From NCBI RefSeq assembly GCF_028993615.1, contig NZ_CP118632.1, forward strand, positions 3,410,001 to 3,474,000: DNA of 64,000 nucleotides. The letters run 5' to 3'. The stretch's first letter is position 1. Each line of letters begins with the position of its first letter. Shown here piece by piece: positions 1-64,000 of this stretch. This stretch comes from Herbaspirillum sp. WKF16 (lineage in GTDB: Bacteria; Pseudomonadota; Gammaproteobacteria; Burkholderiales; Burkholderiaceae_D). Under the pieces are notes generated by a model. The model ran no database searches. It worked only from the letters and a program-made list of their open reading frames with translations, and was not told the DNA's origin. Position numbers and translations under genes: made by a program.

Positions 1-399
1 CGCATACGCAGCGTCCTGCGCCGCACCCAGGCGCTGCCGCCCAACATGGCGCAGCCGGACGTGGCGGCCATGCGCTTCGCCGGCTGGACGCTGGACCTGA
101 CCGCGCGCCACCTGGTGAACCAGGACGGCGTGGTGGTGGCGCTCTCGGGCGCCGAATTCCGCCTGCTCAAGGTGTTCCTCGATCATCCCAACCGCGTGCT
201 CAACCGCGACCAGTTGCTGGAGCTGACCCAGGGCCGCGAGTCCGATCCCTTCGACCGTTCGGTGGATATCCAGATCAGCCGCCTGCGCCAGAAGCTGGGC
301 GACGACGCGCGCACGCCGACCATCATCAAGACCGTGCGCAACGAGGGTTATGTGCTGGCCACCACGGTCGCCGCCGACAGCGCGGACCGCGCCCCATGA
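1..399 (+). CDS. OmpR-family response regulator, C-terminal part (5' end outside window)
   Basis: The frame is open from the first base, so the gene starts upstream of the window and only the end is seen. The visible part is an OmpR/PhoB-type winged-helix DNA-binding domain: a beta-sheet entry (GWTLDL), the recognition region around LSGAEFRLLKVF, and the closing wing KTVRNEGYVL. The receiver domain with its phosphorylated Asp lies off the window. The stop overlaps the start of the next gene, a histidine kinase, by four bases (ATGA), so the two form a translationally coupled two-component pair. The signal it answers cannot be told from this fragment. Confidence 0.93.
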   Translation, partial: RIRSVLRRTQALPPNMAQPDVAAMRFAGWTLDLTARHLVNQDGVVVALSGAEFRLLKVFLDHPNRVLNRDQLLELTQGRESDPFDRSVDIQISRLRQKLGDDARTPTIIKTVRNEGYVLATTVAADSADRAP

Positions 400-1775
400 A
401 GAACTTCCTGGGTTCCATCGGCAACCGCATCTTCGTGCTGCTGCTGGCCGGCATCGTGCTGTCGGTGATGGCCACCATCTGGCTGGCCTCCAACGAGCGC
501 AAGAGCACGCTGCGCGAGGTGCGCTTCCAGCACCTGGCCGACCGCGTCGAGCAGATCGTCCAGGCGATCGACGACATCCCGGCCGAGCAGCGCCCCATCG
601 TGCTGCAGGCCGCAGCCAACTTCGGCTTCGAAGCCAGCATGGTGGACGACATGAACGACGCCGTCGGCGCCAATGCCAGCACCAGCCCGATGGTCGACAT
701 GCTGCAGGCGCGCCTGGGCGCGCAGCGCAAGATCGCCGTGCAGCGCGAGACCGAGTGCGCGCCCCCGCGCCGCCCTGACGGCCGCGAAGGCGGCGACGGC
801 CCGCGCCGCGAAACCTGCCGCGTGATCTACATCAGCCTGCATGACCAGGCCCTGATGCGCCTGCGCCTGCACCAGCCGGGCGAACCGCCGGCGCTGCGCG
901 GGCATGGCCAGGGCTTCTTCGGCGCGCAGTACATTGCGCTGTTCCTGCTGCTGATCGCGATCCTGGCCTGGCTGGTGGCGCGCATGGCGACCCGTCCGAT
1001 CCGCCAGCTGGCGCACGCGGCCTCGCAGCTGGGACGCGACATCGACCATCCGCCGCTGGCCGAGACCGGCCCGACCGAGATCCGCCAGGCGGCGCACGCC
1101 TTCAACGCCATGCAGTCCCGCATCCGGCGCCAGATCCAGCACCGCACGCACATGCTGGCCGCCATCACGCACGACCTGCAAACACCGTTGACGCGCATGC
1201 GCCTGCGGCTGGAGAAGGTGGCCGACCGCGAGCTGCAGCAAAAGCTGATCGACGATCTCGGCGTGATGCACGGCATGGTGCGCGAAGGGCTGGACCTGGC
1301 GCGCAGCATGGACTCGTCGGAAAAGATCCAGGCGCTGGACATCGACTCGCTGCTCGACAGCGTTTGCGCCGACGCCGCCGACGCCGGCCAGGACGTGACG
1401 CTGGAAGGCGCCACCCGCGCCTTCGTGATGGCGCAGCCGGGCGCGCTGCGGCGCTGCCTGACCAACCTGATCGACAATGCCTGCAAGTACGGCCAGTCGG
1501 CGCGCGTGTCCATCGCGCCGGAGCAGCAAAAGGTGCTCATCCGCATCCGCGACCAGGGGCCGGGCATTCCGGAGTCCGAACTGGAATCGGTGTTCGAGCC
1601 CTTCTACCGCCTGGAGACCTCGCGCTCGCGCGACACCGGCGGCACCGGGCTGGGGCTGACCATCGCGCTCAACATCGCCGAGAACCATCATGGCCAGCTG
1701 AGGCTGCGCAACCTGGCCGAGGGTGGGCTGGAGGTGTCGCTGGAACTGCCGGTGATGGCGGCGAAGCGGGCTTGA
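396..1775 (+). CDS. Membrane sensor histidine kinase
   Basis: This 459-residue protein is the partner of the response regulator that it overlaps. There are two membrane segments, at about residues 11-30 and 178-196, around a periplasmic sensor region of about 150 residues. A HAMP linker (about 196-248) follows, then the H box with the phospho-acceptor His259 in AAITHDLQTPLTR, an N box (LTNLIDNACKYG), a G1 box (DQGPGIP) and a G2 box (GGTGLGLTIA). It should autophosphorylate and pass phosphate to the regulator. The periplasmic part carries two cysteines (about 121 and 141) in a basic, proline-rich stretch, which is unusual but not diagnostic. It belongs to the EnvZ/RstB-like group. The ligand is unknown. 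Confidence 0.93.
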   Translation: MKNFLGSIGNRIFVLLLAGIVLSVMATIWLASNERKSTLREVRFQHLADRVEQIVQAIDDIPAEQRPIVLQAAANFGFEASMVDDMNDAVGANASTSPMVDMLQARLGAQRKIAVQRETECAPPRRPDGREGGDGPRRETCRVIYISLHDQALMRLRLHQPGEPPALRGHGQGFFGAQYIALFLLLIAILAWLVARMATRPIRQLAHAASQLGRDIDHPPLAETGPTEIRQAAHAFNAMQSRIRRQIQHRTHMLAAITHDLQTPLTRMRLRLEKVADRELQQKLIDDLGVMHGMVREGLDLARSMDSSEKIQALDIDSLLDSVCADAADAGQDVTLEGATRAFVMAQPGALRRCLTNLIDNACKYGQSARVSIAPEQQKVLIRIRDQGPGIPESELESVFEPFYRLETSRSRDTGGTGLGLTIALNIAENHHGQLRLRNLAEGGLEVSLELPVMAAKRA

Positions 1776-1788
1776 GCAAGCGAACGAC

Positions 1789-1897
1789 ACTGTGCCCCTG
1801 CCTTCGCAGGGGCGACAGGTAGTGAGATAGATCAACCGTTGGAGGTGCAAGTTGCCTCCGCCCTGTCGTTCCTGCGAAAGCAGCCACCCAGCGTCGT
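1789..1897. repeat. Dispersed palindromic repeat, degenerate copy
   Basis: Two inverted arms of the element that is tandemly repeated at 52 kb face each other here. The left arm has the form CCCTGCcttcGCAGGGGCGACAG and the right arm TGTCGTTCCTGCGAAAGCAG. The copy is imperfect. It lies between the histidine kinase and the trpS terminator. Confidence 0.6.
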
Positions 1898-1920
1898 TTG
1901 CAGTCAAGGCCGACACAAGC

Positions 1921-1960
1921 AAAAAGCCGCGCTCCCCTCCCGGGAAGCGCGGCTTTTCTT
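1921..1960 (-). terminator. Rho-independent terminator of trpS
   Basis: An 11-bp perfect stem (AAAAGCCGCGC with GCGCGGCTTTT) closes a loop of about 14 nt just after the trpS stop. The A/T runs on both sides mean it could also stop plus-strand transcripts from the kinase gene. Confidence 0.85.
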
Positions 1961-1977
1961 ATTCGGGACTGACCGGC

Positions 1978-3012
1978 TCAGCCGAAGTAATTCAACCCCA
2001 GCGCCGCATTCACCTCCGACATGGTCTGCGCCGCCACCGCGCTGGCGCGATCGGTGCCGCGCTTCAGGATGGCCATGACTTCGCCGCGGTCGCGGGCGAA
2101 CTCTTCGCGGCGGGTGCGGATCGGCCCCAGCATTTCCTGCAGGATGCCTTCCAGGCGGCGCTTGACCACGCTGTCGCCCAGGCCGCCGCGGGTGTAGTGC
2201 GCCTTGAGCTCGGCCACGGCGTCGCGGTCGGGGTCGAAGGCGTCGAGGAAGGTGAACACCACGTTGCCTTCCACCTGGCCCGGGTCGTCCACGCGCAGGT
2301 GGTTGGGGTCGGTGTACATCTGATGCACGGCTTGCTTGATTTCCTTGGCCGAGGCGCCCAGGGCGATGGAATTGCCCAGCGACTTGCTCATCTTCGCCTT
2401 GCCGTCGATGCCCGGCAGGCGACCGGTCTCGGACAGCACTTCCTTGCATTCGACCAGCACCTCGCGCCCGACGGTGGCGTTGAATTTGCGCACCAGCTCG
2501 TTGGTCTGCTCGATCATCGGCAGCTGGTCGCTGCCCACCGGCACCAGCTGGCCCTTGAAGGCGGTGATGTCGGCGGCCTGGCTGACCGGATAGGTCAGGA
2601 AACCGGCCGGGATGTCGCGCTCGAAGCCGCGCAGGCGGATCTCTTCCTTGATGGTGGGATTGCGCTCCAGGCGCGACACCGTCACCAGGTTCAGCAGCAC
2701 CATCGACAGCTCGTAGAGCTCGCGCACCTGGGACTGGATGAAGATGGTCGACTTCTCCGGATCGATGCCCACGGCGAGGTAGTCCAGCGCCACTTCCAGC
2801 ACGTTGTCGGTGACCTTCTGGTGGCGGCCGACATTGTCGGTCATGGCCTGGGTGTCGGCCAGCAGCAGGAACTGGTTGGCGGTTTCCTGCAGCGCCACGC
2901 GCGACTTGAGCGAGCCGATGTAATGGCCGAGGTGCAGCGGCCCGGTGGGACGGTCGCCGGTGAGGACGGTGGGACGTGCTGCGGAAGTGCTGGCTGGTGC
3001 GTTCGAAGACAT
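1978..3012 (-). CDS. trpS: Tryptophanyl-tRNA synthetase
   Basis: This class I aminoacyl-tRNA synthetase charges tRNA-Trp in the cytosol. The HIGH motif appears as HLGH in [12 protein letters not shown] near residue 30, and the KMSKS loop as [10 protein letters not shown] near residue 210. Length is normal for bacterial TrpS. Two in-frame ATGs lie six bases apart. The second (3012) is preferred because AGGA sits six bases ahead of it, whereas it abuts the first (3018) with no spacing. The leader carries a short frame with tandem Trp codons and a terminator hairpin (see 3140-3190 and 3066-3091), which suggests transcription attenuation by charged tRNA-Trp supply. A terminator closes the gene on the far side. 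Confidence 0.97.
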
Positions 3013-3041
3013 GGTCATTCCTGATCGTTTATCTGTCTGGA

Positions 3042-3051
3042 ATGCCGCCGG
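3042..3051 (-). promoter_or_regulatory. Second copy of the trpS terminator 3' arm (candidate competing arm)
   Basis: On the transcript this is CCGGCGGCAT, identical to the 3' arm of the upstream terminator hairpin. The hairpin's 5' arm could pair with either copy. Pairing with this second copy would disrupt the terminator stem. The copy lies about 30 nt ahead of the trpS start. The pairing competition is an inference. Confidence 0.4.
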
Positions 3052-3065
3052 TCCCGAAGCGTAAA

Positions 3066-3091
3066 AACAATGCCGCCGGAACCGGCGGCAT
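3066..3091 (-). terminator. Terminator hairpin in the trpS leader (candidate attenuator)
   Basis: Arms of 10 bp, ATGCCGCCGG and CCGGCGGCAT, with a 2-nt loop are followed on the minus strand by TGTTTTTAC. It acts only on the minus strand, because the plus strand has no T run. It lies about 55 nt upstream of trpS. The gene before it already has its own terminator at 3271-3294, so this hairpin must act on a transcript that starts in between. Confidence 0.7.
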
Positions 3092-3139
3092 CACATGGTG
3101 AAACTGTGTGAAAGCGAATCACTTCGCGGGCCGCCCGGG

Positions 3140-3190
3140 TCAGGCGCGCCACCAATGCTGGATTATCGCAAGTTGAAGTCGGAAAAGCAT
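3140..3190 (-). CDS. Candidate trpS leader peptide with tandem Trp codons
   Basis: A 16-codon frame reads MLFRLQLAIIQHWWRA, with adjacent TGG codons at positions 13 and 14, two codons before the stop. It ends 49 nt before the terminator hairpin at 3066-3091, the usual geometry of ribosome-mediated attenuation (compare the E. coli trp leader and the Phe-rich pheM leader of pheST). A TATACT -10 element lies seven bases ahead of the ATG, so the message could be leaderless. No Shine-Dalgarno sequence is visible. The reading frame is seen directly. Its function is inferred. Confidence 0.6.
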   Translation of the reverse strand: MLFRLQLAIIQHWWRA

Positions 3191-3197
3191 GGCGGCG

Positions 3198-3206
3198 AGT
3201 ATAGCA
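3198..3206 (-). promoter_or_regulatory. Extended -10 promoter element for trpS
   Basis: The minus strand reads TGCTATACT, an extended -10 of the TGnTATAAT type. Transcription would begin near 3191, at or next to the leader-peptide ATG. No convincing -35 hexamer is seen, as is common with extended -10 promoters. Confidence 0.5.
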
Positions 3207-3270
3207 TCCCGGCGGCACGATGTTGCGGCGCATCGCGCGCCGGCGCCGAAAAAGCGGCGGCGCGGGCAAT

Positions 3271-3294
3271 AAAAAACCGCGTCCGTGGATGCGG
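3271..3294 (-). terminator. Terminator of the glycine-zipper lipoprotein gene
   Basis: An eight-pair stem (CCGCATCC with GGACGCGG, one G-U pair) is followed on the minus strand by TTTTTT. It lies just downstream of the stop at 3315. Confidence 0.7.
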
Positions 3295-3314
3295 TTGCGG
3301 CTGGGCGCGACGGC

Positions 3315-3875
3315 TCAATAGGCGCCCGGGGGCGGGCCGTAATATCCCGGCGGCGGACCGTAGTAGCCCGGCGGCGGAGGCGGCGCGTAGTAGTAGCGGC
3401 GCGGGTGGTAGGTGTAGGCCGTGGCCTGGCGCTGGGTCTCGACCTGGTTGCCCTTGCTGTACATGCATTGGGTGTAGGTCATGTCGTAGCGCTGCTGCAT
3501 GGAGTAGTTGCCGCCGGCGGCCGCATTGCTGCCCGCCGCGCTGCCCACCAGCAAGCCGCCGCCGGCGCCGATGGCCGCGCCGGCGCCGGCATTGCCCGAG
3601 GCGGCGCCGATCAGGGCGCCCGCCACCGCACCGACGGCGGTGCCCACGGCGGCGCTGTTGGCGGCGTTGTTCTGGGTCTGCTGGGCCTGGCCGCCGATGG
3701 CGTCCTGCGCATACTGCTGGCACAGCTGCTGGTCGGCGCGGAACTGCTCGTAGCTCTTGTCCTTGCCCGGCATGGCCATGACCGAGGGCCCGGTCGGCAC
3801 GCTCACGCAGCCGCCCAGCGCCAGCAGGGCGCCGATGGCGGTGAGCGCGCCGGCTGTCTTGTAGATGGGTTTCAC
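3315..3875 (-). CDS. Glycine-zipper (YMGG-like) lipoprotein
   Basis: The 186-residue protein begins at a GTG with AGGA seven bases upstream. An upstream in-frame ATG at 3905 would add a basic tail ahead of the signal peptide and is not preferred. The signal peptide ends in the lipobox LGGC with Cys23, so it should be lipid-anchored, probably in the outer membrane. Residues of about 65-115 are rich in Gly and Ala with GxxxG-type spacing, the glycine-zipper pattern of YMGG/Gly-zipper families. The last 40 residues are Tyr/Pro-rich (repeats of PPPGYYG). It is followed after 70 bases on the upstream side by another envelope protein gene in the same direction. The role is unknown; envelope structure or stress is a guess. 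Confidence 0.8.
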   Translation of the reverse strand: MKPIYKTAGALTAIGALLALGGCVSVPTGPSVMAMPGKDKSYEQFRADQQLCQQYAQDAIGGQAQQTQNNAANSAAVGTAVGAVAGALIGAASGNAGAGAAIGAGGGLLVGSAAGSNAAAGGNYSMQQRYDMTYTQCMYSKGNQVETQRQATAYTYHPRRYYYAPPPPPGYYGPPPGYYGPPPGAY

Positions 3876-3945
3876 GTTGTGTCCTTTGCGCCGCTTGCGC
3901 GGCATGGCGTTTTATCGTTGTGCGTCGATGGTCGGCTGCCGGCGC

Positions 3946-4272
3946 TTACTGCGGCGGACCGTAGCCCGCAGGAGCCGGCGTATTGGGCACCACCTTCATC
4001 CAGGCGCTGGGGCAGCTCTGGACGTAGGGATAGTAGGCCTTGGATTCCTGGCAGTAGTACCAGAAGTCCTGGCGCGGCTGCTCGATATAGACCGGCGGCG
4101 GCACCCGCTCGACGTACACCGGCGGCGGGTAGTAGACCGGCGGCGGCACCCAGACCGGGCCGCCGATCATCACTCCGCCGTAGAAGCGCGTGTGCGCGTA
4201 GGTCGACGCGCTGGCCATCAGGCCGGCCACGGCGAGTGCGCCGCAAATTCCGATTGCCGCTAGTTTCTTCAT
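3946..4272 (-). CDS. Secreted proline/tyrosine-rich small protein
   Basis: This 108-residue protein has a clear Sec signal peptide (MKKLAAIGICGALAVAGLMA..., likely cut after Ala26). The mature part holds three PPPVY repeats at about 43-62. It ends in a domain with two cysteines (74 and 87) in the pattern WYYCQES...YVQSCPSAWM, often seen in short betaproteobacterial periplasmic proteins of unknown function. AGAGG precedes the ATG. It probably forms an operon with the downstream glycine-zipper lipoprotein. No enzymatic motif is visible. Confidence 0.78.
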   Translation of the reverse strand: MKKLAAIGICGALAVAGLMASASTYAHTRFYGGVMIGGPVWVPPPVYYPPPVYVERVPPPVYIEQPRQDFWYYCQESKAYYPYVQSCPSAWMKVVPNTPAPAGYGPPQ

Positions 4273-4596
4273 GTTTTGCCTCTGGGAATCACCCTAGTTC
4301 GGTCGCCCCGCGACCGGTTCTCCTGATGCGCCTGGGGGCGCCGTTCATTCTTGCCGCGCTACCCTGCCCGCCTCCCCGTACTGCCGGCGGACGCAAAGAG
4401 CGCATGAAAACAATATACGCCGCGACCCGGCCGAAATCCGGAGTTGTTTCAATTCGTAACCCAAATCAATATTGTTATACATAAGGCTGCATCGCCTTTG
4501 CAATCAGGGTCTCGCGCCTTGCGGCGGCCAAGCAAAACGGGGCACGGATGCCACGCATCCCTGCCCCGTCTTCACGTCAACGCGCCGGCCCGGAAA
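4273..4596. other. Intergenic region between fumC and the secreted small protein
   Basis: It holds the fumC terminator (4533-4571) and an AT-richer stretch at 4400-4490 that should contain the promoter of the 3946-4272 gene. A TATATT hexamer on the minus strand near 4415 is a possible -10. No gene is seen. Confidence 0.5.
4533..4571 (-). terminator. Rho-independent terminator of fumC
   Basis: The arms ACGGGGCA and TGCCCCGT, with an inner GGATG/CATCC stem, are followed on the minus strand by TTTTGCTT, just after the fumC stop. Confidence 0.85.
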
Positions 4597-5985
4597 TCAA
4601 CCCGGACGAGTCATCTCTTCCGGCTTGATCCACTCGGAGAACTGCTGCTCGGTGACATAGCCCAGCGCCAGCGCCGCCTCCTTGAGGGTGGTGCCGTCGT
4701 GGTGAGCCTGCTTGGCGATCTTGGCGGCCTTGTCGTAGCCGATATGCGGCGCCAGCGCGGTCACCAGCATCAGCGACTTCTCCATCAGGTCGGCGATGCG
4801 GTCGCGGTTGGCTTCGATGCCGCGCGCGCAGTGCTCCTCGAAGCTGGCCATGCCGTCGGCCAGCAGGCGCACGCTTTGCAGGAAGTTATGGATGATCACC
4901 GGCTTGAACACGTTGAGCTCGAAGTTGCCGGACGCGCCGCCGATGTTGAGCGCCACGTCGTTGCCGAAGACCTGGGCGCACAGCATGGTGAGCGCCTCGC
5001 ATTGGGTCGGGTTGACCTTGCCCGGCATGATGGAGCTGCCAGGCTCGTTCTCGGGGATGGTGATCTCGCCCAGGCCGGAACGCGGGCCGGAAGCCAGCCA
5101 GCGCACGTCGTTGGCGATCTTCATCAGCGACGCGGCCAGCGTCTTCAGGCCGCCGTGCGAGGCCACCAGCGCATCGTGGCCGGCCAGCGCCGCGAACTTG
5201 TTGGGCGCGGTCTTGAAGGGGAAGCCGAAATGCTTGGCCAGCTCGGCGGCGACGCGCTCGCCGAACTCAGGATGCGCGTTAAGGCCTGTGCCCACAGCGG
5301 TGCCGCCGGCGGCCAGTTCGGAGATGCCGTTGAGCGTGGCGATGATGGCGCCTTCGGCATGCGCCAGCTGGGCGACGTAGCCGGAGAACTCCTGGCCCAG
5401 CGTCAGCGGGGTGGCGTCCTGCAGGTGGGTGCGGCCGATCTTGACCACGTCGGCGAACCTGGCCGATTTCTCTTCGAGCGTGGCGCGCAGCTTGTGCAGC
5501 GAGGGAATCAGGTGGGCCGCCACCGCCATGCAGGCGGCCACGTGCATCGCGGTCGGGAAGATGTCGTTGGAGGACTGGCTGCGGTTGACGTCGTCATTGG
5601 GGTGGATCAGGCGCTCTTCGCCGCGCACGCCGCCCAGCAGTTCCGAGGCGCGGTTGGCCAGCACCTCGTTCATGTTCATGTTGCTCTGGGTGCCCGAGCC
5701 GGTCTGCCATACCGACAGCGGGAACTCGAGCGGATGGCGGCCGGCGATCACCTCGTCGGCGGCGGCGATGATGGCGTCGGCCTTCTTGCCGTCAAGCTTG
5801 CCGAGGTCGCGGTTGACGGTGGCGCAGGCGCGCTTGACCGCGGCCAGGGCGACGATCAGCTCGGCCGGCATGCGCTCGGTGGAAATATGGAAGTGGTGCA
5901 GCGAGCGTTCGGTCTGCGCGCCCCAGAGCCTGTCGTCGGGGACCTCGATCAGGCCAAAGGTGTCGCGCTCCATACGGTGTTTCAT
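4597..5985 (-). CDS. fumC: Fumarate hydratase, class II
   Basis: This cytosolic enzyme interconverts fumarate and L-malate in the TCA cycle and needs no iron-sulfur cluster. The 462-residue length is typical of FumC. The family signature [11 protein letters not shown] is at 316-326. The substrate-site motifs [10 protein letters not shown] (about 95-104) and [10 protein letters not shown] (His187) are present. It is transcribed alone, with a terminator close behind. GGAG lies about ten bases ahead of the chosen ATG, and a second ATG four codons in is possible. maeB and the D-malate/tartrate dehydrogenase elsewhere in the window act on the same acids. Confidence 0.97.
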
Positions 5986-6274
5986 GATGCTTGTTCTCCA
6001 TATCGTTGATCGCTCACGAGATGACGCCGGCGGCGCCTCGTCAGCGGCTCGTTCTGGGCCGGAAGGCCCGATAACCCCTTACGGCTCTGGCAAAGCATTG
6101 CAGGCTGAGCAATAGGAGATGCTGAAAACCGGGCCGCGCGAAGTGGTCGGCGCGGCGTGTGAAAACCTGTTTAGTTTAACTGCTGGCGAGGCCGCCTGCA
6201 TGCGCGGCGGCGGGGATGCTGGCGTGTTGTCGATACGCGGGACCGGACGGCATGGCGCCGGCCGGGAGGGGCTG

Positions 6275-6622
6275 TCAGGCCTGCTTGTCTTTCGGCGGAT
6301 CCGGCAGGACACAGGCGTCGAGCACCTGCAGGTCGTTGTCCTTGGCGAAATTGACGACGAAATGGTAGGCCAGGGGATCGAGGTCGCGCAGCGCCTCGTT
6401 GACCACCACGGATCGCACGCCGTCGATGTGGGTCGGCAGCACGTAGGGGGAATATTGCAGGTGGGCATTGCGGCCGCCGCTGCCCTCGGGACGGAAGCAC
6501 GACATCACGCCGCACAGCCGCTCGGCCCAGTCGCTGGGGCGGAACTGCCTGCCATCCTTGGTCTTGCCCAGGATGATGAATTCTTTCGCCGGCGCGTTGG
6601 AGGGTTTGATGGGATCAGCCAT
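6275..6622 (-). CDS. DUF3579-family protein
   Basis: This 115-residue soluble protein has no signal peptide or membrane segment. The core FIILGKTKDGRQFRPSDWAERL and the end region VDGVRSVVVNEALRDLDP-like match my memory of the DUF3579 family, which is common in betaproteobacteria and has no known function. It stands between fumC and a CobD/CbiB-family gene, all on the minus strand, with spacers of about 290 and 320 bases, so it is probably its own transcription unit. Confidence 0.75.
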   Translation of the reverse strand: MADPIKPSNAPAKEFIILGKTKDGRQFRPSDWAERLCGVMSCFRPEGSGGRNAHLQYSPYVLPTHIDGVRSVVVNEALRDLDPLAYHFVVNFAKDNDLQVLDACVLPDPPKDKQA

Positions 6623-6946
6623 ACATGCAGTTCTTCTAAAGCGCTTGCAACCGAATGCCCTTGTCCTGATGGGACTGGAGCCCTGATGTCCGAGGTGCCT
6701 TCGCGGTGATCTGCGTGGGTGCCTGCGGCTTTAAGTATTATATCTTATAGAAGACTTGGCTTCTACCCTGCTCCCCTCGCCCCCGTGCGAGCGCGCCCTC
6801 GACGGGCTTGTCATTCATGCATCTTGACGCGGCGAAACAATGCGGGCGCCGCCTTCAAGCACAAACCGCAAGTATACCGGGACGGCGATTTTGCGTTGCA
6901 AAAAACTAAGCGGGCCTAAGCCCGCTTATCTGGATTACGACCGGGC
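6623..6946. other. Intergenic region upstream of the DUF3579 gene
   Basis: It holds the terminator of the CobD/CbiB-family gene (6899-6927). An AT-rich patch near 6730-6755 may contain the promoter of the DUF3579 gene. No gene is visible. Confidence 0.5.
6899..6927 (-). terminator. Terminator of the CobD/CbiB-family gene
   Basis: Arms of 8 bp (AAGCGGGC and GCCCGCTT) with a 4-nt loop are followed on the minus strand by AGTTTTTTGC. Confidence 0.85.
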
Positions 6947-7906
6947 TCAGCCCATCCACACCGCCACCGACAACAGCAGCAGCAGGAACATCCACAGCAG
7001 GAGCGCGCGCCACACCAGGCCCACGGCGCTTTGCAGGGTGCGCGGCGACGGCGTGTCGCCCGGCAGGCCGTCGGTCTCTTCGGGCAGCGTGTCGACGGTG
7101 GCGGCATCGACCGGCAGGATGATGCCCGCCGCGGCTTCCTGCGGCGTGCCGAAGCGCACGCCCATGGCGCCGCCGCCGGCTGCCAGGATGATGCCGGCCG
7201 CCTCGTCGTCCCAGCGGCTGGCGAAGTTGCGCCAGGCGTAGATGGCATCCTCGAAATTGCCGACCACGGCGAAGGCGGCGGCGGTCAGGCGCGCCGGGAT
7301 CCAGTCGATCCAGTAGAACGCGCGCGCGGCAAAGCGGCCAAAGGCCTCATGCTTCATGTGGTCGGGTTCGTTCCAGGCGCGCGACAGGTACTCCGCCACG
7401 CGGTACATCACGGCCAGCGCCGGACCGACCGGCATCAGGAACCAGAAGAACACGCCGAACACGTGGCGATGGGTGGTGATCAGCGCGCGCTCGGAGGCGA
7501 TGCGGGAAATCTCGCTGACGTCCAGGGTGGTCGTGTCCTGCTTGGTCCACTCGGCCAGCAATGCGCGCGCGGTCATCTCGTCGCCGCTGTTCAAGGCCAG
7601 CTGGATCGAGGTGAAGTAGTGGCTGTAGTGGCGAAAGCCCAGCGTGAGGTAGACGATGAGCACGTTCCAGGCGAATGCGGCAATCGGGCTGATGTGCACG
7701 CACAGCCAATAGACCAGCGCCACCGGCACGGTCAGCGCGCCGACCATCACGGCCCAGCCCAGCCGCCCGTGATGGACGTGGCCGGCGTTGAACCAGCCTT
7801 CGATGCTGCCGGCGAAAGACTTGATCGATGCATACACCGGATTGTCTGCACGCAGTGGTTTGAGTTGTTCGATTAACAGCGCAAAGAGAATGGAGAGGAA
7901 TGTCAT
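6947..7906 (-). CDS. CobD/CbiB-family integral membrane protein
   Basis: This 319-residue protein has several hydrophobic segments (about 45-65, 72-92, 160-180, 205-225 and 298-318). It resembles the CobD/CbiB-type proteins that many Burkholderiales carry outside cobalamin loci, related to AmpE. The motif FRHYSHYFTSIQLALNSGD near residue 95 is typical of the family. No other cobalamin gene and no B12 riboswitch is nearby, so a cobinamide-phosphate synthase role is doubtful. The ATG at 7906 is chosen because AAGG is seven bases ahead. A TTG codon directly before it is the alternative. Confidence 0.75.
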   Translation of the reverse strand: MTFLSILFALLIEQLKPLRADNPVYASIKSFAGSIEGWFNAGHVHHGRLGWAVMVGALTVPVALVYWLCVHISPIAAFAWNVLIVYLTLGFRHYSHYFTSIQLALNSGDEMTARALLAEWTKQDTTTLDVSEISRIASERALITTHRHVFGVFFWFLMPVGPALAVMYRVAEYLSRAWNEPDHMKHEAFGRFAARAFYWIDWIPARLTAAAFAVVGNFEDAIYAWRNFASRWDDEAAGIILAAGGGAMGVRFGTPQEAAAGIILPVDAATVDTLPEETDGLPGDTPSPRTLQSAVGLVWRALLLWMFLLLLLSVAVWMG

Positions 7907-7967
7907 CAAGCGGCCTTATTGTCCCTATAGGCCGTACGATAACGCAGTGCATGGTGGGAATCAAACA

Positions 7968-7991
7968 ATTGATTCATTGAGGCGAATCAAT
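7968..7991. repeat. Inverted repeat upstream of the CobD/CbiB-family gene
   Basis: The arms ATTGATTC and GAATCAAT are perfect over 8 bp with an 8-nt spacer, in an AT-richer patch about 60-85 bases ahead of the start codon. It could be an operator. No regulator is nearby. Confidence 0.35.
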
Positions 7992-8037
7992 AGTGAAACG
8001 CCGCGCCATTTTGCGCGCGTGGATGCGCGCCGTGTGT

Positions 8038-8709
8038 TCAGGTGCGCAGGAAGTGGAAGAGGTTGCGCAGCATGCCGGCGGTGGCGCCCCAGATGAAATA
8101 GCGCTGGTAGGGCATGGTGTAGAAACTGCGGCGGCCCACCGGCTGCGGCAGCTCCACGGAGCGGCGCTGGTGGTTCAGGCCGTCCATCAGGAAGGCCAGC
8201 GGCACCTCGAAGATCTCCGCCACCTCGCGCGACTCGGGCACGGTGTCGAACGGCGGCGCGATCAGTCCGGCCACCGGGGTGACGCGATAGCCGGTGCCGG
8301 TGAAATAGTCCGGCAGCGAACCGATCACCTCGACATGGCCGCGCCCCAGGCCGATCTCCTCCTCGGTCTCGCGCAGCGCGGTCTCGATGGCCGAACCGTC
8401 GTAGTCTTCGCGACGCCCGCCGGGGAAGCTGATCTGGCCGGCATGGTCCTTGAGGTCGGCGGTGCGCTGGGTGAACAGCACCGTGAGCCCCTCGGGACGC
8501 AGCACGATGGGAATGAGCACCGAGGCCAGCCGGAAGCGGCCGTTGGCCTCGACCATGCGCGCGAGCTGGTCGCCGCTGTGCTCCGGCTCCCAGCGCGGCG
8601 GGTCCGAGAAGCGGCGGCGCAGCCAGTCGGCATTGAGGCGCGCGGCATCCAGCGCGCGCTCGCCGGCGACGGCATCAACTGGCAAGGTGACTGGATCGAA
8701 ACTGGCCAC
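8038..8709 (-). CDS. CoA pyrophosphatase-type NUDIX hydrolase
   Basis: The enzyme of 223 residues probably cleaves CoA and acyl-CoA to phosphopantetheine and 3',5'-ADP, like NudL/PCD1. The NUDIX box is complete: the sequence begins at GGRREDYDG and holds RETEEEIGL. It is preceded by the CoA-pyrophosphatase family motif (LFTQRTADLKDHAGQISFPGG region). The start is a GTG with no strong ribosome site, and no better start is seen before the conserved LRRRF region. It follows rplS in the same direction but after a terminator. Confidence 0.88.
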   Translation of the reverse strand: MASFDPVTLPVDAVAGERALDAARLNADWLRRRFSDPPRWEPEHSGDQLARMVEANGRFRLASVLIPIVLRPEGLTVLFTQRTADLKDHAGQISFPGGRREDYDGSAIETALRETEEEIGLGRGHVEVIGSLPDYFTGTGYRVTPVAGLIAPPFDTVPESREVAEIFEVPLAFLMDGLNHQRRSVELPQPVGRRSFYTMPYQRYFIWGATAGMLRNLFHFLRT

Positions 8710-8757
8710 GGCGTGATCGGATCAGGTTGGAAAACGGGATACCGTCGGATTGTGACG

Positions 8758-8793
8758 GAAAAGAAAAAGGGGCGTCGCGAGACACCCCTTTTC
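8758..8793 (-). terminator. Terminator of the rpsP-rimM-trmD-rplS operon
   Basis: The stem pairs GGGG and GTC with GAC and CCCC around a GCGA loop, with one opposed mismatch, and is followed on the minus strand by CCCCTTTTTCTTTT. It lies about 25 bases after the rplS stop. Confidence 0.85.
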
Positions 8794-8816
8794 CTAGAGC
8801 ATATGCATGCCGGGAA

Positions 8817-9194
8817 TTACTCAGCAGCCTTTGCAGCGCGGCTGGGCAGCTTTTCCTTGATGCGAGCCGACTTGCCCGAACGCTCACGCAGGTAGTACAG
8901 CTTGGCGCGACGGACATCACCACGACGCTTCACTTCGATCGAAGCGATCAGCGGCGAGTACAGCTGGAAAGTACGCTCGACGCCTTCACCGGACGAAATC
9001 TTGCGAACGATGAAGTTGGAGTTCAGACCACGGTTGCGACGTGCGATCACGACGCCTTCGTAGGCCTGGGCACGCTTGCGGGTGCCTTCAACCACGTTGA
9101 CGCTGACGATCACGGTGTCGCCGGGGGCGAAATCGGGAATGTTCTTGGCGAGACGCGCGATCTCTTCTTGCTCGAGTTGCTGGATCAGATCCAT
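8817..9194 (-). CDS. rplS: 50S ribosomal protein L19
   Basis: L19 sits at the 30S-50S interface. The 125-residue protein has the usual [15 protein letters not shown] start and the conserved block [16 protein letters not shown], followed by [17 protein letters not shown]. The start at 9194 is fixed by AGGAG six to seven bases upstream. It is the last gene of the rpsP-rimM-trmD-rplS operon and follows trmD after a 177-base spacer that contains two hairpins. Confidence 0.97.
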
Positions 9195-9275
9195 TTTTTG
9201 CTCCTGTAACCATCTTGCCGGCGCCGGGGTCTTGCGACCTTCCTTGTTGCCCGGTAGAGGATGGGGTTTCAATGA

Positions 9276-9317
9276 CAGCGGCAAAGCCGCTGCAAGTTGC
9301 TGCCGGCGCATGCCGGC
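9276..9317 (-). promoter_or_regulatory. Two hairpins in the trmD-rplS spacer
   Basis: A CAGCGGC/GCCGCTG stem with a 3-nt loop (9276-9292) and a GCCGGC/GCCGGC stem with a 4-nt loop (9302-9317) lie in the mRNA ahead of rplS. Neither has a T run, so they are not terminators. They may set mRNA stability or rplS translation. Confidence 0.4.
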
Positions 9318-9371
9318 GGTACTGCTGGTGCTACTTCCTTACGGGATGCCTGGGCATCCGCGGCCCGCATG

Positions 9372-10121
9372 TCAGGGCAAGCCGCTCAAAAACTTTTCAT
9401 CCGCCTTGCTCAGCAATCCGGCTGCGCGCGCTTTGGCGATCAGGTCCGGCCGCTTGGCCCGGGTTGCTTCCAGCGCCTTCTGGCGGCGCCACTTCATGAT
9501 CTCTGCATGATGGCCGCCCAGCAGGATGGGGGGCACCGGTTCGCCTTCGTAGACCTCGGGCCGCGTGTAATGCGGGCAATCCAGCAGGCCGTTGACGAAA
9601 CTGTCTTCCACCGCCGAGGCGCCGTCGTTGAGTGCGCCCGGCAACAGGCGGATCACCGCGTCCATCAGCGCCATCGCCGGCAACTCGCCGCCGGAGAGGA
9701 CGAAATCGCCGATGCTGATTTCCTCGTCCACGCACTTGTCGAGCAGGCGCTGGTCGATCGCTTCATAGCGGCCGCACAGCAGCACCACGCCCGGCTCCTG
9801 CGACAGGCCCACTACCCGCTCATGCGTCAGCGGCGCGCCTTGCGGCGACAGGTAGATCACCCGCGGCCGGGCCAGTCCCAGTTCTTGCTGGCGCCGCTGC
9901 GCGGCGCCGATGGTCGCCTCCAGGGGCTTGGCCAGCATCACCATCCCGGGGCCGCCGCCGTAGGGGCGGTCATCCACGGTGCGGTGGTTGTCGGTGGTGA
10001 AATCGCGCGGATTCCACAGCGACAGGCCCCAGCGTTTCTGCTCCAGCGCCCGGCGGGTAATGCCGGATTGCGTCAGCGCGGCGAACATCTCGGGGAACAG
10101 AGTGACGACATCGAACTGCAT
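9372..10121 (-). CDS. trmD: tRNA (guanine-37-N1)-methyltransferase
   Basis: TrmD methylates G37 next to the anticodon in tRNAs and so prevents frameshifting. The 249-residue SPOUT-class protein starts [13 protein letters not shown]. It has the SAM-site knot region [26 protein letters not shown] and [13 protein letters not shown]. The ATG at 10121 is chosen because GGAGG is four bases ahead; a GTG directly upstream is too close to it. It is third in the conserved rpsP-rimM-trmD-rplS operon. Confidence 0.97.
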
Positions 10122-10198
10122 CACGCCTCCATCCCCAATGAATCCTGTTGCACTGTTGCTGGCATCGCCGGCGCCGGAAATGAAAAAACTGACCGCAG

Positions 10199-10816
10199 TC
10201 AGTAGTCCACGTCCCAGTCGACGATGATCTTCTTTTCTGTCTGCTGCACCGTCTTGACGAACTGGTCGACGAACGGAATCAGCATCTCGGACGCGGCGGC
10301 GGATTTCTCCTTCGCGCCCTTCCTGGCTGGCGCGGCTTCTTCAGGCTGCGCCGCACCGGGTTCTGCGTCCTGCACCGGCGCAACCACCCTCAGGATCGGG
10401 TGGGCGCCGTTGTCCATCATGTCGGACACCACGCCCAGCTGCTTGCCCTGCAGGTTTTCCACCGTTGAGCCGATCAGGTCAACCCAATAGAATTCGTCGT
10501 CATCCAGCGCCGGGAAGTGCTTGCGGGAGATGGAAACCACCGTGCCCTTCATCGCTTCGGCCGCATTGCGGTCGGCTACCCCGGTCAGGCGCGCAACGAC
10601 ATCGCCGCTGTGCTCCTTGGACTGCATGACTTCAACGTCTTGCTTCGGCGCGCCGGATTTCTCCAGCCACCAGGTCTTTGCATTCAGCAAGGCTTCCGCC
10701 TCGGCCGAATACGGACGCACGCGAATCCAGCCCTGAATGCCATAGGCTCCTGTCACATGGCCGACGGTCACGAGATCGTCGGGTGCGGAGAAACCCGCCT
10801 GGGCTGAACTGGTCAC
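10199..10816 (-). CDS. rimM: 16S rRNA processing protein RimM
   Basis: RimM helps mature the 30S head domain and binds S19. This 205-residue copy has the N-terminal barrel ([18 protein letters not shown]) and the PRC-barrel region ([22 protein letters not shown]). About 40 residues of Ala/Glu/Lys-rich insert interrupt the C-terminal half near residues 150-175, longer than in E. coli RimM. The start is GTG with AAGG seven bases ahead. It is second in the operon, 69 bases after rpsP. Confidence 0.96.
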
Positions 10817-10885
10817 TGATGCGCCTTACCTGGCCTGTACCCATGCGCCCCGAGGGACGCCGGACGACAGGCCCGATGAACTTGC

Positions 10886-11137
10886 TTAGGCAGCGGCCTT
10901 GCCGGCGCTGGCGACCAGGCGAGCCACGGTCGGCGACAGTTGCGCGCCAACGCCTTGCCAGTAGGCCAGACGGTCTGCGGCGACGCGAACGATTTCTTCC
11001 TTGCCCGATGCGACCGGGTTGTAGAAGCCGATGCGCTCGATGAAGCGACCGTCACGACGGTTGCGCGAATCGGTTGCAACGATGTTGTAGAAGGGGCGCT
11101 TCTTGGCGCCGCCACGAGCTAAACGAATAACGACCAT
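10886..11137 (-). CDS. rpsP: 30S ribosomal protein S16
   Basis: S16 is an early-binding 30S protein. The 83-residue sequence starts [20 protein letters not shown] and holds the conserved [14 protein letters not shown]. The start at 11137 follows a GGA seven bases upstream. Upstream in-frame codons run through the promoter and are not used. It is the first gene of rpsP-rimM-trmD-rplS and lies about 33 nt behind the predicted transcription start. Confidence 0.97.
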
Positions 11138-11451
11138 AATGGTTCCAGTAAGAATACGGACACGGAAAAGCCGCAGATTATAACGGACTTCCACCCGACT
11201 GGGCAACCTGCTTGCCGCTTTTGTGTACTTATCCAACGCAGAAAGCCCGCAAACGCCACCGATTCTGATGCCAAATTACATCAGGGCAAGGGATACGGCG
11301 GCCATGGCGATGACCGCCGCTGTCGAAACGACAATACTGGCTTCTCTTGCTGCAAGGGAAAGCGGCGCTGCCGATGGGCTATACTCGCCCGCTACCCCTA
11401 CGACAACAGCGCCGCCGGCCACGCCGGACGGCGGGAACGAGACATTACCAG
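11138..11451. other. Divergent intergenic region between rpsP and the TM2 gene
   Basis: It holds the rpsP promoter (11177-11206). The half toward the TM2 gene shows no clear promoter or gene. Confidence 0.5.
11177..11206 (-). promoter_or_regulatory. Sigma-70 promoter of the rpsP operon
   Basis: The minus strand has a perfect TATAAT at 11182-11177 and TTGCCC at 11206-11201, with an 18-base spacer. The start would be near 11170, about 33 nt ahead of the rpsP ATG. Confidence 0.75.
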
Positions 11452-11874
11452 ATGCAACAATCCGGCAAGCACAAGAACAAGACCCTGGCCACCCTGATCG
11501 CGGCCCTCGCCGGCGGCGTCGGCCTGCACCGTTTCTACCTGCATGGCGCGCGCGACCGCTTCGGCTGGCTGCATGTGCTGTCCATTCCGCTGTCGCTGGC
11601 GCTGATGGCGGCCAACCCGGGGGCGCCGCAGCTGTTCACCGGCCTGCCCTTCGTCCTCTCCGTGCTGTGCGGCTGCCTGGAGGCGCTGGTGATCGGCCTC
11701 ACGCCCGACGACAAGTGGGACCTGAAACATAACGCCACCAGCGGCAGGCAATCGGAATCGCACTGGATCCTGGCGGTGATCATCGTCCTGACCACAGGCC
11801 TGGGCGCGATGGGCCTGATCGCCCTGCTGGCGCGCAGCTTCGACCTGCTGTTCACCGGCGGCGCCTTCGGCTGA
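11452..11874 (+). CDS. TM2-domain membrane protein
   Basis: This 140-residue protein has the TM2 pattern: a lysine-rich start, then a hydrophobic helix with GVGLHRFYLHGARDRFGWLHV. Further hydrophobic stretches follow near residues 55-75 and 105-135. TM2 proteins are small inner-membrane proteins of mostly unknown role. The ATG at 11452 is chosen because the homologous part begins there. The ribosome site is weak. It stands alone between rpsP and a bidirectional terminator. Confidence 0.75.
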   Translation: MQQSGKHKNKTLATLIAALAGGVGLHRFYLHGARDRFGWLHVLSIPLSLALMAANPGAPQLFTGLPFVLSVLCGCLEALVIGLTPDDKWDLKHNATSGRQSESHWILAVIIVLTTGLGAMGLIALLARSFDLLFTGGAFG

Positions 11875-11887
11875 GCGCGGCGCGATG

Positions 11888-11926
11888 AAAAAAGCCCGGC
11901 GGACCTGAACGGCCTCCGGGCTTTTT
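11888..11926. terminator. Bidirectional terminator between the TM2 gene and the acyl-CoA dehydrogenase gene
   Basis: The arms AAAAAAGCCCGG and CCGGGCTTTTT are flanked by A and T runs on both sides. It lies between two convergent genes. Confidence 0.9.
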
Positions 11927-11961
11927 ATTGCCTGCGCCTGCCGCGCGCAAGGCGGAACGCG

Positions 11962-13746
11962 TCAGAACTGGTCTTCGGACAGGGCCAGCACCGAGCCGGC
12001 GCCTTCCACGATGGCGGTGCGATAAGCCAGCGCTTGCGGCAGGATCTGGTCGGCAAAGAAGCGCGCCGTGACCAGCTTGGCCTCATAGAACTTGGCGTCG
12101 CCCTCGCCGGCCTTCAGCTTCGCCGCCGACACCGCTGCTGCGCGCGCCATCTGCCAGCCGCCGAGCACCACGCCGGCCATCTTGAGATAGGTCACGCTGC
12201 CGGCGAACACCGACTTGATCTCGCCCTTGAAGTTGGCCACCACGTAATCGACCACCTCCTCCAGCGCGCCGGCCGCCTCGTTCAGGCGCAGGCCGATGAG
12301 CTTGAGCTGGGCGTCGCCTTCCAGCCCGGCCGCGGTCTTGCGCACCTGGGCGATGATGCCCTTGGCCACCGCGCCGCCGTCGCGCACGGTCTTGCGGCCG
12401 ACCAGGTCGTTGGCCTGGATCGCCGTGGTGCCTTCGTAGATCGAGAGGATGCGGGCGTCGCGATAGTACTGCGCGGCCCCGGTCTCCTCGATGAAGCCCA
12501 TGCCGCCGTGCACCTGCACGCCGGTGGAGGTGACATCGATGGCCAGCTCGGTGGACCAGCCCTTGACGATGGGCACCAGGTATTCATAGAAGGCCTGGTT
12601 GGCCTTGCGGGTCGCCTCGTCGGCGTGGAAGTGGGCGGCGTCGGAAGTCGCCGCGGCCACATACGCCAGCGCGCGCGCGCCTTCAACCTGGGCGCGCATG
12701 GACATCAGCATGCGGCGTACGTCGGGCTGGTGGATGATGGTGACCGCGCCGGCCGAGCCGGCCAGGTCGCGCGACTGCACGCGATCCTTGGCGTAGGCCA
12801 CGGCCTTCTGGTAGGCGCGCTCGGAGACCGACAGGCCCTGCACGCCGACGGCGAAGCGCGCGGCGTTCATCATGATGAACATGTATTCCAGTCCGCGATT
12901 CTCCTCGCCCACCAGCGTGCCGATGGCGCCGCCGTGGTCGCCGAACTGCAGCACCGCGGTCGGGCTGGCCTTGATGCCCAGCTTGTGCTCGATCGACACG
13001 CAATGCACGTCGTTGCGCTCTCCCAGCGAGCCGTCGGCGTTGATCAGGAACTTGGGCACCACGAACAGCGAGATGCCCTTCACGCCCTCGGGCGCGTTCG
13101 GCGTGCGCGCCAGCACCAGGTGCACGATGTTCTCCGCCATGTCGTGCTCGCCGTAGGTGATGAAGATCTTGGTGCCGGAGAGCTTGTAGGTGCCGTCGCC
13201 CTGCGGCACGGCGCGCGTGCGCACCAGGGCCAGGTCGGAACCGGCCTGCGGCTCGGTCAGGTTCATCGTGCCGGTCCACTTGCCGGAGATGAAGTTGGCG
13301 ATGTAGGTCTGCTGCTGCTCCTTGGTGCCGGCAGTCATCAGCGCTTCGATGGTGCCGTCGGTCAACAGCGGGCACAGCGCAAAGGACAGGTTGGCCGAGT
13401 TCAGCATCTCGATGCAGGGCGTGGCCAGCAGCTTGGGCAAGCCCTGGCCGCCGAACTCCACCGGATGCTGCACGCCCTGCCAGCCGGCTTCACCGAACTG
13501 CCGGAAGGCTTCCTTGAAGCCGGCGCTGGTGGTGACGCGGCCGTCGGACCAGGAGCTGGGCTGCTGGTCGCCGGAATGATTCAACGGCGCCACCACCTCG
13601 CTGCAGAACTTGGCGTTCTCCTCCAGGATGGCCTCGGCCGTCTCCGGCGTGGCGTCCTCGCAGCCCGGCATGGCGTTGACTGCGGCCAGGCCGGCCAGCT
13701 CGTTCATGACGAACAACATATCCTTCAATGGCGCGGTGTAACTCAT
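11962..13746 (-). CDS. Acyl-CoA dehydrogenase (DmdC/AidB-like large type)
   Basis: This FAD enzyme introduces a trans-2 double bond in an acyl-CoA and passes electrons to ETF, whose genes lie directly upstream in the same direction. The 594-residue length and the extra C-terminal domain place it with the long acyl-CoA dehydrogenases near DmdC rather than the 380-residue type. Visible family motifs are GTMNLTEPQAGSDL, KIFITYGEHDMAENI and GVQVHGGMGFIEETG. The start at 13746 follows a perfect AGGAGG. A large in-frame extension upstream runs through the terminator of etfA and is rejected. The natural substrate (fatty acyl-CoA or methylmercaptopropionyl-CoA) cannot be fixed from sequence. Confidence 0.92.
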   Translation of the reverse strand: MSYTAPLKDMLFVMNELAGLAAVNAMPGCEDATPETAEAILEENAKFCSEVVAPLNHSGDQQPSSWSDGRVTTSAGFKEAFRQFGEAGWQGVQHPVEFGGQGLPKLLATPCIEMLNSANLSFALCPLLTDGTIEALMTAGTKEQQQTYIANFISGKWTGTMNLTEPQAGSDLALVRTRAVPQGDGTYKLSGTKIFITYGEHDMAENIVHLVLARTPNAPEGVKGISLFVVPKFLINADGSLGERNDVHCVSIEHKLGIKASPTAVLQFGDHGGAIGTLVGEENRGLEYMFIMMNAARFAVGVQGLSVSERAYQKAVAYAKDRVQSRDLAGSAGAVTIIHQPDVRRMLMSMRAQVEGARALAYVAAATSDAAHFHADEATRKANQAFYEYLVPIVKGWSTELAIDVTSTGVQVHGGMGFIEETGAAQYYRDARILSIYEGTTAIQANDLVGRKTVRDGGAVAKGIIAQVRKTAAGLEGDAQLKLIGLRLNEAAGALEEVVDYVVANFKGEIKSVFAGSVTYLKMAGVVLGGWQMARAAAVSAAKLKAGEGDAKFYEAKLVTARFFADQILPQALAYRTAIVEGAGSVLALSEDQF

Positions 13747-13830
13747 CTCCAACCTCCTGAGTAAAACTGAAGCGATCTGGCGTCGCTCCTTGCTTTCGAA
13801 AACACTTCCGGCGACAAAACGCGGCCGGAT

Positions 13831-13856
13831 GAAAACACCCCGGCAAAAGCCGGGGC
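13831..13856 (-). terminator. Terminator after etfA
   Basis: CCCCGGC and GCCGGGG close a 4-nt loop and are followed on the minus strand by TGTTTTC. It lies between etfA and the acyl-CoA dehydrogenase gene and would reduce read-through rather than seal it. Confidence 0.65.
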
Positions 13857-13882
13857 GGGAACTGCTGCGGATGCTGCCGGAA

Positions 13883-14821
13883 TCAGCCCAGCTGCTTGAC
13901 CAGCTCAGGCACGACCTCGAACAGGTCGCCGACGATGCCGTAGTCGGCCACCGAGAAGATCGGCGCCTCCTCATCCTTGTTGATCGCCACGATCACCTTC
14001 GAATCCTTCATACCGGCCAAATGCTGGATCGCGCCGGAGATGCCGACGGCGATGTAGAGCTGCGGCGCCACGATCTTGCCGGTCTGGCCGACCTGCCAGT
14101 CGTTGGGCACGTAGCCGGCGTCCACCGCGGCGCGCGAGGCGCCCATGGCGGCGTTGAGCTTGTCGGCCAGCGGCTCCAGGATCTTGAAGCTTTCCGAGGA
14201 GCCCATGCCGCGGCCACCGGAGACGATGATCTTGGCGGCGGTCAGCTCCGGACGATCCGACTTGGCGACCTCGCGGCCGACGAAGCTGGACTTGCCCGAA
14301 TCGGCCACGGCCGAAATGTTTTCCACGGCGGCAGAAGTACCCTGGGCGCCCTGCGCGGCCTGGTCGAAACCGGTGGTGCGCACGGTGATGACCTTGACCG
14401 GATCGACCGACTGCACGGTGGCGATCGCGTTGCCGGCGTAGATCGGGCGCTCGAAGGTATCGGGCGACTCGACCTTGGTGATGTCGGAGATCTGGCCCAC
14501 GTCCAGCTTGGCGGCCACGCGCGGCAGGATGTTCTTGCCGTAGGCGGTGGCGGGCGCCAGGATGTGGCTGTAGTCCTTGGCAATGGCCAGGACCTGCTCG
14601 GCCACGTTCTCGGCCAGGCCGTCGGCGAACTGCGCGCCGTCGGCCAGCAGGACCTTGGACACGCACGCGACCTGCGCGGCGGCGTCGGCCACGGCCTTGG
14701 CATTGGCGCCGGCCACCAGCACGTGGACGTCGCCGCCGACCTGGGTGGCGGCGGTGATGGTGTTGAGGGTGCTGCCCTTCAGGCTGGCGTTGTCGTGTTC
14801 GGCAATAACGAGTGCGGTCAT
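13883..14821 (-). CDS. etfA: Electron transfer flavoprotein, alpha subunit
   Basis: EtfA carries the FAD that takes electrons from acyl-CoA dehydrogenases and hands them to ETF:quinone oxidoreductase. The 312-residue protein has the FAD-binding C-terminal domain with [13 protein letters not shown], the [16 protein letters not shown] block and [21 protein letters not shown]. The gene begins two bases after the etfB stop, so the two subunits are co-translated. Confidence 0.97.
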
Positions 14822-14823
14822 GA

Positions 14824-15579
14824 TCAGATCACCTTTGCTTCATTTTTCAGTTTGGCCACCAAGGTCGCTACGTCCGGCACCTTCACGCCGGCGCTGCGCT
14901 TGGGCGGCTCGACGACCTTGAGGGTCTTCACGCGCGGCGCCACGTCCACGCCCAGCTCTTCCGGCTTGACGTTGTCGAGCTGCTTCTTCTTGGCCTTCAT
15001 GATGTTGGGCAGCGTCACGTAGCGCGGCTCGTTGAGGCGCAGGTCGGTGGTGATGATGGCCGGCAGGGTCAAGGCCAGGGTTTCCAGGCCGCCGTCCACT
15101 TCGCGGGTGACCGTCACCTTGCCGTCTTCCAGCACCACCTTGGAGGCGAAGGTGGCTTGCGGCCAGCCCAGGAGCGCGGCCAGCATCTGGCCGGTCTGGT
15201 TGCAGTCGTCGTCGATGGCCTGCTTGCCCAGGATGATCAGCTGCGGCTGCTCCTTCTCGGCCAGCGCCTTGAGGATCTTGGCCACGGCCAGCGGCTGCAG
15301 CTCCACATCCGCACCGACTTCGGCCAGGATGCCGCGGTCGGCGCCGATGGCCATGGCGGTGCGCAGGGTTTCCTGGCACTGCGCCACACCGGCGGAGACG
15401 GCGATCACTTCGGTCACCTTGCCGCCTTCTTTGAGGCGCACGGCTTCTTCCACCGCGATTTCGTCAAACGGGTTCATCGACATCTTGACGTTGGCGATAT
15501 CCACGCCGCTGCCGTCGCTCTTGACGCGCACCTTGACGTTGTAATCCACGACGCGCTTGACTGGTACTAATACTTTCAT
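14824..15579 (-). CDS. etfB: Electron transfer flavoprotein, beta subunit
   Basis: EtfB binds AMP and forms the heterodimer with EtfA. The 251-residue protein starts [19 protein letters not shown], with the typical [17 protein letters not shown] near residue 40 and [15 protein letters not shown] near 120. It is the first gene of etfB-etfA-acyl-CoA dehydrogenase, which suits beta-oxidation-type catabolism. The 230 bases upstream are AT-richer and should hold the promoter. Confidence 0.97.
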
Positions 15580-15740
15580 CGCATGGCCCTTGCAAAAAGG
15601 AATTGACGTAAACGTAAACTTCTGCGGAATTATAAAAGCAAAACGAAGCGGCTATCGAAATTTAGCACGATCGTTCTTTTTAATGTTCGAAGCATACACA
15701 CTAATTTCTTCGAGCGGAAGAGAAAATGCCGCCTCGCGCG

Positions 15741-15771
15741 AAAAAACTTGGCGCCGAAACGGCGGCGTCCC
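15741..15771 (-). terminator. Probable terminator of the ketogluconate operon
   Basis: CGCCG and CGGCG close a 3-nt loop. On the minus strand they are followed by CCAAGTTTTTTCG. It lies about 40 bases after the stop of the reductase gene. Confidence 0.5.
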
Positions 15772-15809
15772 GGGCTTTCGCGGGAGCAAGAACGCCGGCC
15801 TCGGCGGGA

Positions 15810-16769
15810 TCAGGCGGCCAGGTGCGCGACCTTCTCACCGCGCAGGCCGGCGATCAGGTTGGCCACGGCCAGCTCGGCCATGGCCAGGCGGGTTTCATGC
15901 GTGGCCGAACCGATGTGGGGCAGCGCCACGACGTTGGAGAGCTTGAGCAAGGGCGAGTCCGCCGGCAGCGGCTCGACCTCGAACACGTCCAGGCCGGCGG
16001 CGTAGATGGTCTTGTCCTGCAGCGCCGCGATCAGCGCGGCCTCGTCGACGATGCGCCCGCGCGAGGCGTTGATGAAGATCGCGCTGCGCTTCATCAGGCC
16101 GAACTCGCGGGCGCCGAACATGCGCTCGGTCTCGGGCGTGAGCGGCAGCATCAGGCAAACGAAGTCGGATTGCGCCAGCAGCTCGTCCTTGCCAACGAAC
16201 GTGGCGGCCAGCTCACGCTCGGCCTCGGGGTTGGGCCGCGTGTTGTTATAGAGGATCTTCATGCCGAAGCCGTGATGCGCGCGGCGCGCCACAGCGCTGC
16301 CGATGCGCCCCATGCCGATCAGGCCGAGCGTCTTGCCGTGCACGTTCACGCCGAACTGCGCCTCGCCGATGCTGCCCTTCCAGTTGCCGGCCTTGACGTA
16401 TTCGGCCAGCTCCACCACGCGTCGCGCGCTGGCCAGGATCAGCGAGAAGATGGTGTCGGCGGTAGCCTCGTTGAGCACGCCCGGCGTGTGCGCCAGCATC
16501 AGGCCGCGCCGCCTGAAGTAGTGCAGGTCGAAGTTGTCGACGCCGACCGAGACGGTGGACGCGATCTTCAGCTCGGGCGCGCCGTCCAGCATCTCGTTGG
16601 TGATGGCCAGGCTGGCGCCGAGGATGCCGTGCGCGGTCTTGAGCGACTCCAGGAAGGCGGCGCGGTTGCCGTCGTTGACGCGGTCGAAGAAGGTAACGTC
16701 GAATTCGGCCTGCAGTTGCCGGTTCAGATGTTCCGGCAATGTCTTGTACACCACTACGCGCTGCTTCAT
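15810..16769 (-). CDS. kguD: 2-Hydroxyacid dehydrogenase, probable 2-keto-6-phosphogluconate reductase (KguD-like)
   Basis: The 319-residue protein is a D-isomer-specific 2-hydroxyacid dehydrogenase of the GhrB/TkrA type. The Rossmann motif is GLIGMGRIGSAVARRAHHGFGM near residue 150. The catalytic Arg lies in INASRGRIVDEAAL, and the His in LPHIGSATHETR. In Pseudomonas, KguD reduces 2-keto-6-phosphogluconate to 6-phosphogluconate. The same role is inferred here because a KguK-like kinase and a KguE-like protein precede it in the same operon. Glyoxylate or hydroxypyruvate reduction would be the alternative from sequence alone. AGGAAG precedes the ATG. Confidence 0.85.
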   Translation of the reverse strand: MKQRVVVYKTLPEHLNRQLQAEFDVTFFDRVNDGNRAAFLESLKTAHGILGASLAITNEMLDGAPELKIASTVSVGVDNFDLHYFRRRGLMLAHTPGVLNEATADTIFSLILASARRVVELAEYVKAGNWKGSIGEAQFGVNVHGKTLGLIGMGRIGSAVARRAHHGFGMKILYNNTRPNPEAERELAATFVGKDELLAQSDFVCLMLPLTPETERMFGAREFGLMKRSAIFINASRGRIVDEAALIAALQDKTIYAAGLDVFEVEPLPADSPLLKLSNVVALPHIGSATHETRLAMAELAVANLIAGLRGEKVAHLAA

Positions 16770-16802
16770 CGGTCTTCCTGAGAAAAGTGTTGAGGGGGTG
16801 GT

Positions 16803-17753
16803 CTAGCCGGCCGCCTCCAGTTGGGCGCGGGTCGGCAAGCCTTCCATGTCGCCGACGACCTGGATGGCGAAGGCGCCGATGCGGTTGCCGCGCATTACCG
16901 CCTGCTCCACCGGCAAGCCTTCCAGCATGCCGCTGATGACGCCCACGGCGAAGCCGTCGCCGGCGCCCACGGTGTCGACTACCTCCGCCACCTTCACGCC
17001 GGCCACCGTGCCTTCGCCATCGGCATTGCGCCAGTAGGCGCCTTCGGCGCCCAGCTTGATGACCACCATCGACACGCCGCGCTCCAGGTAGAAGGCGGCG
17101 ATGTCGCGAGCCTGAGTGTAACCCGTCAGGATTTTTCCTTCAGACAGCCCCGGCAGCACCCAGTCCGCCTTGAAGGCCAACGCGTTGAGCTGCCGCGCCA
17201 TCTCCTCCTGCGAAGGCCACAGCATCGGCCGCAGGTTGGGATCGAAGGAGATGGTCTTGCCGCGCGCGCGCATGAAGTCCAGCGCGTGATGCGCGAAGGC
17301 CATGGTGGTCGCCGACAGCGCCGGCGCGATGCCGGTGGCGTGCAGGTGGCGCGCGTTGCCGAAGTAGCTCTCGTCGAAGTCGTCCACCGACAGGTGGCTG
17401 GCCGCCGAGCCCTTGCGGTAATACTCGATGGCGGGATCGGCGCCGCCCACCGCGCGCGCCTTCAACTGGATCGCCGTGCGGAACTCCATGTCGGTGATCA
17501 CCCGGCTTACGTCCACGCCTTCCTGCGCCACGCGCTTGCTGATGAAGCGCCCGAACGAGTCGTTGCCCACCCGGCTGGCCCAACCCACCTTCAGCCCCAG
17601 GCGCGCCAGGCCGATGGCGACATTGGTCTCGGCGCCGGCCAGGCGGCGCGTGTACTTTTCCACGTCCTCGAAGGCCCCGACCTCATCGGCCACCAGCAAG
17701 GCCAGCGCCTCGCCGTAGGTCGCCACATCCAGCTGCACCGCACTCTCGTTCAT
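16803..17753 (-). CDS. kguK: PfkB-family sugar kinase, probable 2-ketogluconate kinase (KguK-like)
   Basis: The 316-residue ribokinase-fold protein has the PfkB signatures AGAETNVAIGLARLG (about 40-54) and DTVGAGDGFAVGV (catalytic Asp, about 254-266). It ends with GNRIGAFAIQVVGDMEGLPTR, which I recall as characteristic of Pseudomonas KguK. It would phosphorylate 2-ketogluconate at C6. 2-Keto-3-deoxygluconate kinase (KdgK) is the main alternative within the same family. The flanking epimerase-like and reductase genes favour KguK. It starts 17 bases after the previous stop, behind AAGGAAG. Confidence 0.83.
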   Translation of the reverse strand: MNESAVQLDVATYGEALALLVADEVGAFEDVEKYTRRLAGAETNVAIGLARLGLKVGWASRVGNDSFGRFISKRVAQEGVDVSRVITDMEFRTAIQLKARAVGGADPAIEYYRKGSAASHLSVDDFDESYFGNARHLHATGIAPALSATTMAFAHHALDFMRARGKTISFDPNLRPMLWPSQEEMARQLNALAFKADWVLPGLSEGKILTGYTQARDIAAFYLERGVSMVVIKLGAEGAYWRNADGEGTVAGVKVAEVVDTVGAGDGFAVGVISGMLEGLPVEQAVMRGNRIGAFAIQVVGDMEGLPTRAQLEAAG

Positions 17754-17769
17754 CGTCTTCCTTCTTGTT

Positions 17770-18513
17770 TCAAACCGCGGCCAGCATGGCCACGTAGCGC
17801 CGCGTGACCTCTTCCAGGTCGCTGCCCACCAGCGGGAACTCGATGGCGCGCATGATGCCCTTGGGGAAGTGCGCGATCAGTTGCTGCCACTCCGAGTCCT
17901 GCGCTTGCAGCGGCACCGCCTTGAGCTTGCCGTGATCGTCGCGCACGCCCTTGCAGTGGACATAGCGGATATGCGGCGCCAGCGTGCGCGCCGCCAGCTC
18001 GGGATCGACGCCGTTCCAGCGCCAGTTGCCCATGTCGAAGGTCATGCCGAAGGACACGCCGTTGCCGGTGCACAGCGACAGGAAGCTGACGATGGGTTCA
18101 AGCTTGCCGCCCTGCGGCGTCTGGTCGTTTTCCAGCAGCACTTCGACCGGCGCCTGCGACAGGTAGCGCAGCAGGTTCGGCAAGTCGCTGGCGGCGGAGA
18201 AATGCCCGAGCGAAACCTTGAGGTAACGCGCGCCCACTTCCTCCGCCTCGCCCATGGCCTGCGCGACCTGCGCCCGATCGAACTTGCCGTCGGCGGCGAA
18301 CAGCTCGATCGGCGCCGAGTACACCGAGAACAGCTTGCGCTGCTCCAGCAACGCGCGCAGCGCCGTCAGGTCCTGCGCGCCGTCGAACAGCTCGCGCCGG
18401 ATTTCCAGGCCGGCCGCCCCCGCGTCGGCCACCATGGGCACCAGGTCGGCATGGCCGACGCGACGCACCAGCTCGGCGCCATAGGCGGAAGCGGCGACCA
18501 GGACCGGCGTCAT
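17770..18513 (-). CDS. kguE: Sugar phosphate isomerase/epimerase-fold protein (KguE-like)
   Basis: This 247-residue protein has the AP-endonuclease-2-type TIM-barrel fold. Probable metal ligands lie in VEVLLENDQTP, MTFDMGNWRWNG and IRYVHCKGVRDD. In Pseudomonas, kguE heads the kguE-kguK-kguT-kguD cluster, and its exact reaction is not firmly known. The start at 18513 overlaps the stop of the ABC ATPase gene (ATGA), which ties enzymes and importer into one operon. Upstream in-frame codons would lie inside the ATPase gene and are rejected. Confidence 0.8.
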   Translation of the reverse strand: MTPVLVAASAYGAELVRRVGHADLVPMVADAGAAGLEIRRELFDGAQDLTALRALLEQRKLFSVYSAPIELFAADGKFDRAQVAQAMGEAEEVGARYLKVSLGHFSAASDLPNLLRYLSQAPVEVLLENDQTPQGGKLEPIVSFLSLCTGNGVSFGMTFDMGNWRWNGVDPELAARTLAPHIRYVHCKGVRDDHGKLKAVPLQAQDSEWQQLIAHFPKGIMRAIEFPLVGSDLEEVTRRYVAMLAAV

Positions 18514-19244
18514 TTGATCGAACCCGCGCCGATGAACTGCTTGGCCTCGGCGGTCTGCGGGTCGGCGAAGAACTCCTTGGACGGTCGCGCCTCCCACACG
18601 CGGCCCTGGTGCATGAACACGGTCAGGTCGGCCACGCGGCGCGCGAACTCCATCTCGTGCGTGACCAGCAGCATGGTCATGCCGCCGCGCGCCAGCTCTT
18701 CCATCACCTTCAGCACTTCGGCCGTCAGTTCCGGATCCAGCGCCGAGGTCACTTCGTCAAACAGCATCACCTGCGGCTCCATCGCCAGCGAGCGCGCGAT
18801 CGCCACGCGCTGCTGCTGGCCGCCCGAAAGCTGCTCGGGATAGGCGTCGCGCTTGTGTTCCAGGCCGACCTGCTTCAAGACCTTGATGGCGGTATCGCGG
18901 GCGGTCTCGGTGGCGGTCTTCTTGACGATGCGCGGCGAGAGCATGATGTTCTCCTCCACCGTCAGGTGGGGGAACAGGTTGTAGTGCTGGAACACCATGC
19001 CCACGTCCTTGCGCAGCTCGATCAGGTGTTCGTGCTTGTTGGTAAGCTTGTGGCCGGCCGCGGTGATGCTGCCGCCGTCGATGGTCTCCAGGCCGTTGAT
19101 GCAGCGAAGCATGGTGCTCTTGCCCGAACCCGAGCGGCCGATGATCGCCACCACCTGGCCGCGCTCGACCGACAGCGAGATCCCGTTGAGGACCTGGTTG
19201 CTGCCGAAGCTCTTGGTGATGTTGTCAATCTCAACGATGGGCAT
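18510..19244 (-). CDS. ABC importer ATPase, polar amino acid type
   Basis: The 244-residue protein has Walker A GRSGSGKST (36-44), the signature LSGGQQQRVAIARSLA and Walker B VMLFDEVTSALDPEL. It matches the PAAT (GlnQ/HisP-like) group. It energises the importer formed with the two permeases and the binding protein encoded upstream. The start at 19244 overlaps the permease stop by 14 bases. A longer in-frame version would extend into the permease gene. Confidence 0.95.
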   Translation of the reverse strand: MPIVEIDNITKSFGSNQVLNGISLSVERGQVVAIIGRSGSGKSTMLRCINGLETIDGGSITAAGHKLTNKHEHLIELRKDVGMVFQHYNLFPHLTVEENIMLSPRIVKKTATETARDTAIKVLKQVGLEHKRDAYPEQLSGGQQQRVAIARSLAMEPQVMLFDEVTSALDPELTAEVLKVMEELARGGMTMLLVTHEMEFARRVADLTVFMHQGRVWEARPSKEFFADPQTAEAKQFIGAGSIK

Positions 19245-19881
19245 GTAATTTCCTCTCCAGGGCAAAGCTGAACCGCGACAGCGGATAGCAGAAAACAAAA
19301 TAGATGGCGGCCACGATGGGGAACACCAGGAAGGGCTGGAAGGTCGCGTTGCTGACCAGCTTGCCGGCCTGCGCCAGCTCGACCAGGCCGATGATCGAGG
19401 CGATCGAGGTGTTCTTGACGATCTGCACCAGGAAGCCGACGGTGGGCGGCAGCGAGATGCGCACCGCCTGCGGCAGGATCACGTGGCGCAGCTGCTGCCA
19501 GCGCGTCATGGCCAGCGCGGTCGAGGCCTCCCATTGCGGCACCGGCACCGCCTCGATGCATCCGCGCCAGATCTCGCCGAGGTAGGCGCTGGAATAGATG
19601 GTCATGGCGATGGTCGCGGCCACCATCGGCGGCAGCTTGTAGCCGAAGATCGCCAGTCCGTAGAACGACAGGAACAGGATGATCAGCACCGGCGTGCCCT
19701 GGATGATCTGGATGTAGACCGCCGACAGCAGGCGCAGCGCCGGCACGTGTGAGGTCCGCATCAGCGCCACAATGAAGCCGGCGATGCCGCCGCCGACGAA
19801 GGCCAGCGCCGACAGCAGCAGCGTCCATTGCGCCGCCTCCAGCAGGAACATGAAGTTATCGAAGGAAAATTCGGCGAGCAT
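19231..19881 (-). CDS. ABC importer permease (HisM/GlnP type)
   Basis: The 216-residue inner-membrane protein has about five helices. The cytoplasmic EAA loop (EASTALAMTRWQQLRHVILPQA) docks the ATPase. It belongs to the HisM/HisQ permease family. Its start codon shares one base with the stop of the other permease (TAATG), so the two are coupled. Confidence 0.95.
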   Translation of the reverse strand: MLAEFSFDNFMFLLEAAQWTLLLSALAFVGGGIAGFIVALMRTSHVPALRLLSAVYIQIIQGTPVLIILFLSFYGLAIFGYKLPPMVAATIAMTIYSSAYLGEIWRGCIEAVPVPQWEASTALAMTRWQQLRHVILPQAVRISLPPTVGFLVQIVKNTSIASIIGLVELAQAGKLVSNATFQPFLVFPIVAAIYFVFCYPLSRFSFALERKLHAHR

Positions 19882-20576
19882 TACATCCTCCTAGGACGGG
19901 CCACGCCGAGACGGCGGCGGCGTTTGAACACAACCAGGCCGATCAGCCAGAAGGCCAGCCGGAACAGCAGCGCCAGTGCGATGTAGAGGAACATCACCAC
20001 CAGGTAGATTTCAAAGCTGCGGAAGGTCTCCGCATCGAGCAGGTTGGCCGTGGCGGTCAGTTCTTCGGCGGAGATCGCCGAGACGATGCTGGAGGCCAGC
20101 ATCATCAGCGTGAACTGGCTGGCCAGCGCCGGGTAGACCTTTTCCAGCGCGGGCGTGAGCACCACGTGGCGGATCACCTGGCCGCGCGTCATGGCCAGCG
20201 CCTGCGCCGCCTCGACCTGCGAGGGATGGATCGCCATCATGCCGGCGCGCACGATCTCGGTGGAATAGGCGCCGAGGTTGACCGTCATCGCCACCAGCGC
20301 GGCGATGTTGGCGTCGACCTGCACGCCGATGGAAGGCAGGCCGAAGAAAATGATGAACAGCTGGACCAGGAACGGCGTGCTGCGGATCAGCTCCACATAG
20401 GAGGTCACCGCGAAGCGGGCCGGCGCCGAACCGTGAATGCTCACGATCGCCCCGAAGATACCCACCGCCAAACCGCAGATCATCGACAGCGCGGAAAGCC
20501 GGATGGTAAGCAGCGCGCCCATCAGCAACTGGTCGAGATGCTGGAAGATGAACGCGAACTGAAAGTCATAGTGCAT
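19881..20576 (-). CDS. ABC importer permease (HisQ/GlnP type)
   Basis: The 231-residue partner permease has about five helices and an EAA loop (EAAQALAMTRGQVIRHVVLTPA). The ATG at 20576 is chosen because AAGGAG lies eight bases ahead. It is separated from the binding-protein gene by a 146-base spacer that holds a dispersed palindromic repeat. Confidence 0.95.
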   Translation of the reverse strand: MHYDFQFAFIFQHLDQLLMGALLTIRLSALSMICGLAVGIFGAIVSIHGSAPARFAVTSYVELIRSTPFLVQLFIIFFGLPSIGVQVDANIAALVAMTVNLGAYSTEIVRAGMMAIHPSQVEAAQALAMTRGQVIRHVVLTPALEKVYPALASQFTLMMLASSIVSAISAEELTATANLLDAETFRSFEIYLVVMFLYIALALLFRLAFWLIGLVVFKRRRRLGVARPRRM

Positions 20577-20609
20577 TGTGTGCTCCTTGCCTTGCACCAA
20601 AAATACGCG

Positions 20610-20706
20610 CCGTCATCCCTGCGAAAGCAGGGATCCAGCGACGTTAAGTGCGTTGACAACCTGATTTAAAGACACTGGGTCCCTGCTTTCGCAGGGACGA
20701 CACTGC
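20610..20706. repeat. Dispersed palindromic repeat inside the ketogluconate transport operon
   Basis: Two inverted copies of the element (CCCTGCGAAAGCAGGGAT and GTCCCTGCTTTCGCAGGGAC) face each other with about 50 bases between. It is the same family as the 139-bp array at 52 kb. It sits between the binding-protein and permease genes and can fold into strong hairpins in the mRNA. Confidence 0.75.
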
Positions 20707-20722
20707 ATGAAATCGACGTGTC

Positions 20723-21526
20723 TTAAAATACCGGCAGGTTCGGCAGCGGACCGGCCCACTTGCGCGAGATCGCATCCAGCTCGCCGTTCAGCTTGACGTA
20801 GTAGATGAAGTTGTTGAGCCACTGCTGCAGCTCGTAGGAGCCCTTGCGCACGGTCATCGAGTTCGGCTGCACCGAGTACGGGAACTTGACTTCGATCTTG
20901 CCCTGGCCGCGGGTCTTCACGATTTCGGTGGCCATGGTGTTGGGGATCGAGATCGCATCCACCTGGTTCGACAGCAGGGCCTGGGTCACGGTGGAGTCAT
21001 CCTCGAAACGCACCAGCGTGGTTCCCGGCGGCGCCAGGCGGGTCAGCGCGGTGTCGTTGGTGGAGCCGCGCGAGACGCCGACCTTCTTCTTCACCAGGTC
21101 GTCGAGCTTCTTGTAGTTGGCGCCGACCGGGCCGACGATGGACAGCTCGAAGCCGCTGTAGGGAATCGTGAACAGCACCGCCTTGGCGCGCTCGGGCGTC
21201 GGCGCCAGGGTCGCGGCCAGCATGTCGACCTTGCCCGACTCCAGCGCCGGGATGCGTGCCGGCGGCACCAGCGGAACGATTTCCACCGGCAGGCCCAGGT
21301 ACTTGCCGATCAGGTTGGCGACATCGACGTCGTAGCCGATGGGCACGCCCTTGGCGTCGACGCTGCCGAACGGCGGCGTGCCGCTGACCACGCCGATGGT
21401 GATCTTGCCCTTCTTGGTCAGCTCGGCGATGCTTTGCGCGCTGGCGCTGGCGGCGCCTGCGACCGCGCAGGTCGCGGCCAGGGTCAGCGCGATGAATTTG
21501 GTGCTGAAAAGCTTCTTGATGCTCAT
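20723..21526 (-). CDS. Periplasmic substrate-binding protein of the ABC importer
   Basis: The 267-residue protein has a Sec signal peptide (cut near ASASA|QS, residue 30). The mature part is a family 3 solute-binding protein: GKITIGVVSGTPPFGS, IGYDVDVANLIGKYL and ALESGKVDMLAATLAPTPERA. Family 3 proteins usually bind amino acids. The operon context suggests a sugar acid instead, which is an inference. AGGAG lies eight to nine bases ahead of the ATG. It is the first gene of the operon behind the operator at 21740-21755. High expression relative to the permeases is expected from the hairpin repeat that follows. Confidence 0.92.
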   Translation of the reverse strand: MSIKKLFSTKFIALTLAATCAVAGAASASAQSIAELTKKGKITIGVVSGTPPFGSVDAKGVPIGYDVDVANLIGKYLGLPVEIVPLVPPARIPALESGKVDMLAATLAPTPERAKAVLFTIPYSGFELSIVGPVGANYKKLDDLVKKKVGVSRGSTNDTALTRLAPPGTTLVRFEDDSTVTQALLSNQVDAISIPNTMATEIVKTRGQGKIEVKFPYSVQPNSMTVRKGSYELQQWLNNFIYYVKLNGELDAISRKWAGPLPNLPVF

Positions 21527-21739
21527 CCTAGTCTCCTGAAATTGCGCCGTGATACACGGCAGTCCGTGTGGCTCCGAACCCCTCCGGGCTCTTGCGCCCC
21601 TCTTTGCTGCTCGCCTGATCTGCCTCAGGTCTGTTGTGCGGCCTTGTGGGCCGGTCCTGTATGTGGATTCATGAATTCGTTCAGCGCTGCCAGGCTCTTC
21701 CGTCCTGTTTTAAGGTCTTACCATAAAGGCGCATGGCGG

Positions 21740-21755
21740 CTGGTACCGGTTCCAG
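21740..21755. promoter_or_regulatory. Candidate operator for the PtxS-like regulator, transport operon side
   Basis: CTGGTACCGGTTCCAG is a 16-bp near-palindrome with one mismatched pair. It shares the ACCGGTTCC core with the site at 22959-22974. It lies just after the regulator's stop and about 215 bases ahead of the binding-protein gene. Confidence 0.6.
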
Positions 21756-21768
21756 CGCCGCCGTCCTT

Positions 21769-22869
21769 TCAGGCCGCGATGTCGCTCTCGGCCTTCGCGC
21801 GCACGCTTTTGCGCGCCGCTTTTCCGCCCGGCGCGATAGCGCTCGAACCGCGGGTGATCAGGCGGCCGTCGAGCAGGATCTCCATGCGCACCGAACGTTC
21901 GCCGTTGATGCGCACCAGCAGCCGCTCGATGGCGGTGAAACCGATCTCGTAGGTCGGCTGCTCGATGGTGCTGATGCCGCTGCCCACCAGCGGCGACCAG
22001 GCCAGCTCGTCGAAGCACAGCAAGCCCACGTCCTCGGGGAAACGCAGCTTCATGCTCTGCAGCGCCAGCGCGATCTGCAGCGACACCATGCCGTTGCCCG
22101 CGAGGATGGCGATGCGTCCCTCGCTCGCACGCCGGCGCGCCAGGAACTCGCGCAGGACCGTGGCCACATGGCCGGGCTGGTCGATGTGCACTTCCAGCGT
22201 TTCGCCATGGCACGCAGGCTGCTCCGACATCGCTTGCAGGAAACCGGCCTGGCGCCCCTGGCGCGAACTCACGCCGTACAGCGGCTGCACCACCAGCGCG
22301 ATATCCGTATAGCCTTGCGCCAGCAGGTGCCGCGTAGCCAGCTGCGCCGCCTTCACGTTGTCCAGCCCCACCAGGTCGAAGTCGCAACCCTCGATGCGGC
22401 GATCCAGCAGCACCACCGGGAAGGCCGCCTGCCCCAGTTCCTTGAGCGGCGTGGTATTGCGTCCCTGCGTGTTGAACAGCAAGCCCTCCACGCTGTAGGA
22501 ATGCAGCGCGGCCAGGGATTGCTTCTCGCGCTCCTCGTCGTTGCCGGTATTGCACAGCATGAGCGTGTAGCCGTACTTCTGGCAGGCCGCTTCGGCGCCG
22601 TGCAGCACCGCCACCGAATACGGATTGAGGATGTCGGCCACCAGCATGCCGATCAGCCTGGTGCGCCCGCCCTTCAAGCCGCGCGCCATCTGGCTGGGCT
22701 GATAACCCAGCCGCGCGATGGTCTTGCCAATCTGGTCGCGCAGGCGCACCGACAGGGCATCGAACTCGCCGCCGAGGAAACGCGATACGCTGGTTTTCGA
22801 CACCCCGGCCTCACGCGCAACCTGCGCGATAGTGACCCGGTCGGCGCCGGTCTTTGTGTTTTGTCTCAC
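21769..22869 (-). CDS. LacI-family regulator, PtxS-like
   Basis: The 366-residue protein has a LacI helix-turn-helix (VTIAQVAREAGVSKTSVSRFL, about 12-32), the hinge helix region QMARGLKGGRTRLIGMLVADI, and a periplasmic-binding-like effector domain. The run of residues around the hinge resembles Pseudomonas PtxS, which binds 2-ketogluconate and represses the kgu and gad operons through TGAAACCGGTTTCA-type sites. Two such palindromes flank this gene, which supports autoregulation and control of the downstream transport operon. The start is a GTG with a weak ribosome site. About 30 Ala/Lys/Arg-rich residues at the C-terminus are extra. Confidence 0.88.
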   Translation of the reverse strand: MRQNTKTGADRVTIAQVAREAGVSKTSVSRFLGGEFDALSVRLRDQIGKTIARLGYQPSQMARGLKGGRTRLIGMLVADILNPYSVAVLHGAEAACQKYGYTLMLCNTGNDEEREKQSLAALHSYSVEGLLFNTQGRNTTPLKELGQAAFPVVLLDRRIEGCDFDLVGLDNVKAAQLATRHLLAQGYTDIALVVQPLYGVSSRQGRQAGFLQAMSEQPACHGETLEVHIDQPGHVATVLREFLARRRASEGRIAILAGNGMVSLQIALALQSMKLRFPEDVGLLCFDELAWSPLVGSGISTIEQPTYEIGFTAIERLLVRINGERSVRMEILLDGRLITRGSSAIAPGGKAARKSVRAKAESDIAA

Positions 22870-22958
22870 TGTTGCCCGCCAAATCTTTGATCGTCCATCC
22901 GATCGTTGTCAGTCGATTTGTGCTTCCTGGGTTCCGGGCTGCTCATTTATTGAATCTT

Positions 22959-22974
22959 TTGGAACCGGTTCCAA
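22959..22974. promoter_or_regulatory. Candidate operator upstream of the LacI regulator
   Basis: TTGGAACCGGTTCCAA is a perfect 16-bp palindrome with the central CG typical of LacI-family operators. It lies about 90 bases ahead of the regulator start, so it suits autoregulation. Confidence 0.7.
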
Positions 22975-23244
22975 GATAGCAGCGCAAAAATCGTTTGGCA
23001 AACGGTTTCAGATGAAAAATTTGAGGCGCAAGGATGAAGCGCAAGCGGTGAAAAAGAAAGATGCCAAGGGGCAATGGAGCGCCTTGGCAACCCCATTCTC
23101 GGCAGGCAAGATCGCGCCCAACCCCGCATTCTGCAGCGCAACCCGCCCTTGCTCAGCCGACCAAGGCGGCGGCGCTGGGAGATGACCGCACCGTGATGCT
23201 GACGCTGGGTTATCGCTATTGATCACCGATGCCGGATCGTCACG

Positions 23245-23272
23245 AAAAAAGCCGCCCAAGGGCGGCTTTTTT
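23245..23272. terminator. Bidirectional terminator after fdsD
   Basis: AAAAAAGCCGCC and GGGCGGCTTTTTT form a strong stem with A and T runs on both sides. It closes the fds operon on the minus strand. Confidence 0.9.
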
Positions 23273-23292
23273 GATCTCGCGAAGGCGGCGGC

Positions 23293-23520
23293 TTATGCCG
23301 CCAGCTGCTGCATATGCTTGCTCACCGCCTCCAGCACGATGGGATCGACTCCCTCCCCCTGCGTCTGCTCGATGTGCGCCAGGAAGGCGCGGCGCATGCG
23401 CGGTTCCCAAAAGCGTTTCAGGTGCGAGGCCAGGTCGGCCACCGCCTGCTCGCGGTCTGGCATGGTGGAAAAAAAGCTGCCGATCTGGTTGGCCATCTTG
23501 ATCAGGTGTTCGGTGTTCAT
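23293..23520 (-). CDS. fdsD: NAD-dependent formate dehydrogenase, delta subunit
   Basis: The 75-residue protein begins MNTEHLIKMANQIGSFF and contains ASHLKRFWEPRMR, the usual FdsD pattern. FdsD is the small last subunit of the soluble molybdenum formate dehydrogenase and is needed for a stable active complex. A longer in-frame extension runs through fdhD and is rejected. It follows fdhD by 44 bases and is closed by a strong terminator. Confidence 0.92.
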   Translation of the reverse strand: MNTEHLIKMANQIGSFFSTMPDREQAVADLASHLKRFWEPRMRRAFLAHIEQTQGEGVDPIVLEAVSKHMQQLAA

Positions 23521-23564
23521 GTGTGTGCCTCCTGCGCTCTCTGTCTTGTCGTTCGATGGATGCC

Positions 23565-24410
23565 TCAGCGCAGCCGGTGCGGCCGCGCGTAGACCACATG
23601 GCCCTGCTTGCGCACGAAGCCCAGCAGGGTGACGTCGGTCTCCTCGGCCAGCCGGATCGCCAGCGCGGTGGGCGCGGAGATGGCGGCGATGAAGCCGATG
23701 CCGACCGTGGCGGCCTTCTGCACCATCTCGTAGCTGGCGCGGCTTGTGATGATGGCCGCGCCTTGCGAGAAGTCGGCGCCGTCCTCGGCCAGCGCGCCGA
23801 TCAGCTTGTCCAGCGCGTTGTGGCGCCCCACGTCCTCGCGCACCAAAGCGATCTTGCCGTCCGCGCCCAGCCATGCGGCGGCGTGCGTGGCGCCGGTGGC
23901 TTGCTGCAACTGCTGGCCGCCCTGCATCTCTTCCAGCGCGGCATGGATCTGCGCGATCGTGAAGCCGGCGCCGCCCGCGGCCACCGCCTTGGGATGGCGC
24001 ACCGCCTGCTCCAGCGTCTCGGCGCCGCACAGGCCGCAGCCGGTGCGGCCGGTCAGGTTACGGCGCTTCTCCTTCAACGCCACGAAGCGCTCGGTGGCGA
24101 TGCGCATCTGCACCTGCACGCCTTCGCAGCCGGGCACGATCTCGCACTCATACAACTCGCCCGGATCCGCGACGATGCCCTCGGTCAGCGAGAAGCCCAG
24201 CGCGAAGTCTTCCAGGTCGGCCGGCGTGGCCATCATCACGGCGTGCGAGATGCCGTTGTATTCCAATGCGATCGGCACCTCCTCGGCGACCACGTCCTCC
24301 ACCGTCTCGCGCCGGCCGTCGCGCCAGCGGTCGACCTGGACGCGGGCGGAGGTGGCGAATTCGCCGGTGTCTTCATCGATGTTCGGTGATGGGGGGATGC
24401 GTGCGTTCAT
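23565..24410 (-). CDS. fdhD: Formate dehydrogenase sulfurtransferase FdhD (FdsC)
   Basis: FdhD moves sulfur from the IscS cysteine desulfurase to the molybdenum cofactor, which formate dehydrogenase requires. The 281-residue protein has the conserved CxxC pair at Cys125 and Cys128 in GRTGCGLCGAE and the ALVREDVGRHNALDKLIG-type block. In fds operons this gene is also called fdsC. A dispersed palindromic repeat fills much of the 224-base gap after fdsA. Confidence 0.95.
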   Translation of the reverse strand: MNARIPPSPNIDEDTGEFATSARVQVDRWRDGRRETVEDVVAEEVPIALEYNGISHAVMMATPADLEDFALGFSLTEGIVADPGELYECEIVPGCEGVQVQMRIATERFVALKEKRRNLTGRTGCGLCGAETLEQAVRHPKAVAAGGAGFTIAQIHAALEEMQGGQQLQQATGATHAAAWLGADGKIALVREDVGRHNALDKLIGALAEDGADFSQGAAIITSRASYEMVQKAATVGIGFIAAISAPTALAIRLAEETDVTLLGFVRKQGHVVYARPHRLR

Positions 24411-24484
24411 GCTTTCCTGCGGTTCATTGTGTAACGGTATGACGATGATGCTGCTACGGAGAAATCACGTTAATGCCGCCACCT

Positions 24485-24587
24485 CCTTGTCGTTCCGGCG
24501 AAAGCCGGAACCCAGTGACGTTCGTGGTGCATCCACGGCCGTTTAACGTCGCTGGATCCCGGCTTGCGCCGGGATGACGGTTTATCT
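24485..24587. repeat. Dispersed palindromic repeat between fdsA and fdhD
   Basis: Two inverted element copies (GTTCCGGCGAAAGCCGGAAC and GATCCCGGCTTGCGCCGGGA) face each other about 45 bases apart. It is the same family as the copies at 1.8, 20.6 and 52 kb, and here too it lies inside an operon. Confidence 0.75.
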
Positions 24588-24634
24588 TTCGACAGCAACC
24601 GGGCGGATCATCGTGACGCCGCACCTGCCACCCA

Positions 24635-27508
24635 TCACTTCGTCACCAACGGTTCCGTCGCCTTCTCGCCCTTGAGCAAATCAAGCTGCTCGCGGTTGAA
24701 GCGCTGGTAGTGCCGCTGCCATTCGGACGGCTGGCTCACCGGCAGCACCTGCACCGCGGTCACCTTGTACTCGGGGCAATTGGTGGCCCAGTCCGAGTTG
24801 TCGGTGGTGATCACGTTGGCGCCCGATTCCGGGAAGTGGAAGGTGGTGTACACCACGCCCGGCTGCACCTTCTCGCTCACGGTGGCGCGCAGCACGGTCT
24901 GGCCCGCGCGCGACTCGATCCCGACCCAGTCGCCCTCGCGGATGCCTCGATCCTCGGCGTCGTGCGGATGGATCTCCAGCACGTCTTCGCTGTGCCACTG
25001 CGAGTTCTCGGTGCGGCGCGTCTGGGCGCCGACGTTGTACTGCGACAGGATGCGCCCGGTGGTCAGGATCAGCGGGTAGCGCTGCGTCACCTTCTCGTCG
25101 GTGGCGAAATATTGCGTGTTGAGGAACTTGCCCTTGCCGCGGATGAAGCTGCCGATATGCATGATCGGCGTGCCCTCCGGCGCGGCGTCGTTGCATGGCC
25201 ACTGGATGCTGCCCAGCTTCTCCAGCTTGGCGTAGTTGACGCCGTGGAAACTCGGCGTCAGCGCGGCGATTTCATCCATGATTTCAGAGGGATGATTGTA
25301 CGGCATCGGGTAGCCGAGCGCTTCGGCCAGCGCCACCGTGACTTCCCAGTCCGACTTGCCGGCCTTGGGCGGCATCACCTTGCGCACGCGCGAGATGCGG
25401 CGCTCGGCGTTGGTGAAGGTGCCGTCCTTCTCCAGGAAGGAGGAGCCGGGCAGGAACACGTGGGCGTACTTGGCGGTTTCGTTGAGGAACAGGTCCTGCA
25501 CCACGATGCATTCCATGGCTTCCAGGGCCGCCGCCACGTGCTGGGTGTTGGGGTCGGACTGGACGATGTCCTCGCCTTCGCAGTACAGGCCCTTGAAGCT
25601 GCCCTCCAGCGCGGCGTCGAACATGTTGGGGATGCGCAGGCCCGGCTCCGGGTTCAGCGTCACGCCCCAGGCCTGTTCGAACTGGCCGCGCACGGTGGAG
25701 TCCGAGATGTGGCGGTAGCCCGGCAGCTCGTGCGGGAAGGAGCCCATGTCGCAGGAACCCTGCACGTTGTTCTGGCCGCGCAGCGGGTTCACGCCCACGC
25801 CTTCGCGGCCGACGTTGCCGGTGCACATGGCCAGGTTGGCGATGCCGATCACGGTGGTCGACCCTTGCGCATGCTCGGTCACGCCCAGGCCGTAGTAGAT
25901 CGCGGCATTGCCGCCGGTGGCGAACAGCCGGGCGGCGCCGCGAATGGCCTCGGCCGGCACGCCGGTGACCTCGGCCATGGCTTCGGGCGAGTTGTCGGGG
26001 CGCAGCACGAAGGCCTTCCAGTCCTCATACGACTTCACGTCGCAGCGCTCCTGGATGTAGTCCTCCTGCTGCAGGCCTTCGGAGAGGATGGCATGCGCCA
26101 GCGCGGTGATGATGGCGGTGTTGGTGCCGGGGCGCAGCTTGAGGTGGTAGTCGGCCTGGACGTGCGGCGACTTCACCATCTCGGTGCTGCGCGGGTCGAT
26201 CACGATCAGCCTGGCGCCCTGGCGCAGGCGGCGCTTGATCTGCGAGGCGAACACCGGGTGGCCGGAGGCCGGGTTGGCGCCCATGATCATGATCACGTCA
26301 GACTTCATCACCGAATCGAAGGTCTGGGTGCCGGCCGATTCGCCCAGCGTCTGCTTGAGGCCGTAGCCGGTCGGCGAATGGCACACGCGCGCGCAGGTGT
26401 CGACGTTGTTGTTGCCGAAGGCGGCGCGCACCAGCTTTTGCACCAGGTAGGTCTCTTCGTTGGTGCAGCGCGAGGAGGTGATGCCACCGATGGAATCCTT
26501 ACCGTGCTTGGCCTGGATGCGGCGGAACTCGCTGGCGGCATACGACAGCGCTTCTTCCCACGACACTTCCTGCCAGGGATCGCTGATGCTCTTGCGGATC
26601 ATCGGATTGAGGATGCGATCCTTGTGGGTCGCGTAGCCCCAGGCGAAGCGGCCCTTCACGCAGGAGTGGCCGTGGTTGGCCTTGCCGTCCTTGTAGGGCA
26701 CCATGCGTACCACTTCATTGCCCTTCATCTCGGCCTTGAAGGCGCAGCCCACGCCGCAGTAGGCGCAGGTGGTGACTGCGCTGTGCTCGGCCTGGCCCAT
26801 CATGATCACGGTCTTCTCGGTCAGCGTCGCGGTCGGGCAGGCTTCCACGCAGGCGCCGCAGGAGACGCATTCGGACTCCATGAAACTGTCCATCTGCCCG
26901 GCCGAGACGCGCGACTCGAAGCCGCGGCCGTCGATGGTCAGCGCGAAGGTGCCCTGGGTCTCTTCGCAGGCGCGCACGCAGCGGTTGCAGACGATGCACT
27001 TGGAGGGATCGTAGGTGAAGTAGGGATTGGATTCATCCTTCTTCATCTTCAGGTGGTTCTCGCCCTCGTAGCCGTAGCGCACCTCGCGCAGGCCGACGGC
27101 GCCGGCCATGTCCTGCAGTTCGCAGTTGCCGTTGGTCGGGCAGGTCAGGCAGTCCAGCGGGTGGTCGGAGATGTAGAGCTCCATCACGCCGCGGCGGATC
27201 TCGGCCAGCTTGGGCGTCTGCGTGCTGACCTTCATGCCCGGTTCGCAGGGCGTGGTGCAAGAGGCCGGATAACCCTTCATCTTGCGCCCGTCCTTCTCGA
27301 TTTCCACCAGGCACAGGCGGCAGGAGCCGAACGGCTCCAGGCTGTCGGTGGCGCACAGCTTGGGCACGTTGATGCCGGCCTCGACCGAGGCCCGCATGAC
27401 CGAGGTGCCGGCCGGCACGGTGACCTGGACGCCGTCGATCTCCAGCGTGACTTCCTGCTCCGAGACGCGCGCCGGCGTGCCGTAATCCGTTTCATTGAGC
27501 TGATTCAT
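24635..27508 (-). CDS. fdsA: NAD-dependent formate dehydrogenase, alpha (molybdenum) subunit
   Basis: The 957-residue catalytic subunit oxidises formate to CO2 at a bis-MGD molybdenum centre. The order of domains is clear. An N-terminal [2Fe-2S] ferredoxin fold has Cys52, 63, 66 and 84. A His-Cys3 cluster follows (His116, Cys120, 123 and 129). Two ferredoxin-type [4Fe-4S] sets (Cys171/174/177/181 and 214/217/220/224) and the NapA-type cluster (Cys248/251/255/283) come next. The molybdenum ligand is Cys376, followed by His377, in TCARVCHSPTG, so this is the cysteine and not the selenocysteine form. Electrons flow to FdsB and FdsG. It follows fdsB by 30 bases. Confidence 0.97.
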   Translation of the reverse strand: MNQLNETDYGTPARVSEQEVTLEIDGVQVTVPAGTSVMRASVEAGINVPKLCATDSLEPFGSCRLCLVEIEKDGRKMKGYPASCTTPCEPGMKVSTQTPKLAEIRRGVMELYISDHPLDCLTCPTNGNCELQDMAGAVGLREVRYGYEGENHLKMKKDESNPYFTYDPSKCIVCNRCVRACEETQGTFALTIDGRGFESRVSAGQMDSFMESECVSCGACVEACPTATLTEKTVIMMGQAEHSAVTTCAYCGVGCAFKAEMKGNEVVRMVPYKDGKANHGHSCVKGRFAWGYATHKDRILNPMIRKSISDPWQEVSWEEALSYAASEFRRIQAKHGKDSIGGITSSRCTNEETYLVQKLVRAAFGNNNVDTCARVCHSPTGYGLKQTLGESAGTQTFDSVMKSDVIMIMGANPASGHPVFASQIKRRLRQGARLIVIDPRSTEMVKSPHVQADYHLKLRPGTNTAIITALAHAILSEGLQQEDYIQERCDVKSYEDWKAFVLRPDNSPEAMAEVTGVPAEAIRGAARLFATGGNAAIYYGLGVTEHAQGSTTVIGIANLAMCTGNVGREGVGVNPLRGQNNVQGSCDMGSFPHELPGYRHISDSTVRGQFEQAWGVTLNPEPGLRIPNMFDAALEGSFKGLYCEGEDIVQSDPNTQHVAAALEAMECIVVQDLFLNETAKYAHVFLPGSSFLEKDGTFTNAERRISRVRKVMPPKAGKSDWEVTVALAEALGYPMPYNHPSEIMDEIAALTPSFHGVNYAKLEKLGSIQWPCNDAAPEGTPIMHIGSFIRGKGKFLNTQYFATDEKVTQRYPLILTTGRILSQYNVGAQTRRTENSQWHSEDVLEIHPHDAEDRGIREGDWVGIESRAGQTVLRATVSEKVQPGVVYTTFHFPESGANVITTDNSDWATNCPEYKVTAVQVLPVSQPSEWQRHYQRFNREQLDLLKGEKATEPLVTK

Positions 27509-27538
27509 GATGCAAACCTCCGCAATTCGATAAGTGGA

Positions 27539-29098
27539 TCAGGCAGCCTTCTCATTGGGCGTGCCGAAGTCTTCCGGGAAATGGTTCAGCGCCGACAGCA
27601 CCGGGAACGGCGTCATCCCGCCCATGGCGCACAGCGAGCCGTTGACCATGGTGTCGCACAGGCTGCGCAGCAGGTGCACCTGCTGCGGCCGGTCCTGGTT
27701 GGCGATGAGCTTGTCGATCACCTCCACCCCGCGGGTCGAGCCGATGCGGCACGGCGTGCACTTGCCGCAGGACTCCACCGCGCAGAACTCCATCGCATAG
27801 CGCGCCTGCCTGGCCATGTCGACCGTATCGTCGAAGACCACCAGGCCGCCGTGGCCGATCATGGCGCCGATGGCGGCGAAGGCCTCGTAGTCCAGCGGCG
27901 TGTCGAACTGCTGCTGCGGCATGTAGGCGCCCAGCGGACCGCCCATCTGCACCGCGCGGATCGGACGCCCGCTCTCGCTGCCGCCGCCGAAGTCTTCCAG
28001 CAGCTCGCGCAAGGTGAGGCCGAACGCCTTTTCCACCAGGCCGCCGCGTTTGATGTTGCCGGCCAGCTGGAACGGCAGCGTGCCGGCCGAGCGGCCCACG
28101 CCGTAGTTCTTGTAGAACTCCGCCCCGCGCGCCAGGATGATGGGCACCGAAGCCAAGGAGATCAGGTTGTTGATCACGGTGGGCTTGCCGAACAGCCCTT
28201 CCAGCGCCGGCAGCGGCGGCTTGGCGCGCACCACGCCGCGCTTGCCCTCCAGGCTTTCCAGCATGGCCGTCTCTTCGCCGCAGATGTAGGCCCCGGCGCC
28301 CTTGCGCACCTCCAGGTGGAAACGTTTCCCGGATCCCTGGATGTCGTCGCCGAGATAGCCGCGCCGGCGCGCGATGGCGATGGCCTCGTCGAGCGTGGCG
28401 ATGGCGTGCGGATATTCGGAGCGCACGTAGATGTAGCCGTGGGTGGCGCCCACGGCGATGCCGGCGATGGTCATGCCTTCGATCAGCATGAAGGGATCGT
28501 CTTCCATCACCATGCGGTCGGAGAAGGTGCCGGAATCGCCCTCGTCGGCGTTGCAGACCACGTACTTCTGCGCCGCCCTGGCGCCGGCCACGGTCTTCCA
28601 TTTAATGCCGGTCGGGAAGGCGGCGCCGCCGCGGCCGCGCAGGCCGGAGTCCAGCACTGTCTGGACGATCGCCTCGGGCTCCATGGCCAGCGCACGGGTC
28701 AGACCGGCGTAGCCTTCATGCGCCAGGTAGTCCTCCAGCGACAGCGGGTCGGTAATGCCGACGCGAGCGAAGGTCAGGCGTTCCTGATTCTTCAGGTAGG
28801 GCAAGGCGTCGACCTCGCCCTGCCTGAGCGGATGGTCGCCGCCGCCCAGCAGTCCGGCGTCGAACAGGGCCGGCACGTCGCCGGCGTCCACCGGTCCGTA
28901 GCCGATGCGGCCCACCGGCGTGCCCACCTCCACCAGCGGCTCCAGCCAGAACATGCCGCGCGAGCCGTTGCGCACGATATCCACCTTCAGGCCGCGCCGG
29001 CCGGCTTCGGCCGCGATGGCGGCGGCCACGTGGTCGGCGCCCAGCGCCAGCGCGGTGGAGTCGCGCGGGACATAGACGGTGATGGCGTCGCGGCTCAT
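27539..29098 (-). CDS. fdsB: NAD-dependent formate dehydrogenase, beta (flavin) subunit
   Basis: The 519-residue NuoF-like subunit carries FMN, a [4Fe-4S] cluster and the NAD+ site. Motifs are GLRGRGGAAFPTGIKW (NADH), VCNADEGDSGTFSDR (FMN) and SCGKCTPCRIGSTRG (cluster). An N-terminal thioredoxin-like domain precedes these. The start at 29098 overlaps the fdsG stop (ATGA). Upstream in-frame codons lie inside fdsG. Confidence 0.97.
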   Translation of the reverse strand: MSRDAITVYVPRDSTALALGADHVAAAIAAEAGRRGLKVDIVRNGSRGMFWLEPLVEVGTPVGRIGYGPVDAGDVPALFDAGLLGGGDHPLRQGEVDALPYLKNQERLTFARVGITDPLSLEDYLAHEGYAGLTRALAMEPEAIVQTVLDSGLRGRGGAAFPTGIKWKTVAGARAAQKYVVCNADEGDSGTFSDRMVMEDDPFMLIEGMTIAGIAVGATHGYIYVRSEYPHAIATLDEAIAIARRRGYLGDDIQGSGKRFHLEVRKGAGAYICGEETAMLESLEGKRGVVRAKPPLPALEGLFGKPTVINNLISLASVPIILARGAEFYKNYGVGRSAGTLPFQLAGNIKRGGLVEKAFGLTLRELLEDFGGGSESGRPIRAVQMGGPLGAYMPQQQFDTPLDYEAFAAIGAMIGHGGLVVFDDTVDMARQARYAMEFCAVESCGKCTPCRIGSTRGVEVIDKLIANQDRPQQVHLLRSLCDTMVNGSLCAMGGMTPFPVLSALNHFPEDFGTPNEKAA

Positions 29099-29574
29099 GT
29101 CGCCTCCCGCTTGGCCTGCACCAGCCGCTGCAGCTTGTCGGCGCCGACCCGGGCATGCAGCTCGTCGTCGATCATGATATTGGGGCCGCAGGCGCACTGC
29201 CCCAGGCAATACACCGGCTCCAGCGTGAACTGGCCGTCGGCGCTGGTCTCGTGGAAGGCGCAACCCAGCAGATCCTGCGCCTGCCCGGCCAGCGCCTCGG
29301 AGCCGCGCGCCTGGCAGGCCTCGGCGCGGCATACCTGCACCACATGCTTGCCCGGCGGCTGCTGGCGGAAGAAGTGATAAAAGGAAATCACGCCGTGCAC
29401 CTCGGCGCGCGAGAGGTTGAGCTCGCCGGCGATCATGGGGACGGCGTCGGCCGGGATGTAGCCGACCTTCTCCTGTATCCCGTGCAGGATGGGCAGCATG
29501 GCGCCCGCCATGCCCTTGCGTTCGGCGATGATGCCGCGCACCGCCGCCACGTCGAAAATCTGTTGCCTGTTCAT
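29095..29574 (-). CDS. fdsG: NAD-dependent formate dehydrogenase, gamma subunit
   Basis: The 159-residue NuoE-like subunit holds a [2Fe-2S] cluster with Cys82, 87, 123 and 127 (VCRAEACQ and YCLGQCACGPN). It is the first gene of fdsG-fdsB-fdsA-fdhD-fdsD. The ATG at 29574 is chosen by homology. A 469-base gap upstream holds several hairpins and probably the promoter. Confidence 0.96.
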   Translation of the reverse strand: MNRQQIFDVAAVRGIIAERKGMAGAMLPILHGIQEKVGYIPADAVPMIAGELNLSRAEVHGVISFYHFFRQQPPGKHVVQVCRAEACQARGSEALAGQAQDLLGCAFHETSADGQFTLEPVYCLGQCACGPNIMIDDELHARVGADKLQRLVQAKREAT

Positions 29575-30043
29575 TGAAGTCTCCTGCCTTGCGATGATGC
29601 GGCCGTCGTCCCTTCGGGATCTGGTTGGCCAGCCGCTAATTTCAAATGAAACCGGGTATGGCTGCGCCTTTGAAGCGGGCGCGGCCTGCTTGAAACATGT
29701 CGTATGAAGAAGGAAGGAAAAGCACGGAGCGGGCGCGGCCGCCGGCCGACGCAATGGCAATTGCAATGGCAAAGGCGCGCCCGGGGCCGGGAAAGCTGGC
29801 CCTGTGGGTGGTTACAGCTGGTCTCCGTTGTCGCATGTTCTCCCTGCCTTTACGGTTGGTACTGAACACTGAGGATGCGGGCCCGGCCATACCGGAGGAC
29901 CGGGCCCTGCTCCTGCTTTTTTTGATAGTCGCTGACACAACCCGCCTGCGGATGCGCTCCCCTTGCGGGTTGTGTCAGCGGCTTTCGCCGCTGGCCGGCA
30001 TCCCGAGGGACGCCGGCCGGTATTGCCTTGCTTCAGTGGCCGA
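29575..30043. other. Intergenic region between the oxalate/formate antiporter gene and fdsG
   Basis: The first 300 bases on the fdsG side should hold the fds promoter. I see no clear -35/-10 pair or sigma-54 element. The part at 29879-30018 is a cluster of inverted repeats (separate entry). No gene is supported. Confidence 0.45.
29879..30018. repeat. Cluster of four hairpins downstream of the antiporter gene
   Basis: In order: GGGCCCGG/CCGGGCCC (29879-29886 and 29900-29907) followed by a T run on the plus strand; a perfect 16-bp inverted repeat (29930-29945 and 29965-29980, arm CGCTGACACAACCCGC); AGCGGC/GCCGCT (29977-29992); and GGCCGGC/GCCGGCC (29993-29999 and 30012-30018). None has the usual minus-strand T run, so the set is not a plain terminator of the antiporter gene. 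Confidence 0.65.
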
Positions 30044-31693
30044 TCAACGGAACAGCACGGCCGATTTCTGCAGCACCAGGGTGATGCCCCAGATCAGCGG
30101 GATGCCCACCGCGGCCCATGCCAGTCCGATCATCAGCGGGTTGCCGCCGGAACCGATCTTCGACATATCGTCCGAGGAAGCCGTGGCAGCCGCTTCGGCC
30201 GCCGACTTCTCGTGCGCCAGCTTCTTTTCATGCGCCAGTTCGTCCGGCGTCATGAAGTGCTTGGCGGCGACCGGGCGGATCAGCAGGTTGCAGATCAGGC
30301 CCAGCACCAGCATGCCGGCCAGGATGTACATCGTGGTGTTGTAGACCTGGTCCTTGGGCATGCCCAGCGACAGTTGGTACTCGCGCATGTAGTTCACCAC
30401 CACCGGGCCCAGGATGCCGGCGGTCGCCCACGCGGTCAGCAGGCGGCCGTGGATGGCGCCCACCATCTGGGTGCCGAACAGGTCGGCCAGGTAAGCCGGG
30501 ACGGTGGCGAAGCCGCCGCCGTACATCGACAGGATGATGCAGACCGCGCCCACGAACAGCGCAATGCTGTGGCCCTTGGCCGACCACGGCAGGCTGACGT
30601 ACAGCACGAAGCCCAGCACGAAGAAGATCGCGTAGGTCAGCTTGCGACCGAAGAAATCGGAGCACGAGGCCCAGGCGAAACGGCCGCCGATGTTGAACAG
30701 GCTGATCAGGCCGGTGAAGCCCGCCGCCAGGGCGGCGATCGCGGCCTTCTGCTCGACCGACAGGTCGTTGAAGCCGACGTCCACGCCCAGCAGGTGGCCG
30801 CCGAACACTTCCTGCAGCATCGGCGAAGCGATGCCGATCACGCCGATGCCGGCCGACACGTTCAGGCACAGCACCAGCCACACCAGCCAGAACTGGGGAA
30901 TACCCCAGACCTTGGAGACGTGCACGTGGTTCTGGGTGATCATGGTGCCGCTGTTGGCGGCTGCCACGGGCGGGGTCCAGCCGGCCGGCTTCCAGCCCGA
31001 GGGCGGGACGCGGTAGCCGAAGGCGCCGGCCATCATGAACACGAAGTAGATGATGGCCATGACCACGAAGGTTTCCCACACGCCGACCGAGGTCGGGGTG
31101 GCGAACTTCTTCATCAGCGCATCGGCCAGCGGAGTGCCGACCAGCGCGCCGCCGCCGAAGCCCATGATGGCCATGCCGGTCGCCATGCCGCGGCGGTCCG
31201 GGAACCACTTGATCAGGGTCGAGACGGGCGAGATGTAGCCCAGGCCCAGGCCGACGCCGCCGATGACGCCGGAGCCGACCCACATCAGCCACAGCTGGTG
31301 GGTCTTGACGCCCAGCGCCGAGATCAGCAGGCCGCCGCACCAGCACACGGCTGCCACGACACCGGCCTTGCGGGGACCGGCGTGTTCCAGCCAGCCGCCC
31401 CAGATCGCGGCGGAAATGCCCAGGAGCACGAAGAACATGGTGTACATCCAGCCCAGCATGGAGATCTTCCAGTCACAGGTGGACGAGAAGATCTGCGCGA
31501 AGAAGCCGACGTCGGCGCCGCAAGCGATGGGCGCGGTCACGCCCAGCGCCTTGGACAGCGGCAACCAGAACACGGAAAAGCCATAGGCCATCCCGATACA
31601 CAGGTGAATTGCGAGCGCGGCTGGCGGCACCAGCCAACGGTTGAAGCCAGGCTTGGCGACTGTACGTTCCTTGTCCAGGAAATCGAAAGCCAT
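30044..31693 (-). CDS. oxlT: OFA-family MFS transporter, probable oxalate/formate antiporter
   Basis: The 549-residue protein has about 12 membrane helices and the MFS loop motif (GGRFAWASCSDFFGRK and WFPDRRGMATG). It is a member of the oxalate:formate antiporter family. It is longer than O. formigenes OxlT (418 residues), with a loop insert near 235-280 and a charged tail near 495-520. Next to fds it fits formate (or oxalate/formate) traffic across the inner membrane. The exact substrates are inferred from context. GGAGG precedes the ATG. It is divergent from fdsR. Confidence 0.85.
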   Translation of the reverse strand: MAFDFLDKERTVAKPGFNRWLVPPAALAIHLCIGMAYGFSVFWLPLSKALGVTAPIACGADVGFFAQIFSSTCDWKISMLGWMYTMFFVLLGISAAIWGGWLEHAGPRKAGVVAAVCWCGGLLISALGVKTHQLWLMWVGSGVIGGVGLGLGYISPVSTLIKWFPDRRGMATGMAIMGFGGGALVGTPLADALMKKFATPTSVGVWETFVVMAIIYFVFMMAGAFGYRVPPSGWKPAGWTPPVAAANSGTMITQNHVHVSKVWGIPQFWLVWLVLCLNVSAGIGVIGIASPMLQEVFGGHLLGVDVGFNDLSVEQKAAIAALAAGFTGLISLFNIGGRFAWASCSDFFGRKLTYAIFFVLGFVLYVSLPWSAKGHSIALFVGAVCIILSMYGGGFATVPAYLADLFGTQMVGAIHGRLLTAWATAGILGPVVVNYMREYQLSLGMPKDQVYNTTMYILAGMLVLGLICNLLIRPVAAKHFMTPDELAHEKKLAHEKSAAEAAATASSDDMSKIGSGGNPLMIGLAWAAVGIPLIWGITLVLQKSAVLFR

Positions 31694-31813
31694 TATTCCT
31701 CCGAATATTTATTTGATGATTGATGTGGTGGATCCAGGAGGAAATGCGCGGCAAAGCCGGTAGGGGCGGTTCGTGTGGCCGACCCATCTTTGCGACGATA
31801 TCTCTCTCTGTTT

Positions 31814-31837
31814 ATATATGCACAACACTGCATATAT
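31814..31837. promoter_or_regulatory. Palindromic operator candidate between oxlT and fdsR
   Basis: The perfect 9-bp arms ATATATGCA and TGCATATAT are separated by CAACAC. The site lies about 76 bases ahead of fdsR and 120 bases ahead of the antiporter gene, in an AT-rich divergent promoter region. FdsR is the obvious candidate binder. Confidence 0.6.
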
Positions 31838-31912
31838 TTTTTATCATTTATGCAGGATGCGGCGAAATTATCACCTAAAAACGGCAAGCTCAATATGCTA
31901 TCTTTTACATAA

Positions 31913-32980
31913 ATGTATAAAGTCCACATCAAACCCCACTGGGAAATCGCCTACGACAACGAGGCGCCGCTGGATACGGCCAACCTGCTCACGCTGTTGA
32001 CCGCCATCCATCAGAGCGGCTCCATCGCGCAGGCGGCGCAGCAGATCCGCTACTCCTACCGCCATGCCTGGGGCTTGCTGCGCGACGCCGAGCGCATCTT
32101 CGGCAACTCGCTCATCACCAGCGGCCGCGGGCGCGGCACCACGCTGACCGATTTCGCCAACAAGCTGCTGTGGGCCGATCGCCTGGTGGCGGCGCGCCTG
32201 TCGCCCACGCTCGACAGCCTGGCCTCGGAGCTGGAGATCGAGCTGGGCAAGACGGTGGAGGGCAAGTCGGAGACGGTGCGCCTGAACGCCAGCCACGGTT
32301 TCGCGGTGGCCGCGCTGCTGGGCAAGATCAATGACGCCAGGCTGCCGGTGGAAGTGCGCTACCGGCACAGCACCGATGCCGTGGCCGCGCTGTCGCGCCA
32401 GGAGTGCGACCTGGCGGGCTTTCATGTGCCGCTGGGCGAATTCGAGAAACCGGCCATCGCCACCTACGCCAAGTGGCTCAACAAGCGCAGCGACTGCCTG
32501 ATCCACCTGGCGGTGCGCGCGCAGGGCCTGTTCGTCGAACCGGGCAATCCCAAGAACGTGCGCTCGCTGCAGGACCTGACGCGGCCCGACCTGCGCTTCG
32601 TCAACCGCGAGGCCGGCTCGGGCACGCGCATGCTGCTCGAGCTCATGCTCGCCGGCGCCGGCATCGCGCACAAGAAGATCAACGGTTTCGAGAACACCGA
32701 GTTCACGCACTCGGCGGTGGCGGCCTTCATCGCCAGCGGCATGGCCGACGTCGGCTTCGGCGTGCAGACCGCGTCGCAACGCTTCGGCCTGGAATTCATC
32801 CCGCTGGTGCGGGAGCGCTACTTCTTCGCGCTGCCGGCCGCCTCACTGCACGATCCGCTGATCCGCTCGGTGATCGACATCCTGCAATCCGACGCCTTCC
32901 GCGCCGTGGTCAACGGCCTGGCCGGCTACGACGCCGCCGACATGGGCAAGATCCAGACGCTCAAGGAAGCCTTCGGCTGA
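31913..32980 (+). CDS. fdsR: Formate dehydrogenase operon regulator FdsR-like
   Basis: The 355-residue protein has a ModE/LysR-type winged helix-turn-helix at about 22-75 (LLTLLTAIHQSGSIAQAAQQI and WGLLRDAERIFG). A periplasmic-binding-like ligand domain follows, with LRFVNREAGSGTRMLLELML. This layout is that of FdsR in Cupriavidus, which controls fds expression in response to formate. It is divergent from the antiporter gene and ends at a strong terminator shared with the TonB receptor gene. Confidence 0.85.
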   Translation: MYKVHIKPHWEIAYDNEAPLDTANLLTLLTAIHQSGSIAQAAQQIRYSYRHAWGLLRDAERIFGNSLITSGRGRGTTLTDFANKLLWADRLVAARLSPTLDSLASELEIELGKTVEGKSETVRLNASHGFAVAALLGKINDARLPVEVRYRHSTDAVAALSRQECDLAGFHVPLGEFEKPAIATYAKWLNKRSDCLIHLAVRAQGLFVEPGNPKNVRSLQDLTRPDLRFVNREAGSGTRMLLELMLAGAGIAHKKINGFENTEFTHSAVAAFIASGMADVGFGVQTASQRFGLEFIPLVRERYFFALPAASLHDPLIRSVIDILQSDAFRAVVNGLAGYDAADMGKIQTLKEAFG

Positions 32981-33006
32981 CGCCGTCCATCCGCCATCGC
33001 CAAAAG

Positions 33007-33041
33007 AAAACGGCGCGCACTGCAGCAGTGCGCGCCGTTTG
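33007..33041. terminator. Bidirectional terminator between fdsR and the TonB receptor gene
   Basis: The arms AAACGGCGCGCACTGC and GCAGTGCGCGCCGTTT are perfect over 16 bp with one base between them. The loop must open a few pairs. It sits between convergent genes. Confidence 0.85.
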
Positions 33042-33057
33042 CCTTCCCCCCCCCCGC

Positions 33058-35592
33058 TTACCAGCCGTACTTCATCGTCAGGTAGATGCTGCGTCCGTCG
33101 CCGTAGTAGCAGCCGGCGGCCGAGAGGCAGGCGGCGACGTAGGTCTTGTTGAAGATGTTGGACGCGTTGAGCGCCATGCGCAACCCCTTCAGTTGCGCAT
33201 TGGTCTTGCCGAAGTCGTAGCGCAGCGCGGCATCGAACAGCGTCACACCGGGCACGTGATAGAGGTTGGTGTTGTCGCCATAGCTCTCGCCCAGGTAGCG
33301 CGCGCCGACCCCGCCGCCCAGGCCGGCCAGCGCGGCGTCCTGCACCGTGTAGTCGAGCCAGGCGCTGAACTGGTTGCGCGGCACGAAGGCCAGGCGGTTG
33401 CCGGTGGTGTTGACGCCGCCGCTGGTGTTGGCCTTGGTGATCTTGCTGTCGGTATAGGCATACGAAGCGATCAGATCCAGGCCCCGGTCGATCTGCACCT
33501 TGCCTTCCAGCTCGGCGCCGCGCACGCGCACTTCGCCGGTCTGGACGCTGAAGCTGGTATTGAGCGGATCGGGCGTGGTGACGTTCTGCTGGGTCATCTC
33601 ATAGGCCGACAGCGTGACCATGGTGCGCGAGCCGTCCGGCTGGTACTTCACGCCGGCTTCGGTCTGCTTGCCCTTGGTCGGCTTGTACACGTCCTGCGTG
33701 CGGCTCACGCCCACCGTCGGCTGGAACGAGGTCGAATAGCTGAGGTAAGGCGTGATGCCGTTGTCGAAGCTGTACAGCAGGCCCAGGCGGCCGGTGAAGG
33801 CGCTGTCGCGCTGCCTGGCTGCCACGCGCGTGGTGGCGGTGGTGGTCAGGGTATCGGTGTCGGCCCAGTCGTAGCGGCCGCCGGCCACCAGGGTCCAGCG
33901 GTCGAGGCGGATCTGGTCTTGCAGGTAGACGCCGAACTGGTCGCGATCCTGCTGGATGCGCGTGGCCACCGGCGGCACCGCGCCGCCGTAGCTGCCGTAC
34001 ACCGGCGCATAGGCGTTGAAGGTCCCGGCCAGCACGCTCAGGCTGCTCTCCTCATAGTGGCTGCTCTCCGAAGAGTAGTCCGCGCCCACGAGCAAGGTAT
34101 GGCGGGTGGCGCCGAGATTGAATTTGCCCTGCAGCTGGTTGTCGATGGTCCACATGCGCGAGGTCTCGGGGAAGGCCCAGGCATAGCGCAGCAGCGACCT
34201 CGGATTGCACGCGGCGGCGGACAGGCAGAAGGCCTGCACCCGCCGGGTGTCGGCAGCGACCTCGCCGAAGCGCAGGTTCTGGCGCACGCTCCAGTCGTCG
34301 TTGAAGCGGTGCTCGAACTCATAACCGATGAAATACTGCTCGTTGGTGAAGCGGTCGTAGTTCGGCTCGCCGGCGAAGGTGCTGCGCGAGAGCGCCGGGT
34401 AGACGCTGGTGTAGAGCGTGCCGTTGGCCGGCAGCACCGGCGCCCCGCCGCCGCCCCTGGAATCGATCTTCTGGTACTGGGCCAGCAGCGTGAGCTGGGT
34501 GGAAGCGTCCGGACGCCAGGTCAGCGAGGGCGCGAAGTAGGTCTTCTCTTCGTTCACATAGTCGTAGGAAGTGTCGCTCTTGCGCGCCAGCGCGACCAGG
34601 CGGTAGCTGAGGTCGCTGTGCTCGTCGAACTGGCCGCCCAGGTCCAGGGCCAGCTGCTTGCGGTTGTTGTTGCCGTACTGGAGCTCCACCTCGCGCACGG
34701 TGTCGGTGGTGGGACGCTTGCTGACCATGTTGACCAGGCCGCCCGGCGCCGCCTGCCCGTAGAGCAGCGAGGACGGCCCCTTCAGCACCTCGATGCGCTC
34801 CAGGCCGAAGGGTTCGATGCGCGGCTGCGAATAGCCGCGCGAGCCGAACGGCAGGCGCAGGCCGTCGAGGTAGCGGCCCGGCACGAATCCGCGCACCGTC
34901 AGCCAGTCGTAGCGCAGGTCGGTGTTGCCGTACTGGGTGACCACGCCGGGAGTGTAGCGCAGGCCTTCGGCCAGGCTTTCCACGCCCTGGGCGTCGAGCT
35001 GGTCGCGCGTGATCACGGAAATCGACTGCGGGGTTTCCTTCAGCGAGGTGTCGGTCTTGGTGCCGAAGCGGCTCACGCGCGCCACGTTGCCGACCACCGG
35101 CGTCAAGGCGGTTTCAGCCTCGGCGCGCTCCTTGACTACCACCGTCGGCAAGGCCTGCGACACCGGCGCGGCCGCCTGCGCGGCGCCGGCCGGGCGTACC
35201 GTGTAGTCGCCGTCGGCCAGGCGCACCGCGCCCATGCCGCTGCCGGCCAGCAACGCGCCCAGCGCGGCGTCGACGGTATAGCTGCCGTTCAGGCCCGCGC
35301 TTTGCAGGCCGCGCAGGCTGGCGGCGTCATAGGCCAGGGTGATGCGCGCTTCGCGCGCGAAGCGGTCCAGCGTCGCGTCCAGCGGACCGGCGGGAATACG
35401 ATAGGCGTGCGCCGCGGCGCTGCCGGGGACGCCTTGCGCCCGCGCCGATTGCGCCGCCGGCAGGCCGAAAGCCAGGATCAGCAAGGCGCCGGCGACGGCA
35501 TGCGCGAGCGGACGAAGAGCGGGGACGTGGAGCGCGGCGGCGGGCGCGGCGGACAGTTTGTTTCCGGTAGACATGGGATTGGGATGGGGCAT
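33058..35592 (-). CDS. TonB-dependent siderophore receptor with signalling domain
   Basis: This outer-membrane receptor of 844 residues has a signal peptide to about residue 52. A secretin/TonB short N-terminal (STN) signalling domain follows at about 65-115 (YRIPAGPLDATLDRFAREARITLAYD). Next come a TonB box (PTVVVKE, near 149), a plug (ETPQSISVITRDQLDAQG), and a beta-barrel ending in aromatic W. The STN domain marks it as a trans-envelope signaller like FecA, FoxA or FpvA, matching the fecR and fecI homologues directly upstream. The ferric siderophore is unknown; the sequence looks closest to the ferrichrome/ferrioxamine class. A second ATG six codons in is an alternative start, and neither has a good ribosome site. 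A run of ten C bases lies just after its stop. Confidence 0.92.
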   Translation of the reverse strand: MPHPNPMSTGNKLSAAPAAALHVPALRPLAHAVAGALLILAFGLPAAQSARAQGVPGSAAAHAYRIPAGPLDATLDRFAREARITLAYDAASLRGLQSAGLNGSYTVDAALGALLAGSGMGAVRLADGDYTVRPAGAAQAAAPVSQALPTVVVKERAEAETALTPVVGNVARVSRFGTKTDTSLKETPQSISVITRDQLDAQGVESLAEGLRYTPGVVTQYGNTDLRYDWLTVRGFVPGRYLDGLRLPFGSRGYSQPRIEPFGLERIEVLKGPSSLLYGQAAPGGLVNMVSKRPTTDTVREVELQYGNNNRKQLALDLGGQFDEHSDLSYRLVALARKSDTSYDYVNEEKTYFAPSLTWRPDASTQLTLLAQYQKIDSRGGGGAPVLPANGTLYTSVYPALSRSTFAGEPNYDRFTNEQYFIGYEFEHRFNDDWSVRQNLRFGEVAADTRRVQAFCLSAAACNPRSLLRYAWAFPETSRMWTIDNQLQGKFNLGATRHTLLVGADYSSESSHYEESSLSVLAGTFNAYAPVYGSYGGAVPPVATRIQQDRDQFGVYLQDQIRLDRWTLVAGGRYDWADTDTLTTTATTRVAARQRDSAFTGRLGLLYSFDNGITPYLSYSTSFQPTVGVSRTQDVYKPTKGKQTEAGVKYQPDGSRTMVTLSAYEMTQQNVTTPDPLNTSFSVQTGEVRVRGAELEGKVQIDRGLDLIASYAYTDSKITKANTSGGVNTTGNRLAFVPRNQFSAWLDYTVQDAALAGLGGGVGARYLGESYGDNTNLYHVPGVTLFDAALRYDFGKTNAQLKGLRMALNASNIFNKTYVAACLSAAGCYYGDGRSIYLTMKYGW

Positions 35593-35689
35593 CGGGTCAG
35601 GTTGATGGGAGCTTCAACTGGTATGCCGCTGCAAATCGCCAATCCCCTCATGCTTTTCGATTATTTTTTCGTGCGCCCGGCGCGGCGCC

Positions 35690-36673
35690 TCATTCCGGCC
35701 GGCGCGGGATGATGGTCACCCACCAGCGCGTGCGGTAGTGCGCCGCGACCGGCTGCGTGGCCAGCAGCACTTCCAGCGTGCGGTCGGTGTCGGCCAGCTG
35801 GAAGATGCCCGACACCGGCAGGCCGGCCACCGCCGGGTCGCAGCGCAGCAAGCCGGGGCGATAGCGCGACAGCTCGGCCAGGAAGCGATCCATGCGCATC
35901 TCGCGCGCGGCGATCAGGCCTTCGGTCCAGGCGCTGGGGTCGAACTCGGCCGCGTCGGCCCTCCAGATCGCCTGGCGCGACATGAAGTAGCTGTCGCCGG
36001 CCTGCGCCAGCACCGGCGCGCCGGCGGCATTGTCGAGCTCGACGGCGTGTTCCAGCACGGTCAGGCGGGTGCGGTCCTCGTCCTTGCGCACCAGGAAGCG
36101 CGTGCCCTTGGCCAGCATCGCGCCGTCGCTGGTGCTGGCCAGGAAGGGACGGCGCTGGGGCGAGGCCTCGTCGCGCCCGGTGGTGATCATGACTTCGCCG
36201 CGCCGCAGCTCCACCAGCCGCTGGCCCGCCGCGTAGCGCACATTGAGCGCGGTGCCGGTATTGAGCAGCAGTTCGGTGCCGTCCTCCAACACCACCTGGC
36301 GGCGCTGGCCGGTGCCGGTGGCGTAGTCCGCCATGGCTTGCTGCGCCCATGGCGTATCGCGGCCGGCATAGGCGCCCGCGCCCACCATGGCGGCGCCCAG
36401 CATCAGCTTAAGCGCCTGGCGGCGCCCCTTGCGGCCGGATGCCCCGGCCGCGCGCGCGGCCAGCACCTGGCCGGCTACCTGCGGCGGCAATGCGGAGATC
36501 GCCTGCTGCATCGCCTCGATGCGCTGCCAGGCGGCCTCATGGCCGGCATCGGCGCGGCGCCAGGCCTGGAAGGCCTGCAACTGCCGCGGGTCGGCCGCGT
36601 GCAGGCGCAGCCGGACGCTCCATGCAATGGCCTGGTCGACCAGCTTGGGATCGATCGTCGGGATGGCGCTCAC
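35690..36673 (-). CDS. FecR-family anti-sigma sensor
   Basis: The 327-residue protein relays the signal from the receptor's STN domain to the ECF sigma factor. The N-terminal cytoplasmic part begins IPTIDPKLVDQAIAWSVRL and has the AFQAWRRADAGHEAAWQRIE motif. One membrane helix lies near 90-105 and a periplasmic FecR domain near 125-215 (VLEDGTELLLNTGTALNVRY). The start is a GTG that overlaps the sigma-factor stop (GTGA), so it is translationally coupled. Confidence 0.9.
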   Translation of the reverse strand: MSAIPTIDPKLVDQAIAWSVRLRLHAADPRQLQAFQAWRRADAGHEAAWQRIEAMQQAISALPPQVAGQVLAARAAGASGRKGRRQALKLMLGAAMVGAGAYAGRDTPWAQQAMADYATGTGQRRQVVLEDGTELLLNTGTALNVRYAAGQRLVELRRGEVMITTGRDEASPQRRPFLASTSDGAMLAKGTRFLVRKDEDRTRLTVLEHAVELDNAAGAPVLAQAGDSYFMSRQAIWRADAAEFDPSAWTEGLIAAREMRMDRFLAELSRYRPGLLRCDPAVAGLPVSGIFQLADTDRTLEVLLATQPVAAHYRTRWWVTIIPRRPE

Positions 36674-37188
36674 AGGAAGTACACCCGATAGCACTGCTGC
36701 CAGCCGGCGTTGAGGTCGCGCTCGACGGTGGCCAGCGAGACGCCCAGGCGCTCGGCGATGGCCGGGCCGCTCATGCCCTCCAGCTGCGCCAGCAGGAAGG
36801 CCTCGCGCGTGCGGGGCTTGAGCGCGTCCAGCGCGGCGTCCATGCGCACCAGGGTTTCGATGATCAGCGCGCGCGTCTCCGGCGACGGCGCTTGCGCTTC
36901 CGGCTGGCCGGCCAGGGCATCCAGGTAGGCGCGCTCGACATCGCGCCGGCGCCAATGGTCGATCACCAGCCCCTGCGCGATGCGGGTCAGGTAGGCGCGC
37001 GGCTGGCGCAGGCCTTGCATCGCCGCCGCCGGCTCGTCGCGATTGAGCAGGCGCAGGAAGGTGTCCTGCGCCAGGTCGGCGGCATCGGCCGCGCATCCCA
37101 GCTTGCCGCGCAGCCAGGTTTTCAGCCAGCCGTGGTGGTCGCTGTAGAGCATCGCCAGATGCCGATGCTGCGGATCGGTCGTAGACAT
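36670..37188 (-). CDS. ECF sigma factor, FecI-like
   Basis: The 172-residue protein has the sigma-70 region 2 (AADLAQDTFLRLLNRDE, PRAYLTRIAQGLVIDHWRRR) and region 4 (LDALKPRTREAFLLAQLEGMSGPAIAERLGVSLATVERDL). It would direct transcription of the TonB receptor gene downstream of fecR once FecR releases it. A Fur-box-like sequence lies 45-65 bases ahead of its start, which implies expression under iron shortage. Confidence 0.93.
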   Translation of the reverse strand: MSTTDPQHRHLAMLYSDHHGWLKTWLRGKLGCAADAADLAQDTFLRLLNRDEPAAAMQGLRQPRAYLTRIAQGLVIDHWRRRDVERAYLDALAGQPEAQAPSPETRALIIETLVRMDAALDALKPRTREAFLLAQLEGMSGPAIAERLGVSLATVERDLNAGWQQCYRVYFL

Positions 37189-37232
37189 GGGGCGCTATCG
37201 AGGGGCGAAGGAGCCGGTTGCCGGCATTTATT

Positions 37233-37253
37233 GAATGAGAATAAATATCATTC
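37233..37253. promoter_or_regulatory. Fur box upstream of the fecI-like gene
   Basis: The sequence reads GAATGAGAAT, AAATA, TCATTC in order. It matches the GATAATGATAATCATTATC consensus in most positions as an inverted GAATGA/TCATTC pair. It is the only such site I see in the iron locus. Confidence 0.7.
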
Positions 37254-37374
37254 TACCAGCATTGCACCGGTACGCCGCTTGTCCAGCCTATCCGATCACG
37301 CTAAACTGCCGCGCCCTGCGCCGGCCGCGATACATCGCCGCCGCCGGCCTGGAAGAACCGGACCACTCAGTTTC

Positions 37375-38295
37375 ATGAATCTCGCCTCAGTCGACCCCAA
37401 GCTTCTCTTCCTGCTCAACGCCGTATTCGACGAAGTCCACCTGGCGCGCGCCGCCGCCCGCGTCGGGCTGCCGCTGCCGGCCGCGGCCAGCGCGCTGGAG
37501 CGCTGCCGCCAGCTGTTCCAGGATCCCCTGCTGGAAGACGGCGGCCAGGCGATGCGCCTGACCAGCGCGGCGCAGGCCCTGCGCCAGCCCTTGCGCCTGG
37601 CGCTGGCCGCCGCCGGCCACGGCCGGCCCGAGCGGGAAGCCGGCGTGGCCGGCATCGCGCAACGCGTGCGCCTGCTGATGGCCGATTACCCGGCCCAGGC
37701 GGTGGCGCAGCCGCTGTATGCGGAACTGGCGGCCAGCGCGCCGCGGCTGGATCTGGAGTTCCAGCCCTGGCGCAGCAACGCCGACGCCGCCCTGCGCCTG
37801 GAGCGCGGCGAGGTCGACCTGGTGATCGGCTCGCCGGCGCCGTTGCATGGCCCGATCTACAGCCGCGAGGTGCTGCAGGAACGCTGCGTGGCGGTGATGC
37901 GCCACGACCACCCGGCGGCGCAGCAATTGACCTTGCAGAAATGGCTGGCCTATCCGCAGTTGCGGGTCTCCAGCCACGACACGCTCAATCGCATGCTGGA
38001 CGAGCAACTGGCGGCGCAGGGACTGGCGCTGCGCATCGGCGTGTCGGTCCCCAATTTCCTGATGGCCGCGCCGCTGCTGCAGGCCTCCGACCTGATTGCC
38101 CTGATGCCCATGCATTGCGTGCCGGCCGCCACCGCCGCCCATCCGGTGCCGCTGGGTTGCTTGCGGCCGCCGCTGCCGGTGGCCGGCCTGTCGCTGCACC
38201 TGCTGCGCCACCAGCGCAGCGACGACGACATCGCCGTCGTGCATGTGGCCCAGGCGCTGGAACGCGTGGTGCGCCGGCACGTCGCCGGCCGCTAG
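37375..38295 (+). CDS. LysR-family regulator, divergent subtype
   Basis: The 306-residue protein has a LysR-like N-terminal helix-turn-helix (LLFLLNAVFDEVHLARAAARVGLPLPAAASALERCRQLF) and a substrate-binding-type effector domain (DLVIGSPAPLHGP, LIALMPMHCV). The target is not obvious: it is divergent from fecI and convergent with another LysR gene. The plus-strand stop TAG and the minus-strand stop of the neighbour share CTAG. Upstream in-frame codons run antisense to fecI and are not used. Confidence 0.8.
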   Translation: MNLASVDPKLLFLLNAVFDEVHLARAAARVGLPLPAAASALERCRQLFQDPLLEDGGQAMRLTSAAQALRQPLRLALAAAGHGRPEREAGVAGIAQRVRLLMADYPAQAVAQPLYAELAASAPRLDLEFQPWRSNADAALRLERGEVDLVIGSPAPLHGPIYSREVLQERCVAVMRHDHPAAQQLTLQKWLAYPQLRVSSHDTLNRMLDEQLAAQGLALRIGVSVPNFLMAAPLLQASDLIALMPMHCVPAATAAHPVPLGCLRPPLPVAGLSLHLLRHQRSDDDIAVVHVAQALERVVRRHVAGR

Positions 38296-39206
38296 AGCGT
38301 CAGCGCCGGGGCGTTCACGTCCAGGTGCTTTTGCAGGAAGCGCACGCATTCGCGCACCTTGGCCGAATTCTTCAGCTGCAGCGGATAGACCGCGCACAGG
38401 TCGGCCTCCTGGTGGTATTGCGGCAGCACCCGCACCAGGCGGCCGCGCTTGAGGCTCTCGGCGACGTCCCAGATTGACCGCAGGATGATGCCGTGGCCGT
38501 CGACCGCCCACTGGTGGATGATCTCGCCATGGTTGGACGCCAGGCCGCCCGACACCTTCACCGTCTCCAAGCCCTTGGGCCCCATCATGCGCCAGATGCC
38601 GAAGGCCTGGTTGCGCTCGCGGATCACCAGGCACTGGTGCTGGCGCAGCGCCGCCAGGTCGGCCGGCGCGCCATGCTTCCTGAGATAGGCCGGGCTGGCG
38701 CACAGCACGCGCTGGCTGGGCAGGAGGCGCTTGGAAAACAGGTGCTGCTCATGCCCCGGCCCGACGCGGATATCGAGGTCGATGCCTTCGTTGACCAGGT
38801 CGATCTGCCGGTCCACCAGCTCCAGCTGGATCTTCAGTTCCGGATGCAGCGCCGCGAATTGCGACAGGATGGGCGAGACGAACTTGCGCCCCAGCCCGAA
38901 GCTGGTGCTGACCTTGAGCAGCCCGCGCGGCACGCGCTTGGCGCTGCTGACGGTTTCCATCATCTGTTCCACATCGTCGAGAATCCGCCGCGCCCATTCA
39001 TGGACGTTGCCGCCCTCCTCCGTCATCACCACGCTGCGGGTGGTGCGGTGGAACAGCCGCACCCCGAGCGCCTGCTCCAGCAGCGCGATGCGCTTGCTGA
39101 TATAGGCAGGCGAGGCGCCGACTTCCTTGGCCGACTCGGCGAAGCTGCTGCGGCGGGCGACCACGCAGAACAGGCGCAGGTCTTCGAGCAAAGGGGAATT
39201 GTTCAC
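38292..39206 (-). CDS. LysR-family regulator (DmlR-like)
   Basis: The 304-residue protein has a normal LysR helix-turn-helix (LRLFCVVARRSSFAESAKEVGASPAYISKRIALLEQALG, about 10-48) and effector domain. It resembles DmlR-type regulators, and a DmlA-like dehydrogenase gene lies 1.3 kb away on the other strand, beyond the mutarotase gene. Whether it controls that gene is unknown. The start is a GTG without a clear ribosome site. Confidence 0.85.
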   Translation of the reverse strand: MNNSPLLEDLRLFCVVARRSSFAESAKEVGASPAYISKRIALLEQALGVRLFHRTTRSVVMTEEGGNVHEWARRILDDVEQMMETVSSAKRVPRGLLKVSTSFGLGRKFVSPILSQFAALHPELKIQLELVDRQIDLVNEGIDLDIRVGPGHEQHLFSKRLLPSQRVLCASPAYLRKHGAPADLAALRQHQCLVIRERNQAFGIWRMMGPKGLETVKVSGGLASNHGEIIHQWAVDGHGIILRSIWDVAESLKRGRLVRVLPQYHQEADLCAVYPLQLKNSAKVRECVRFLQKHLDVNAPALTL

Positions 39207-39387
39207 GTTTTGTGTCTGATCAAGTCAACGATGCGTGGATTATAGCCAGCCGCGCCGGACCATGCGCTTTGCCGTTTTGTCATGAGAAGCCCGGGTATTG
39301 GCGGCCGCGGACAGGGAAATCCCTCCCGCGCGCTGCCGAAATGTGGCAGGCTTGCGGCATTGCAATGATCTTTCGGAGTTTCACAGC

Positions 39388-40326
39388 ATGATCTTCACAG
39401 AGGACCAGGAAGTCCCGGCCGAGCTGCCGCATATCCAGCGCATCGAGGTCAACCAGCTGCAATGCCTGCGGGTGCAGACCGCCAGGGCCGAGCTGCTGAT
39501 CGCAGAGCAAGGCGCGCAAGTGCTGCGCTACCAGGAGCACGGCCAGGAGCCGATCATCTGGATGAGCGAGGAAGCCGCCTTCGAAACCGGCAACGCGGTG
39601 CGCGGCGGGGTGCCAGTCTGCTGGCCCTGGTTCGGCGACCTGATGCGCAATCCGCCGCAGGTGCAGGCGCTGCATTCGGGCGGCCGCCTGCCGGCGCACG
39701 GCCTGGTGCGCGGCATCGACTGGATCCTGACGGAACACGCCATCGAAGGCGACAGCGTGCGCCTGTCGCTGGCGATCCCGCCGGTCACCGATTCGCCCAG
39801 CCTGCGCCACTTGCCGGCGGGCCTGTCGCTGCGCCTGGAGATCCTGCTGGACGAGCGCCTGCACCTGAACCTGGTCACCCGCAACGGCAGCGAGCAGCAC
39901 ATCGCGCTGTCGCAGGCGCTGCACACCTACTTTGCCGTGAGCAGCATCCACAACGCCACCGTCGAAGGCCTGGAAGGCCTGCGCTACATCGAGACCCTCG
40001 AAGGCTGGGCCGAGCGCATACAGAAACGCCCGCTGGTGGTGAGCAGCGAGACCGACCGCATCTACCTCGGCCTGCCGCCGCAGTTGACCATCCGCGACGA
40101 CGGCTGGAACCGCCGCATCCACATCGAGGCCAGCGGCTCGACCTCGGCCGTGGTCTGGAACCCCTGGGCCACCAAGGCGCGCCGCCTGTCGCAATTCGCC
40201 GACGACGCCTGGCAGCGCATGCTGTGCATCGAGACCGCCAATGTCATGGAAGACCTGGTCGAACTGGCGCCCGGCGAGGAACACGGCATGGGCGTGGCGC
40301 TGTGGAGCGAGCCGTTGCGCGGCTGA
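39388..40326 (+). CDS. D-hexose-6-phosphate mutarotase-like (YeaD family) protein
   Basis: The 312-residue protein has the galactose-mutarotase-like fold. The catalytic region is visible as RLPAHGLVRGIDWI (His), SQALHTYFAVSSI (His) and MLCIETANV (Glu). It would interconvert the alpha and beta anomers of glucose 6-phosphate or a related sugar phosphate. GGAG lies about ten bases ahead of the ATG at 39388. It is monocistronic, with a terminator behind it. Confidence 0.88.
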   Translation: MIFTEDQEVPAELPHIQRIEVNQLQCLRVQTARAELLIAEQGAQVLRYQEHGQEPIIWMSEEAAFETGNAVRGGVPVCWPWFGDLMRNPPQVQALHSGGRLPAHGLVRGIDWILTEHAIEGDSVRLSLAIPPVTDSPSLRHLPAGLSLRLEILLDERLHLNLVTRNGSEQHIALSQALHTYFAVSSIHNATVEGLEGLRYIETLEGWAERIQKRPLVVSSETDRIYLGLPPQLTIRDDGWNRRIHIEASGSTSAVVWNPWATKARRLSQFADDAWQRMLCIETANVMEDLVELAPGEEHGMGVALWSEPLRG

Positions 40327-40350
40327 GCTTGCCGGCGCCGGGCAAGCAAG

Positions 40351-40377
40351 GCGTCGCCCTCCCGGCGGCGCTTTTTT
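40351..40377 (+). terminator. Terminator of the mutarotase gene
   Basis: GCGTCGCC and GGCGGCGC pair over 8 bp (one G-U) around a short loop and are followed by TTTTTT. Confidence 0.75.
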
Positions 40378-40391
40378 CATTGCGCACTGTT

Positions 40392-40425
40392 CACGGATCG
40401 TGTTTTATGGAATCACCGATCCGTG
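40392..40425. promoter_or_regulatory. Inverted repeat upstream of the D-malate/tartrate dehydrogenase gene
   Basis: The perfect 9-bp arms CACGGATCG and CGATCCGTG are separated by 16 AT-richer bases. The centre-to-centre distance of 25 bases would suit two turns of helix. It lies about 95-130 bases ahead of the start codon. Confidence 0.5.
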
Positions 40426-40520
40426 CATGATCCGGCGCCGATTGCGCCGTATGATTTCCCTCCGACGGGCGCCCCCATGCAAGGCGCCGCAACGAGCCGC
40501 ACCATCGAGGAGAAAAGCAC

Positions 40521-41600
40521 ATGGCAAAGAAACACAAAATCGCCGTCATCGCCGGCGACGGCATCGGACAGGAAGTCATGCCCGAGGGCCTGCGCGCGGT
40601 CGAGGCCGCCACCGGGAAGTTCGGCATCGACATCGAGTTCACCCATTTCGACTGGGCCCACTGCAACTACTACGCCCAGCACGGCAAGATGATGCCCGAC
40701 GACTGGTTCGAGCAGTTGAAGGGCTTCGAGGCCATCTTCTTCGGCGCGGTCGGCTGGCCGGCCACGGTGCCGGACCACGTCTCCCTGTGGGGCTCGCTGC
40801 TCAAGTTCCGCCGCGACTTCGACCTTTACGTCAACCTGCGCCCGGTGCGCCTGATGCCCGGCGTGCCCTGCCCGCTGGCCAACCGCAAGCCCGGCGACAT
40901 CGACTTCTACGTGGTGCGCGAGAACACCGAGGGCGAATACTCCTCCGTGGGCGGGCGCATGTACGAAGGCACCGAGCGCGAGATGGTGATCCAGGAATCG
41001 ATCTTCAGCCGCAAGGGCACCGACCGCATCCTCAAGTTCGCCTTCGACCTGGCGCAAAGCCGCCCCAAGAAGCACCTGACCTCGGCCACCAAGTCCAACG
41101 GCATCGCCATCACCATGCCGTACTGGGACGAACGGGCCGAAGCCATGGGCAAGCAATACCCCGATGTCCGGCGCGACAAGTACCACATCGACATCCTGAC
41201 CGCGCACTTCGTGCTGAACCCCGACCGCTTCGACGTGGTGGTGGCCTCCAACCTGTTCGGCGACATCCTCTCCGACCTCGGTCCCGCCTGCACCGGCACC
41301 ATCGGCATCGCGCCCTCGGCCAACATCAACCCCTCGCGCGAGATGCCATCGCTGTTCGAACCGGTGCACGGCTCGGCGCCGGACATCTTCGGCAAGAACA
41401 TCGCCAACCCGGTCGCCATGATCTGGTCCGGCGCGATGATGCTGGAATTCCTCGGCAACGGCGACGCCAAGTACAAGCAGGCGCACGACGCCATCCTGGC
41501 GGCCGTCGAGCGCGTGCTGGTGGACGGCCCCAAGACGCCGGACCTGGGCGGCTCAAGCAACACCACCGAGGTCGGCCGGGCGATCGCCGCGGCGATCTGA
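40521..41600 (+). CDS. dmlA: D-malate/tartrate dehydrogenase, decarboxylating (DmlA/TtuC)
   Basis: The 359-residue protein belongs to the isocitrate/isopropylmalate dehydrogenase family. Motifs are VIAGDGIGQEVMPEG (start), VRENTEGEYSSVGG (substrate loop), SNLFGDILSDLGPA (metal Asp residues) and FEPVHGSAPDI (NAD site). DmlA oxidises D-malate to pyruvate and CO2, and TtuC acts on tartrate and D-malate. The two cannot be separated by sequence here. It is a single gene behind an inverted repeat and ahead of a strong terminator. Confidence 0.92.
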   Translation: MAKKHKIAVIAGDGIGQEVMPEGLRAVEAATGKFGIDIEFTHFDWAHCNYYAQHGKMMPDDWFEQLKGFEAIFFGAVGWPATVPDHVSLWGSLLKFRRDFDLYVNLRPVRLMPGVPCPLANRKPGDIDFYVVRENTEGEYSSVGGRMYEGTEREMVIQESIFSRKGTDRILKFAFDLAQSRPKKHLTSATKSNGIAITMPYWDERAEAMGKQYPDVRRDKYHIDILTAHFVLNPDRFDVVVASNLFGDILSDLGPACTGTIGIAPSANINPSREMPSLFEPVHGSAPDIFGKNIANPVAMIWSGAMMLEFLGNGDAKYKQAHDAILAAVERVLVDGPKTPDLGGSSNTTEVGRAIAAAI

Positions 41601-41618
41601 GCAACGCCCCGCCGAAGA

Positions 41619-41644
41619 AGCCCGCCCGCCGGCGGGCTTTTTTT
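41619..41644 (+). terminator. Terminator of dmlA
   Basis: AGCCCGCC and GGCGGGCT close a 4-nt loop and are followed by seven T bases. Confidence 0.9.
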
Positions 41645-41735
41645 ATTGGAATGGCGCGCGGGCGGGCGATGCTGCCCGGGCGTGCAACGTGTTAGGATTG
41701 CTGCAACTCAAACTTTCGTGATCCCGGTGTTGGAC

Positions 41736-41855
41736 ATGCATTCGAATCTGCGGCGCGCATGGTATCTGCTGGCGGCGGAAACGCTGTTCTGGGGCGTGAC
41801 GCTGGCGCTGCTGCTGGAAGACGACGTGGCCATGCTGGCCGTGATGTTCAGCTGA
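41736..41855 (+). CDS. Possible small membrane protein
   Basis: The frame of 39 codons begins MHSNLRRAWYLLAAETLFWG and continues with one long hydrophobic helix, then an acidic EDD and a second short hydrophobic tail. Its TGA overlaps an ATG (TGATG) in the frame of the next gene, a pattern of translational coupling. There is no strong ribosome site. It may be real or chance. Confidence 0.35.
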   Translation: MHSNLRRAWYLLAAETLFWGVTLALLLEDDVAMLAVMFS

Positions 41856-41893
41856 TGCTGCCCGAACCGGTGACTGCGACGCACTCTGCCGAC

Positions 41894-42346
41894 ATGGACG
41901 TACAGATTTCCCTTTCCACCGCCTCCCCTGTTGCGCGCGCATCGGTACGCGCGGCGGCCGCGCTGGCGCTGTGCTGCGTCGCCGCCTCGGCGCATGCGGA
42001 CTGGTCGCCGCTGGGCGACAACACCATCGGCAGCTTCTTCGTCGACAAGAACAGCATCGTGGTGACCCGCAGCATCCGCCAGGCGCAGATCCTGCTGAAC
42101 TGGACCCGCCCGCAGCTGTTGATGGGCCAGGGCAGCAAGACCTACTACACCTCCGAGATCTCGACCGCCTACTTCGACTGCAACAACCGCCAGCTCGGTT
42201 TCGGCAGCCGCAAGATGTACACCCAGCCCGACGGCAAGGGCACCTTGCTGCTGGCGCCGCAGTTGGCCTACTCCGACGTCAAGCTGCAGGATCCCATTCC
42301 CGGCTCCACCGGCGAGCGCGCCATCGAAGCCGTCTGCGGGAAATAG
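41894..42346 (+). CDS. Secreted protein with adhesin-E-like domain
   Basis: The 150-residue protein has a signal peptide (hydrophobic AAAALALCCVAASAHA, cut before DW near residue 36). The mature part begins DWSPLGDNTIGSFFVDKNSI and holds one Cys in TAYFDCNNRQLGFGS. This is the pattern of the surface-adhesin-E-like domain found in many short betaproteobacterial exported proteins, often without a proven adhesive role. An in-frame ATG at 41855 overlapping the previous small frame is an alternative start that adds 13 residues. A bidirectional terminator follows. Confidence 0.75.
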   Translation: MDVQISLSTASPVARASVRAAAALALCCVAASAHADWSPLGDNTIGSFFVDKNSIVVTRSIRQAQILLNWTRPQLLMGQGSKTYYTSEISTAYFDCNNRQLGFGSRKMYTQPDGKGTLLLAPQLAYSDVKLQDPIPGSTGERAIEAVCGK

Positions 42347-42365
42347 GCAGCGCCCGGAGGCCCGA

Positions 42366-42393
42366 AAAAAAGCGCCGTCGACGGCGCTTTTTT
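42366..42393. terminator. Bidirectional terminator
   Basis: AAAAAAGCGCC and GGCGCTTTTTT flank GTCGAC. It lies between the adhesin-E-like gene and the convergent permease gene. Confidence 0.9.
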
Positions 42394-42405
42394 CATGCCG
42401 GCGGC

Positions 42406-44367
42406 TCACACCTTCATCGGCAGGATCACCATCTGCAATCCATCGAAATGCAAGCGCCGTTGCACCGCCAGCGCCGCCTGGTTGTGCAGCAGCCGGATGA
42501 ACCAGTTGTCGCGCTCGAAGATGAGTTTGCTGGTGAAGAAGATCGCGTTGGGGTACTCCTTGCTGACCTCGAAGCACAGCCGCGTGACTTCCTGCACGGC
42601 ATCGGTGCCGAAGCCCAGCTTCGAACTCGCGGCCATGCCGTGGCTGCGGCAGAAGTCGACGAAGAACTGCAACGTGGCGTTGGCCTCGGCGCGCATCTGC
42701 TCGACCGCGCCTTCGCCGCCGTAGGCGTGCGAATCCACCGTGCGGGCGTTGACGAAGATGAAGTTCCTGAAGTGATCCGGGAACATGCGCTGCACCCACA
42801 GCAGCGCATGCAGGCCGCCGCCGCGCGACGTGCCGACGATGAACACCGCAGTCTGGTTGGCCGGATCGGGGACCACCTCGCCGGTCTGCATGCCGAAGGG
42901 CTGGTTGGCGAAGATCTGGTCCACCGTGCGGATCGCTTCCTTGGTCGCGCGATAGTGGTTGCGGATGGTGATGCACAGCGCCGACATCGCGGCGATGATC
43001 AGCGCCGTGGCCCAACCGCCGGCCGACATCTTCTCCACCAGCAGCACGCACAGGATGGAAAAGCAGATCAGGAAACCCGCCAGCGACAGCAGGAAGCGCC
43101 GCTTCCAGTGATCCAGCCGGCTGCGGTGGCGCCACCAGTAGCGGCACAGGCCGAACAGGGAAATCGCGAAGGTGAGGAACACCGAGATCGAGTACAGCAC
43201 GATCAGCAGCGTGACGCTGCCCTGGGTCCAGAACAGGATCGCCAGCGCCGCCACGCCCATCACCAGGATGCCGTTCTGCGTTACCAGCCGCGTGGAGAGA
43301 TAGCGGAATTTATGCGGCACCCAGGAGTCGGCCGCCATGTTGGAGAGCACCGCCGGCCCGCCCAGGAAGCCGGTATTGGCCGCCACGAACAACAACCCGG
43401 CCTCGAAGGCCAACACCACCACCAGCATCAGGTCGTTGACCCATTTGGCCTCGACGCCCAGGCTGCCGATGATGATGCGGAAGGCCGAGGCGTTGAGCGT
43501 CTCGCCCTCGACATGCTTCACATCCCACAGCAGGTAGAGCAGGAAGATGCCGCCGGCCGTGAAGGCCAGCGACAGCGCCATGTAGATCATGGTGACCTTG
43601 CCGGTGCGCACGCGCGGCTCGGCCAGCATGTTGACGTTGTTGGAGACCGCCTCCAGCCCGGTATAGGTGCCGCCGCCCTGCGAGTACGCCAGCAACAGCA
43701 TGGCCGCCACGCCCGACCAGCCGATATGCTCGGCCAGGCGACCGGTCTCGGCCAGGGTATCGGGCACCAGCGAAGGGAAGTGCCCCGCATGCGCGAAGAC
43801 GCCGTAGAGGATCAGCAGCAAGTGGGTCGCCACGAAGCCGAGGAAGATCGGCAGCAGGATCCGGATCGCCTCCTTCAGGCCGCGCAGGTTGAGCACGATC
43901 AGGACGCCGATGCAGATCGCCTCCACCCACAGCTTGTAGGGCTGGAAACCCAGCGGCAGCATCGACGCCAGCGCATCCACGCCGGAGGCCACCGAGATGG
44001 CGATGGTCAGCACGTAGTCGAGGATCAGCGCCACGCCCGAGACCAGTCCCAGGTAAGGACCGACCAGCTTGGTGGCGACCCGGTAGCCGCCCCCGCCGGT
44101 GGGGAACAGCTCGATCACCTGGTTGTAGGCCAGCGCGATGATGAACACCGTCAGCGCCGTGGCCAGCGCCAGGTACAGCCCGAGGTGGGTGTACTCCCCG
44201 AGCGCGCGGAAACTCTCTTCCGGCCCATAGGCCGAGGACGACAAGCCGTCCGCGCCCAGCCCCACCCACGCCAGGAATGCCACCAGGGCGAGCGAATGGC
44301 GGGTTTCGCTCTTCAAGGGATCGAGCGCCTTCCCGATCAGGATTTCACGTATCTTCAACGGCTTCAT
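42406..44367 (-). CDS. APC-superfamily permease with soluble C-terminal domain
   Basis: The 653-residue inner-membrane protein has about 12 hydrophobic segments in the first 500 residues, starting with SLALVAFLAWVGLGADGLSSSAYGPEE, a GxG-type APC substrate motif. A soluble tail of about 150 residues follows (TAVFIVGTSRGGGLHALLWVQRMFP) that looks like a regulatory domain. It is similar to KUP/APC hybrid permeases annotated as amino-acid or potassium transporters, and the substrate is unknown. The ATG at 44367 is chosen by homology to the conserved KPLKIREILIGKALDPL start. Confidence 0.85.
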   Translation of the reverse strand: MKPLKIREILIGKALDPLKSETRHSLALVAFLAWVGLGADGLSSSAYGPEESFRALGEYTHLGLYLALATALTVFIIALAYNQVIELFPTGGGGYRVATKLVGPYLGLVSGVALILDYVLTIAISVASGVDALASMLPLGFQPYKLWVEAICIGVLIVLNLRGLKEAIRILLPIFLGFVATHLLLILYGVFAHAGHFPSLVPDTLAETGRLAEHIGWSGVAAMLLLAYSQGGGTYTGLEAVSNNVNMLAEPRVRTGKVTMIYMALSLAFTAGGIFLLYLLWDVKHVEGETLNASAFRIIIGSLGVEAKWVNDLMLVVVLAFEAGLLFVAANTGFLGGPAVLSNMAADSWVPHKFRYLSTRLVTQNGILVMGVAALAILFWTQGSVTLLIVLYSISVFLTFAISLFGLCRYWWRHRSRLDHWKRRFLLSLAGFLICFSILCVLLVEKMSAGGWATALIIAAMSALCITIRNHYRATKEAIRTVDQIFANQPFGMQTGEVVPDPANQTAVFIVGTSRGGGLHALLWVQRMFPDHFRNFIFVNARTVDSHAYGGEGAVEQMRAEANATLQFFVDFCRSHGMAASSKLGFGTDAVQEVTRLCFEVSKEYPNAIFFTSKLIFERDNWFIRLLHNQAALAVQRRLHFDGLQMVILPMKV

Positions 44368-44490
44368 TGCGTCCGGCAGGCGCTGCAAGGCGCACCGCCG
44401 CGTGTTTTGCACAGTCCGCCATGATACCCGCATCCCCTTCCCGGCACTTGCCCACCGCCCCGAAATCGGTCATAATCTTCGGCTTGCGTT

Positions 44491-44575
44491 GCCGGGATGG
44501 CGGAATAGGTAGACGCACGGGACTCAAAATCCCGCGCCGCAAGGCGTGCCGGTTCGATTCCGGCTCCCGGCACCA
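44491..44575 (+). tRNA. tRNA-Leu (anticodon CAA)
   Basis: The acceptor stem GCCGGGA pairs with TCCCGGC, followed by the discriminator A and an encoded CCA. The anticodon loop is CTCAAAA with CAA at positions 34-36. The long variable arm (CGCCGCAAGGCG) is that of a class II leucine tRNA. The T loop is GGTTCGATTCC. It reads UUG codons. Confidence 0.97.
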
Positions 44576-44599
44576 GCCAGCATCAGGCAGTAAATCAGC

Positions 44600-44636
44600 A
44601 AAAAGCTCCTCGCATCGCGCAGGGGCTTTTTTGTTT
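44600..44636 (+). terminator. Terminator of tRNA-Leu
   Basis: GCTCCT pairs with AGGGGC (one G-U) between an A run and TTTTTTGTTTT. Confidence 0.8.
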
Positions 44637-44801
44637 TGCGCGTCGCCGATCCTCGCGCGACATTCGCTCTTCCCCACCCAAGTTCCTCGCGCCGCTCTCG
44701 CCGCCCCAGATGCCCGGCGCCGGTCCTGCGCGTCCATTGTCCCGAACATTCGTTCCGGAACTTGTCGGATCGACTATGGACAGCCTGCGGAGCTCCACTA
44801 T

Positions 44802-44821
44802 ATATTTACGCATGTAAATAT
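44802..44821. promoter_or_regulatory. AT-rich inverted repeat upstream of the lipoprotein operon
   Basis: ATATTTAC and GTAAATAT are perfect 8-bp arms around GCAT. It lies in an otherwise GC-rich region, 280 bases ahead of the CsgG-type gene, and looks like an operator or promoter. Confidence 0.5.
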
Positions 44822-45100
44822 CCGGACGGCCGAGGCCGAGGGGACCGGGACAACAAGAACACGGGGAAATCTGCAACATGCAAAACAATCGAGCGTTTAC
44901 TACAGACTCGGTCCGCAACTCCTGCTTTACTTCCATTCCCGATCCCGGGCGCATCGCCCGGCGATCGTCGTCGAGCCGTCTCCATTGAAATAGCCGTCGG
45001 CTGCCTGTCCCGCGGACAGCGCAACGTCGGCGCGCGTCGTTACTTCATGCAGCACCCGGCCCCAACACGGCCATTCGTTCAACAAGAAAGAGGAAAAACC

Positions 45101-45796
45101 ATGTCAAAGAAGTCGGTCACATCCGCGGCCAAGCCAGCGCTCACCGCCGTCGCGGCGCTCATCGTCGCCGCCGGCCTCGCCGGTTGCGCAACGGAGAGCT
45201 CCCGTACCCTGGAAGTGGCCAAGGTCAACAGCGCGTCGCAGGCATACCAGGGCGCGCGCAGCCCGATCGCGGTGGGCAAGTTCGACAACCGCTCCAGCTA
45301 CATGCGCGGCCTGTTCACCGACAGCGTCGACCGACTGGGCGGCCAGGCCAAGACCATCCTGATCACCCACCTGCAGCAGAGCAACCGCTTCAGCGTCATG
45401 GACCGCGACAACATGGCCGAGCTGGCCCAGGAAGCCAAGCTGAACAAGCAGGCGCAGGACCTCAAGGGCGCCAGCTTCGTCGTCACCGGCGACGTCACCG
45501 AGTTCGGCCGCAAGGAAACCGGCGACCGCCAGCTGTTCGGCATCCTCGGCCGCGGCAAGTCGCAGATCGCCTACGCCAAGGTCAACCTGAACATCGTCAA
45601 TGTCTCGACCTCGCAGGTGGTGTACTCGGTGCAGGGCGCCGGCGAATACAGCCTGGACAACCGCGAGATCATCGGCTTCGGCGGCACCGCCAGCTATGAC
45701 TCCACCCTCAACGGCAAGGTGCTGGACCTGGCCATCCGCGAGGCCGTCAACAATCTGGTGACCGGCATCGATTCCGGCGCATGGAAGCCGCAATAA
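45101..45796 (+). CDS. CsgG/HfaB-family lipoprotein
   Basis: The 231-residue protein has a lipobox GLAGC with Cys29. The CsgG-type core includes SPIAVGKFDNRSSYMRGLF, FSVMDRDNMAELAQEAKLN and SFVVTGDVTEFGRKE. CsgG forms the curli export pore in E. coli. This protein belongs to the shorter relatives found with DUF4810 and DUF799 lipoproteins, where no curli genes exist. The three are adjacent and co-directional here and probably form one outer-membrane complex. AGAGGA precedes the ATG. Confidence 0.88.
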   Translation: MSKKSVTSAAKPALTAVAALIVAAGLAGCATESSRTLEVAKVNSASQAYQGARSPIAVGKFDNRSSYMRGLFTDSVDRLGGQAKTILITHLQQSNRFSVMDRDNMAELAQEAKLNKQAQDLKGASFVVTGDVTEFGRKETGDRQLFGILGRGKSQIAYAKVNLNIVNVSTSQVVYSVQGAGEYSLDNREIIGFGGTASYDSTLNGKVLDLAIREAVNNLVTGIDSGAWKPQ

Positions 45797-45828
45797 ACGA
45801 CCTTTCCACCATTGCATCCATCACGACA

Positions 45829-46194
45829 ATGAACAAGATCATCGCAACAAGCCTGGTGGCCGCGCTGGCCATCGCGCTGACCGGCTGCGCCCAGCCGCGC
45901 AAGTCCCTGTATGGCTGGGGCGCCTACCAGCAGCAGGTCTACGCCCACTTCAAGACCGAGAACGAGGGCAACGAGCAGCAGATCGCCGCGCTGGAAGAGA
46001 GCCTGCAGAAGATGCGCGCCGGCGGCGAAGCCGCGCCCCCGGGCTATCACGCCCACCTGGGCATGCTGTACGCGGCCGTCGGCAAGGACGACCAGCTGGT
46101 CCAGGAACTGGAGACCGAAAAGACCCTGTTCCCGGAATCGACCCCGTACATGGATTTCCTGATGCGCAATTACAAGAAGGGAGTGGCCAAATGA
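45829..46194 (+). CDS. DUF4810-family lipoprotein
   Basis: The 121-residue protein has a lipobox LTGC with Cys20, then the conserved KSLYGWGAYQQQVYAHFK block and a helical region of tetratricopeptide-like look (PGYHAHLGMLYAAVGKDDQLVQELETEKTLFPES). It always travels with CsgG-like and DUF799 lipoproteins. It begins 32 bases after the CsgG-type stop. Confidence 0.85.
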   Translation: MNKIIATSLVAALAIALTGCAQPRKSLYGWGAYQQQVYAHFKTENEGNEQQIAALEESLQKMRAGGEAAPPGYHAHLGMLYAAVGKDDQLVQELETEKTLFPESTPYMDFLMRNYKKGVAK

Positions 46195-46853
46195 TGTTCA
46201 GCAAATTCAAGGCCATCGGCGCCGCCCTGCTGCTGGCGGCGCTGGCCACCGGCTGCGCGACCCAGCAAAAGCCTTACGACTACGCCGCGTTCAAGCAGGC
46301 GCGCCCGGCCTCCATCCTGGTGCTGCCGCCGCTCAACAGCTCGCCTGAAGTGGTCGCGCCCTACGGGATGCTGTCCCAGGTCACCTATCCGCTGGCCGAG
46401 TCCGGCTACTACGTGATCCCGGTGTCGCTGGCCGCCGAGACCTTCAAGCAGAACGGTCTCACCAGCGCCGCGGACATCCATAACCTGCCGCCGCCCAAGC
46501 TGCGCCAGATCTTCGGCGCCGACTCGGCCCTGTACATCAACGTCAAGGACTACGGCACCTCCTACAAGGTCGTCAGCAGCGCCACGGTGGTCACCGCGGA
46601 CGCCAAGCTGGTCGACCTGCGTTCGGGCCAGGTTCTGTGGGAAGGCAGCGCCTCGGCCTCCAGCGCGGAGGGCCAGCAGAACTCCGGCGGCCTGGTCGGC
46701 ATGCTGGTGAGCGCGGTGGTCAACCAGATCATCGGCACGGTCAGCGACGCCAGCTTCGGCATGGCGGGCGTCACCAGCCAGCGCCTGTTGATGGCGGGCC
46801 GCAAGAACGGCATGCTGTACGGCCCGCGTTCGCCGCAGTACGAGAAGGACTGA
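46191..46853 (+). CDS. DUF799 (GNA1162-like) lipoprotein
   Basis: The 220-residue protein has a lipobox ATGC with Cys22. The core KPYDYAAFKQARPASILVLPPLNSSPEV and YYVIPVSLAAETFKQNGL is that of the DUF799 family, whose neisserial member GNA1162 is a surface lipoprotein with a TolB-like fold. It overlaps the DUF4810 stop by four bases and is the last gene of the three-gene operon. Confidence 0.87.
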   Translation: MMFSKFKAIGAALLLAALATGCATQQKPYDYAAFKQARPASILVLPPLNSSPEVVAPYGMLSQVTYPLAESGYYVIPVSLAAETFKQNGLTSAADIHNLPPPKLRQIFGADSALYINVKDYGTSYKVVSSATVVTADAKLVDLRSGQVLWEGSASASSAEGQQNSGGLVGMLVSAVVNQIIGTVSDASFGMAGVTSQRLLMAGRKNGMLYGPRSPQYEKD

Positions 46854-46881
46854 AGCGACGGGGTCATCCTCCGCACGCCAG

Positions 46882-46913
46882 AAAAAAAGCCCGCGCGATG
46901 CGGGCTTTTTTTT
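46882..46913. terminator. Bidirectional terminator after the lipoprotein operon
   Basis: AAAAAAAGCCCGC and GCGGGCTTTTTTTT close a 5-nt loop between convergent genes. Confidence 0.92.
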
Positions 46914-46944
46914 GCGTCCTCGGCCGCGATGCCGCTGCGCGCCG

Positions 46945-48281
<1,337 letters not shown>

Positions 48282-48285
<4 letters not shown>

Positions 48286-50093
48286 GCCTCTCCATTCGGA
48301 AGTGTCAGGAGCGGCAGGCGCACGACGAACTCGGCGCCGCCCTCCTCGTGGTTATGCGCGGTGAGCTGGCCGTTCATCGCCTGCACGATGGACGAGGAAA
48401 TCGCCAGCCCCAGGCCCAGCCCCTTGCTGGACGACTTGGTGGTGAAGAAAGGTTCGAACAGGTGCGGCGCGACCTCGTCGGCGATGCCGGCGCCGGAGTC
48501 GCGGATACGCACCACGGCCTGCCCGTCCTCGACGTCCAGCAGCACGCAGACGCGCTTGGCCGGCGCCTCCTCGACCGCGTCCAGCGCATTGCGCAGCAGG
48601 TTGATCAGCACCTGCTCGGTGCGCACCGCGTCGCCGGTCACGCTGGCCGCCTGCCGCACCTCGATGGCAATGCCTACGCCGTGATTCTGGAACTCGCTGC
48701 CCAGCAGCAGCGCCGCGGCCTCGATGGTCTGGCGCAGGTCCACGGTTGCGACCGCCTCGCCGCTCTTGCGCGCAAAGCCCTTGAGCTGGCCGATGATCTT
48801 GCCCATGTTGGCGCTGGCGCTGCTGATGTGTTCCAGGTTCTCCGCCACCTGCGCCGTCTGGCCGCGCGCCAGGAACTTCACCGAATTGTCGGCGAAGGCG
48901 CGGATCGCCGCCAGCGGCTGGTTCAGCTCATGCGTGACACCGGCCGCCATCTGCCCCAGCATGGCCAGCTTGCCGGCCTGCACCAGTTCGTTCTGGGTAG
49001 TGCGCAAGAGGCTCTCGGTCTGCTGCAGCTTGTCGTACTTGGCGGCGATGGCCTGGTTGGCGGCGGTCAGCTCGCCGGTGCGCTGGGCGATGCGCAGGTC
49101 CAGCTCCTCGGCCGCGCGGCGCAGCGCGTCGCGCGACTCCATGCGCTCCTGCAGGCGGCGGCGGTGCTGGTACCAGGCCAGCAGCGAAATCGCCAGCGCC
49201 GCCATGCCCAGAGCGGCCGCCATGGCCGAGAGCATGGCCGAACGCGCCATGCGCGCCTGCGAGGGGAACAGCATCAGCTTCCAACCCAGCCGTCCGACCG
49301 GGCGCGACACGTGCTCGCCGAAGCCGCGCTGCAGTTGCGCCGGCAAGGCCGACACCGGCGTGATCGGCTGGTCGGCGTACTGGTGGGTGCCGGCCAGCGC
49401 CTGCTGCATCGGGCCGGTCAGCGGCCGCAGGCTGTGGTACTTCCATTCCGGGCGGTTGCTGAGGAAGACCACGCCGCCGGCATCGGTGAGCGTGATCGGG
49501 TCGGCGCTGCTGCGCCAGGTATGCTCGAACTCGGCCAGGTCCACCTTGACCACCATCACGCCGATGGGCAGGTCGCCATCGGCCTGGTCCTGGCGGCGAT
49601 AGATGGGCTGGGCGATGAAGTAGCCCGGCTCGCTGGAGACATTGCCGATGCCGTAGAAGCGCCCCGCCCGGCCTTGCACCGCCTCGCTGAAATACGGGCG
49701 GAAGCCGAAATCGCGGCCGACGAAGCTGAACTCGTCGTCCCAGTTGCTCGACGCCAGGGTCAACCCGGCGCGGTTGATCATGAAGATGTGCACCGCGCGC
49801 GACTGTTGCTGGATGGTCTTGAAAGCGCGATTGAGGCGGTCGACCGCCACCGCGTCCTCGGGATGCTGCAACACCTGGCGCACGTCGGACTGGAAACCCA
49901 GCGCGAACGGCAAGGCCTCGAACTTCTGCAGGATGGACTCCAGGTCGAGCGCCGCGATCTGCAGCTGGGCCGCGCCCATGCTCTTCTGGTCGGCGCGGGC
50001 CTTGTTCAGCGCGAGCCGGTACGTGATCCCGCACACCAGCAGCGTGGCGGCGACGAACACGGCGAACAGCAGCAGGTTTCTTCTGGCTCTCAT
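48282..50093 (-). CDS. dctB: Sensor histidine kinase (DctB/MifS type)
   Basis: The 603-residue protein has a membrane segment near 8-26 and a second near 285-310, around a double-Cache periplasmic sensor of about 260 residues, the DctB layout. A coiled-coil follows (about 320-375), then the H box AAGVTHELNQPLAAIRAFAD and an ATP-binding domain (INLLRNALDA, DSGAGIADEV, SSKGLGLGLAIS). DctB senses C4-dicarboxylates. With the adjacent permease, alpha-ketoglutarate or a C4 acid is likely. The ATG at 50093 has no clear ribosome site. Confidence 0.9.
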
Positions 50094-50218
50094 GGAAATC
50101 GGCAAAGGCGTGAGGACGGCGGATGCGACGCGGCGCCCCGAAAGGCGCCGCGACGAAAACGGGATCCAATCCCTAATGATAGCGCGGGGCGGGCGCCAAG
50201 CCTGCCCCGCGCGCCGGA

Positions 50219-51586
50219 TCAGGCCGGCTTGTGCTGCTTGGCGCCGGCGCTGCCGGCGGCGTCCTGCTCCGGTTCCATGTCGATGTTGTCGTGCAGGTGG
50301 CCGTCGCGCTGCGGGTCGGGCATGCGCAGGGTAACGATCAGCGCCACCAGGCACAGCGCGGTCACGTACCAGTAGAAGCTCGACTCCATGCCGGCCGACT
50401 TCAGCGACAGCGCCACGAACTCGGCCGAGCCGCCGAAGATGGCGTTGCCCACCGCGTACGACAGGCCCACGCCCAGCGCGCGCACCTCGGCCGGGAACAT
50501 CTCGGCCTTGATCAGGCCGCCGATCGAGGTATAGAAGCTGACGATGGTCAGTGCCAGGATGGCCAGGCCGAAGGCGGCGTAGGGGCTGCTCACGTCCTTC
50601 AGCAGATGCAGGATCGGGAAGGTGCAGATCATGCCCAGGAAGCAGAAGCACAGCATGGAGTTGCGGCGGCCGATCTTGTCCGAGATGGCGCCGAAGATCG
50701 GCTGCAGGATCATGTAGACGAACAGCGCGCCGGTCATCACGCCGTTGGCGATCTTGGGATCCATGCCGGCGGTGTTGACCAGGTACTTCTGCATGTAGGT
50801 AGTGAAGGTGTAGAACATCAGCGAGCCGCCGGCGGTGAACCCGACCACGTTGATGAAGGCGCGCTTGTGCTGCAGCAGGCCCTTGAGCGTGCCGGCGTCC
50901 TTCTTCTTGCGCACGCCTTCCGACGCCGTCTCAGCCAGCGAGCTGCGCAGGTACATCGCCACCAGCGCGCCGACCGCGCCCAGCACGAAGGGCACGCGCC
51001 AGCCCCAGGCCATCAGCTCTTCCTTCGACAGCCACTGCTGCATGCCGAACAGCACCAGCACCGCCAGCAGTTGGCCGCCGATCAGCGTCACGTATTGGAA
51101 CGAGGCGAAGAAGCCGCGGCGGCCGTTGGGCGCCACCTCGCTCATATAGGTCGCCGAAGTGCCGTATTCGCCGCCCACCGAGAGCCCCTGGAACAGGCGC
51201 GCCACCAGCAGCAGCGCCGGCGCCCAGGCGCCGATGGCGGCGTAGGTCGGCATCAGCGCCACGGCCAGCGAGCCGCCGCACATCATCAGCACCGAGATCA
51301 GCATGGAGTTCTTGCGGCCGTGCTTGTCGGCGATGCGGCCGAACAGCCAGCCGCCGATCGGACGCATCAGGAAGCCGGCGGCGAACACGCCGGCGGTGTT
51401 CAACAGCTGGGTGGTCGGGTCGCCCTTGGGAAAGAAGGCCGGCGCGAAGTAGATCGCGCAGAAGGAATAGACGTAGAAGTCGAACCACTCGACCAGGTTG
51501 CCGGACGAGGCGCCGAGGATGGCGAAGATGCGCTTGCGGTACTCCGCCGCGCTCAGCGTTGCGGCTGCTTGTGGTTTGTCGCTCAT
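50219..51586 (-). CDS. MHS-family MFS symporter, probable alpha-ketoglutarate permease
   Basis: The 455-residue protein has 12 membrane helices and the metabolite:H+ symporter signatures [19 protein letters not shown] and [21 protein letters not shown]. It is closest in look to KgtP-type alpha-ketoglutarate permeases. AGGAG lies seven bases ahead of the ATG. A sigma-54 promoter about 230 bases upstream and the DctB/DctD pair downstream in the same direction indicate RpoN-dependent induction by its own substrate. Confidence 0.87.
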
Positions 51587-51818
51587 GGATATCTCCTGTA
51601 AAGGCCGCTTCCTCCCTCTTCGAATCGGCGGCCGGGTGAGTCCAGTCATTGCCGCGCGGGCGCCGGCTCGGACGGCCGTTTGCCTGCGGCGAAGACGCTT
51701 GATATGGACGATGTGAAACGGGTAAGGACAATCGGGACGGCACGACGCGAACGCGTCTGCGGGATGCTTGCCTGCATCGTGTCTGTCTCCGTTTTTGCTT
51801 TACTTGTGCGGGAGGCAT

Positions 51819-51834
51819 TGCAGGCTTCGTGCCA
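51819..51834 (-). promoter_or_regulatory. Sigma-54 promoter of the dicarboxylate permease gene
   Basis: The minus strand reads TGGCACGAAGCCTGCA. The consensus is TGGCACG-N4-TTGCA, and the GG and GC are ten bases apart as required. The start would be near 51808, giving a leader of about 220 nt. Confidence 0.75.
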
Positions 51835-51922
51835 GAAGATGGATGAGGGCGGAGCTAACTTAAGCCGTTGTTTTTAAACGAGTTTATTTGAGTTGAAGTA
51901 TGCGGCGACGCAGCAATCGCGC

Positions 51923-51962
51923 GGATTCCCGGAATCATCGGCGGCTGGCTTTCCGGGAATCC
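51923..51962. repeat. 12-bp inverted repeat upstream of the sigma-54 promoter
   Basis: GGATTCCCGGAA and TTCCGGGAATCC are perfect arms separated by 16 bases. The centre lies about 110 bases upstream of the promoter, a usual place for an activator site. It also resembles a decayed copy of the dispersed palindromic element, so its role is open. Confidence 0.45.
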
Positions 51963-52040
51963 AGCCTTTGCAAATGTGCGCGCTGGAGAATTTGCCGGGG
52001 TCCGGTAACGCTTGCCATACCTCGCCATCGCCGCTTGGCT

Positions 52041-52863
52041 GCGACGAACGACACTGGATCCCGGCTTTCGCCAGGACGACAGTAAGGGGGATGGCTTGAA
52101 CGAACGGCGATTGACGCCATCGCTCCAGTGTCGTTCCTGCGAAAGCAGGAACCCGGTGCCGTGCGGCGGCCGGTGATGCGCAACGGACGTCGCTGGATCC
52201 CGGCTTTCGCCGGGACGACAGCGAGGGGGATGGCTTGAACGAACGGCGATTGCCGCTATCTCCCCAATGTCGTTCCTGCGAAAGCAGGAACCCAGCGTCG
52301 TGCAACGGCCGGCGATGCGCAACGAACGTCGCCGGATCCCGGCTTTCGCCGGGACGACAGTGAGGGAGATGGCTTGAACGAATGGCGATTGACGCCATCG
52401 CCCCAATGTCGTTCCTGCGAAAGCAGGAACCCGGCGTCGTGCAGCGGCCGGCGATGCGCGACGAACGTCACTGGATCCCGGCTTTCGCCGGGACGACAGT
52501 AAGGGAGATGGCTCGAACGAACGGCGATTGACGCCATCGCCCCAATGTCGTTCCTGCGAAAGCAGGAACCCGGTGCCGTGCAGCGGCCGGTGATGCGCAA
52601 CGGACGTCGCTGGATCCCGGCTTTCGCAGGGACGACAGCGAGGGGGATGGCTTGAACGAACGGCGATTGCCGCTATCTCCCCAATGTCGTTCCTGCGAAA
52701 GCAGGAACCCGGCGTCGTGCAGCGGCCGGCGATGCGCGACGAACGTCGCTGGATCCCGGCTTTCGCCGGGACGACAGTAAGGGAGATGGCTCGAACGAAC
52801 GGCGATTGACGCCATCGCCCCAATGTCGTTCCTGCGAAAGCAGGAACCCGGCGTCGTGCAGCG
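52041..52863. repeat. Tandem array of about six 139-bp units built from palindromic elements
   Basis: The marker TCGTTCCTGCGAAAGCAGGA recurs at 52131, 52270, 52409, 52548, 52687 and 52826, exactly 139 bases apart each time. A partial unit precedes the first. Each unit holds two hairpins in inverted orientation: TTCCTGC/GCAGGAA and CCCGGC/GCCGGG, each around a GAAA- or TTTC-type loop. Units differ at a few positions. The unit at 52409 is nearly the same as that at 52687, and that at 52131 as that at 52548, so the array grew by block duplication. Single dimeric copies occur at 1.8, 20.6 and 24.5 kb. Confidence 0.95.
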
Positions 52864-52886
52864 CTTCTCCACTCCCGCCCGAGCAA

Positions 52887-52923
52887 AAAAAGCGGCGCAT
52901 GCCTTCCGACATGCGCCGCTTTT
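52887..52923 (-). terminator. Terminator of maeB
   Basis: AAAAGCGGCGCATG and CATGCGCCGCTTTT form a perfect 14-bp stem with an 8-nt loop just after the maeB stop. Confidence 0.9.
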
Positions 52924-52956
52924 GCGGTCTAGCTTGCTGCCCTGTTCAGGCGGCGA

Positions 52957-55269
52957 TCAACGCTCCGACAGCGCGTCCATCACGCACAGCGCCGTCATGT
53001 TGATGATGCGGCGCACGGTCGCCGACGGCGTCAGGATGTGGACCGGCTTGGCGCAACCCAGCAGGATCGGGCCGATTGCCACGCCGTTGCCCGATGCGGT
53101 CTTGAGCAGGTTGTAGGCGATGTTGGCGGCATCGATGTTGGGCATGACCAGCAGGTTGGCGTCGCCCTTGAGCGGCGAATCCGGGATCACGGCGTTGAGC
53201 AGCTTCTGGTCCAGCGCGGTGTCGCCATGCATTTCGCCGTCCACTTCCAGGTCGGGAGCGACTTCGCGGATGATGGACAGCGCATTGCGCATCTTGCGGG
53301 CCGACTCGCTGTTGGAGGAACCGAAGTTGGAGTGCGACAGCAGCGCGGCGCGCGGATGCAGGCCGAAGCGGCGCATTTCCTCGGCGGCCAGGATGGTGAT
53401 CTCGGCCAGCTCGGCGGCGTTCGGGTTCTCGTTGACGTGCGTGTCGACCAGCACCAGCTGGCGGTTCGGCAGGATCACGGCGTTCATGGCAGCGTAGACG
53501 TTGACGCCTTCGCGCTTGCCCAGCACCTGGTCGATGTAGTGCAGGTGCAGCTGGGTGGTGCCGTAGGTGCCGCAGATCATGCCGTCGGCGTCGCCCTTGT
53601 GGATCGCCATCGAACCGATCAGGGTGTGGCGGCGACGCATTTCCAGCTTGGCGTACTGCTCGGTGACGCCCTTGCGGCGCGACATCTCGAGGAAGGTCTG
53701 CCAGTAGTCGCGATAGCGCTCGTCGAAGTTCGGGTTGATGACTTCGAAGTCGGTGCCGGGGCGCAGGCGCAGGCCGAATTTCTTGATGCGCTGTTCCAGC
53801 ACTTCCGGGCGGCCCACCAGGATCGGCTTGGCCAGGTTTTCATCGACGATCACCTGCACCGCGCGCAGGATGCGCTCTTCTTCGCCTTCGGCGTAGACGA
53901 TGCGCTTCTTGGCTTCGGCGGCCTTCTTGGCGACCTGGAAGATCGGGCGCATGAAGGTGCCGCTGTGGTAGACGAACTGCTCCAGCTTCTCGATGTAGGC
54001 GTCCATGTCCTGGATGGGACGGGCTGCCACGCCGGAAGTCTCGGCGGCGCGTGCGACGGCCGGCGCGATCTTGATCATCAGGCGCGGGTCGAACGGCTTG
54101 GGAATGATGTACTCGGGGCCGAAGGACAGGTTGGTCACGCCGTAGGTGGCGGCCACGATGTCGGACTGCTCGGCCTGCGCCAGTTCGGCGATGGCGTGCA
54201 CGGTGGCGATCTCCATCTCGCGCGTGATGGTGGTGGCGCCGGAGTCCAGCGCGCCGCGGAAGATGTAGGGGAAGCACAGCACGTTGTTGACCTGGTTCGG
54301 ATAGTCCGAACGGCCGGTGGCGATGATGGCGTCGTCGCGCACGGCCTTCACGTCCTCCGGCAGGATTTCCGGGGTCGGGTTGGCCAGCGCCAGCACCAGC
54401 GGACGCGGCGCCATCTGCTTGACCATGTCTTGCTTCAGCACGCCGGCGGCCGACAGGCCCAGGAAGATGTCGGCGTTGGGGATGACTTCGGCCAGGGTGC
54501 GCGCGTCGGTTTCACGGGCGAAACGCTCCTTGTCCGGATCCATCAGTTCGGCGCGGCCCTTGTAGACCACGCCGGCCAGGTCGGTGACGTAGATGTTCTC
54601 GATGGGGAAGCCCAGGTCGACGATCAGGTCCAGGCAGGCCAGCGCGGCCGCGCCGGCGCCGGAGACCACCAGCTTGACTTCCTTGATGTTCTTGCCGACC
54701 ACCTTCAGGCCGTTCAGGATCGCCGCGCCGACGATGATGGCGGTGCCGTGCTGGTCATCGTGGAAGACCGGGATCTTCATCTTCTCGCGCAGCTTGCGCT
54801 CGATGTAGAAGCACTCGGGCGCCTTGATGTCTTCCAGGTTGATGCCGCCGAAGGTCGGCTCCAGGGCCGCGATGACGTCGATCAGCTTGTCCGGGTCGGT
54901 CTCGTTGACTTCGATGTCGAAGACGTCGATGCCGGCGAACTTCTTGAACAGCACGCCCTTGCCTTCCATCACCGGCTTGGAAGCCAGCGCGCCGATGTTG
55001 CCCAGGCCGAGCACGGCGGTGCCGTTGGAGATCACGGCCACCAGGTTGCCGCGGGCGGTGTACTTGAACGCGTTGAGCGGGTCGGCCACGATTTCTTCGC
55101 AGGCCGCTGCGACGCCGGGAGAATACGCGAGGGAGAGATCACGCTGATTGGTCAGCAGCTTGGTGGGAGTGACGCTGATTTTGCCCGGGGTGGGAAACTC
55201 ATGGTAATCCAGCGCTGCCTGACGAAGTTGCTGACGCACTTCTTCTTTCTTACTGATCATCGAATCCAT
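52957..55269 (-). CDS. maeB: NADP-dependent malic enzyme, phosphotransacetylase-fused type
   Basis: The 770-residue protein decarboxylates L-malate to pyruvate with NADP+. The N-terminal malic domain (about 1-430) has [34 protein letters not shown] and [16 protein letters not shown]. The C-terminal half resembles phosphotransacetylase ([31 protein letters not shown]), which in MaeB is regulatory and binds acetyl-CoA. Length is that of MaeB. The start could be 55269 or an ATG three codons later (55260). It is divergent from thiL. Confidence 0.95.
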
Positions 55270-55787
55270 AACTCTGTATTCTCTATGTTGACTTGCGAAG
55301 ACCGTCGATTCTAGCAGAGGTCGGCCTCCAATCATAGGCCGCCGGCCCGATGCTGCCCCGCGCAAAGCCAGTCCGGAAAAGGCTTTGCGGCGTTTCGCCG
55401 GCGGTACGTGATGTCCGCGAACATGCGCGTTCACGGTGCAAATGACTGCTGTTTGCGGTGCGATAGCGCACGTTACACACAGCTTTGCAATGATGAATCT
55501 TTACTCGCTTGCAGTGCAAGAAAGCGGCGCTTGTGGAAAGTCCTTACGGCGCCGACCGGCCGCAAAGGCAGGCCCGATAAGCATGCCGCAGCGATGAGGG
55601 AAGGCTTGTGGCCGCCCTTGCAGCGCATCGCGCGCCGCGCCGTGCGACGCCGGCGTGCGGCGCCATGCGTGCGCGATTTCGGTGCGCATGCTGCATCGCA
55701 GCATCCAATGCATTGCCGCTTGCGCGCCTCCGAACGATAGACCTTATTGTCCTCCAGAAGCAATGACGGATTGGTTACAATCGTCCC
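55270..55787. other. Divergent intergenic region between maeB and thiL
   Basis: A TAGAAT hexamer on the minus strand at 55308-55313 may be the maeB -10. The thiL -10 is at 55776-55781. The GC-rich middle shows no supported gene, and no thiamine-pyrophosphate riboswitch pattern is seen. Confidence 0.45.
55776..55781 (+). promoter_or_regulatory. -10 element of thiL (candidate leaderless message)
   Basis: TACAAT lies six bases ahead of the thiL ATG and there is no Shine-Dalgarno sequence. Transcription from it would start at the ATG itself. Confidence 0.45.
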
Positions 55788-56753
55788 ATGCTGACCGAAT
55801 TTGAACTGATCGCGCGCTATTTCAGCCGCCCGCCCGCTCCCGACAGCCGCACGGCGCTCGGCGTGGGCGACGATTGCGCGCTGATGACGCCGGCCCCGGG
55901 CATGCAGCTGGCCATCTCCAGCGACATGCTGGTCTCGGGCCGCCATTTCTTCCCCGATGCCGATCCGCTGGCGCTGGGCCACAAGTGCCTGGCCGTCAAC
56001 CTGTCGGACCTGGCGGCGATGGGCGCGCAGCCGATCGCCTTCACGCTGGCGCTAGCGCTGCCCGAGGCCGACCCCGCATGGCTGGCCCCGTTCTCGCAAG
56101 GCATGCTGGCGCTGGCCGACCGCCACGGCTGCGAGCTGATCGGCGGCGACACCACCAAGGGCCCGCTCACCATCAGCATCACCGTGTTCGGCGAAGTGCC
56201 GCCACAGCAGGCATTGCGCCGCGACGCCGCGCGCGTGGGCGACGACATCTGGATCTCCGGCTCGCTGGGCGACGCCCGCCTGGCGCTGGCCGCCTACCGC
56301 AACGAACTCGCGCTGTCCGACGCCGAGCTGCTGCAGGCCGCGCCGCGCATGCACGAACCCACGCCGCGCGTGGAGCTGGGCGTGGCGCTGCGCGGCATCG
56401 CCCATGCGGCCATCGACATTTCCGACGGCCTGGCCGGCGACCTCGGCCATATCCTTGAGCGCTCGCATCACGGCGCCACGCTCGAGGTCGACGCCCTGCC
56501 CCCAGGCAATGTGCTGCAGCAGCGCGACGCCGACCTGCGCCGTCGCTTCACGCTGGCCGGCGGCGACGATTACGAACTCTGCTTCACCGCGCCAGTGCGC
56601 CAGCGCGAAGCCGTCGAGAAAGCCGCCCACGCGGCCGGCGTCAACGTCACCCGCGTGGGCCGCATCGACAGCGAGCCAGGCCTGCGCCTGCTGGACTCGG
56701 CAGGGCAAGCGCTGCAACTGGACCTCGCATCCTTCGACCATTTCCGTTCATGA
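55788..56753 (+). CDS. thiL: Thiamine-monophosphate kinase
   Basis: ThiL makes thiamine pyrophosphate from thiamine monophosphate with ATP, the last step of the pathway. The 321-residue protein starts MLTEFELIARYFSR. It has the PurM-fold motifs LGVGDDCALMTPAPG, SDMLVSGRHFFPDADP, LAVNLSDLAAMGAQP and GDTTKGPLTIS. The next gene, pgpA, overlaps it by four bases, a common pairing in proteobacteria. Confidence 0.96.
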   Translation: MLTEFELIARYFSRPPAPDSRTALGVGDDCALMTPAPGMQLAISSDMLVSGRHFFPDADPLALGHKCLAVNLSDLAAMGAQPIAFTLALALPEADPAWLAPFSQGMLALADRHGCELIGGDTTKGPLTISITVFGEVPPQQALRRDAARVGDDIWISGSLGDARLALAAYRNELALSDAELLQAAPRMHEPTPRVELGVALRGIAHAAIDISDGLAGDLGHILERSHHGATLEVDALPPGNVLQQRDADLRRRFTLAGGDDYELCFTAPVRQREAVEKAAHAAGVNVTRVGRIDSEPGLRLLDSAGQALQLDLASFDHFRS

Positions 56754-57301
56754 CCCAGGAATCGACACCCTCCCCCGCCTTCACGCCGCCGCCACCGGCG
56801 GCTGCAAAACGCAAGCCGACCGCGCACTTCATGCTGGCCCATCCCGCGCACTGGATCGCGCAGGGCTTCGGCAGCGGCCTCTCGCCCATCATGCCGGGCA
56901 CCGCCGGCACGCTGTTCGCGTGGCTGTCCTATGTGGTGCTCAGCGCGCGCTGGCCGCACATCTTCACGGCAGCCAACTGGCTCATCATCATCGCGGCCGG
57001 CTTCGTGGTCGGCGTCTGGGCCTGCCACCGCACCGGCCGCGCGCTCAACTCGCCCGACGACGGCAGCATGGTGTGGGACGAGATCATCGCCTTCTGGCTG
57101 GTGCTGGTGCTGGTCATGCCGGCCAGCCTGAAGACCCAGTTCGCCGCCTTCGTGGTGTTCCGTTTCTTCGACATGGTCAAGCCGCCGCCGATCGCCTGGT
57201 TCGATCGCCGCTTCAAGGGCGGTTTCGGGGTCATGTGGGACGACATCCTGGCGGCCTTCTACACGCTGCTGGTGTTCGCCTTCTGGCGCGCCTATTTTTG
57301 A
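56750..57301 (+). CDS. pgpA: Phosphatidylglycerophosphatase A
   Basis: PgpA removes phosphate from phosphatidylglycerol phosphate at the inner membrane. The 183-residue protein has GFGSGLSPIMPGTAGTLFAW, the acidic VWDEIIAFWLVLVLV and FDRRFKGGFGVMWDDILA motifs, and hydrophobic stretches near 60-85 and 105-125. The start overlaps the thiL stop (ATGA). An N-terminal proline-rich stretch of about 25 residues is longer than usual. Confidence 0.94.
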   Translation: MTQESTPSPAFTPPPPAAAKRKPTAHFMLAHPAHWIAQGFGSGLSPIMPGTAGTLFAWLSYVVLSARWPHIFTAANWLIIIAAGFVVGVWACHRTGRALNSPDDGSMVWDEIIAFWLVLVLVMPASLKTQFAAFVVFRFFDMVKPPPIAWFDRRFKGGFGVMWDDILAAFYTLLVFAFWRAYF

Positions 57302-57416
57302 TTGGGGCGGACGGTTCAACAAATCCGGCGGAGGGAGTATCCTAGTCCACGCATGCTCATGATCAACCGGCCGCGGCCATCGGAAGGGGCTGGCGGCATC
57401 ACCTGGGACGACACTC

Positions 57417-57899
57417 ATGGACACCACGATTGACTTAGCCACACGCGTGGGCCAGGCCCTGAAGGCCAAGGGCCTGCTGCTAGCCACTGCGGAATCGTGC
57501 ACCGGCGGCGGCATCGCGCACGCCATTACCGAGATCGCAGGCTCTTCCGAATGGTTCGACTGCGGCTTCGTGACCTATTCCAACGCCTCCAAGAACGAAC
57601 TGCTGGACATCTCCGAAGCCACGATCGCGCAACACGGCGCCGTCAGCGAAGAGATCGCCGGCGCCATGGCCGAAGGCGCGGTCGCCAACAGCAGCTCGGA
57701 TGTCGCCGTCTCCACCACCGGCATCGCCGGTCCCGGCGGCGCAGTGCCCGGCAAGCCGGTCGGCACGGTGTGCTTCGGCTGGCGCGTGGGCGACAAGACC
57801 TATACCGAACGGCTGGTGTTCCAGGGCGACCGCAAGGCGGTGCGGGAGCAGACGGTGGTGCATTCGCTCCAGGGCTTGCTCAAGCTGCTCAGCGACTGA
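57417..57899 (+). CDS. CinA-family nicotinamide-nucleotide amidase (PncC-like)
   Basis: The 160-residue protein is the stand-alone amidase domain of CinA. Motifs are LLATAESCTGGGIAHAITEI (catalytic Ser-Lys type), SSEWFDCGFVTYSNASKNELL and STTGIAGPGGAVPGKPVGTV. It deamidates nicotinamide mononucleotide to nicotinate mononucleotide for NAD recycling. It lies 115 bases after pgpA and may belong to the same operon. The N-terminal molybdopterin-like domain of full CinA is absent, as in E. coli PncC. Confidence 0.93.
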   Translation: MDTTIDLATRVGQALKAKGLLLATAESCTGGGIAHAITEIAGSSEWFDCGFVTYSNASKNELLDISEATIAQHGAVSEEIAGAMAEGAVANSSSDVAVSTTGIAGPGGAVPGKPVGTVCFGWRVGDKTYTERLVFQGDRKAVREQTVVHSLQGLLKLLSD

Positions 57900-57918
57900 C
57901 GCGGTTTTCATGCGTCAC

Positions 57919-57968
57919 TAAAAAAATGAGGCTGCATCGTAATGCAGCCCCATCTTGATTTTTTCTTG
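57919..57968. terminator. Bidirectional terminator between the CinA-family and RTX genes
   Basis: GGCTGCAT and ATGCAGCC close a 4-nt loop. An A run precedes and a T run follows, so transcripts from both convergent genes can stop here. Confidence 0.8.
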
Positions 57969-58057
57969 TTTGCCTGTTACTTGCTCAATGACAGGTCTGG
58001 GCATCTTCAATATTGCCGCGGGTGCGGATTTCCCCGTGCTGCCCTTCCACGAACCAA

Positions 58058-60712
58058 TCACCCCAGCAACGCGTAATTCTCACGCAACTGGCCAGGCGTC
58101 CATTTGACGCTGTCGCTGAACTGGATCGTGCCGAATTGCCAATTCGCGCTGACGAAGAAATTGGTTATCCGCACACTGTCATCTATCCCATAGTCCAGCA
58201 CCAGATCATTCTTCATACGATGATATCCGCGCAGTTCCGTTGACTTGACGTCTTCAAATGCCACTATGTCAGCCTTGGCATTGTCGATCACATCAGCCCC
58301 GGAACCAACCCTGAATATATACGTATCCGTGCCGGATCCACCGGAAAGATAGTCGTTGCCGCTCCCGCCATCCAATCTGTCACAGCCTTCAGAGCCATAC
58401 AAGGCGTCGTCATCCCGTCCGCCATAGAGAATATCGTTGCCGGCATAGCCGGTAATAGTGTCATTGCCATCCCCACCATCGATGACATCATCGACTCCAT
58501 AGCCATATAGGGCGTCATTACCTGCGGTCGACGCAAGCACCCTGGCCTTGACGCTTGCGATATCCCACACCGTGCCATCGGCGAACCGGAGCCCCTCCAG
58601 GGCGCAAGCGGACGTGCCGTCCTGGCTGAAGTAGCTTTGCACGCGCAAGCTATCTTCCTCACCTTCGAGACTGATGACCAGGTCGGTAGCATCCCGGCTC
58701 AACTTGATGTCGTCGCTCCCGATATCCGCACCAAACAAGATGACATCAGCGTTGTCGCCGCCAATATCATCCCAGTCGAAGTTATTGATGGTGTCCCGCC
58801 CGGATCCCTTGCCGAACCAGTAAATATCGGCACCATTGCCGCCGAAAAGATGGTCGTCGCCGCGCCCGCCATCAAGAACATCATTGCCCGTACTGCCATG
58901 CAAGGCGTCATCTCCCGGGCCTCCCAAGAGGATGTCGTTACCGGCGCCGCCTTGGATGGTGTCATTTCCGACACCGGCATCCAACAGTGTGCTTTTGTCG
59001 GTAGCTTTCAGCACATCATCCCCGGCATTGCCCTCAAGGTAAGCCTCATCGCCAAAGCCCCTCAGTACCTTGCCGAACAGTTCCGCCTCGCCGCCCTCAT
59101 CTTGTTTCTGCATTTGAGCGATGATTTCCACTCCAGGCGCGCCCATGCCCTTGATTGCAGATTTGAAATCAATGAGCATCTTCAATCCCTGCTTGCCGTC
59201 TGCCTGGTAAATCTCCCTGAGCGTTCCCACCATGGCGCGGGTATCGATCTCGATAGCGCCGTCAACCAACCTCAGTTGGAGGCTATCGATAAGCGACTGG
59301 TAGTGAGTTGGCAGGGCGAGCTGCCCATACACATAGTCGGACAACATGTTGAATGCGGAGCGCAACTGCCAGGCCGCACGGATTGCGGGGCTGGTGCCTT
59401 GGCCAGGCTGGTAGTACCGCTGTCCAAGAAAAACTTCCAGGGTAGCCAGCTTGCGGGCGTCGCCGATGAGATTGCCCCAATAGGCATTGGTGCGGCTGGA
59501 AGGATCGATGTCCTGAACCCCGGCCCACAGATAGAGAATATCGGTAACGATGGCGCGGCGAGTATCGATATCGGCGGTGACGCCGAATTGCTGAATGAGC
59601 GCCTGCAACTTCCCACTGCCGTCCCTCGCCATTGCCTGCCGCAAGTTGTGTGCATTTCCAAAGCCTTGCACATCGGGCAAGGCCTGGATGCTGCCATCCT
59701 CCGCGACTTGGATCTTGTCGATGGTACGAGCGGCGTCGTACTTGAACCAGACGTCCTCCATCGCGGCGCTTGCACCGTCGCTTCTCTCATAGCTGCCAAG
59801 CTGCCGATGGGCGTTGCCTTGTTCGTCAATGAACTCGCTGCTGGTGAATCCCGCATTGAGGCTTTTGACACCTGCTTGTTCCAGCGTCGCAAGCTCCCCG
59901 GCATCCAACAGACCATCGCTGTTCAGGTCCCGCCAGATGCGCAGATCTGCGTACGCGAGATCGCGAATATCGATCCTCTTGTCGCCGTTGCCATCGAGCT
60001 TGGACAAGGCAGAAAATCCGTGTCGCGATTTCCTGCCCTCCTTGTCAATGCTGTTGTTGCCAAAGAGTTCATTGCCATCGTCGATCTGGCCGTTGCCGTT
60101 TTTGTCCCATACCAGCAGGCCGTCGCCTTTGCCGACCCAACCCGTGGTCTCGGAGAAGCCATTTCTATCATGATCAAAATGAACACCGGCATCGATGCCC
60201 ATCGTTTGCACGCCATCGCCATTCAAATCCAAAATCAGCGGACTAACCTCTTTTTCCGCAGCATTGAAGGACTTTTGCAGATTGGAAATTATCTCATTGC
60301 GAGTTTCCTCTGCTTTAGCCTTACTAATCGTATACATTGAAAAACCTAGCCAGCCAATGCCACGCCCAATTTGAGTAGCCAATATCGCGGCCCTAGAAAC
60401 GGGATTGATCGATACAGCTACCGCGGCAGAGATCGTTACGATATTGCCTGCCAGCGATGCGACATCACCGAAGTCAGCCTTTCCAGACCTTTTCATATCG
60501 CCAATAATCTTCCACAAAGTCCCTGTAGCAGCGAGCGAATTTGTCGCTATTGCTGCGCCAGCAATCATCGGGTTAAGCGCAATGGCTCCCAAATATGCTG
60601 CGGCTTGCTCTGCTGCGACAACAAAATCATGAGATGACTTTGCATCATTCATCGCACCAAGTGCACTAAATCCATTTGCAATAGTTTCACCAACATCTAA
60701 GGAGCTCGCCAT
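58058..60712 (-). CDS. RTX-type calcium-binding secreted protein
   Basis: The 884-residue protein has no signal peptide and is a likely type I secretion substrate. Residues 1-150 hold several hydrophobic, Ala-rich helices. EF-hand-like loops follow (DLNGDGVQT near 162, DHDRNGFSE near 180, DKNGNGQIDDGNE near 203, DGNGDKRID near 239). RTX nonapeptides (GGxGxDxLx) form blocks near 560-650 and 755-815. The tail is acidic and hydrophobic, as expected for a C-terminal secretion signal. A membrane fusion protein gene lies 2 kb upstream in the same direction. No enzymatic domain is recognised, so toxin, adhesin and matrix protein are all possible. The first third of the gene is visibly AT-richer than the chromosome around it. 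Confidence 0.88.
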   Translation of the reverse strand: MASSLDVGETIANGFSALGAMNDAKSSHDFVVAAEQAAAYLGAIALNPMIAGAAIATNSLAATGTLWKIIGDMKRSGKADFGDVASLAGNIVTISAAVAVSINPVSRAAILATQIGRGIGWLGFSMYTISKAKAEETRNEIISNLQKSFNAAEKEVSPLILDLNGDGVQTMGIDAGVHFDHDRNGFSETTGWVGKGDGLLVWDKNGNGQIDDGNELFGNNSIDKEGRKSRHGFSALSKLDGNGDKRIDIRDLAYADLRIWRDLNSDGLLDAGELATLEQAGVKSLNAGFTSSEFIDEQGNAHRQLGSYERSDGASAAMEDVWFKYDAARTIDKIQVAEDGSIQALPDVQGFGNAHNLRQAMARDGSGKLQALIQQFGVTADIDTRRAIVTDILYLWAGVQDIDPSSRTNAYWGNLIGDARKLATLEVFLGQRYYQPGQGTSPAIRAAWQLRSAFNMLSDYVYGQLALPTHYQSLIDSLQLRLVDGAIEIDTRAMVGTLREIYQADGKQGLKMLIDFKSAIKGMGAPGVEIIAQMQKQDEGGEAELFGKVLRGFGDEAYLEGNAGDDVLKATDKSTLLDAGVGNDTIQGGAGNDILLGGPGDDALHGSTGNDVLDGGRGDDHLFGGNGADIYWFGKGSGRDTINNFDWDDIGGDNADVILFGADIGSDDIKLSRDATDLVISLEGEEDSLRVQSYFSQDGTSACALEGLRFADGTVWDIASVKARVLASTAGNDALYGYGVDDVIDGGDGNDTITGYAGNDILYGGRDDDALYGSEGCDRLDGGSGNDYLSGGSGTDTYIFRVGSGADVIDNAKADIVAFEDVKSTELRGYHRMKNDLVLDYGIDDSVRITNFFVSANWQFGTIQFSDSVKWTPGQLRENYALLG

Positions 60713-60714
60713 TT

Positions 60715-60990
60715 TTAAGCTTTCATAAAATGATGAATAAACCTAATCAAGATAAAGGCTGCTGCACAAACGACCGCCACCCAATGCAAATTAGCTCTCT
60801 GTAAATCTAATTCGTCGGCCAAATCACTACCTTTTTTCTCAGGAATGATGTTGTAGAAAAAAACAAATCTTCCCTCCTTGAATTTCACAATCAGAGTGGA
60901 AAAAATTGGGAAAATGAACTCACAAAATATCCCAATTGCAAAAACCAATATTTGTAGAAAAGATAAAATTTCTTCCAAGATTTCCTCCAT
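60715..60990 (-). CDS. Small membrane protein next to the RTX gene
   Basis: The 91-residue protein has two hydrophobic helices (about 8-34 and 70-87) around a charged loop (EKKGSDLADELDLQ). It ends two bases before the RTX start, so the two are surely co-transcribed. I do not recognise the family. A membrane protein directly coupled to an RTX gene could be an immunity or accessory factor, which is inference. The DNA is AT-rich. Confidence 0.65.
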   Translation of the reverse strand: MEEILEEILSFLQILVFAIGIFCEFIFPIFSTLIVKFKEGRFVFFYNIIPEKKGSDLADELDLQRANLHWVAVVCAAAFILIRFIHHFMKA

Positions 60991-61060
60991 GGAGATTCGG
61001 CTTAATTTGTATTTTTGGATTTATGCTCTCACCTCAATCTCGACAATCGCTTTCTTCCCG

Positions 61061-61471
61061 CTAAAAATTTTGTTCATGTATTCGCTTTGCGGTTTGGGAT
61101 AGACCACTATTGAAACCGGAATCCCACCAGTCATCTCCATTCCATGTTCGACGGAAATGCCACATATGCCGCCAATGCATGCCGGTCCTTAACGTCATAG
61201 ATAGCAGTACGTATTGATCCCCATTTGCCCCTGTAATGTGCATTCTTGAGTGACAGTCTTCCTTGTCTTTGCAAATTCCCTTGTCAATCAATGCCTGAAT
61301 TGCTGACATAGCGAATGCATTTCCCTGCTCACGATATCGTTCCCCATAGCCCATCAAGCCCGTCATAGCGAAAGTGATTGCAATACATCTCCATAAAATT
61401 TCCACTCCAGCCTCCATAAAAAAGTCATATCCAATTACGCTAAACCGGCGCACTGATATCGTTGGCGACAC
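61061..61471 (-). CDS. Hypothetical protein in the RTX island
   Basis: The 136-residue protein begins at a GTG with AAGGGGG close ahead. A hydrophobic helix near 24-40 follows. An ATG at 61417 would make this helix an N-terminal signal or anchor. The rest holds two cysteines (KGICKDKEDCHS) and many Trp and His residues (WRHMWHFRRTWNGDDWWD). Similar small proteins with a YGERYREQGNAFAMSAIQALIDKGIC start occur in betaproteobacterial toxin/immunity clusters as I recall them. The function is unknown. Confidence 0.6.
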   Translation of the reverse strand: MSPTISVRRFSVIGYDFFMEAGVEILWRCIAITFAMTGLMGYGERYREQGNAFAMSAIQALIDKGICKDKEDCHSRMHITGANGDQYVLLSMTLRTGMHWRHMWHFRRTWNGDDWWDSGFNSGLSQTAKRIHEQNF

Positions 61472-61608
61472 AGTCCCCCTTCACGAAATCAATGTACTGA
61501 TCAAGTTGGTGATCAGCCGCTGATTTCTTTCAGAAACTAGCGTAGCAACGTCGTCCTTAATGACGTTCTCTAGGACAGCGAACAGAAGAAAGTGGACAAA
61601 AATTTCAA

Positions 61609-62505
61609 CTAAGAAATATCGGATTTTCTGCAAATACTTGCGGAAGAAGGAACGGAGAAATCAAAAATCAAACGGCGAACAGCTTGCTGGATTTTCCACC
61701 ACTCAGGCAGCAGGTTTCGCCGATATGAGACGGAGACATCTGCTTTCGCCCTCGGCTCAAGGCTAAAGACCTGGGTGCAGATCTGCACCGTCCAATCGCC
61801 TCGGCGGTTACTGCAGTAAATATAGGTTTCCACTTTTCCCGTCTGATCTCGAGAAATGAAAACGTCTTTTGCGTCATCATCCTCGCGATACGGTTTTTTC
61901 GTTTTGGGATCTAGTCCCGTCGGCGCATATATCGTCAACTCATATTCTCGTTTTGGTAATTTTTCATAGTTGGCGTACTTTAAAATTCGATTTGGTATCT
62001 CAACTGTCCTATGCACCCACCGATCCATAAAGCCATCGCCCGAATAATCTTGCCCCGTGTTTAGCAGTCCATGAATCCACGGTGTGTTCTCCTGCGGATA
62101 ACTCACCTGATCTCGATGTCCACCAGGGCTATCTGCTCCTCCCATATCTGGATAGCGCACCTTAAAGCTAAACCCGCGTAATTTCGATTGATGATCACGT
62201 AACGGTCTCGAACTACTCATCCTCTCCCCCCATCCTGGATCTCCATCGTATTCAACGTAGTGCGCGAAGTGTGGAGGAATCGTGACCGGCATGCCACCCA
62301 GATTGCCTATCACTTCGCCTTTAGCGTATTTGGCCGCCGCCATTTCAGGCGATTGGAATCCAACCATGGGCTGATCATCTGACAGCTCACTTAGGGCCAC
62401 TATAAGGATCGTCAGCATGACAACGAATACCAGCACCAAGCCACACGCGACGATGCGACCGGGAAGACGGGACTTGCGGACGCTTTGTTCGTCAGGATTT
62501 TTCAT
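61609..62505 (-). CDS. Single-pass membrane protein of unknown function, RTX island
   Basis: The 298-residue protein has a short basic N-terminus, one membrane helix at about 17-39 and a periplasmic domain. It holds the block GNLGGMPVTIPPHFAHYVEYDGDPGWGE, which I recall from many betaproteobacterial proteins encoded beside secreted toxins or type VI effectors. No database check was possible. AGAGGG five bases ahead fixes the ATG at 62505. The codon use and base composition are AT-richer than the chromosome. It could be an immunity protein against the RTX product or another effector. Confidence 0.7.
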   Translation of the reverse strand: MKNPDEQSVRKSRLPGRIVACGLVLVFVVMLTILIVALSELSDDQPMVGFQSPEMAAAKYAKGEVIGNLGGMPVTIPPHFAHYVEYDGDPGWGERMSSSRPLRDHQSKLRGFSFKVRYPDMGGADSPGGHRDQVSYPQENTPWIHGLLNTGQDYSGDGFMDRWVHRTVEIPNRILKYANYEKLPKREYELTIYAPTGLDPKTKKPYREDDDAKDVFISRDQTGKVETYIYCSNRRGDWTVQICTQVFSLEPRAKADVSVSYRRNLLPEWWKIQQAVRRLIFDFSVPSSASICRKSDIS

Positions 62506-62720
62506 CTTTTCCCTCTGCAAATGAACTGCTCCTGCGACCTAAAAAAAACTCTCCCTCAGAAGGCGATATGCACTAAAAAATAAGATGCTTTTCGTGGTCA
62601 GATAAATCCGTCCCTAACAAACAGGAATAATCAAAGTCTTTTCGCAGGTTTCATTGATAATCTTTGTCGCGTATGTATAGCGAGGCTGTCGTCACCAATT
62701 TATTTGATCGGCATTTCTCA

Positions 62721-64000
62721 CTATCTCTCTCGCCCCGCCTGCTGAGCCACCCTTTGCACGGGCGATAGCAGGTACTCAAGCACGGTGCGCTTTCCTTGCT
62801 GGATCTCTACGGTCACCTGCATACCTGGCGTCAGTGACAGAGACTTGCCAAACGGATCCCGCAGCGCCTGGCCGTTCAAGCGGACCCTTGCCTTGTATTT
62901 GGAAACTGAGGCATTGAACGGGTCGTCGCTGCCCTTTACGGAGTCGGCTTGATCTTGCCGACGGATGTCAGTAGCGTCGGGGCCGATGTGGGTTACGACG
63001 CCGCCAAGCATCCCGTATTTCTGAAACGGATAGGCCGCCACCTTGATCTGCGCGCTCTGTCCCGCTGCGACGAATCCCACATCCTCGTTCCTGATGCTGA
63101 CGTCGGCAAAGAGCGGCTCAGCTTGTGGAACCAGTGTCATGACCACGTTGCCAGGCTGGACCACAAAACCCAGGCCGGTGGTAGCGAGGTCTTTCACGAT
63201 CGCGTCCTGGGGCGCTTTCAGTTCCATCAGGCCCTCTCGATAGACAGCCTTGTCGATACTGGGCTGCAGCTGCGCGATCCTGGCGCGGATATCGGCATGC
63301 TCCTTTTCCAGTTCACTACGGTAAGAGCTTTGAATCTGGCCGATGCGCCGTTCCTGAGCCCGAATCGCAGCGTCGAGAGCCGCCACCGCGGAGCGTTGCG
63401 CGTCCAGGTCGTGCGCTTTTTCAGTAGCCTCGCGCCGTTTGTCCGCAGTCGCCAGCGGGCTAAAGAATCCTTCTCCTTCCAGCTTGGTGTAGGCGTCGGC
63501 GGCGCGCTCATATGTGGGCAAGGCCTGCTCCAGCTTGGACAGGATTTGCAGGGCCCCGCGACGCTCGTGCTCGGCCTTGTTCAACAGGGCGCGCTCCTGC
63601 GCCAGGCTGTCCAGATAAGCTTGGCGATGCGCGCGGTACTGACCTGACACCTGTGCAAACACGGTCGGGTCTTCACCGACCGAGGGCAGCATCGGCTGAT
63701 CCGACAGTTCGGCCTTGATCCGCCGCTCCTGCATGCGCTGATGTGCCAGGTCGCCGACGACGACGGCGCTGTCCGCATGCGCGAGGGTGGTGTCCAGTCG
63801 CGCCAGTACTTGCCCTGCCTTGACCTTGTCTCCTTCGTTGACCAGGATCTGCCGGACGACGCCGGCTTCGGCCGGCTGCACGATCTTGAGCAGGGTCTGC
63901 GGCACCAGCTTGCCTTCGGCGCTGACAATGATGTCCAGCTTGCCCACGCCTGCCCAGAGGACGATCGCCAGGGTCAGGATGCTGATCGTCCAAAGCACCA
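62721..64000 (-). CDS. Type I secretion membrane fusion protein, HlyD family (5' end outside window)
   Basis: The frame is open to the window end, and the HlyD family normally has 30-50 residues ahead of the membrane helix seen here (about 20 residues, LWTISILTLAIVLWAGVGKLD), so the start lies beyond. The lipoyl-like parts (VSAEGKLVPQTLLKIVQPAEAGVVRQILVNEGDKVKAGQVLARLDTT region) bracket a long coiled-coil of about 200 residues. The closing domain has QPGNVVMTLVPQAEPLFADVSIRNEDVGFVAAGQ. It links an inner-membrane ABC exporter to TolC. The exporter gene is probably just outside the window, and the RTX protein downstream is the probable cargo. Confidence 0.93.
   Translation of the reverse strand, partial: VLWTISILTLAIVLWAGVGKLDIIVSAEGKLVPQTLLKIVQPAEAGVVRQILVNEGDKVKAGQVLARLDTTLAHADSAVVVGDLAHQRMQERRIKAELSDQPMLPSVGEDPTVFAQVSGQYRAHRQAYLDSLAQERALLNKAEHERRGALQILSKLEQALPTYERAADAYTKLEGEGFFSPLATADKRREATEKAHDLDAQRSAVAALDAAIRAQERRIGQIQSSYRSELEKEHADIRARIAQLQPSIDKAVYREGLMELKAPQDAIVKDLATTGLGFVVQPGNVVMTLVPQAEPLFADVSIRNEDVGFVAAGQSAQIKVAAYPFQKYGMLGGVVTHIGPDATDIRRQDQADSVKGSDDPFNASVSKYKARVRLNGQALRDPFGKSLSLTPGMQVTVEIQQGKRTVLEYLLSPVQRVAQQAGRER

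Follow-up and report, generated by a model that had tools for sequence, protein, structure and literature searches.

Amino-acid attenuators are usually taught as four-strand devices that act on transcription only and start from a leader led by a Shine-Dalgarno (SD) sequence. In Streptomyces, ribosome-mediated attenuation of an auxiliary tryptophanyl-tRNA synthetase (TrpRS) gene is, going by the title, the subject of a 2010 study by Vecchione and Sello. A classical attenuator had also been predicted upstream of the Streptomyces TrpRS gene, trpS (Seliverstov et al. 2005, PMC1262725). In Bacillus subtilis, ribosome stalling on the upstream ORF (uORF) of vmlR prevents termination, a hairpin beyond the terminator partly sequesters the SD, and pairing in the read-through RNA was proposed to open this SD hairpin (Takada et al. 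2022, PMC9226507). The word trpS is absent from the main text of a survey of premature terminators (PMC2965389). No trpS attenuator in betaproteobacteria was found in the open-access literature searched, and an earlier prediction is possible.

Here, we describe the trpS locus of Herbaspirillum sp. WKF16, read from a stretch of 64,000 nt that is referred to below as the window. Judged by its arrangement and that of its relatives, the region ahead of this gene very probably controls trpS by ribosome-mediated transcription attenuation, with charged tRNA-Trp as the signal sensed. A second gate, acting on trpS translation and coupled to the attenuator, has in our view an even chance of existing. 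In the sections of the literature covered, the closest parallels are the trpS attenuators of Streptomyces and vmlR of B. subtilis. The former likewise lie ahead of a TrpRS gene, but they belong to Actinobacteria, no coupling of a fifth strand to the SD is described in the covered sections of PMC1262725, and the gene controlled here is not only an auxiliary copy. In vmlR, as is predicted for trpS, a hairpin beyond the terminator sequesters the SD, and the opening of this hairpin by read-through pairing is a proposal for both genes. In contrast to trpS, however, vmlR senses antibiotics, has a uORF with an SD and is an ABCF gene of Firmicutes, whereas the coupling strand described here has its partner in the terminator arm and loop, and two Trp codons serve as the sensor. 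One result from vmlR counts against a second gate at trpS: disruption of the SD hairpin (SL-4) reduced induction without any rise in leaky expression (PMC9226507). The S. meliloti trpL attenuator also has a Trp-codon leader RNA that begins at its ATG, as is predicted here, but it controls trpE(G) in alphaproteobacteria, and no strand 5 is mentioned in the covered sections of its description (PMC7298713).

Organization of the trpS leader

All leader elements were located by direct reading of the minus strand from 3206 to 3012, and those marked below were also placed by folding to the minimum free energy (MFE) or by alignment. Strands are numbered from the leader ORF towards trpS, and a pairing is named by its two strands.

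3206-3198, minus strand: extended -10 (TG-C-TATACT) of the leader promoter, TGCTATACT, read directly, its end 7 nt from the leader ATG
3190-3140, minus strand: leader ORF of 16 codons, MLFRLQLAIIQHWWRA and stop, predicted to be leaderless (no SD)
3154-3149, minus strand: adjacent Trp codons TGG TGG, codons 13 and 14, two codons before the stop, read directly
3150-3141, minus strand: strand 1, overlapping the second Trp codon, partner of strand 2 (MFE fold)
3137-3129, minus strand: strand 2, CGGGCGGCC, partner of strand 1 (protector) or strand 3 (antiterminator) (fold and alignment)
3091-3078, minus strand: strand 3, the terminator 5' arm and loop, ATGCCGCCGGTTCC, read directly
3091-3083/3078-3070, minus strand: terminator stem ATGCCGCCG/CGGCGGCAT, 9 bp with a GTTC loop, read directly
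3078-3063, minus strand: intrinsic terminator made of strand 4, CGGCGGCAT (3078-3070), and the U-run TTGTTTTT (3070-3063)
3057-3041, minus strand: strand 5, in which GGGACCGGCGGCAT (3055-3042) can pair with the whole of strand 3
3044-3039, minus strand: CATTCC, 5' arm of the 6-bp core within the 5:6 hairpin, read directly
3022-3016, minus strand: strand 6, AGGAATG, with the trpS SD AGGA (3022-3019); GGAATG (3021-3016) pairs with CATTCC
3012-1978, minus strand: trpS, type-1 TrpRS; the ORF opens at 3018 and the start is taken as 3012

The extended -10, the 16-codon ORF with TGGTGG two codons before its stop, the T run and the trpS start had all been listed in the initial annotation and are present in the sequence. 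Its second exact copy of the terminator 3' arm was recovered as an 11-nt repeat, CCGGCGGCATT, at 3079-3069 and 3051-3041, and its spacer segment able to pair with most of the terminator 5' arm as CGGGCGGC at 3137-3130. Two lengths had to be corrected: the spacer between ORF and terminator measures 48 nt instead of 49, and the terminator, with its T run as described, has a 9-bp stem with a GTTC loop instead of 10 bp. The leaderless start, the 1:2 stem over the second Trp codon and the role of strand 5 go beyond that annotation.

The trpS protein scored 235.5 bits against NCBIfam TIGR00233 (cut-off 176.75), and its nearest named records are from Herbaspirillum (L049, 97 % protein identity). An ATG also lies in frame upstream, at 3018, but the g23 relatives L006-L008 do not have it, and the ATG at 3012 was taken as the start. 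The same genome encodes a second TrpRS (L048; NF008922, 762 bits, cut-off 572), and no leader was seen in the 60 nt separating it from the preceding gene, which by eye we take to be a membrane peptidase gene.

In the mechanism proposed, RNA polymerase would start at or within about one nucleotide of the leader AUG, so that the ribosome would load on a bare 5' end. With enough Trp-tRNA, the ribosome would reach the stop codon and cover strand 2, strand 3 would pair with strand 4, and transcription would end at about 3066-3063. With too little, it would stall on UGGUGG and cover strand 1, strand 2 would pair with strand 3, no terminator would form and trpS would be transcribed. Within the read-through RNA, strand 5 would have two possible partners, the trpS SD/start (5:6, closed) and strand 3 (3:5, open); 3:5 would form where strand 3 had escaped the terminator, and RNA from leaky read-through in which the 3:4 hairpin is intact would stay closed via 5:6. 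In such a six-strand attenuator, strand 3 would end transcription with strand 4 and open trpS translation with strand 5, a single reading of Trp-tRNA would gate both RNA and protein and silence leaky read-through, and the arrangement would have been kept by compensating changes across several families of the order; on this fuller reading our opinion is evenly divided. Three parts of this scheme are predictions: its response to Trp, the site at which transcription starts, and how the translational gate is ordered and in which direction it acts.

The leader belongs to a large alignable family, appears to begin without an SD, and serves an aminoacyl-tRNA synthetase gene that is sometimes the only full-length TrpRS gene found in the genome. 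The fifth strand appears to add a translational gate. The family offers a natural mutational series for the coupling of transcriptional and translational attenuation, and the system bears on the control of an enzyme by the molecule sensed, which that enzyme makes.

Leader loci and alignments

The 190 loci comprised 47 from the family, 80 named, 23 more and 40 further loci. A detector recognised a leader in 135 of them (95/150, then 40/40). Eight without a recognised SD-like trpS start (L013, L022, L054, L057, L103, L165, L170 and L185) were dropped, and removal of 15 exact repeats from the remaining 127 left 112 distinct leaders. L106, in which strand 3 was not recognised, and L099, which has no strand 4, were then excluded, and a similarity filter reduced the 110 leaders left to 51 nonredundant ones, 48 of which make up alignment A2 (L015, L102 and L190 were left out).

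A second set was drawn from the hits of a covariance model, R1, that comprises strands 1-4 only. It started from 37 hand-chosen loci, six of which had no matching leader or trpS start and were dropped; 21 of the remaining 31 were nonredundant. One of these, L207, repeats L105 of the first set, so that 20 are new, and the z values reported for the second set include it. Nine of the 21 (L208, L212, L213, L218, L224, L227, L228, L234 and L236) lie ahead of degenerate or shortened TrpRS-like genes, as judged by weak TrpRS matches.

Distribution among relatives

A protein search of 116 genomes of the family yielded 47 type-1 trpS genes, 32 of which are preceded by a Trp-codon leader; the detector had marked 34 upstream regions, and L035 and L044 were rejected by eye. 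The 15 genes without a leader are L016, L021, L023, L024, L028, L032, L034, L035, L039-L042, L044, L046 and L047. Many named loci also have no such leader, including those of Acinetobacter, Collimonas and several Cupriavidus. The initial annotation had named loss of the Trp codons or the terminator stem in close relatives as evidence against its proposal; four of the seven g23/Herminiimonas loci fetched (L052, L053, L146 and L149, with L053 and L146 identical in reading) have no leader, the element being wholly absent there and not degraded.

With model R1, leaders were also recovered outside the family, in f5, f21, f31, f32 and f37, five further families of the same order. In f5, 31 of 43 genomes had a match at E<=1e-4, in 30 cases ahead of a TrpRS or TrpRS-like gene; in f31, 21 of 150 genomes had a match above 60 bits; and in the order-wide scan, 57 of 399 genomes reached E<=0.001. 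Weak matches were read where they had a locus. In the genome studied here, the trpS leader, itself part of the R1 training, scored 66.3 bits, and the next match, at 24.8 bits, had no Trp leader, matches being read down to the second-best two. Reading of L193, L194, L216, L219, L221-L223, L226, L270-L273 and L275-L277 led us to reject them as trpS leaders.

A full-length type-2 TrpRS was found in 18 of the 32 leader-bearing genomes versus 9 of the 15 without a leader (G102 has a broken piece only), and the view of the leader as the mark of an auxiliary, stand-by TrpRS was therefore rejected as a rule. Since no full-length type-2 TrpRS was found in the other 14 leader-bearing genomes, trpS with this leader is not only an auxiliary copy.

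Leader ORF and predicted leaderless start

Adjacent Trp codons occur in 100 of the 112 distinct leaders and a single Trp codon in 12, ten of which read WRRS or WRRC; the other two (L099 and L102, Undibacterium) are doubtful. Both Trp codons are present in all 26 same-genus loci fetched, 32 same-genus genomes having had a match. The residues ahead of the Trp codons vary widely among the 112 leaders.

With gaps of 0-14 nt scanned, the best -10 sits 6 or 7 nt upstream of the leader ATG in 112/112 distinct leaders, all of which had been accepted with a -10-like hexamer 5 to 8 nt from the ATG; the same spacing was seen in 29 of the 31 leaders of the second set. An SD-like motif precedes 3 of the 112 leader ATGs versus 108 of the 112 trpS starts, the latter having been picked with an SD-like motif in view. 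The leader ORF thus looks leaderless, its -10 spacing and absent SD fitting a transcription start at the AUG. Both B. cenocepacia and C. metallidurans are on record as having leaderless mRNAs (PMC4603805, PMC7563307), and at the places searched in the main text of both papers neither trp nor tryptophan is mentioned.

The S. meliloti leader that starts at its ATG gives rise to an RNA and a peptide that act in trans (PMC7298713), and the terminated leader RNA described here (ca. 128 nt), or its peptide, might act similarly to rnTrpL/peTrpL, with a free strand 3 pairing with strand 5 of other trpS mRNAs. The 3:5 complementarity does reside in strand 3. Yet strand 3 should be locked in 3:4 within the terminated RNA, the residues ahead of the Trp codons are not conserved, and each RNA always carries a partner of its own, which together make action in trans improbable. 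Hairpins also come easily in GC-rich intergenic DNA, and with 15 of 47 family trpS genes bare of the element, a chance ORF and terminator with no regulatory role might be envisaged; against such an origin, which we regard as extremely improbable, stand the conserved Trp pair, the promoter spacing and the covarying stems over several families.

Protector, antiterminator and terminator

In the attenuator proposed for trpS, the protecting 1:2 stem (3150-3141 with 3137-3129) appears in the MFE fold, includes the second Trp codon and, when free, is predicted by partition-function folding to average 8.75 bp. The core of the 2:3 antiterminator, 3135-3130 with 3089-3084, is paired in 48/48 leaders of A2; as it is nearly invariant, it displays no covariation. 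The 3:4 terminator helix covaries, one pair being C-G in 23 and U-A in 21 of the 48 leaders. The alignment of trpS leaders proposed in the initial annotation therefore upheld the Trp codons and the terminator, while the antiterminator was conserved in pairing but did not covary. Ribosome-mediated attenuation of trpS at Trp codons, as put forward there, gains support from this comparison.

Cognate pairing was also seen for an additional upstream stem (z -5.5, decoy -0.2), which joins the 5' half of the leader ORF to the part of the spacer that follows strand 2 and reaches the leader start codon in 18 of 51 leaders. AACCAT-class leaders such as L029 have a recurring spacer segment, AGTGATGTGAT, whose partner is a TCACAT near the beginning of the leader ORF; the two form an extra stem around 1:2.

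All six g6 (Janthinobacterium-type) genomes fetched (L015, L017-L019, L030 and L182; the L015 genome has another record, L071) have no U-run; the terminator hairpin is kept, and the leader ORF continues beyond WWSRS. This version is possibly a Rho- or translation-based form, or a product of decay. The T-rich tail is kept in L081 (Janthinobacterium fluminis).

Rfam searches gave an end-to-end match to RF00513 (Trp_leader) over 3160-3063, ending at the end of the U-run. This family is described as a tryptophan operon leader, whereas the match here lies ahead of trpS and scores 21.8 bits, below the gathering score of 41; no gathering-level match to it was obtained among nine relatives. RF02356 (BjrC1505) reached 23.3 bits versus a gathering score of 50. 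No T-box was present among the 10 matches up to E=5 at 2960-3330, and in the window only a tRNA reached gathering. A T-box or a known Rfam family was rejected, there being no match at gathering score.

Complementarity of strands 5 and 6

Strand 5 has two complementary partners, one made up of the 5' arm and loop of the terminator (3:5) and the other being the trpS SD/start region (5:6), and in the window the unbroken 3:5 helix can extend to 17 pairs (3092-3076 with 3041-3057). Cognate pairing was assessed by comparing the energy of each strand with its own partner to that with the partners of other leaders, permuted within promoter class (20,000 permutations). In the 51 nonredundant leaders, 3:5 averaged -19.1 kcal/mol for cognate versus -16.5 for permuted partners (z -8.3, 0/20,000), and 5:6 averaged -11.1 versus -9.1 kcal/mol (z -6.7, 0/20,000), with three decoy pairs at z -1.1, 0.0 and 0.0. 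Because the leaders are related, which inflates permutation z, decoy windows from coding regions are the better yardstick; these gave a mean z of 0.19 (sd 1.09, n=17) and -0.69 (sd 0.8, n=12). Compared with dinucleotide shuffles, p<0.05 was reached in 32/51 leaders for 3:5 and in only 7/51 for 5:6, so that the latter is a signal of the whole set and not of single leaders.

When strand 3 was cut to the bases after GCCGCC, which are mostly those of the terminator loop, 3:5 still gave z -4.9 in the first set, and z -3.5 (4/20,000) when permuted only within the same class and the same first two loop bases; within the same fine strata 5:6 gave z -5.1. The second set of 21 nonredundant leaders yielded z -6.4 for 3:5 and -5.8 for 5:6 (0/20,000 each; 18 decoys within 1.61), and z -6.7 for the last 9 nt of arm and loop with strand 5. 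As R1 was built without strands 5 and 6, this set offers an independent look, apart from the repeated L207.

In 46 of 51 leaders, the two pairings draw on common bases of strand 5. The overlap with 3:5 in the window is confined to 3044-3041 for the 6-bp core of 5:6 and amounts to 9 nt for the longer duplex. L029 combines CGCCTCTATC/CGATAGGGGC with ATAGGG/CCCTAT, and L025 and L166 combine CTCGAT/ATCGAGG with CTCGAT at the start codon. In L074, where strand 5 lies 127 nt upstream of the SD, ATCGAGG and CCTCGAT are both kept, but the start region is predicted to pair best with a segment nearer than strand 5. The g6 member L015 has a weak 5:6 (rank 0.89; one g6 genome tested). Complementarity in 3:4, 3:5 and 5:6 is borne out by comparison at the level of primary sequence, and the hairpin beyond the terminator (5:6) is predicted to be one that sequesters the trpS SD/start.

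These pairings bear on a simpler reading, in which trpS would have a plain transcription attenuator, strand 5 and 5:6 would form an unchanging structure with a role in mRNA protection or in keeping trpS translation low, and 3:5 would not respond to Trp-tRNA. A fixed hairpin leaves unexplained both the covariation of the mostly loop-derived bases after GCCGCC with strand 5 (z -4.9 and -6.7 in the two sets) and the sharing of bases between 3:5 and 5:6. The folding results below speak in its favour, and on balance we consider it possible but rather unlikely.

Folding and the proposed translational gate

Equilibrium partition functions of the full-length RNA were computed for the 51 leaders with or without a mask on strand 1 standing for the stalled ribosome. 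The mask raised 2:3 in 17 leaders and lowered it in one, and lowered 3:4 in 22 and raised it in six. In this equilibrium folding of 51 leaders, 3:5 was unchanged (up in 17, down in 11; p=0.28), as was 5:6 (up in 19, down in 20; p=0.66). A ribosome-dependent 3:5 switch at equilibrium was thus not reproduced by full-length folding with the mask. The lack of any such shift in 3:5 or 5:6 speaks for a plain attenuator; so does the window MFE, in which a shortened 5:6 coexists with 3:5.

Openness of the SD-AUG region rose from 0.40 to 0.44 under the mask (up in 20, down in 6; p=0.003). Holding strand 5 in 3:5 raised it from 0.40 to 0.58, compared with 0.52 for an equal mask elsewhere (37/51, p=8e-4); the gain in accessibility obtained by masking strand 5 is mostly generic. 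In the RNA of the window itself, 3:5 prevails both under the stalled-ribosome mask and in its absence (12.6 and 12.7 bp). For the coupled gate proposed above, 2:3 and 3:5 both need strand 3, and a persisting 2:3 would therefore leave 5:6 free to close trpS.

Related leaders

Several leaders related to that of trpS were seen in passing. In f5, L212, L213, L218 and L224 carry TrpRS-like ORFs of 285-316 aa, with LSLGQ or LSLGL in place of the TrpRS LHLGH, behind a related attenuator whose leader ends in FWYRSY. The L212 protein, the one checked, has no KMSKS and scores far below the TrpRS cut-offs; its product may not be an active synthetase. Weak TrpRS matches were also seen at L234, L236 and L239. 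A shortened TrpRS-like gene of 298 aa at L208 (f5) follows a leader ending in FYWWYRT with the same strand 5/6 architecture, and the leaders of L227-L229 and L231 (f5) resemble it, with weaker TrpRS matches. In g199 (L233, L235, L237, L238, L243 and L245-L247), leaders ahead of trpS have a single Trp codon followed by Cys-Tyr or Tyr-Tyr, with endings such as SWCYRHY, SWYYRQY and similar.

Other leaders precede different genes. L209 (G620:C1:96628-96711) has a leader with two adjacent Trp codons, MNISMTAVFLAGWWRA, and a terminator; the gene behind them encodes a sodium-dependent transporter (NF037979) that may carry Trp and be controlled in a like manner. The same genome has a second model match at G620:C2:107257-107340. 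L225 (G742) consists of the leader MIVYFQPSLSWWWHS and a terminator, and the gene behind it looks, by its sequence, like trpB. In f31, G938 carries two strong leader copies ca. 5.6 kb apart, at C1:779311-779398 and 784968-785055, scoring 66.1 and 64.5 bits.
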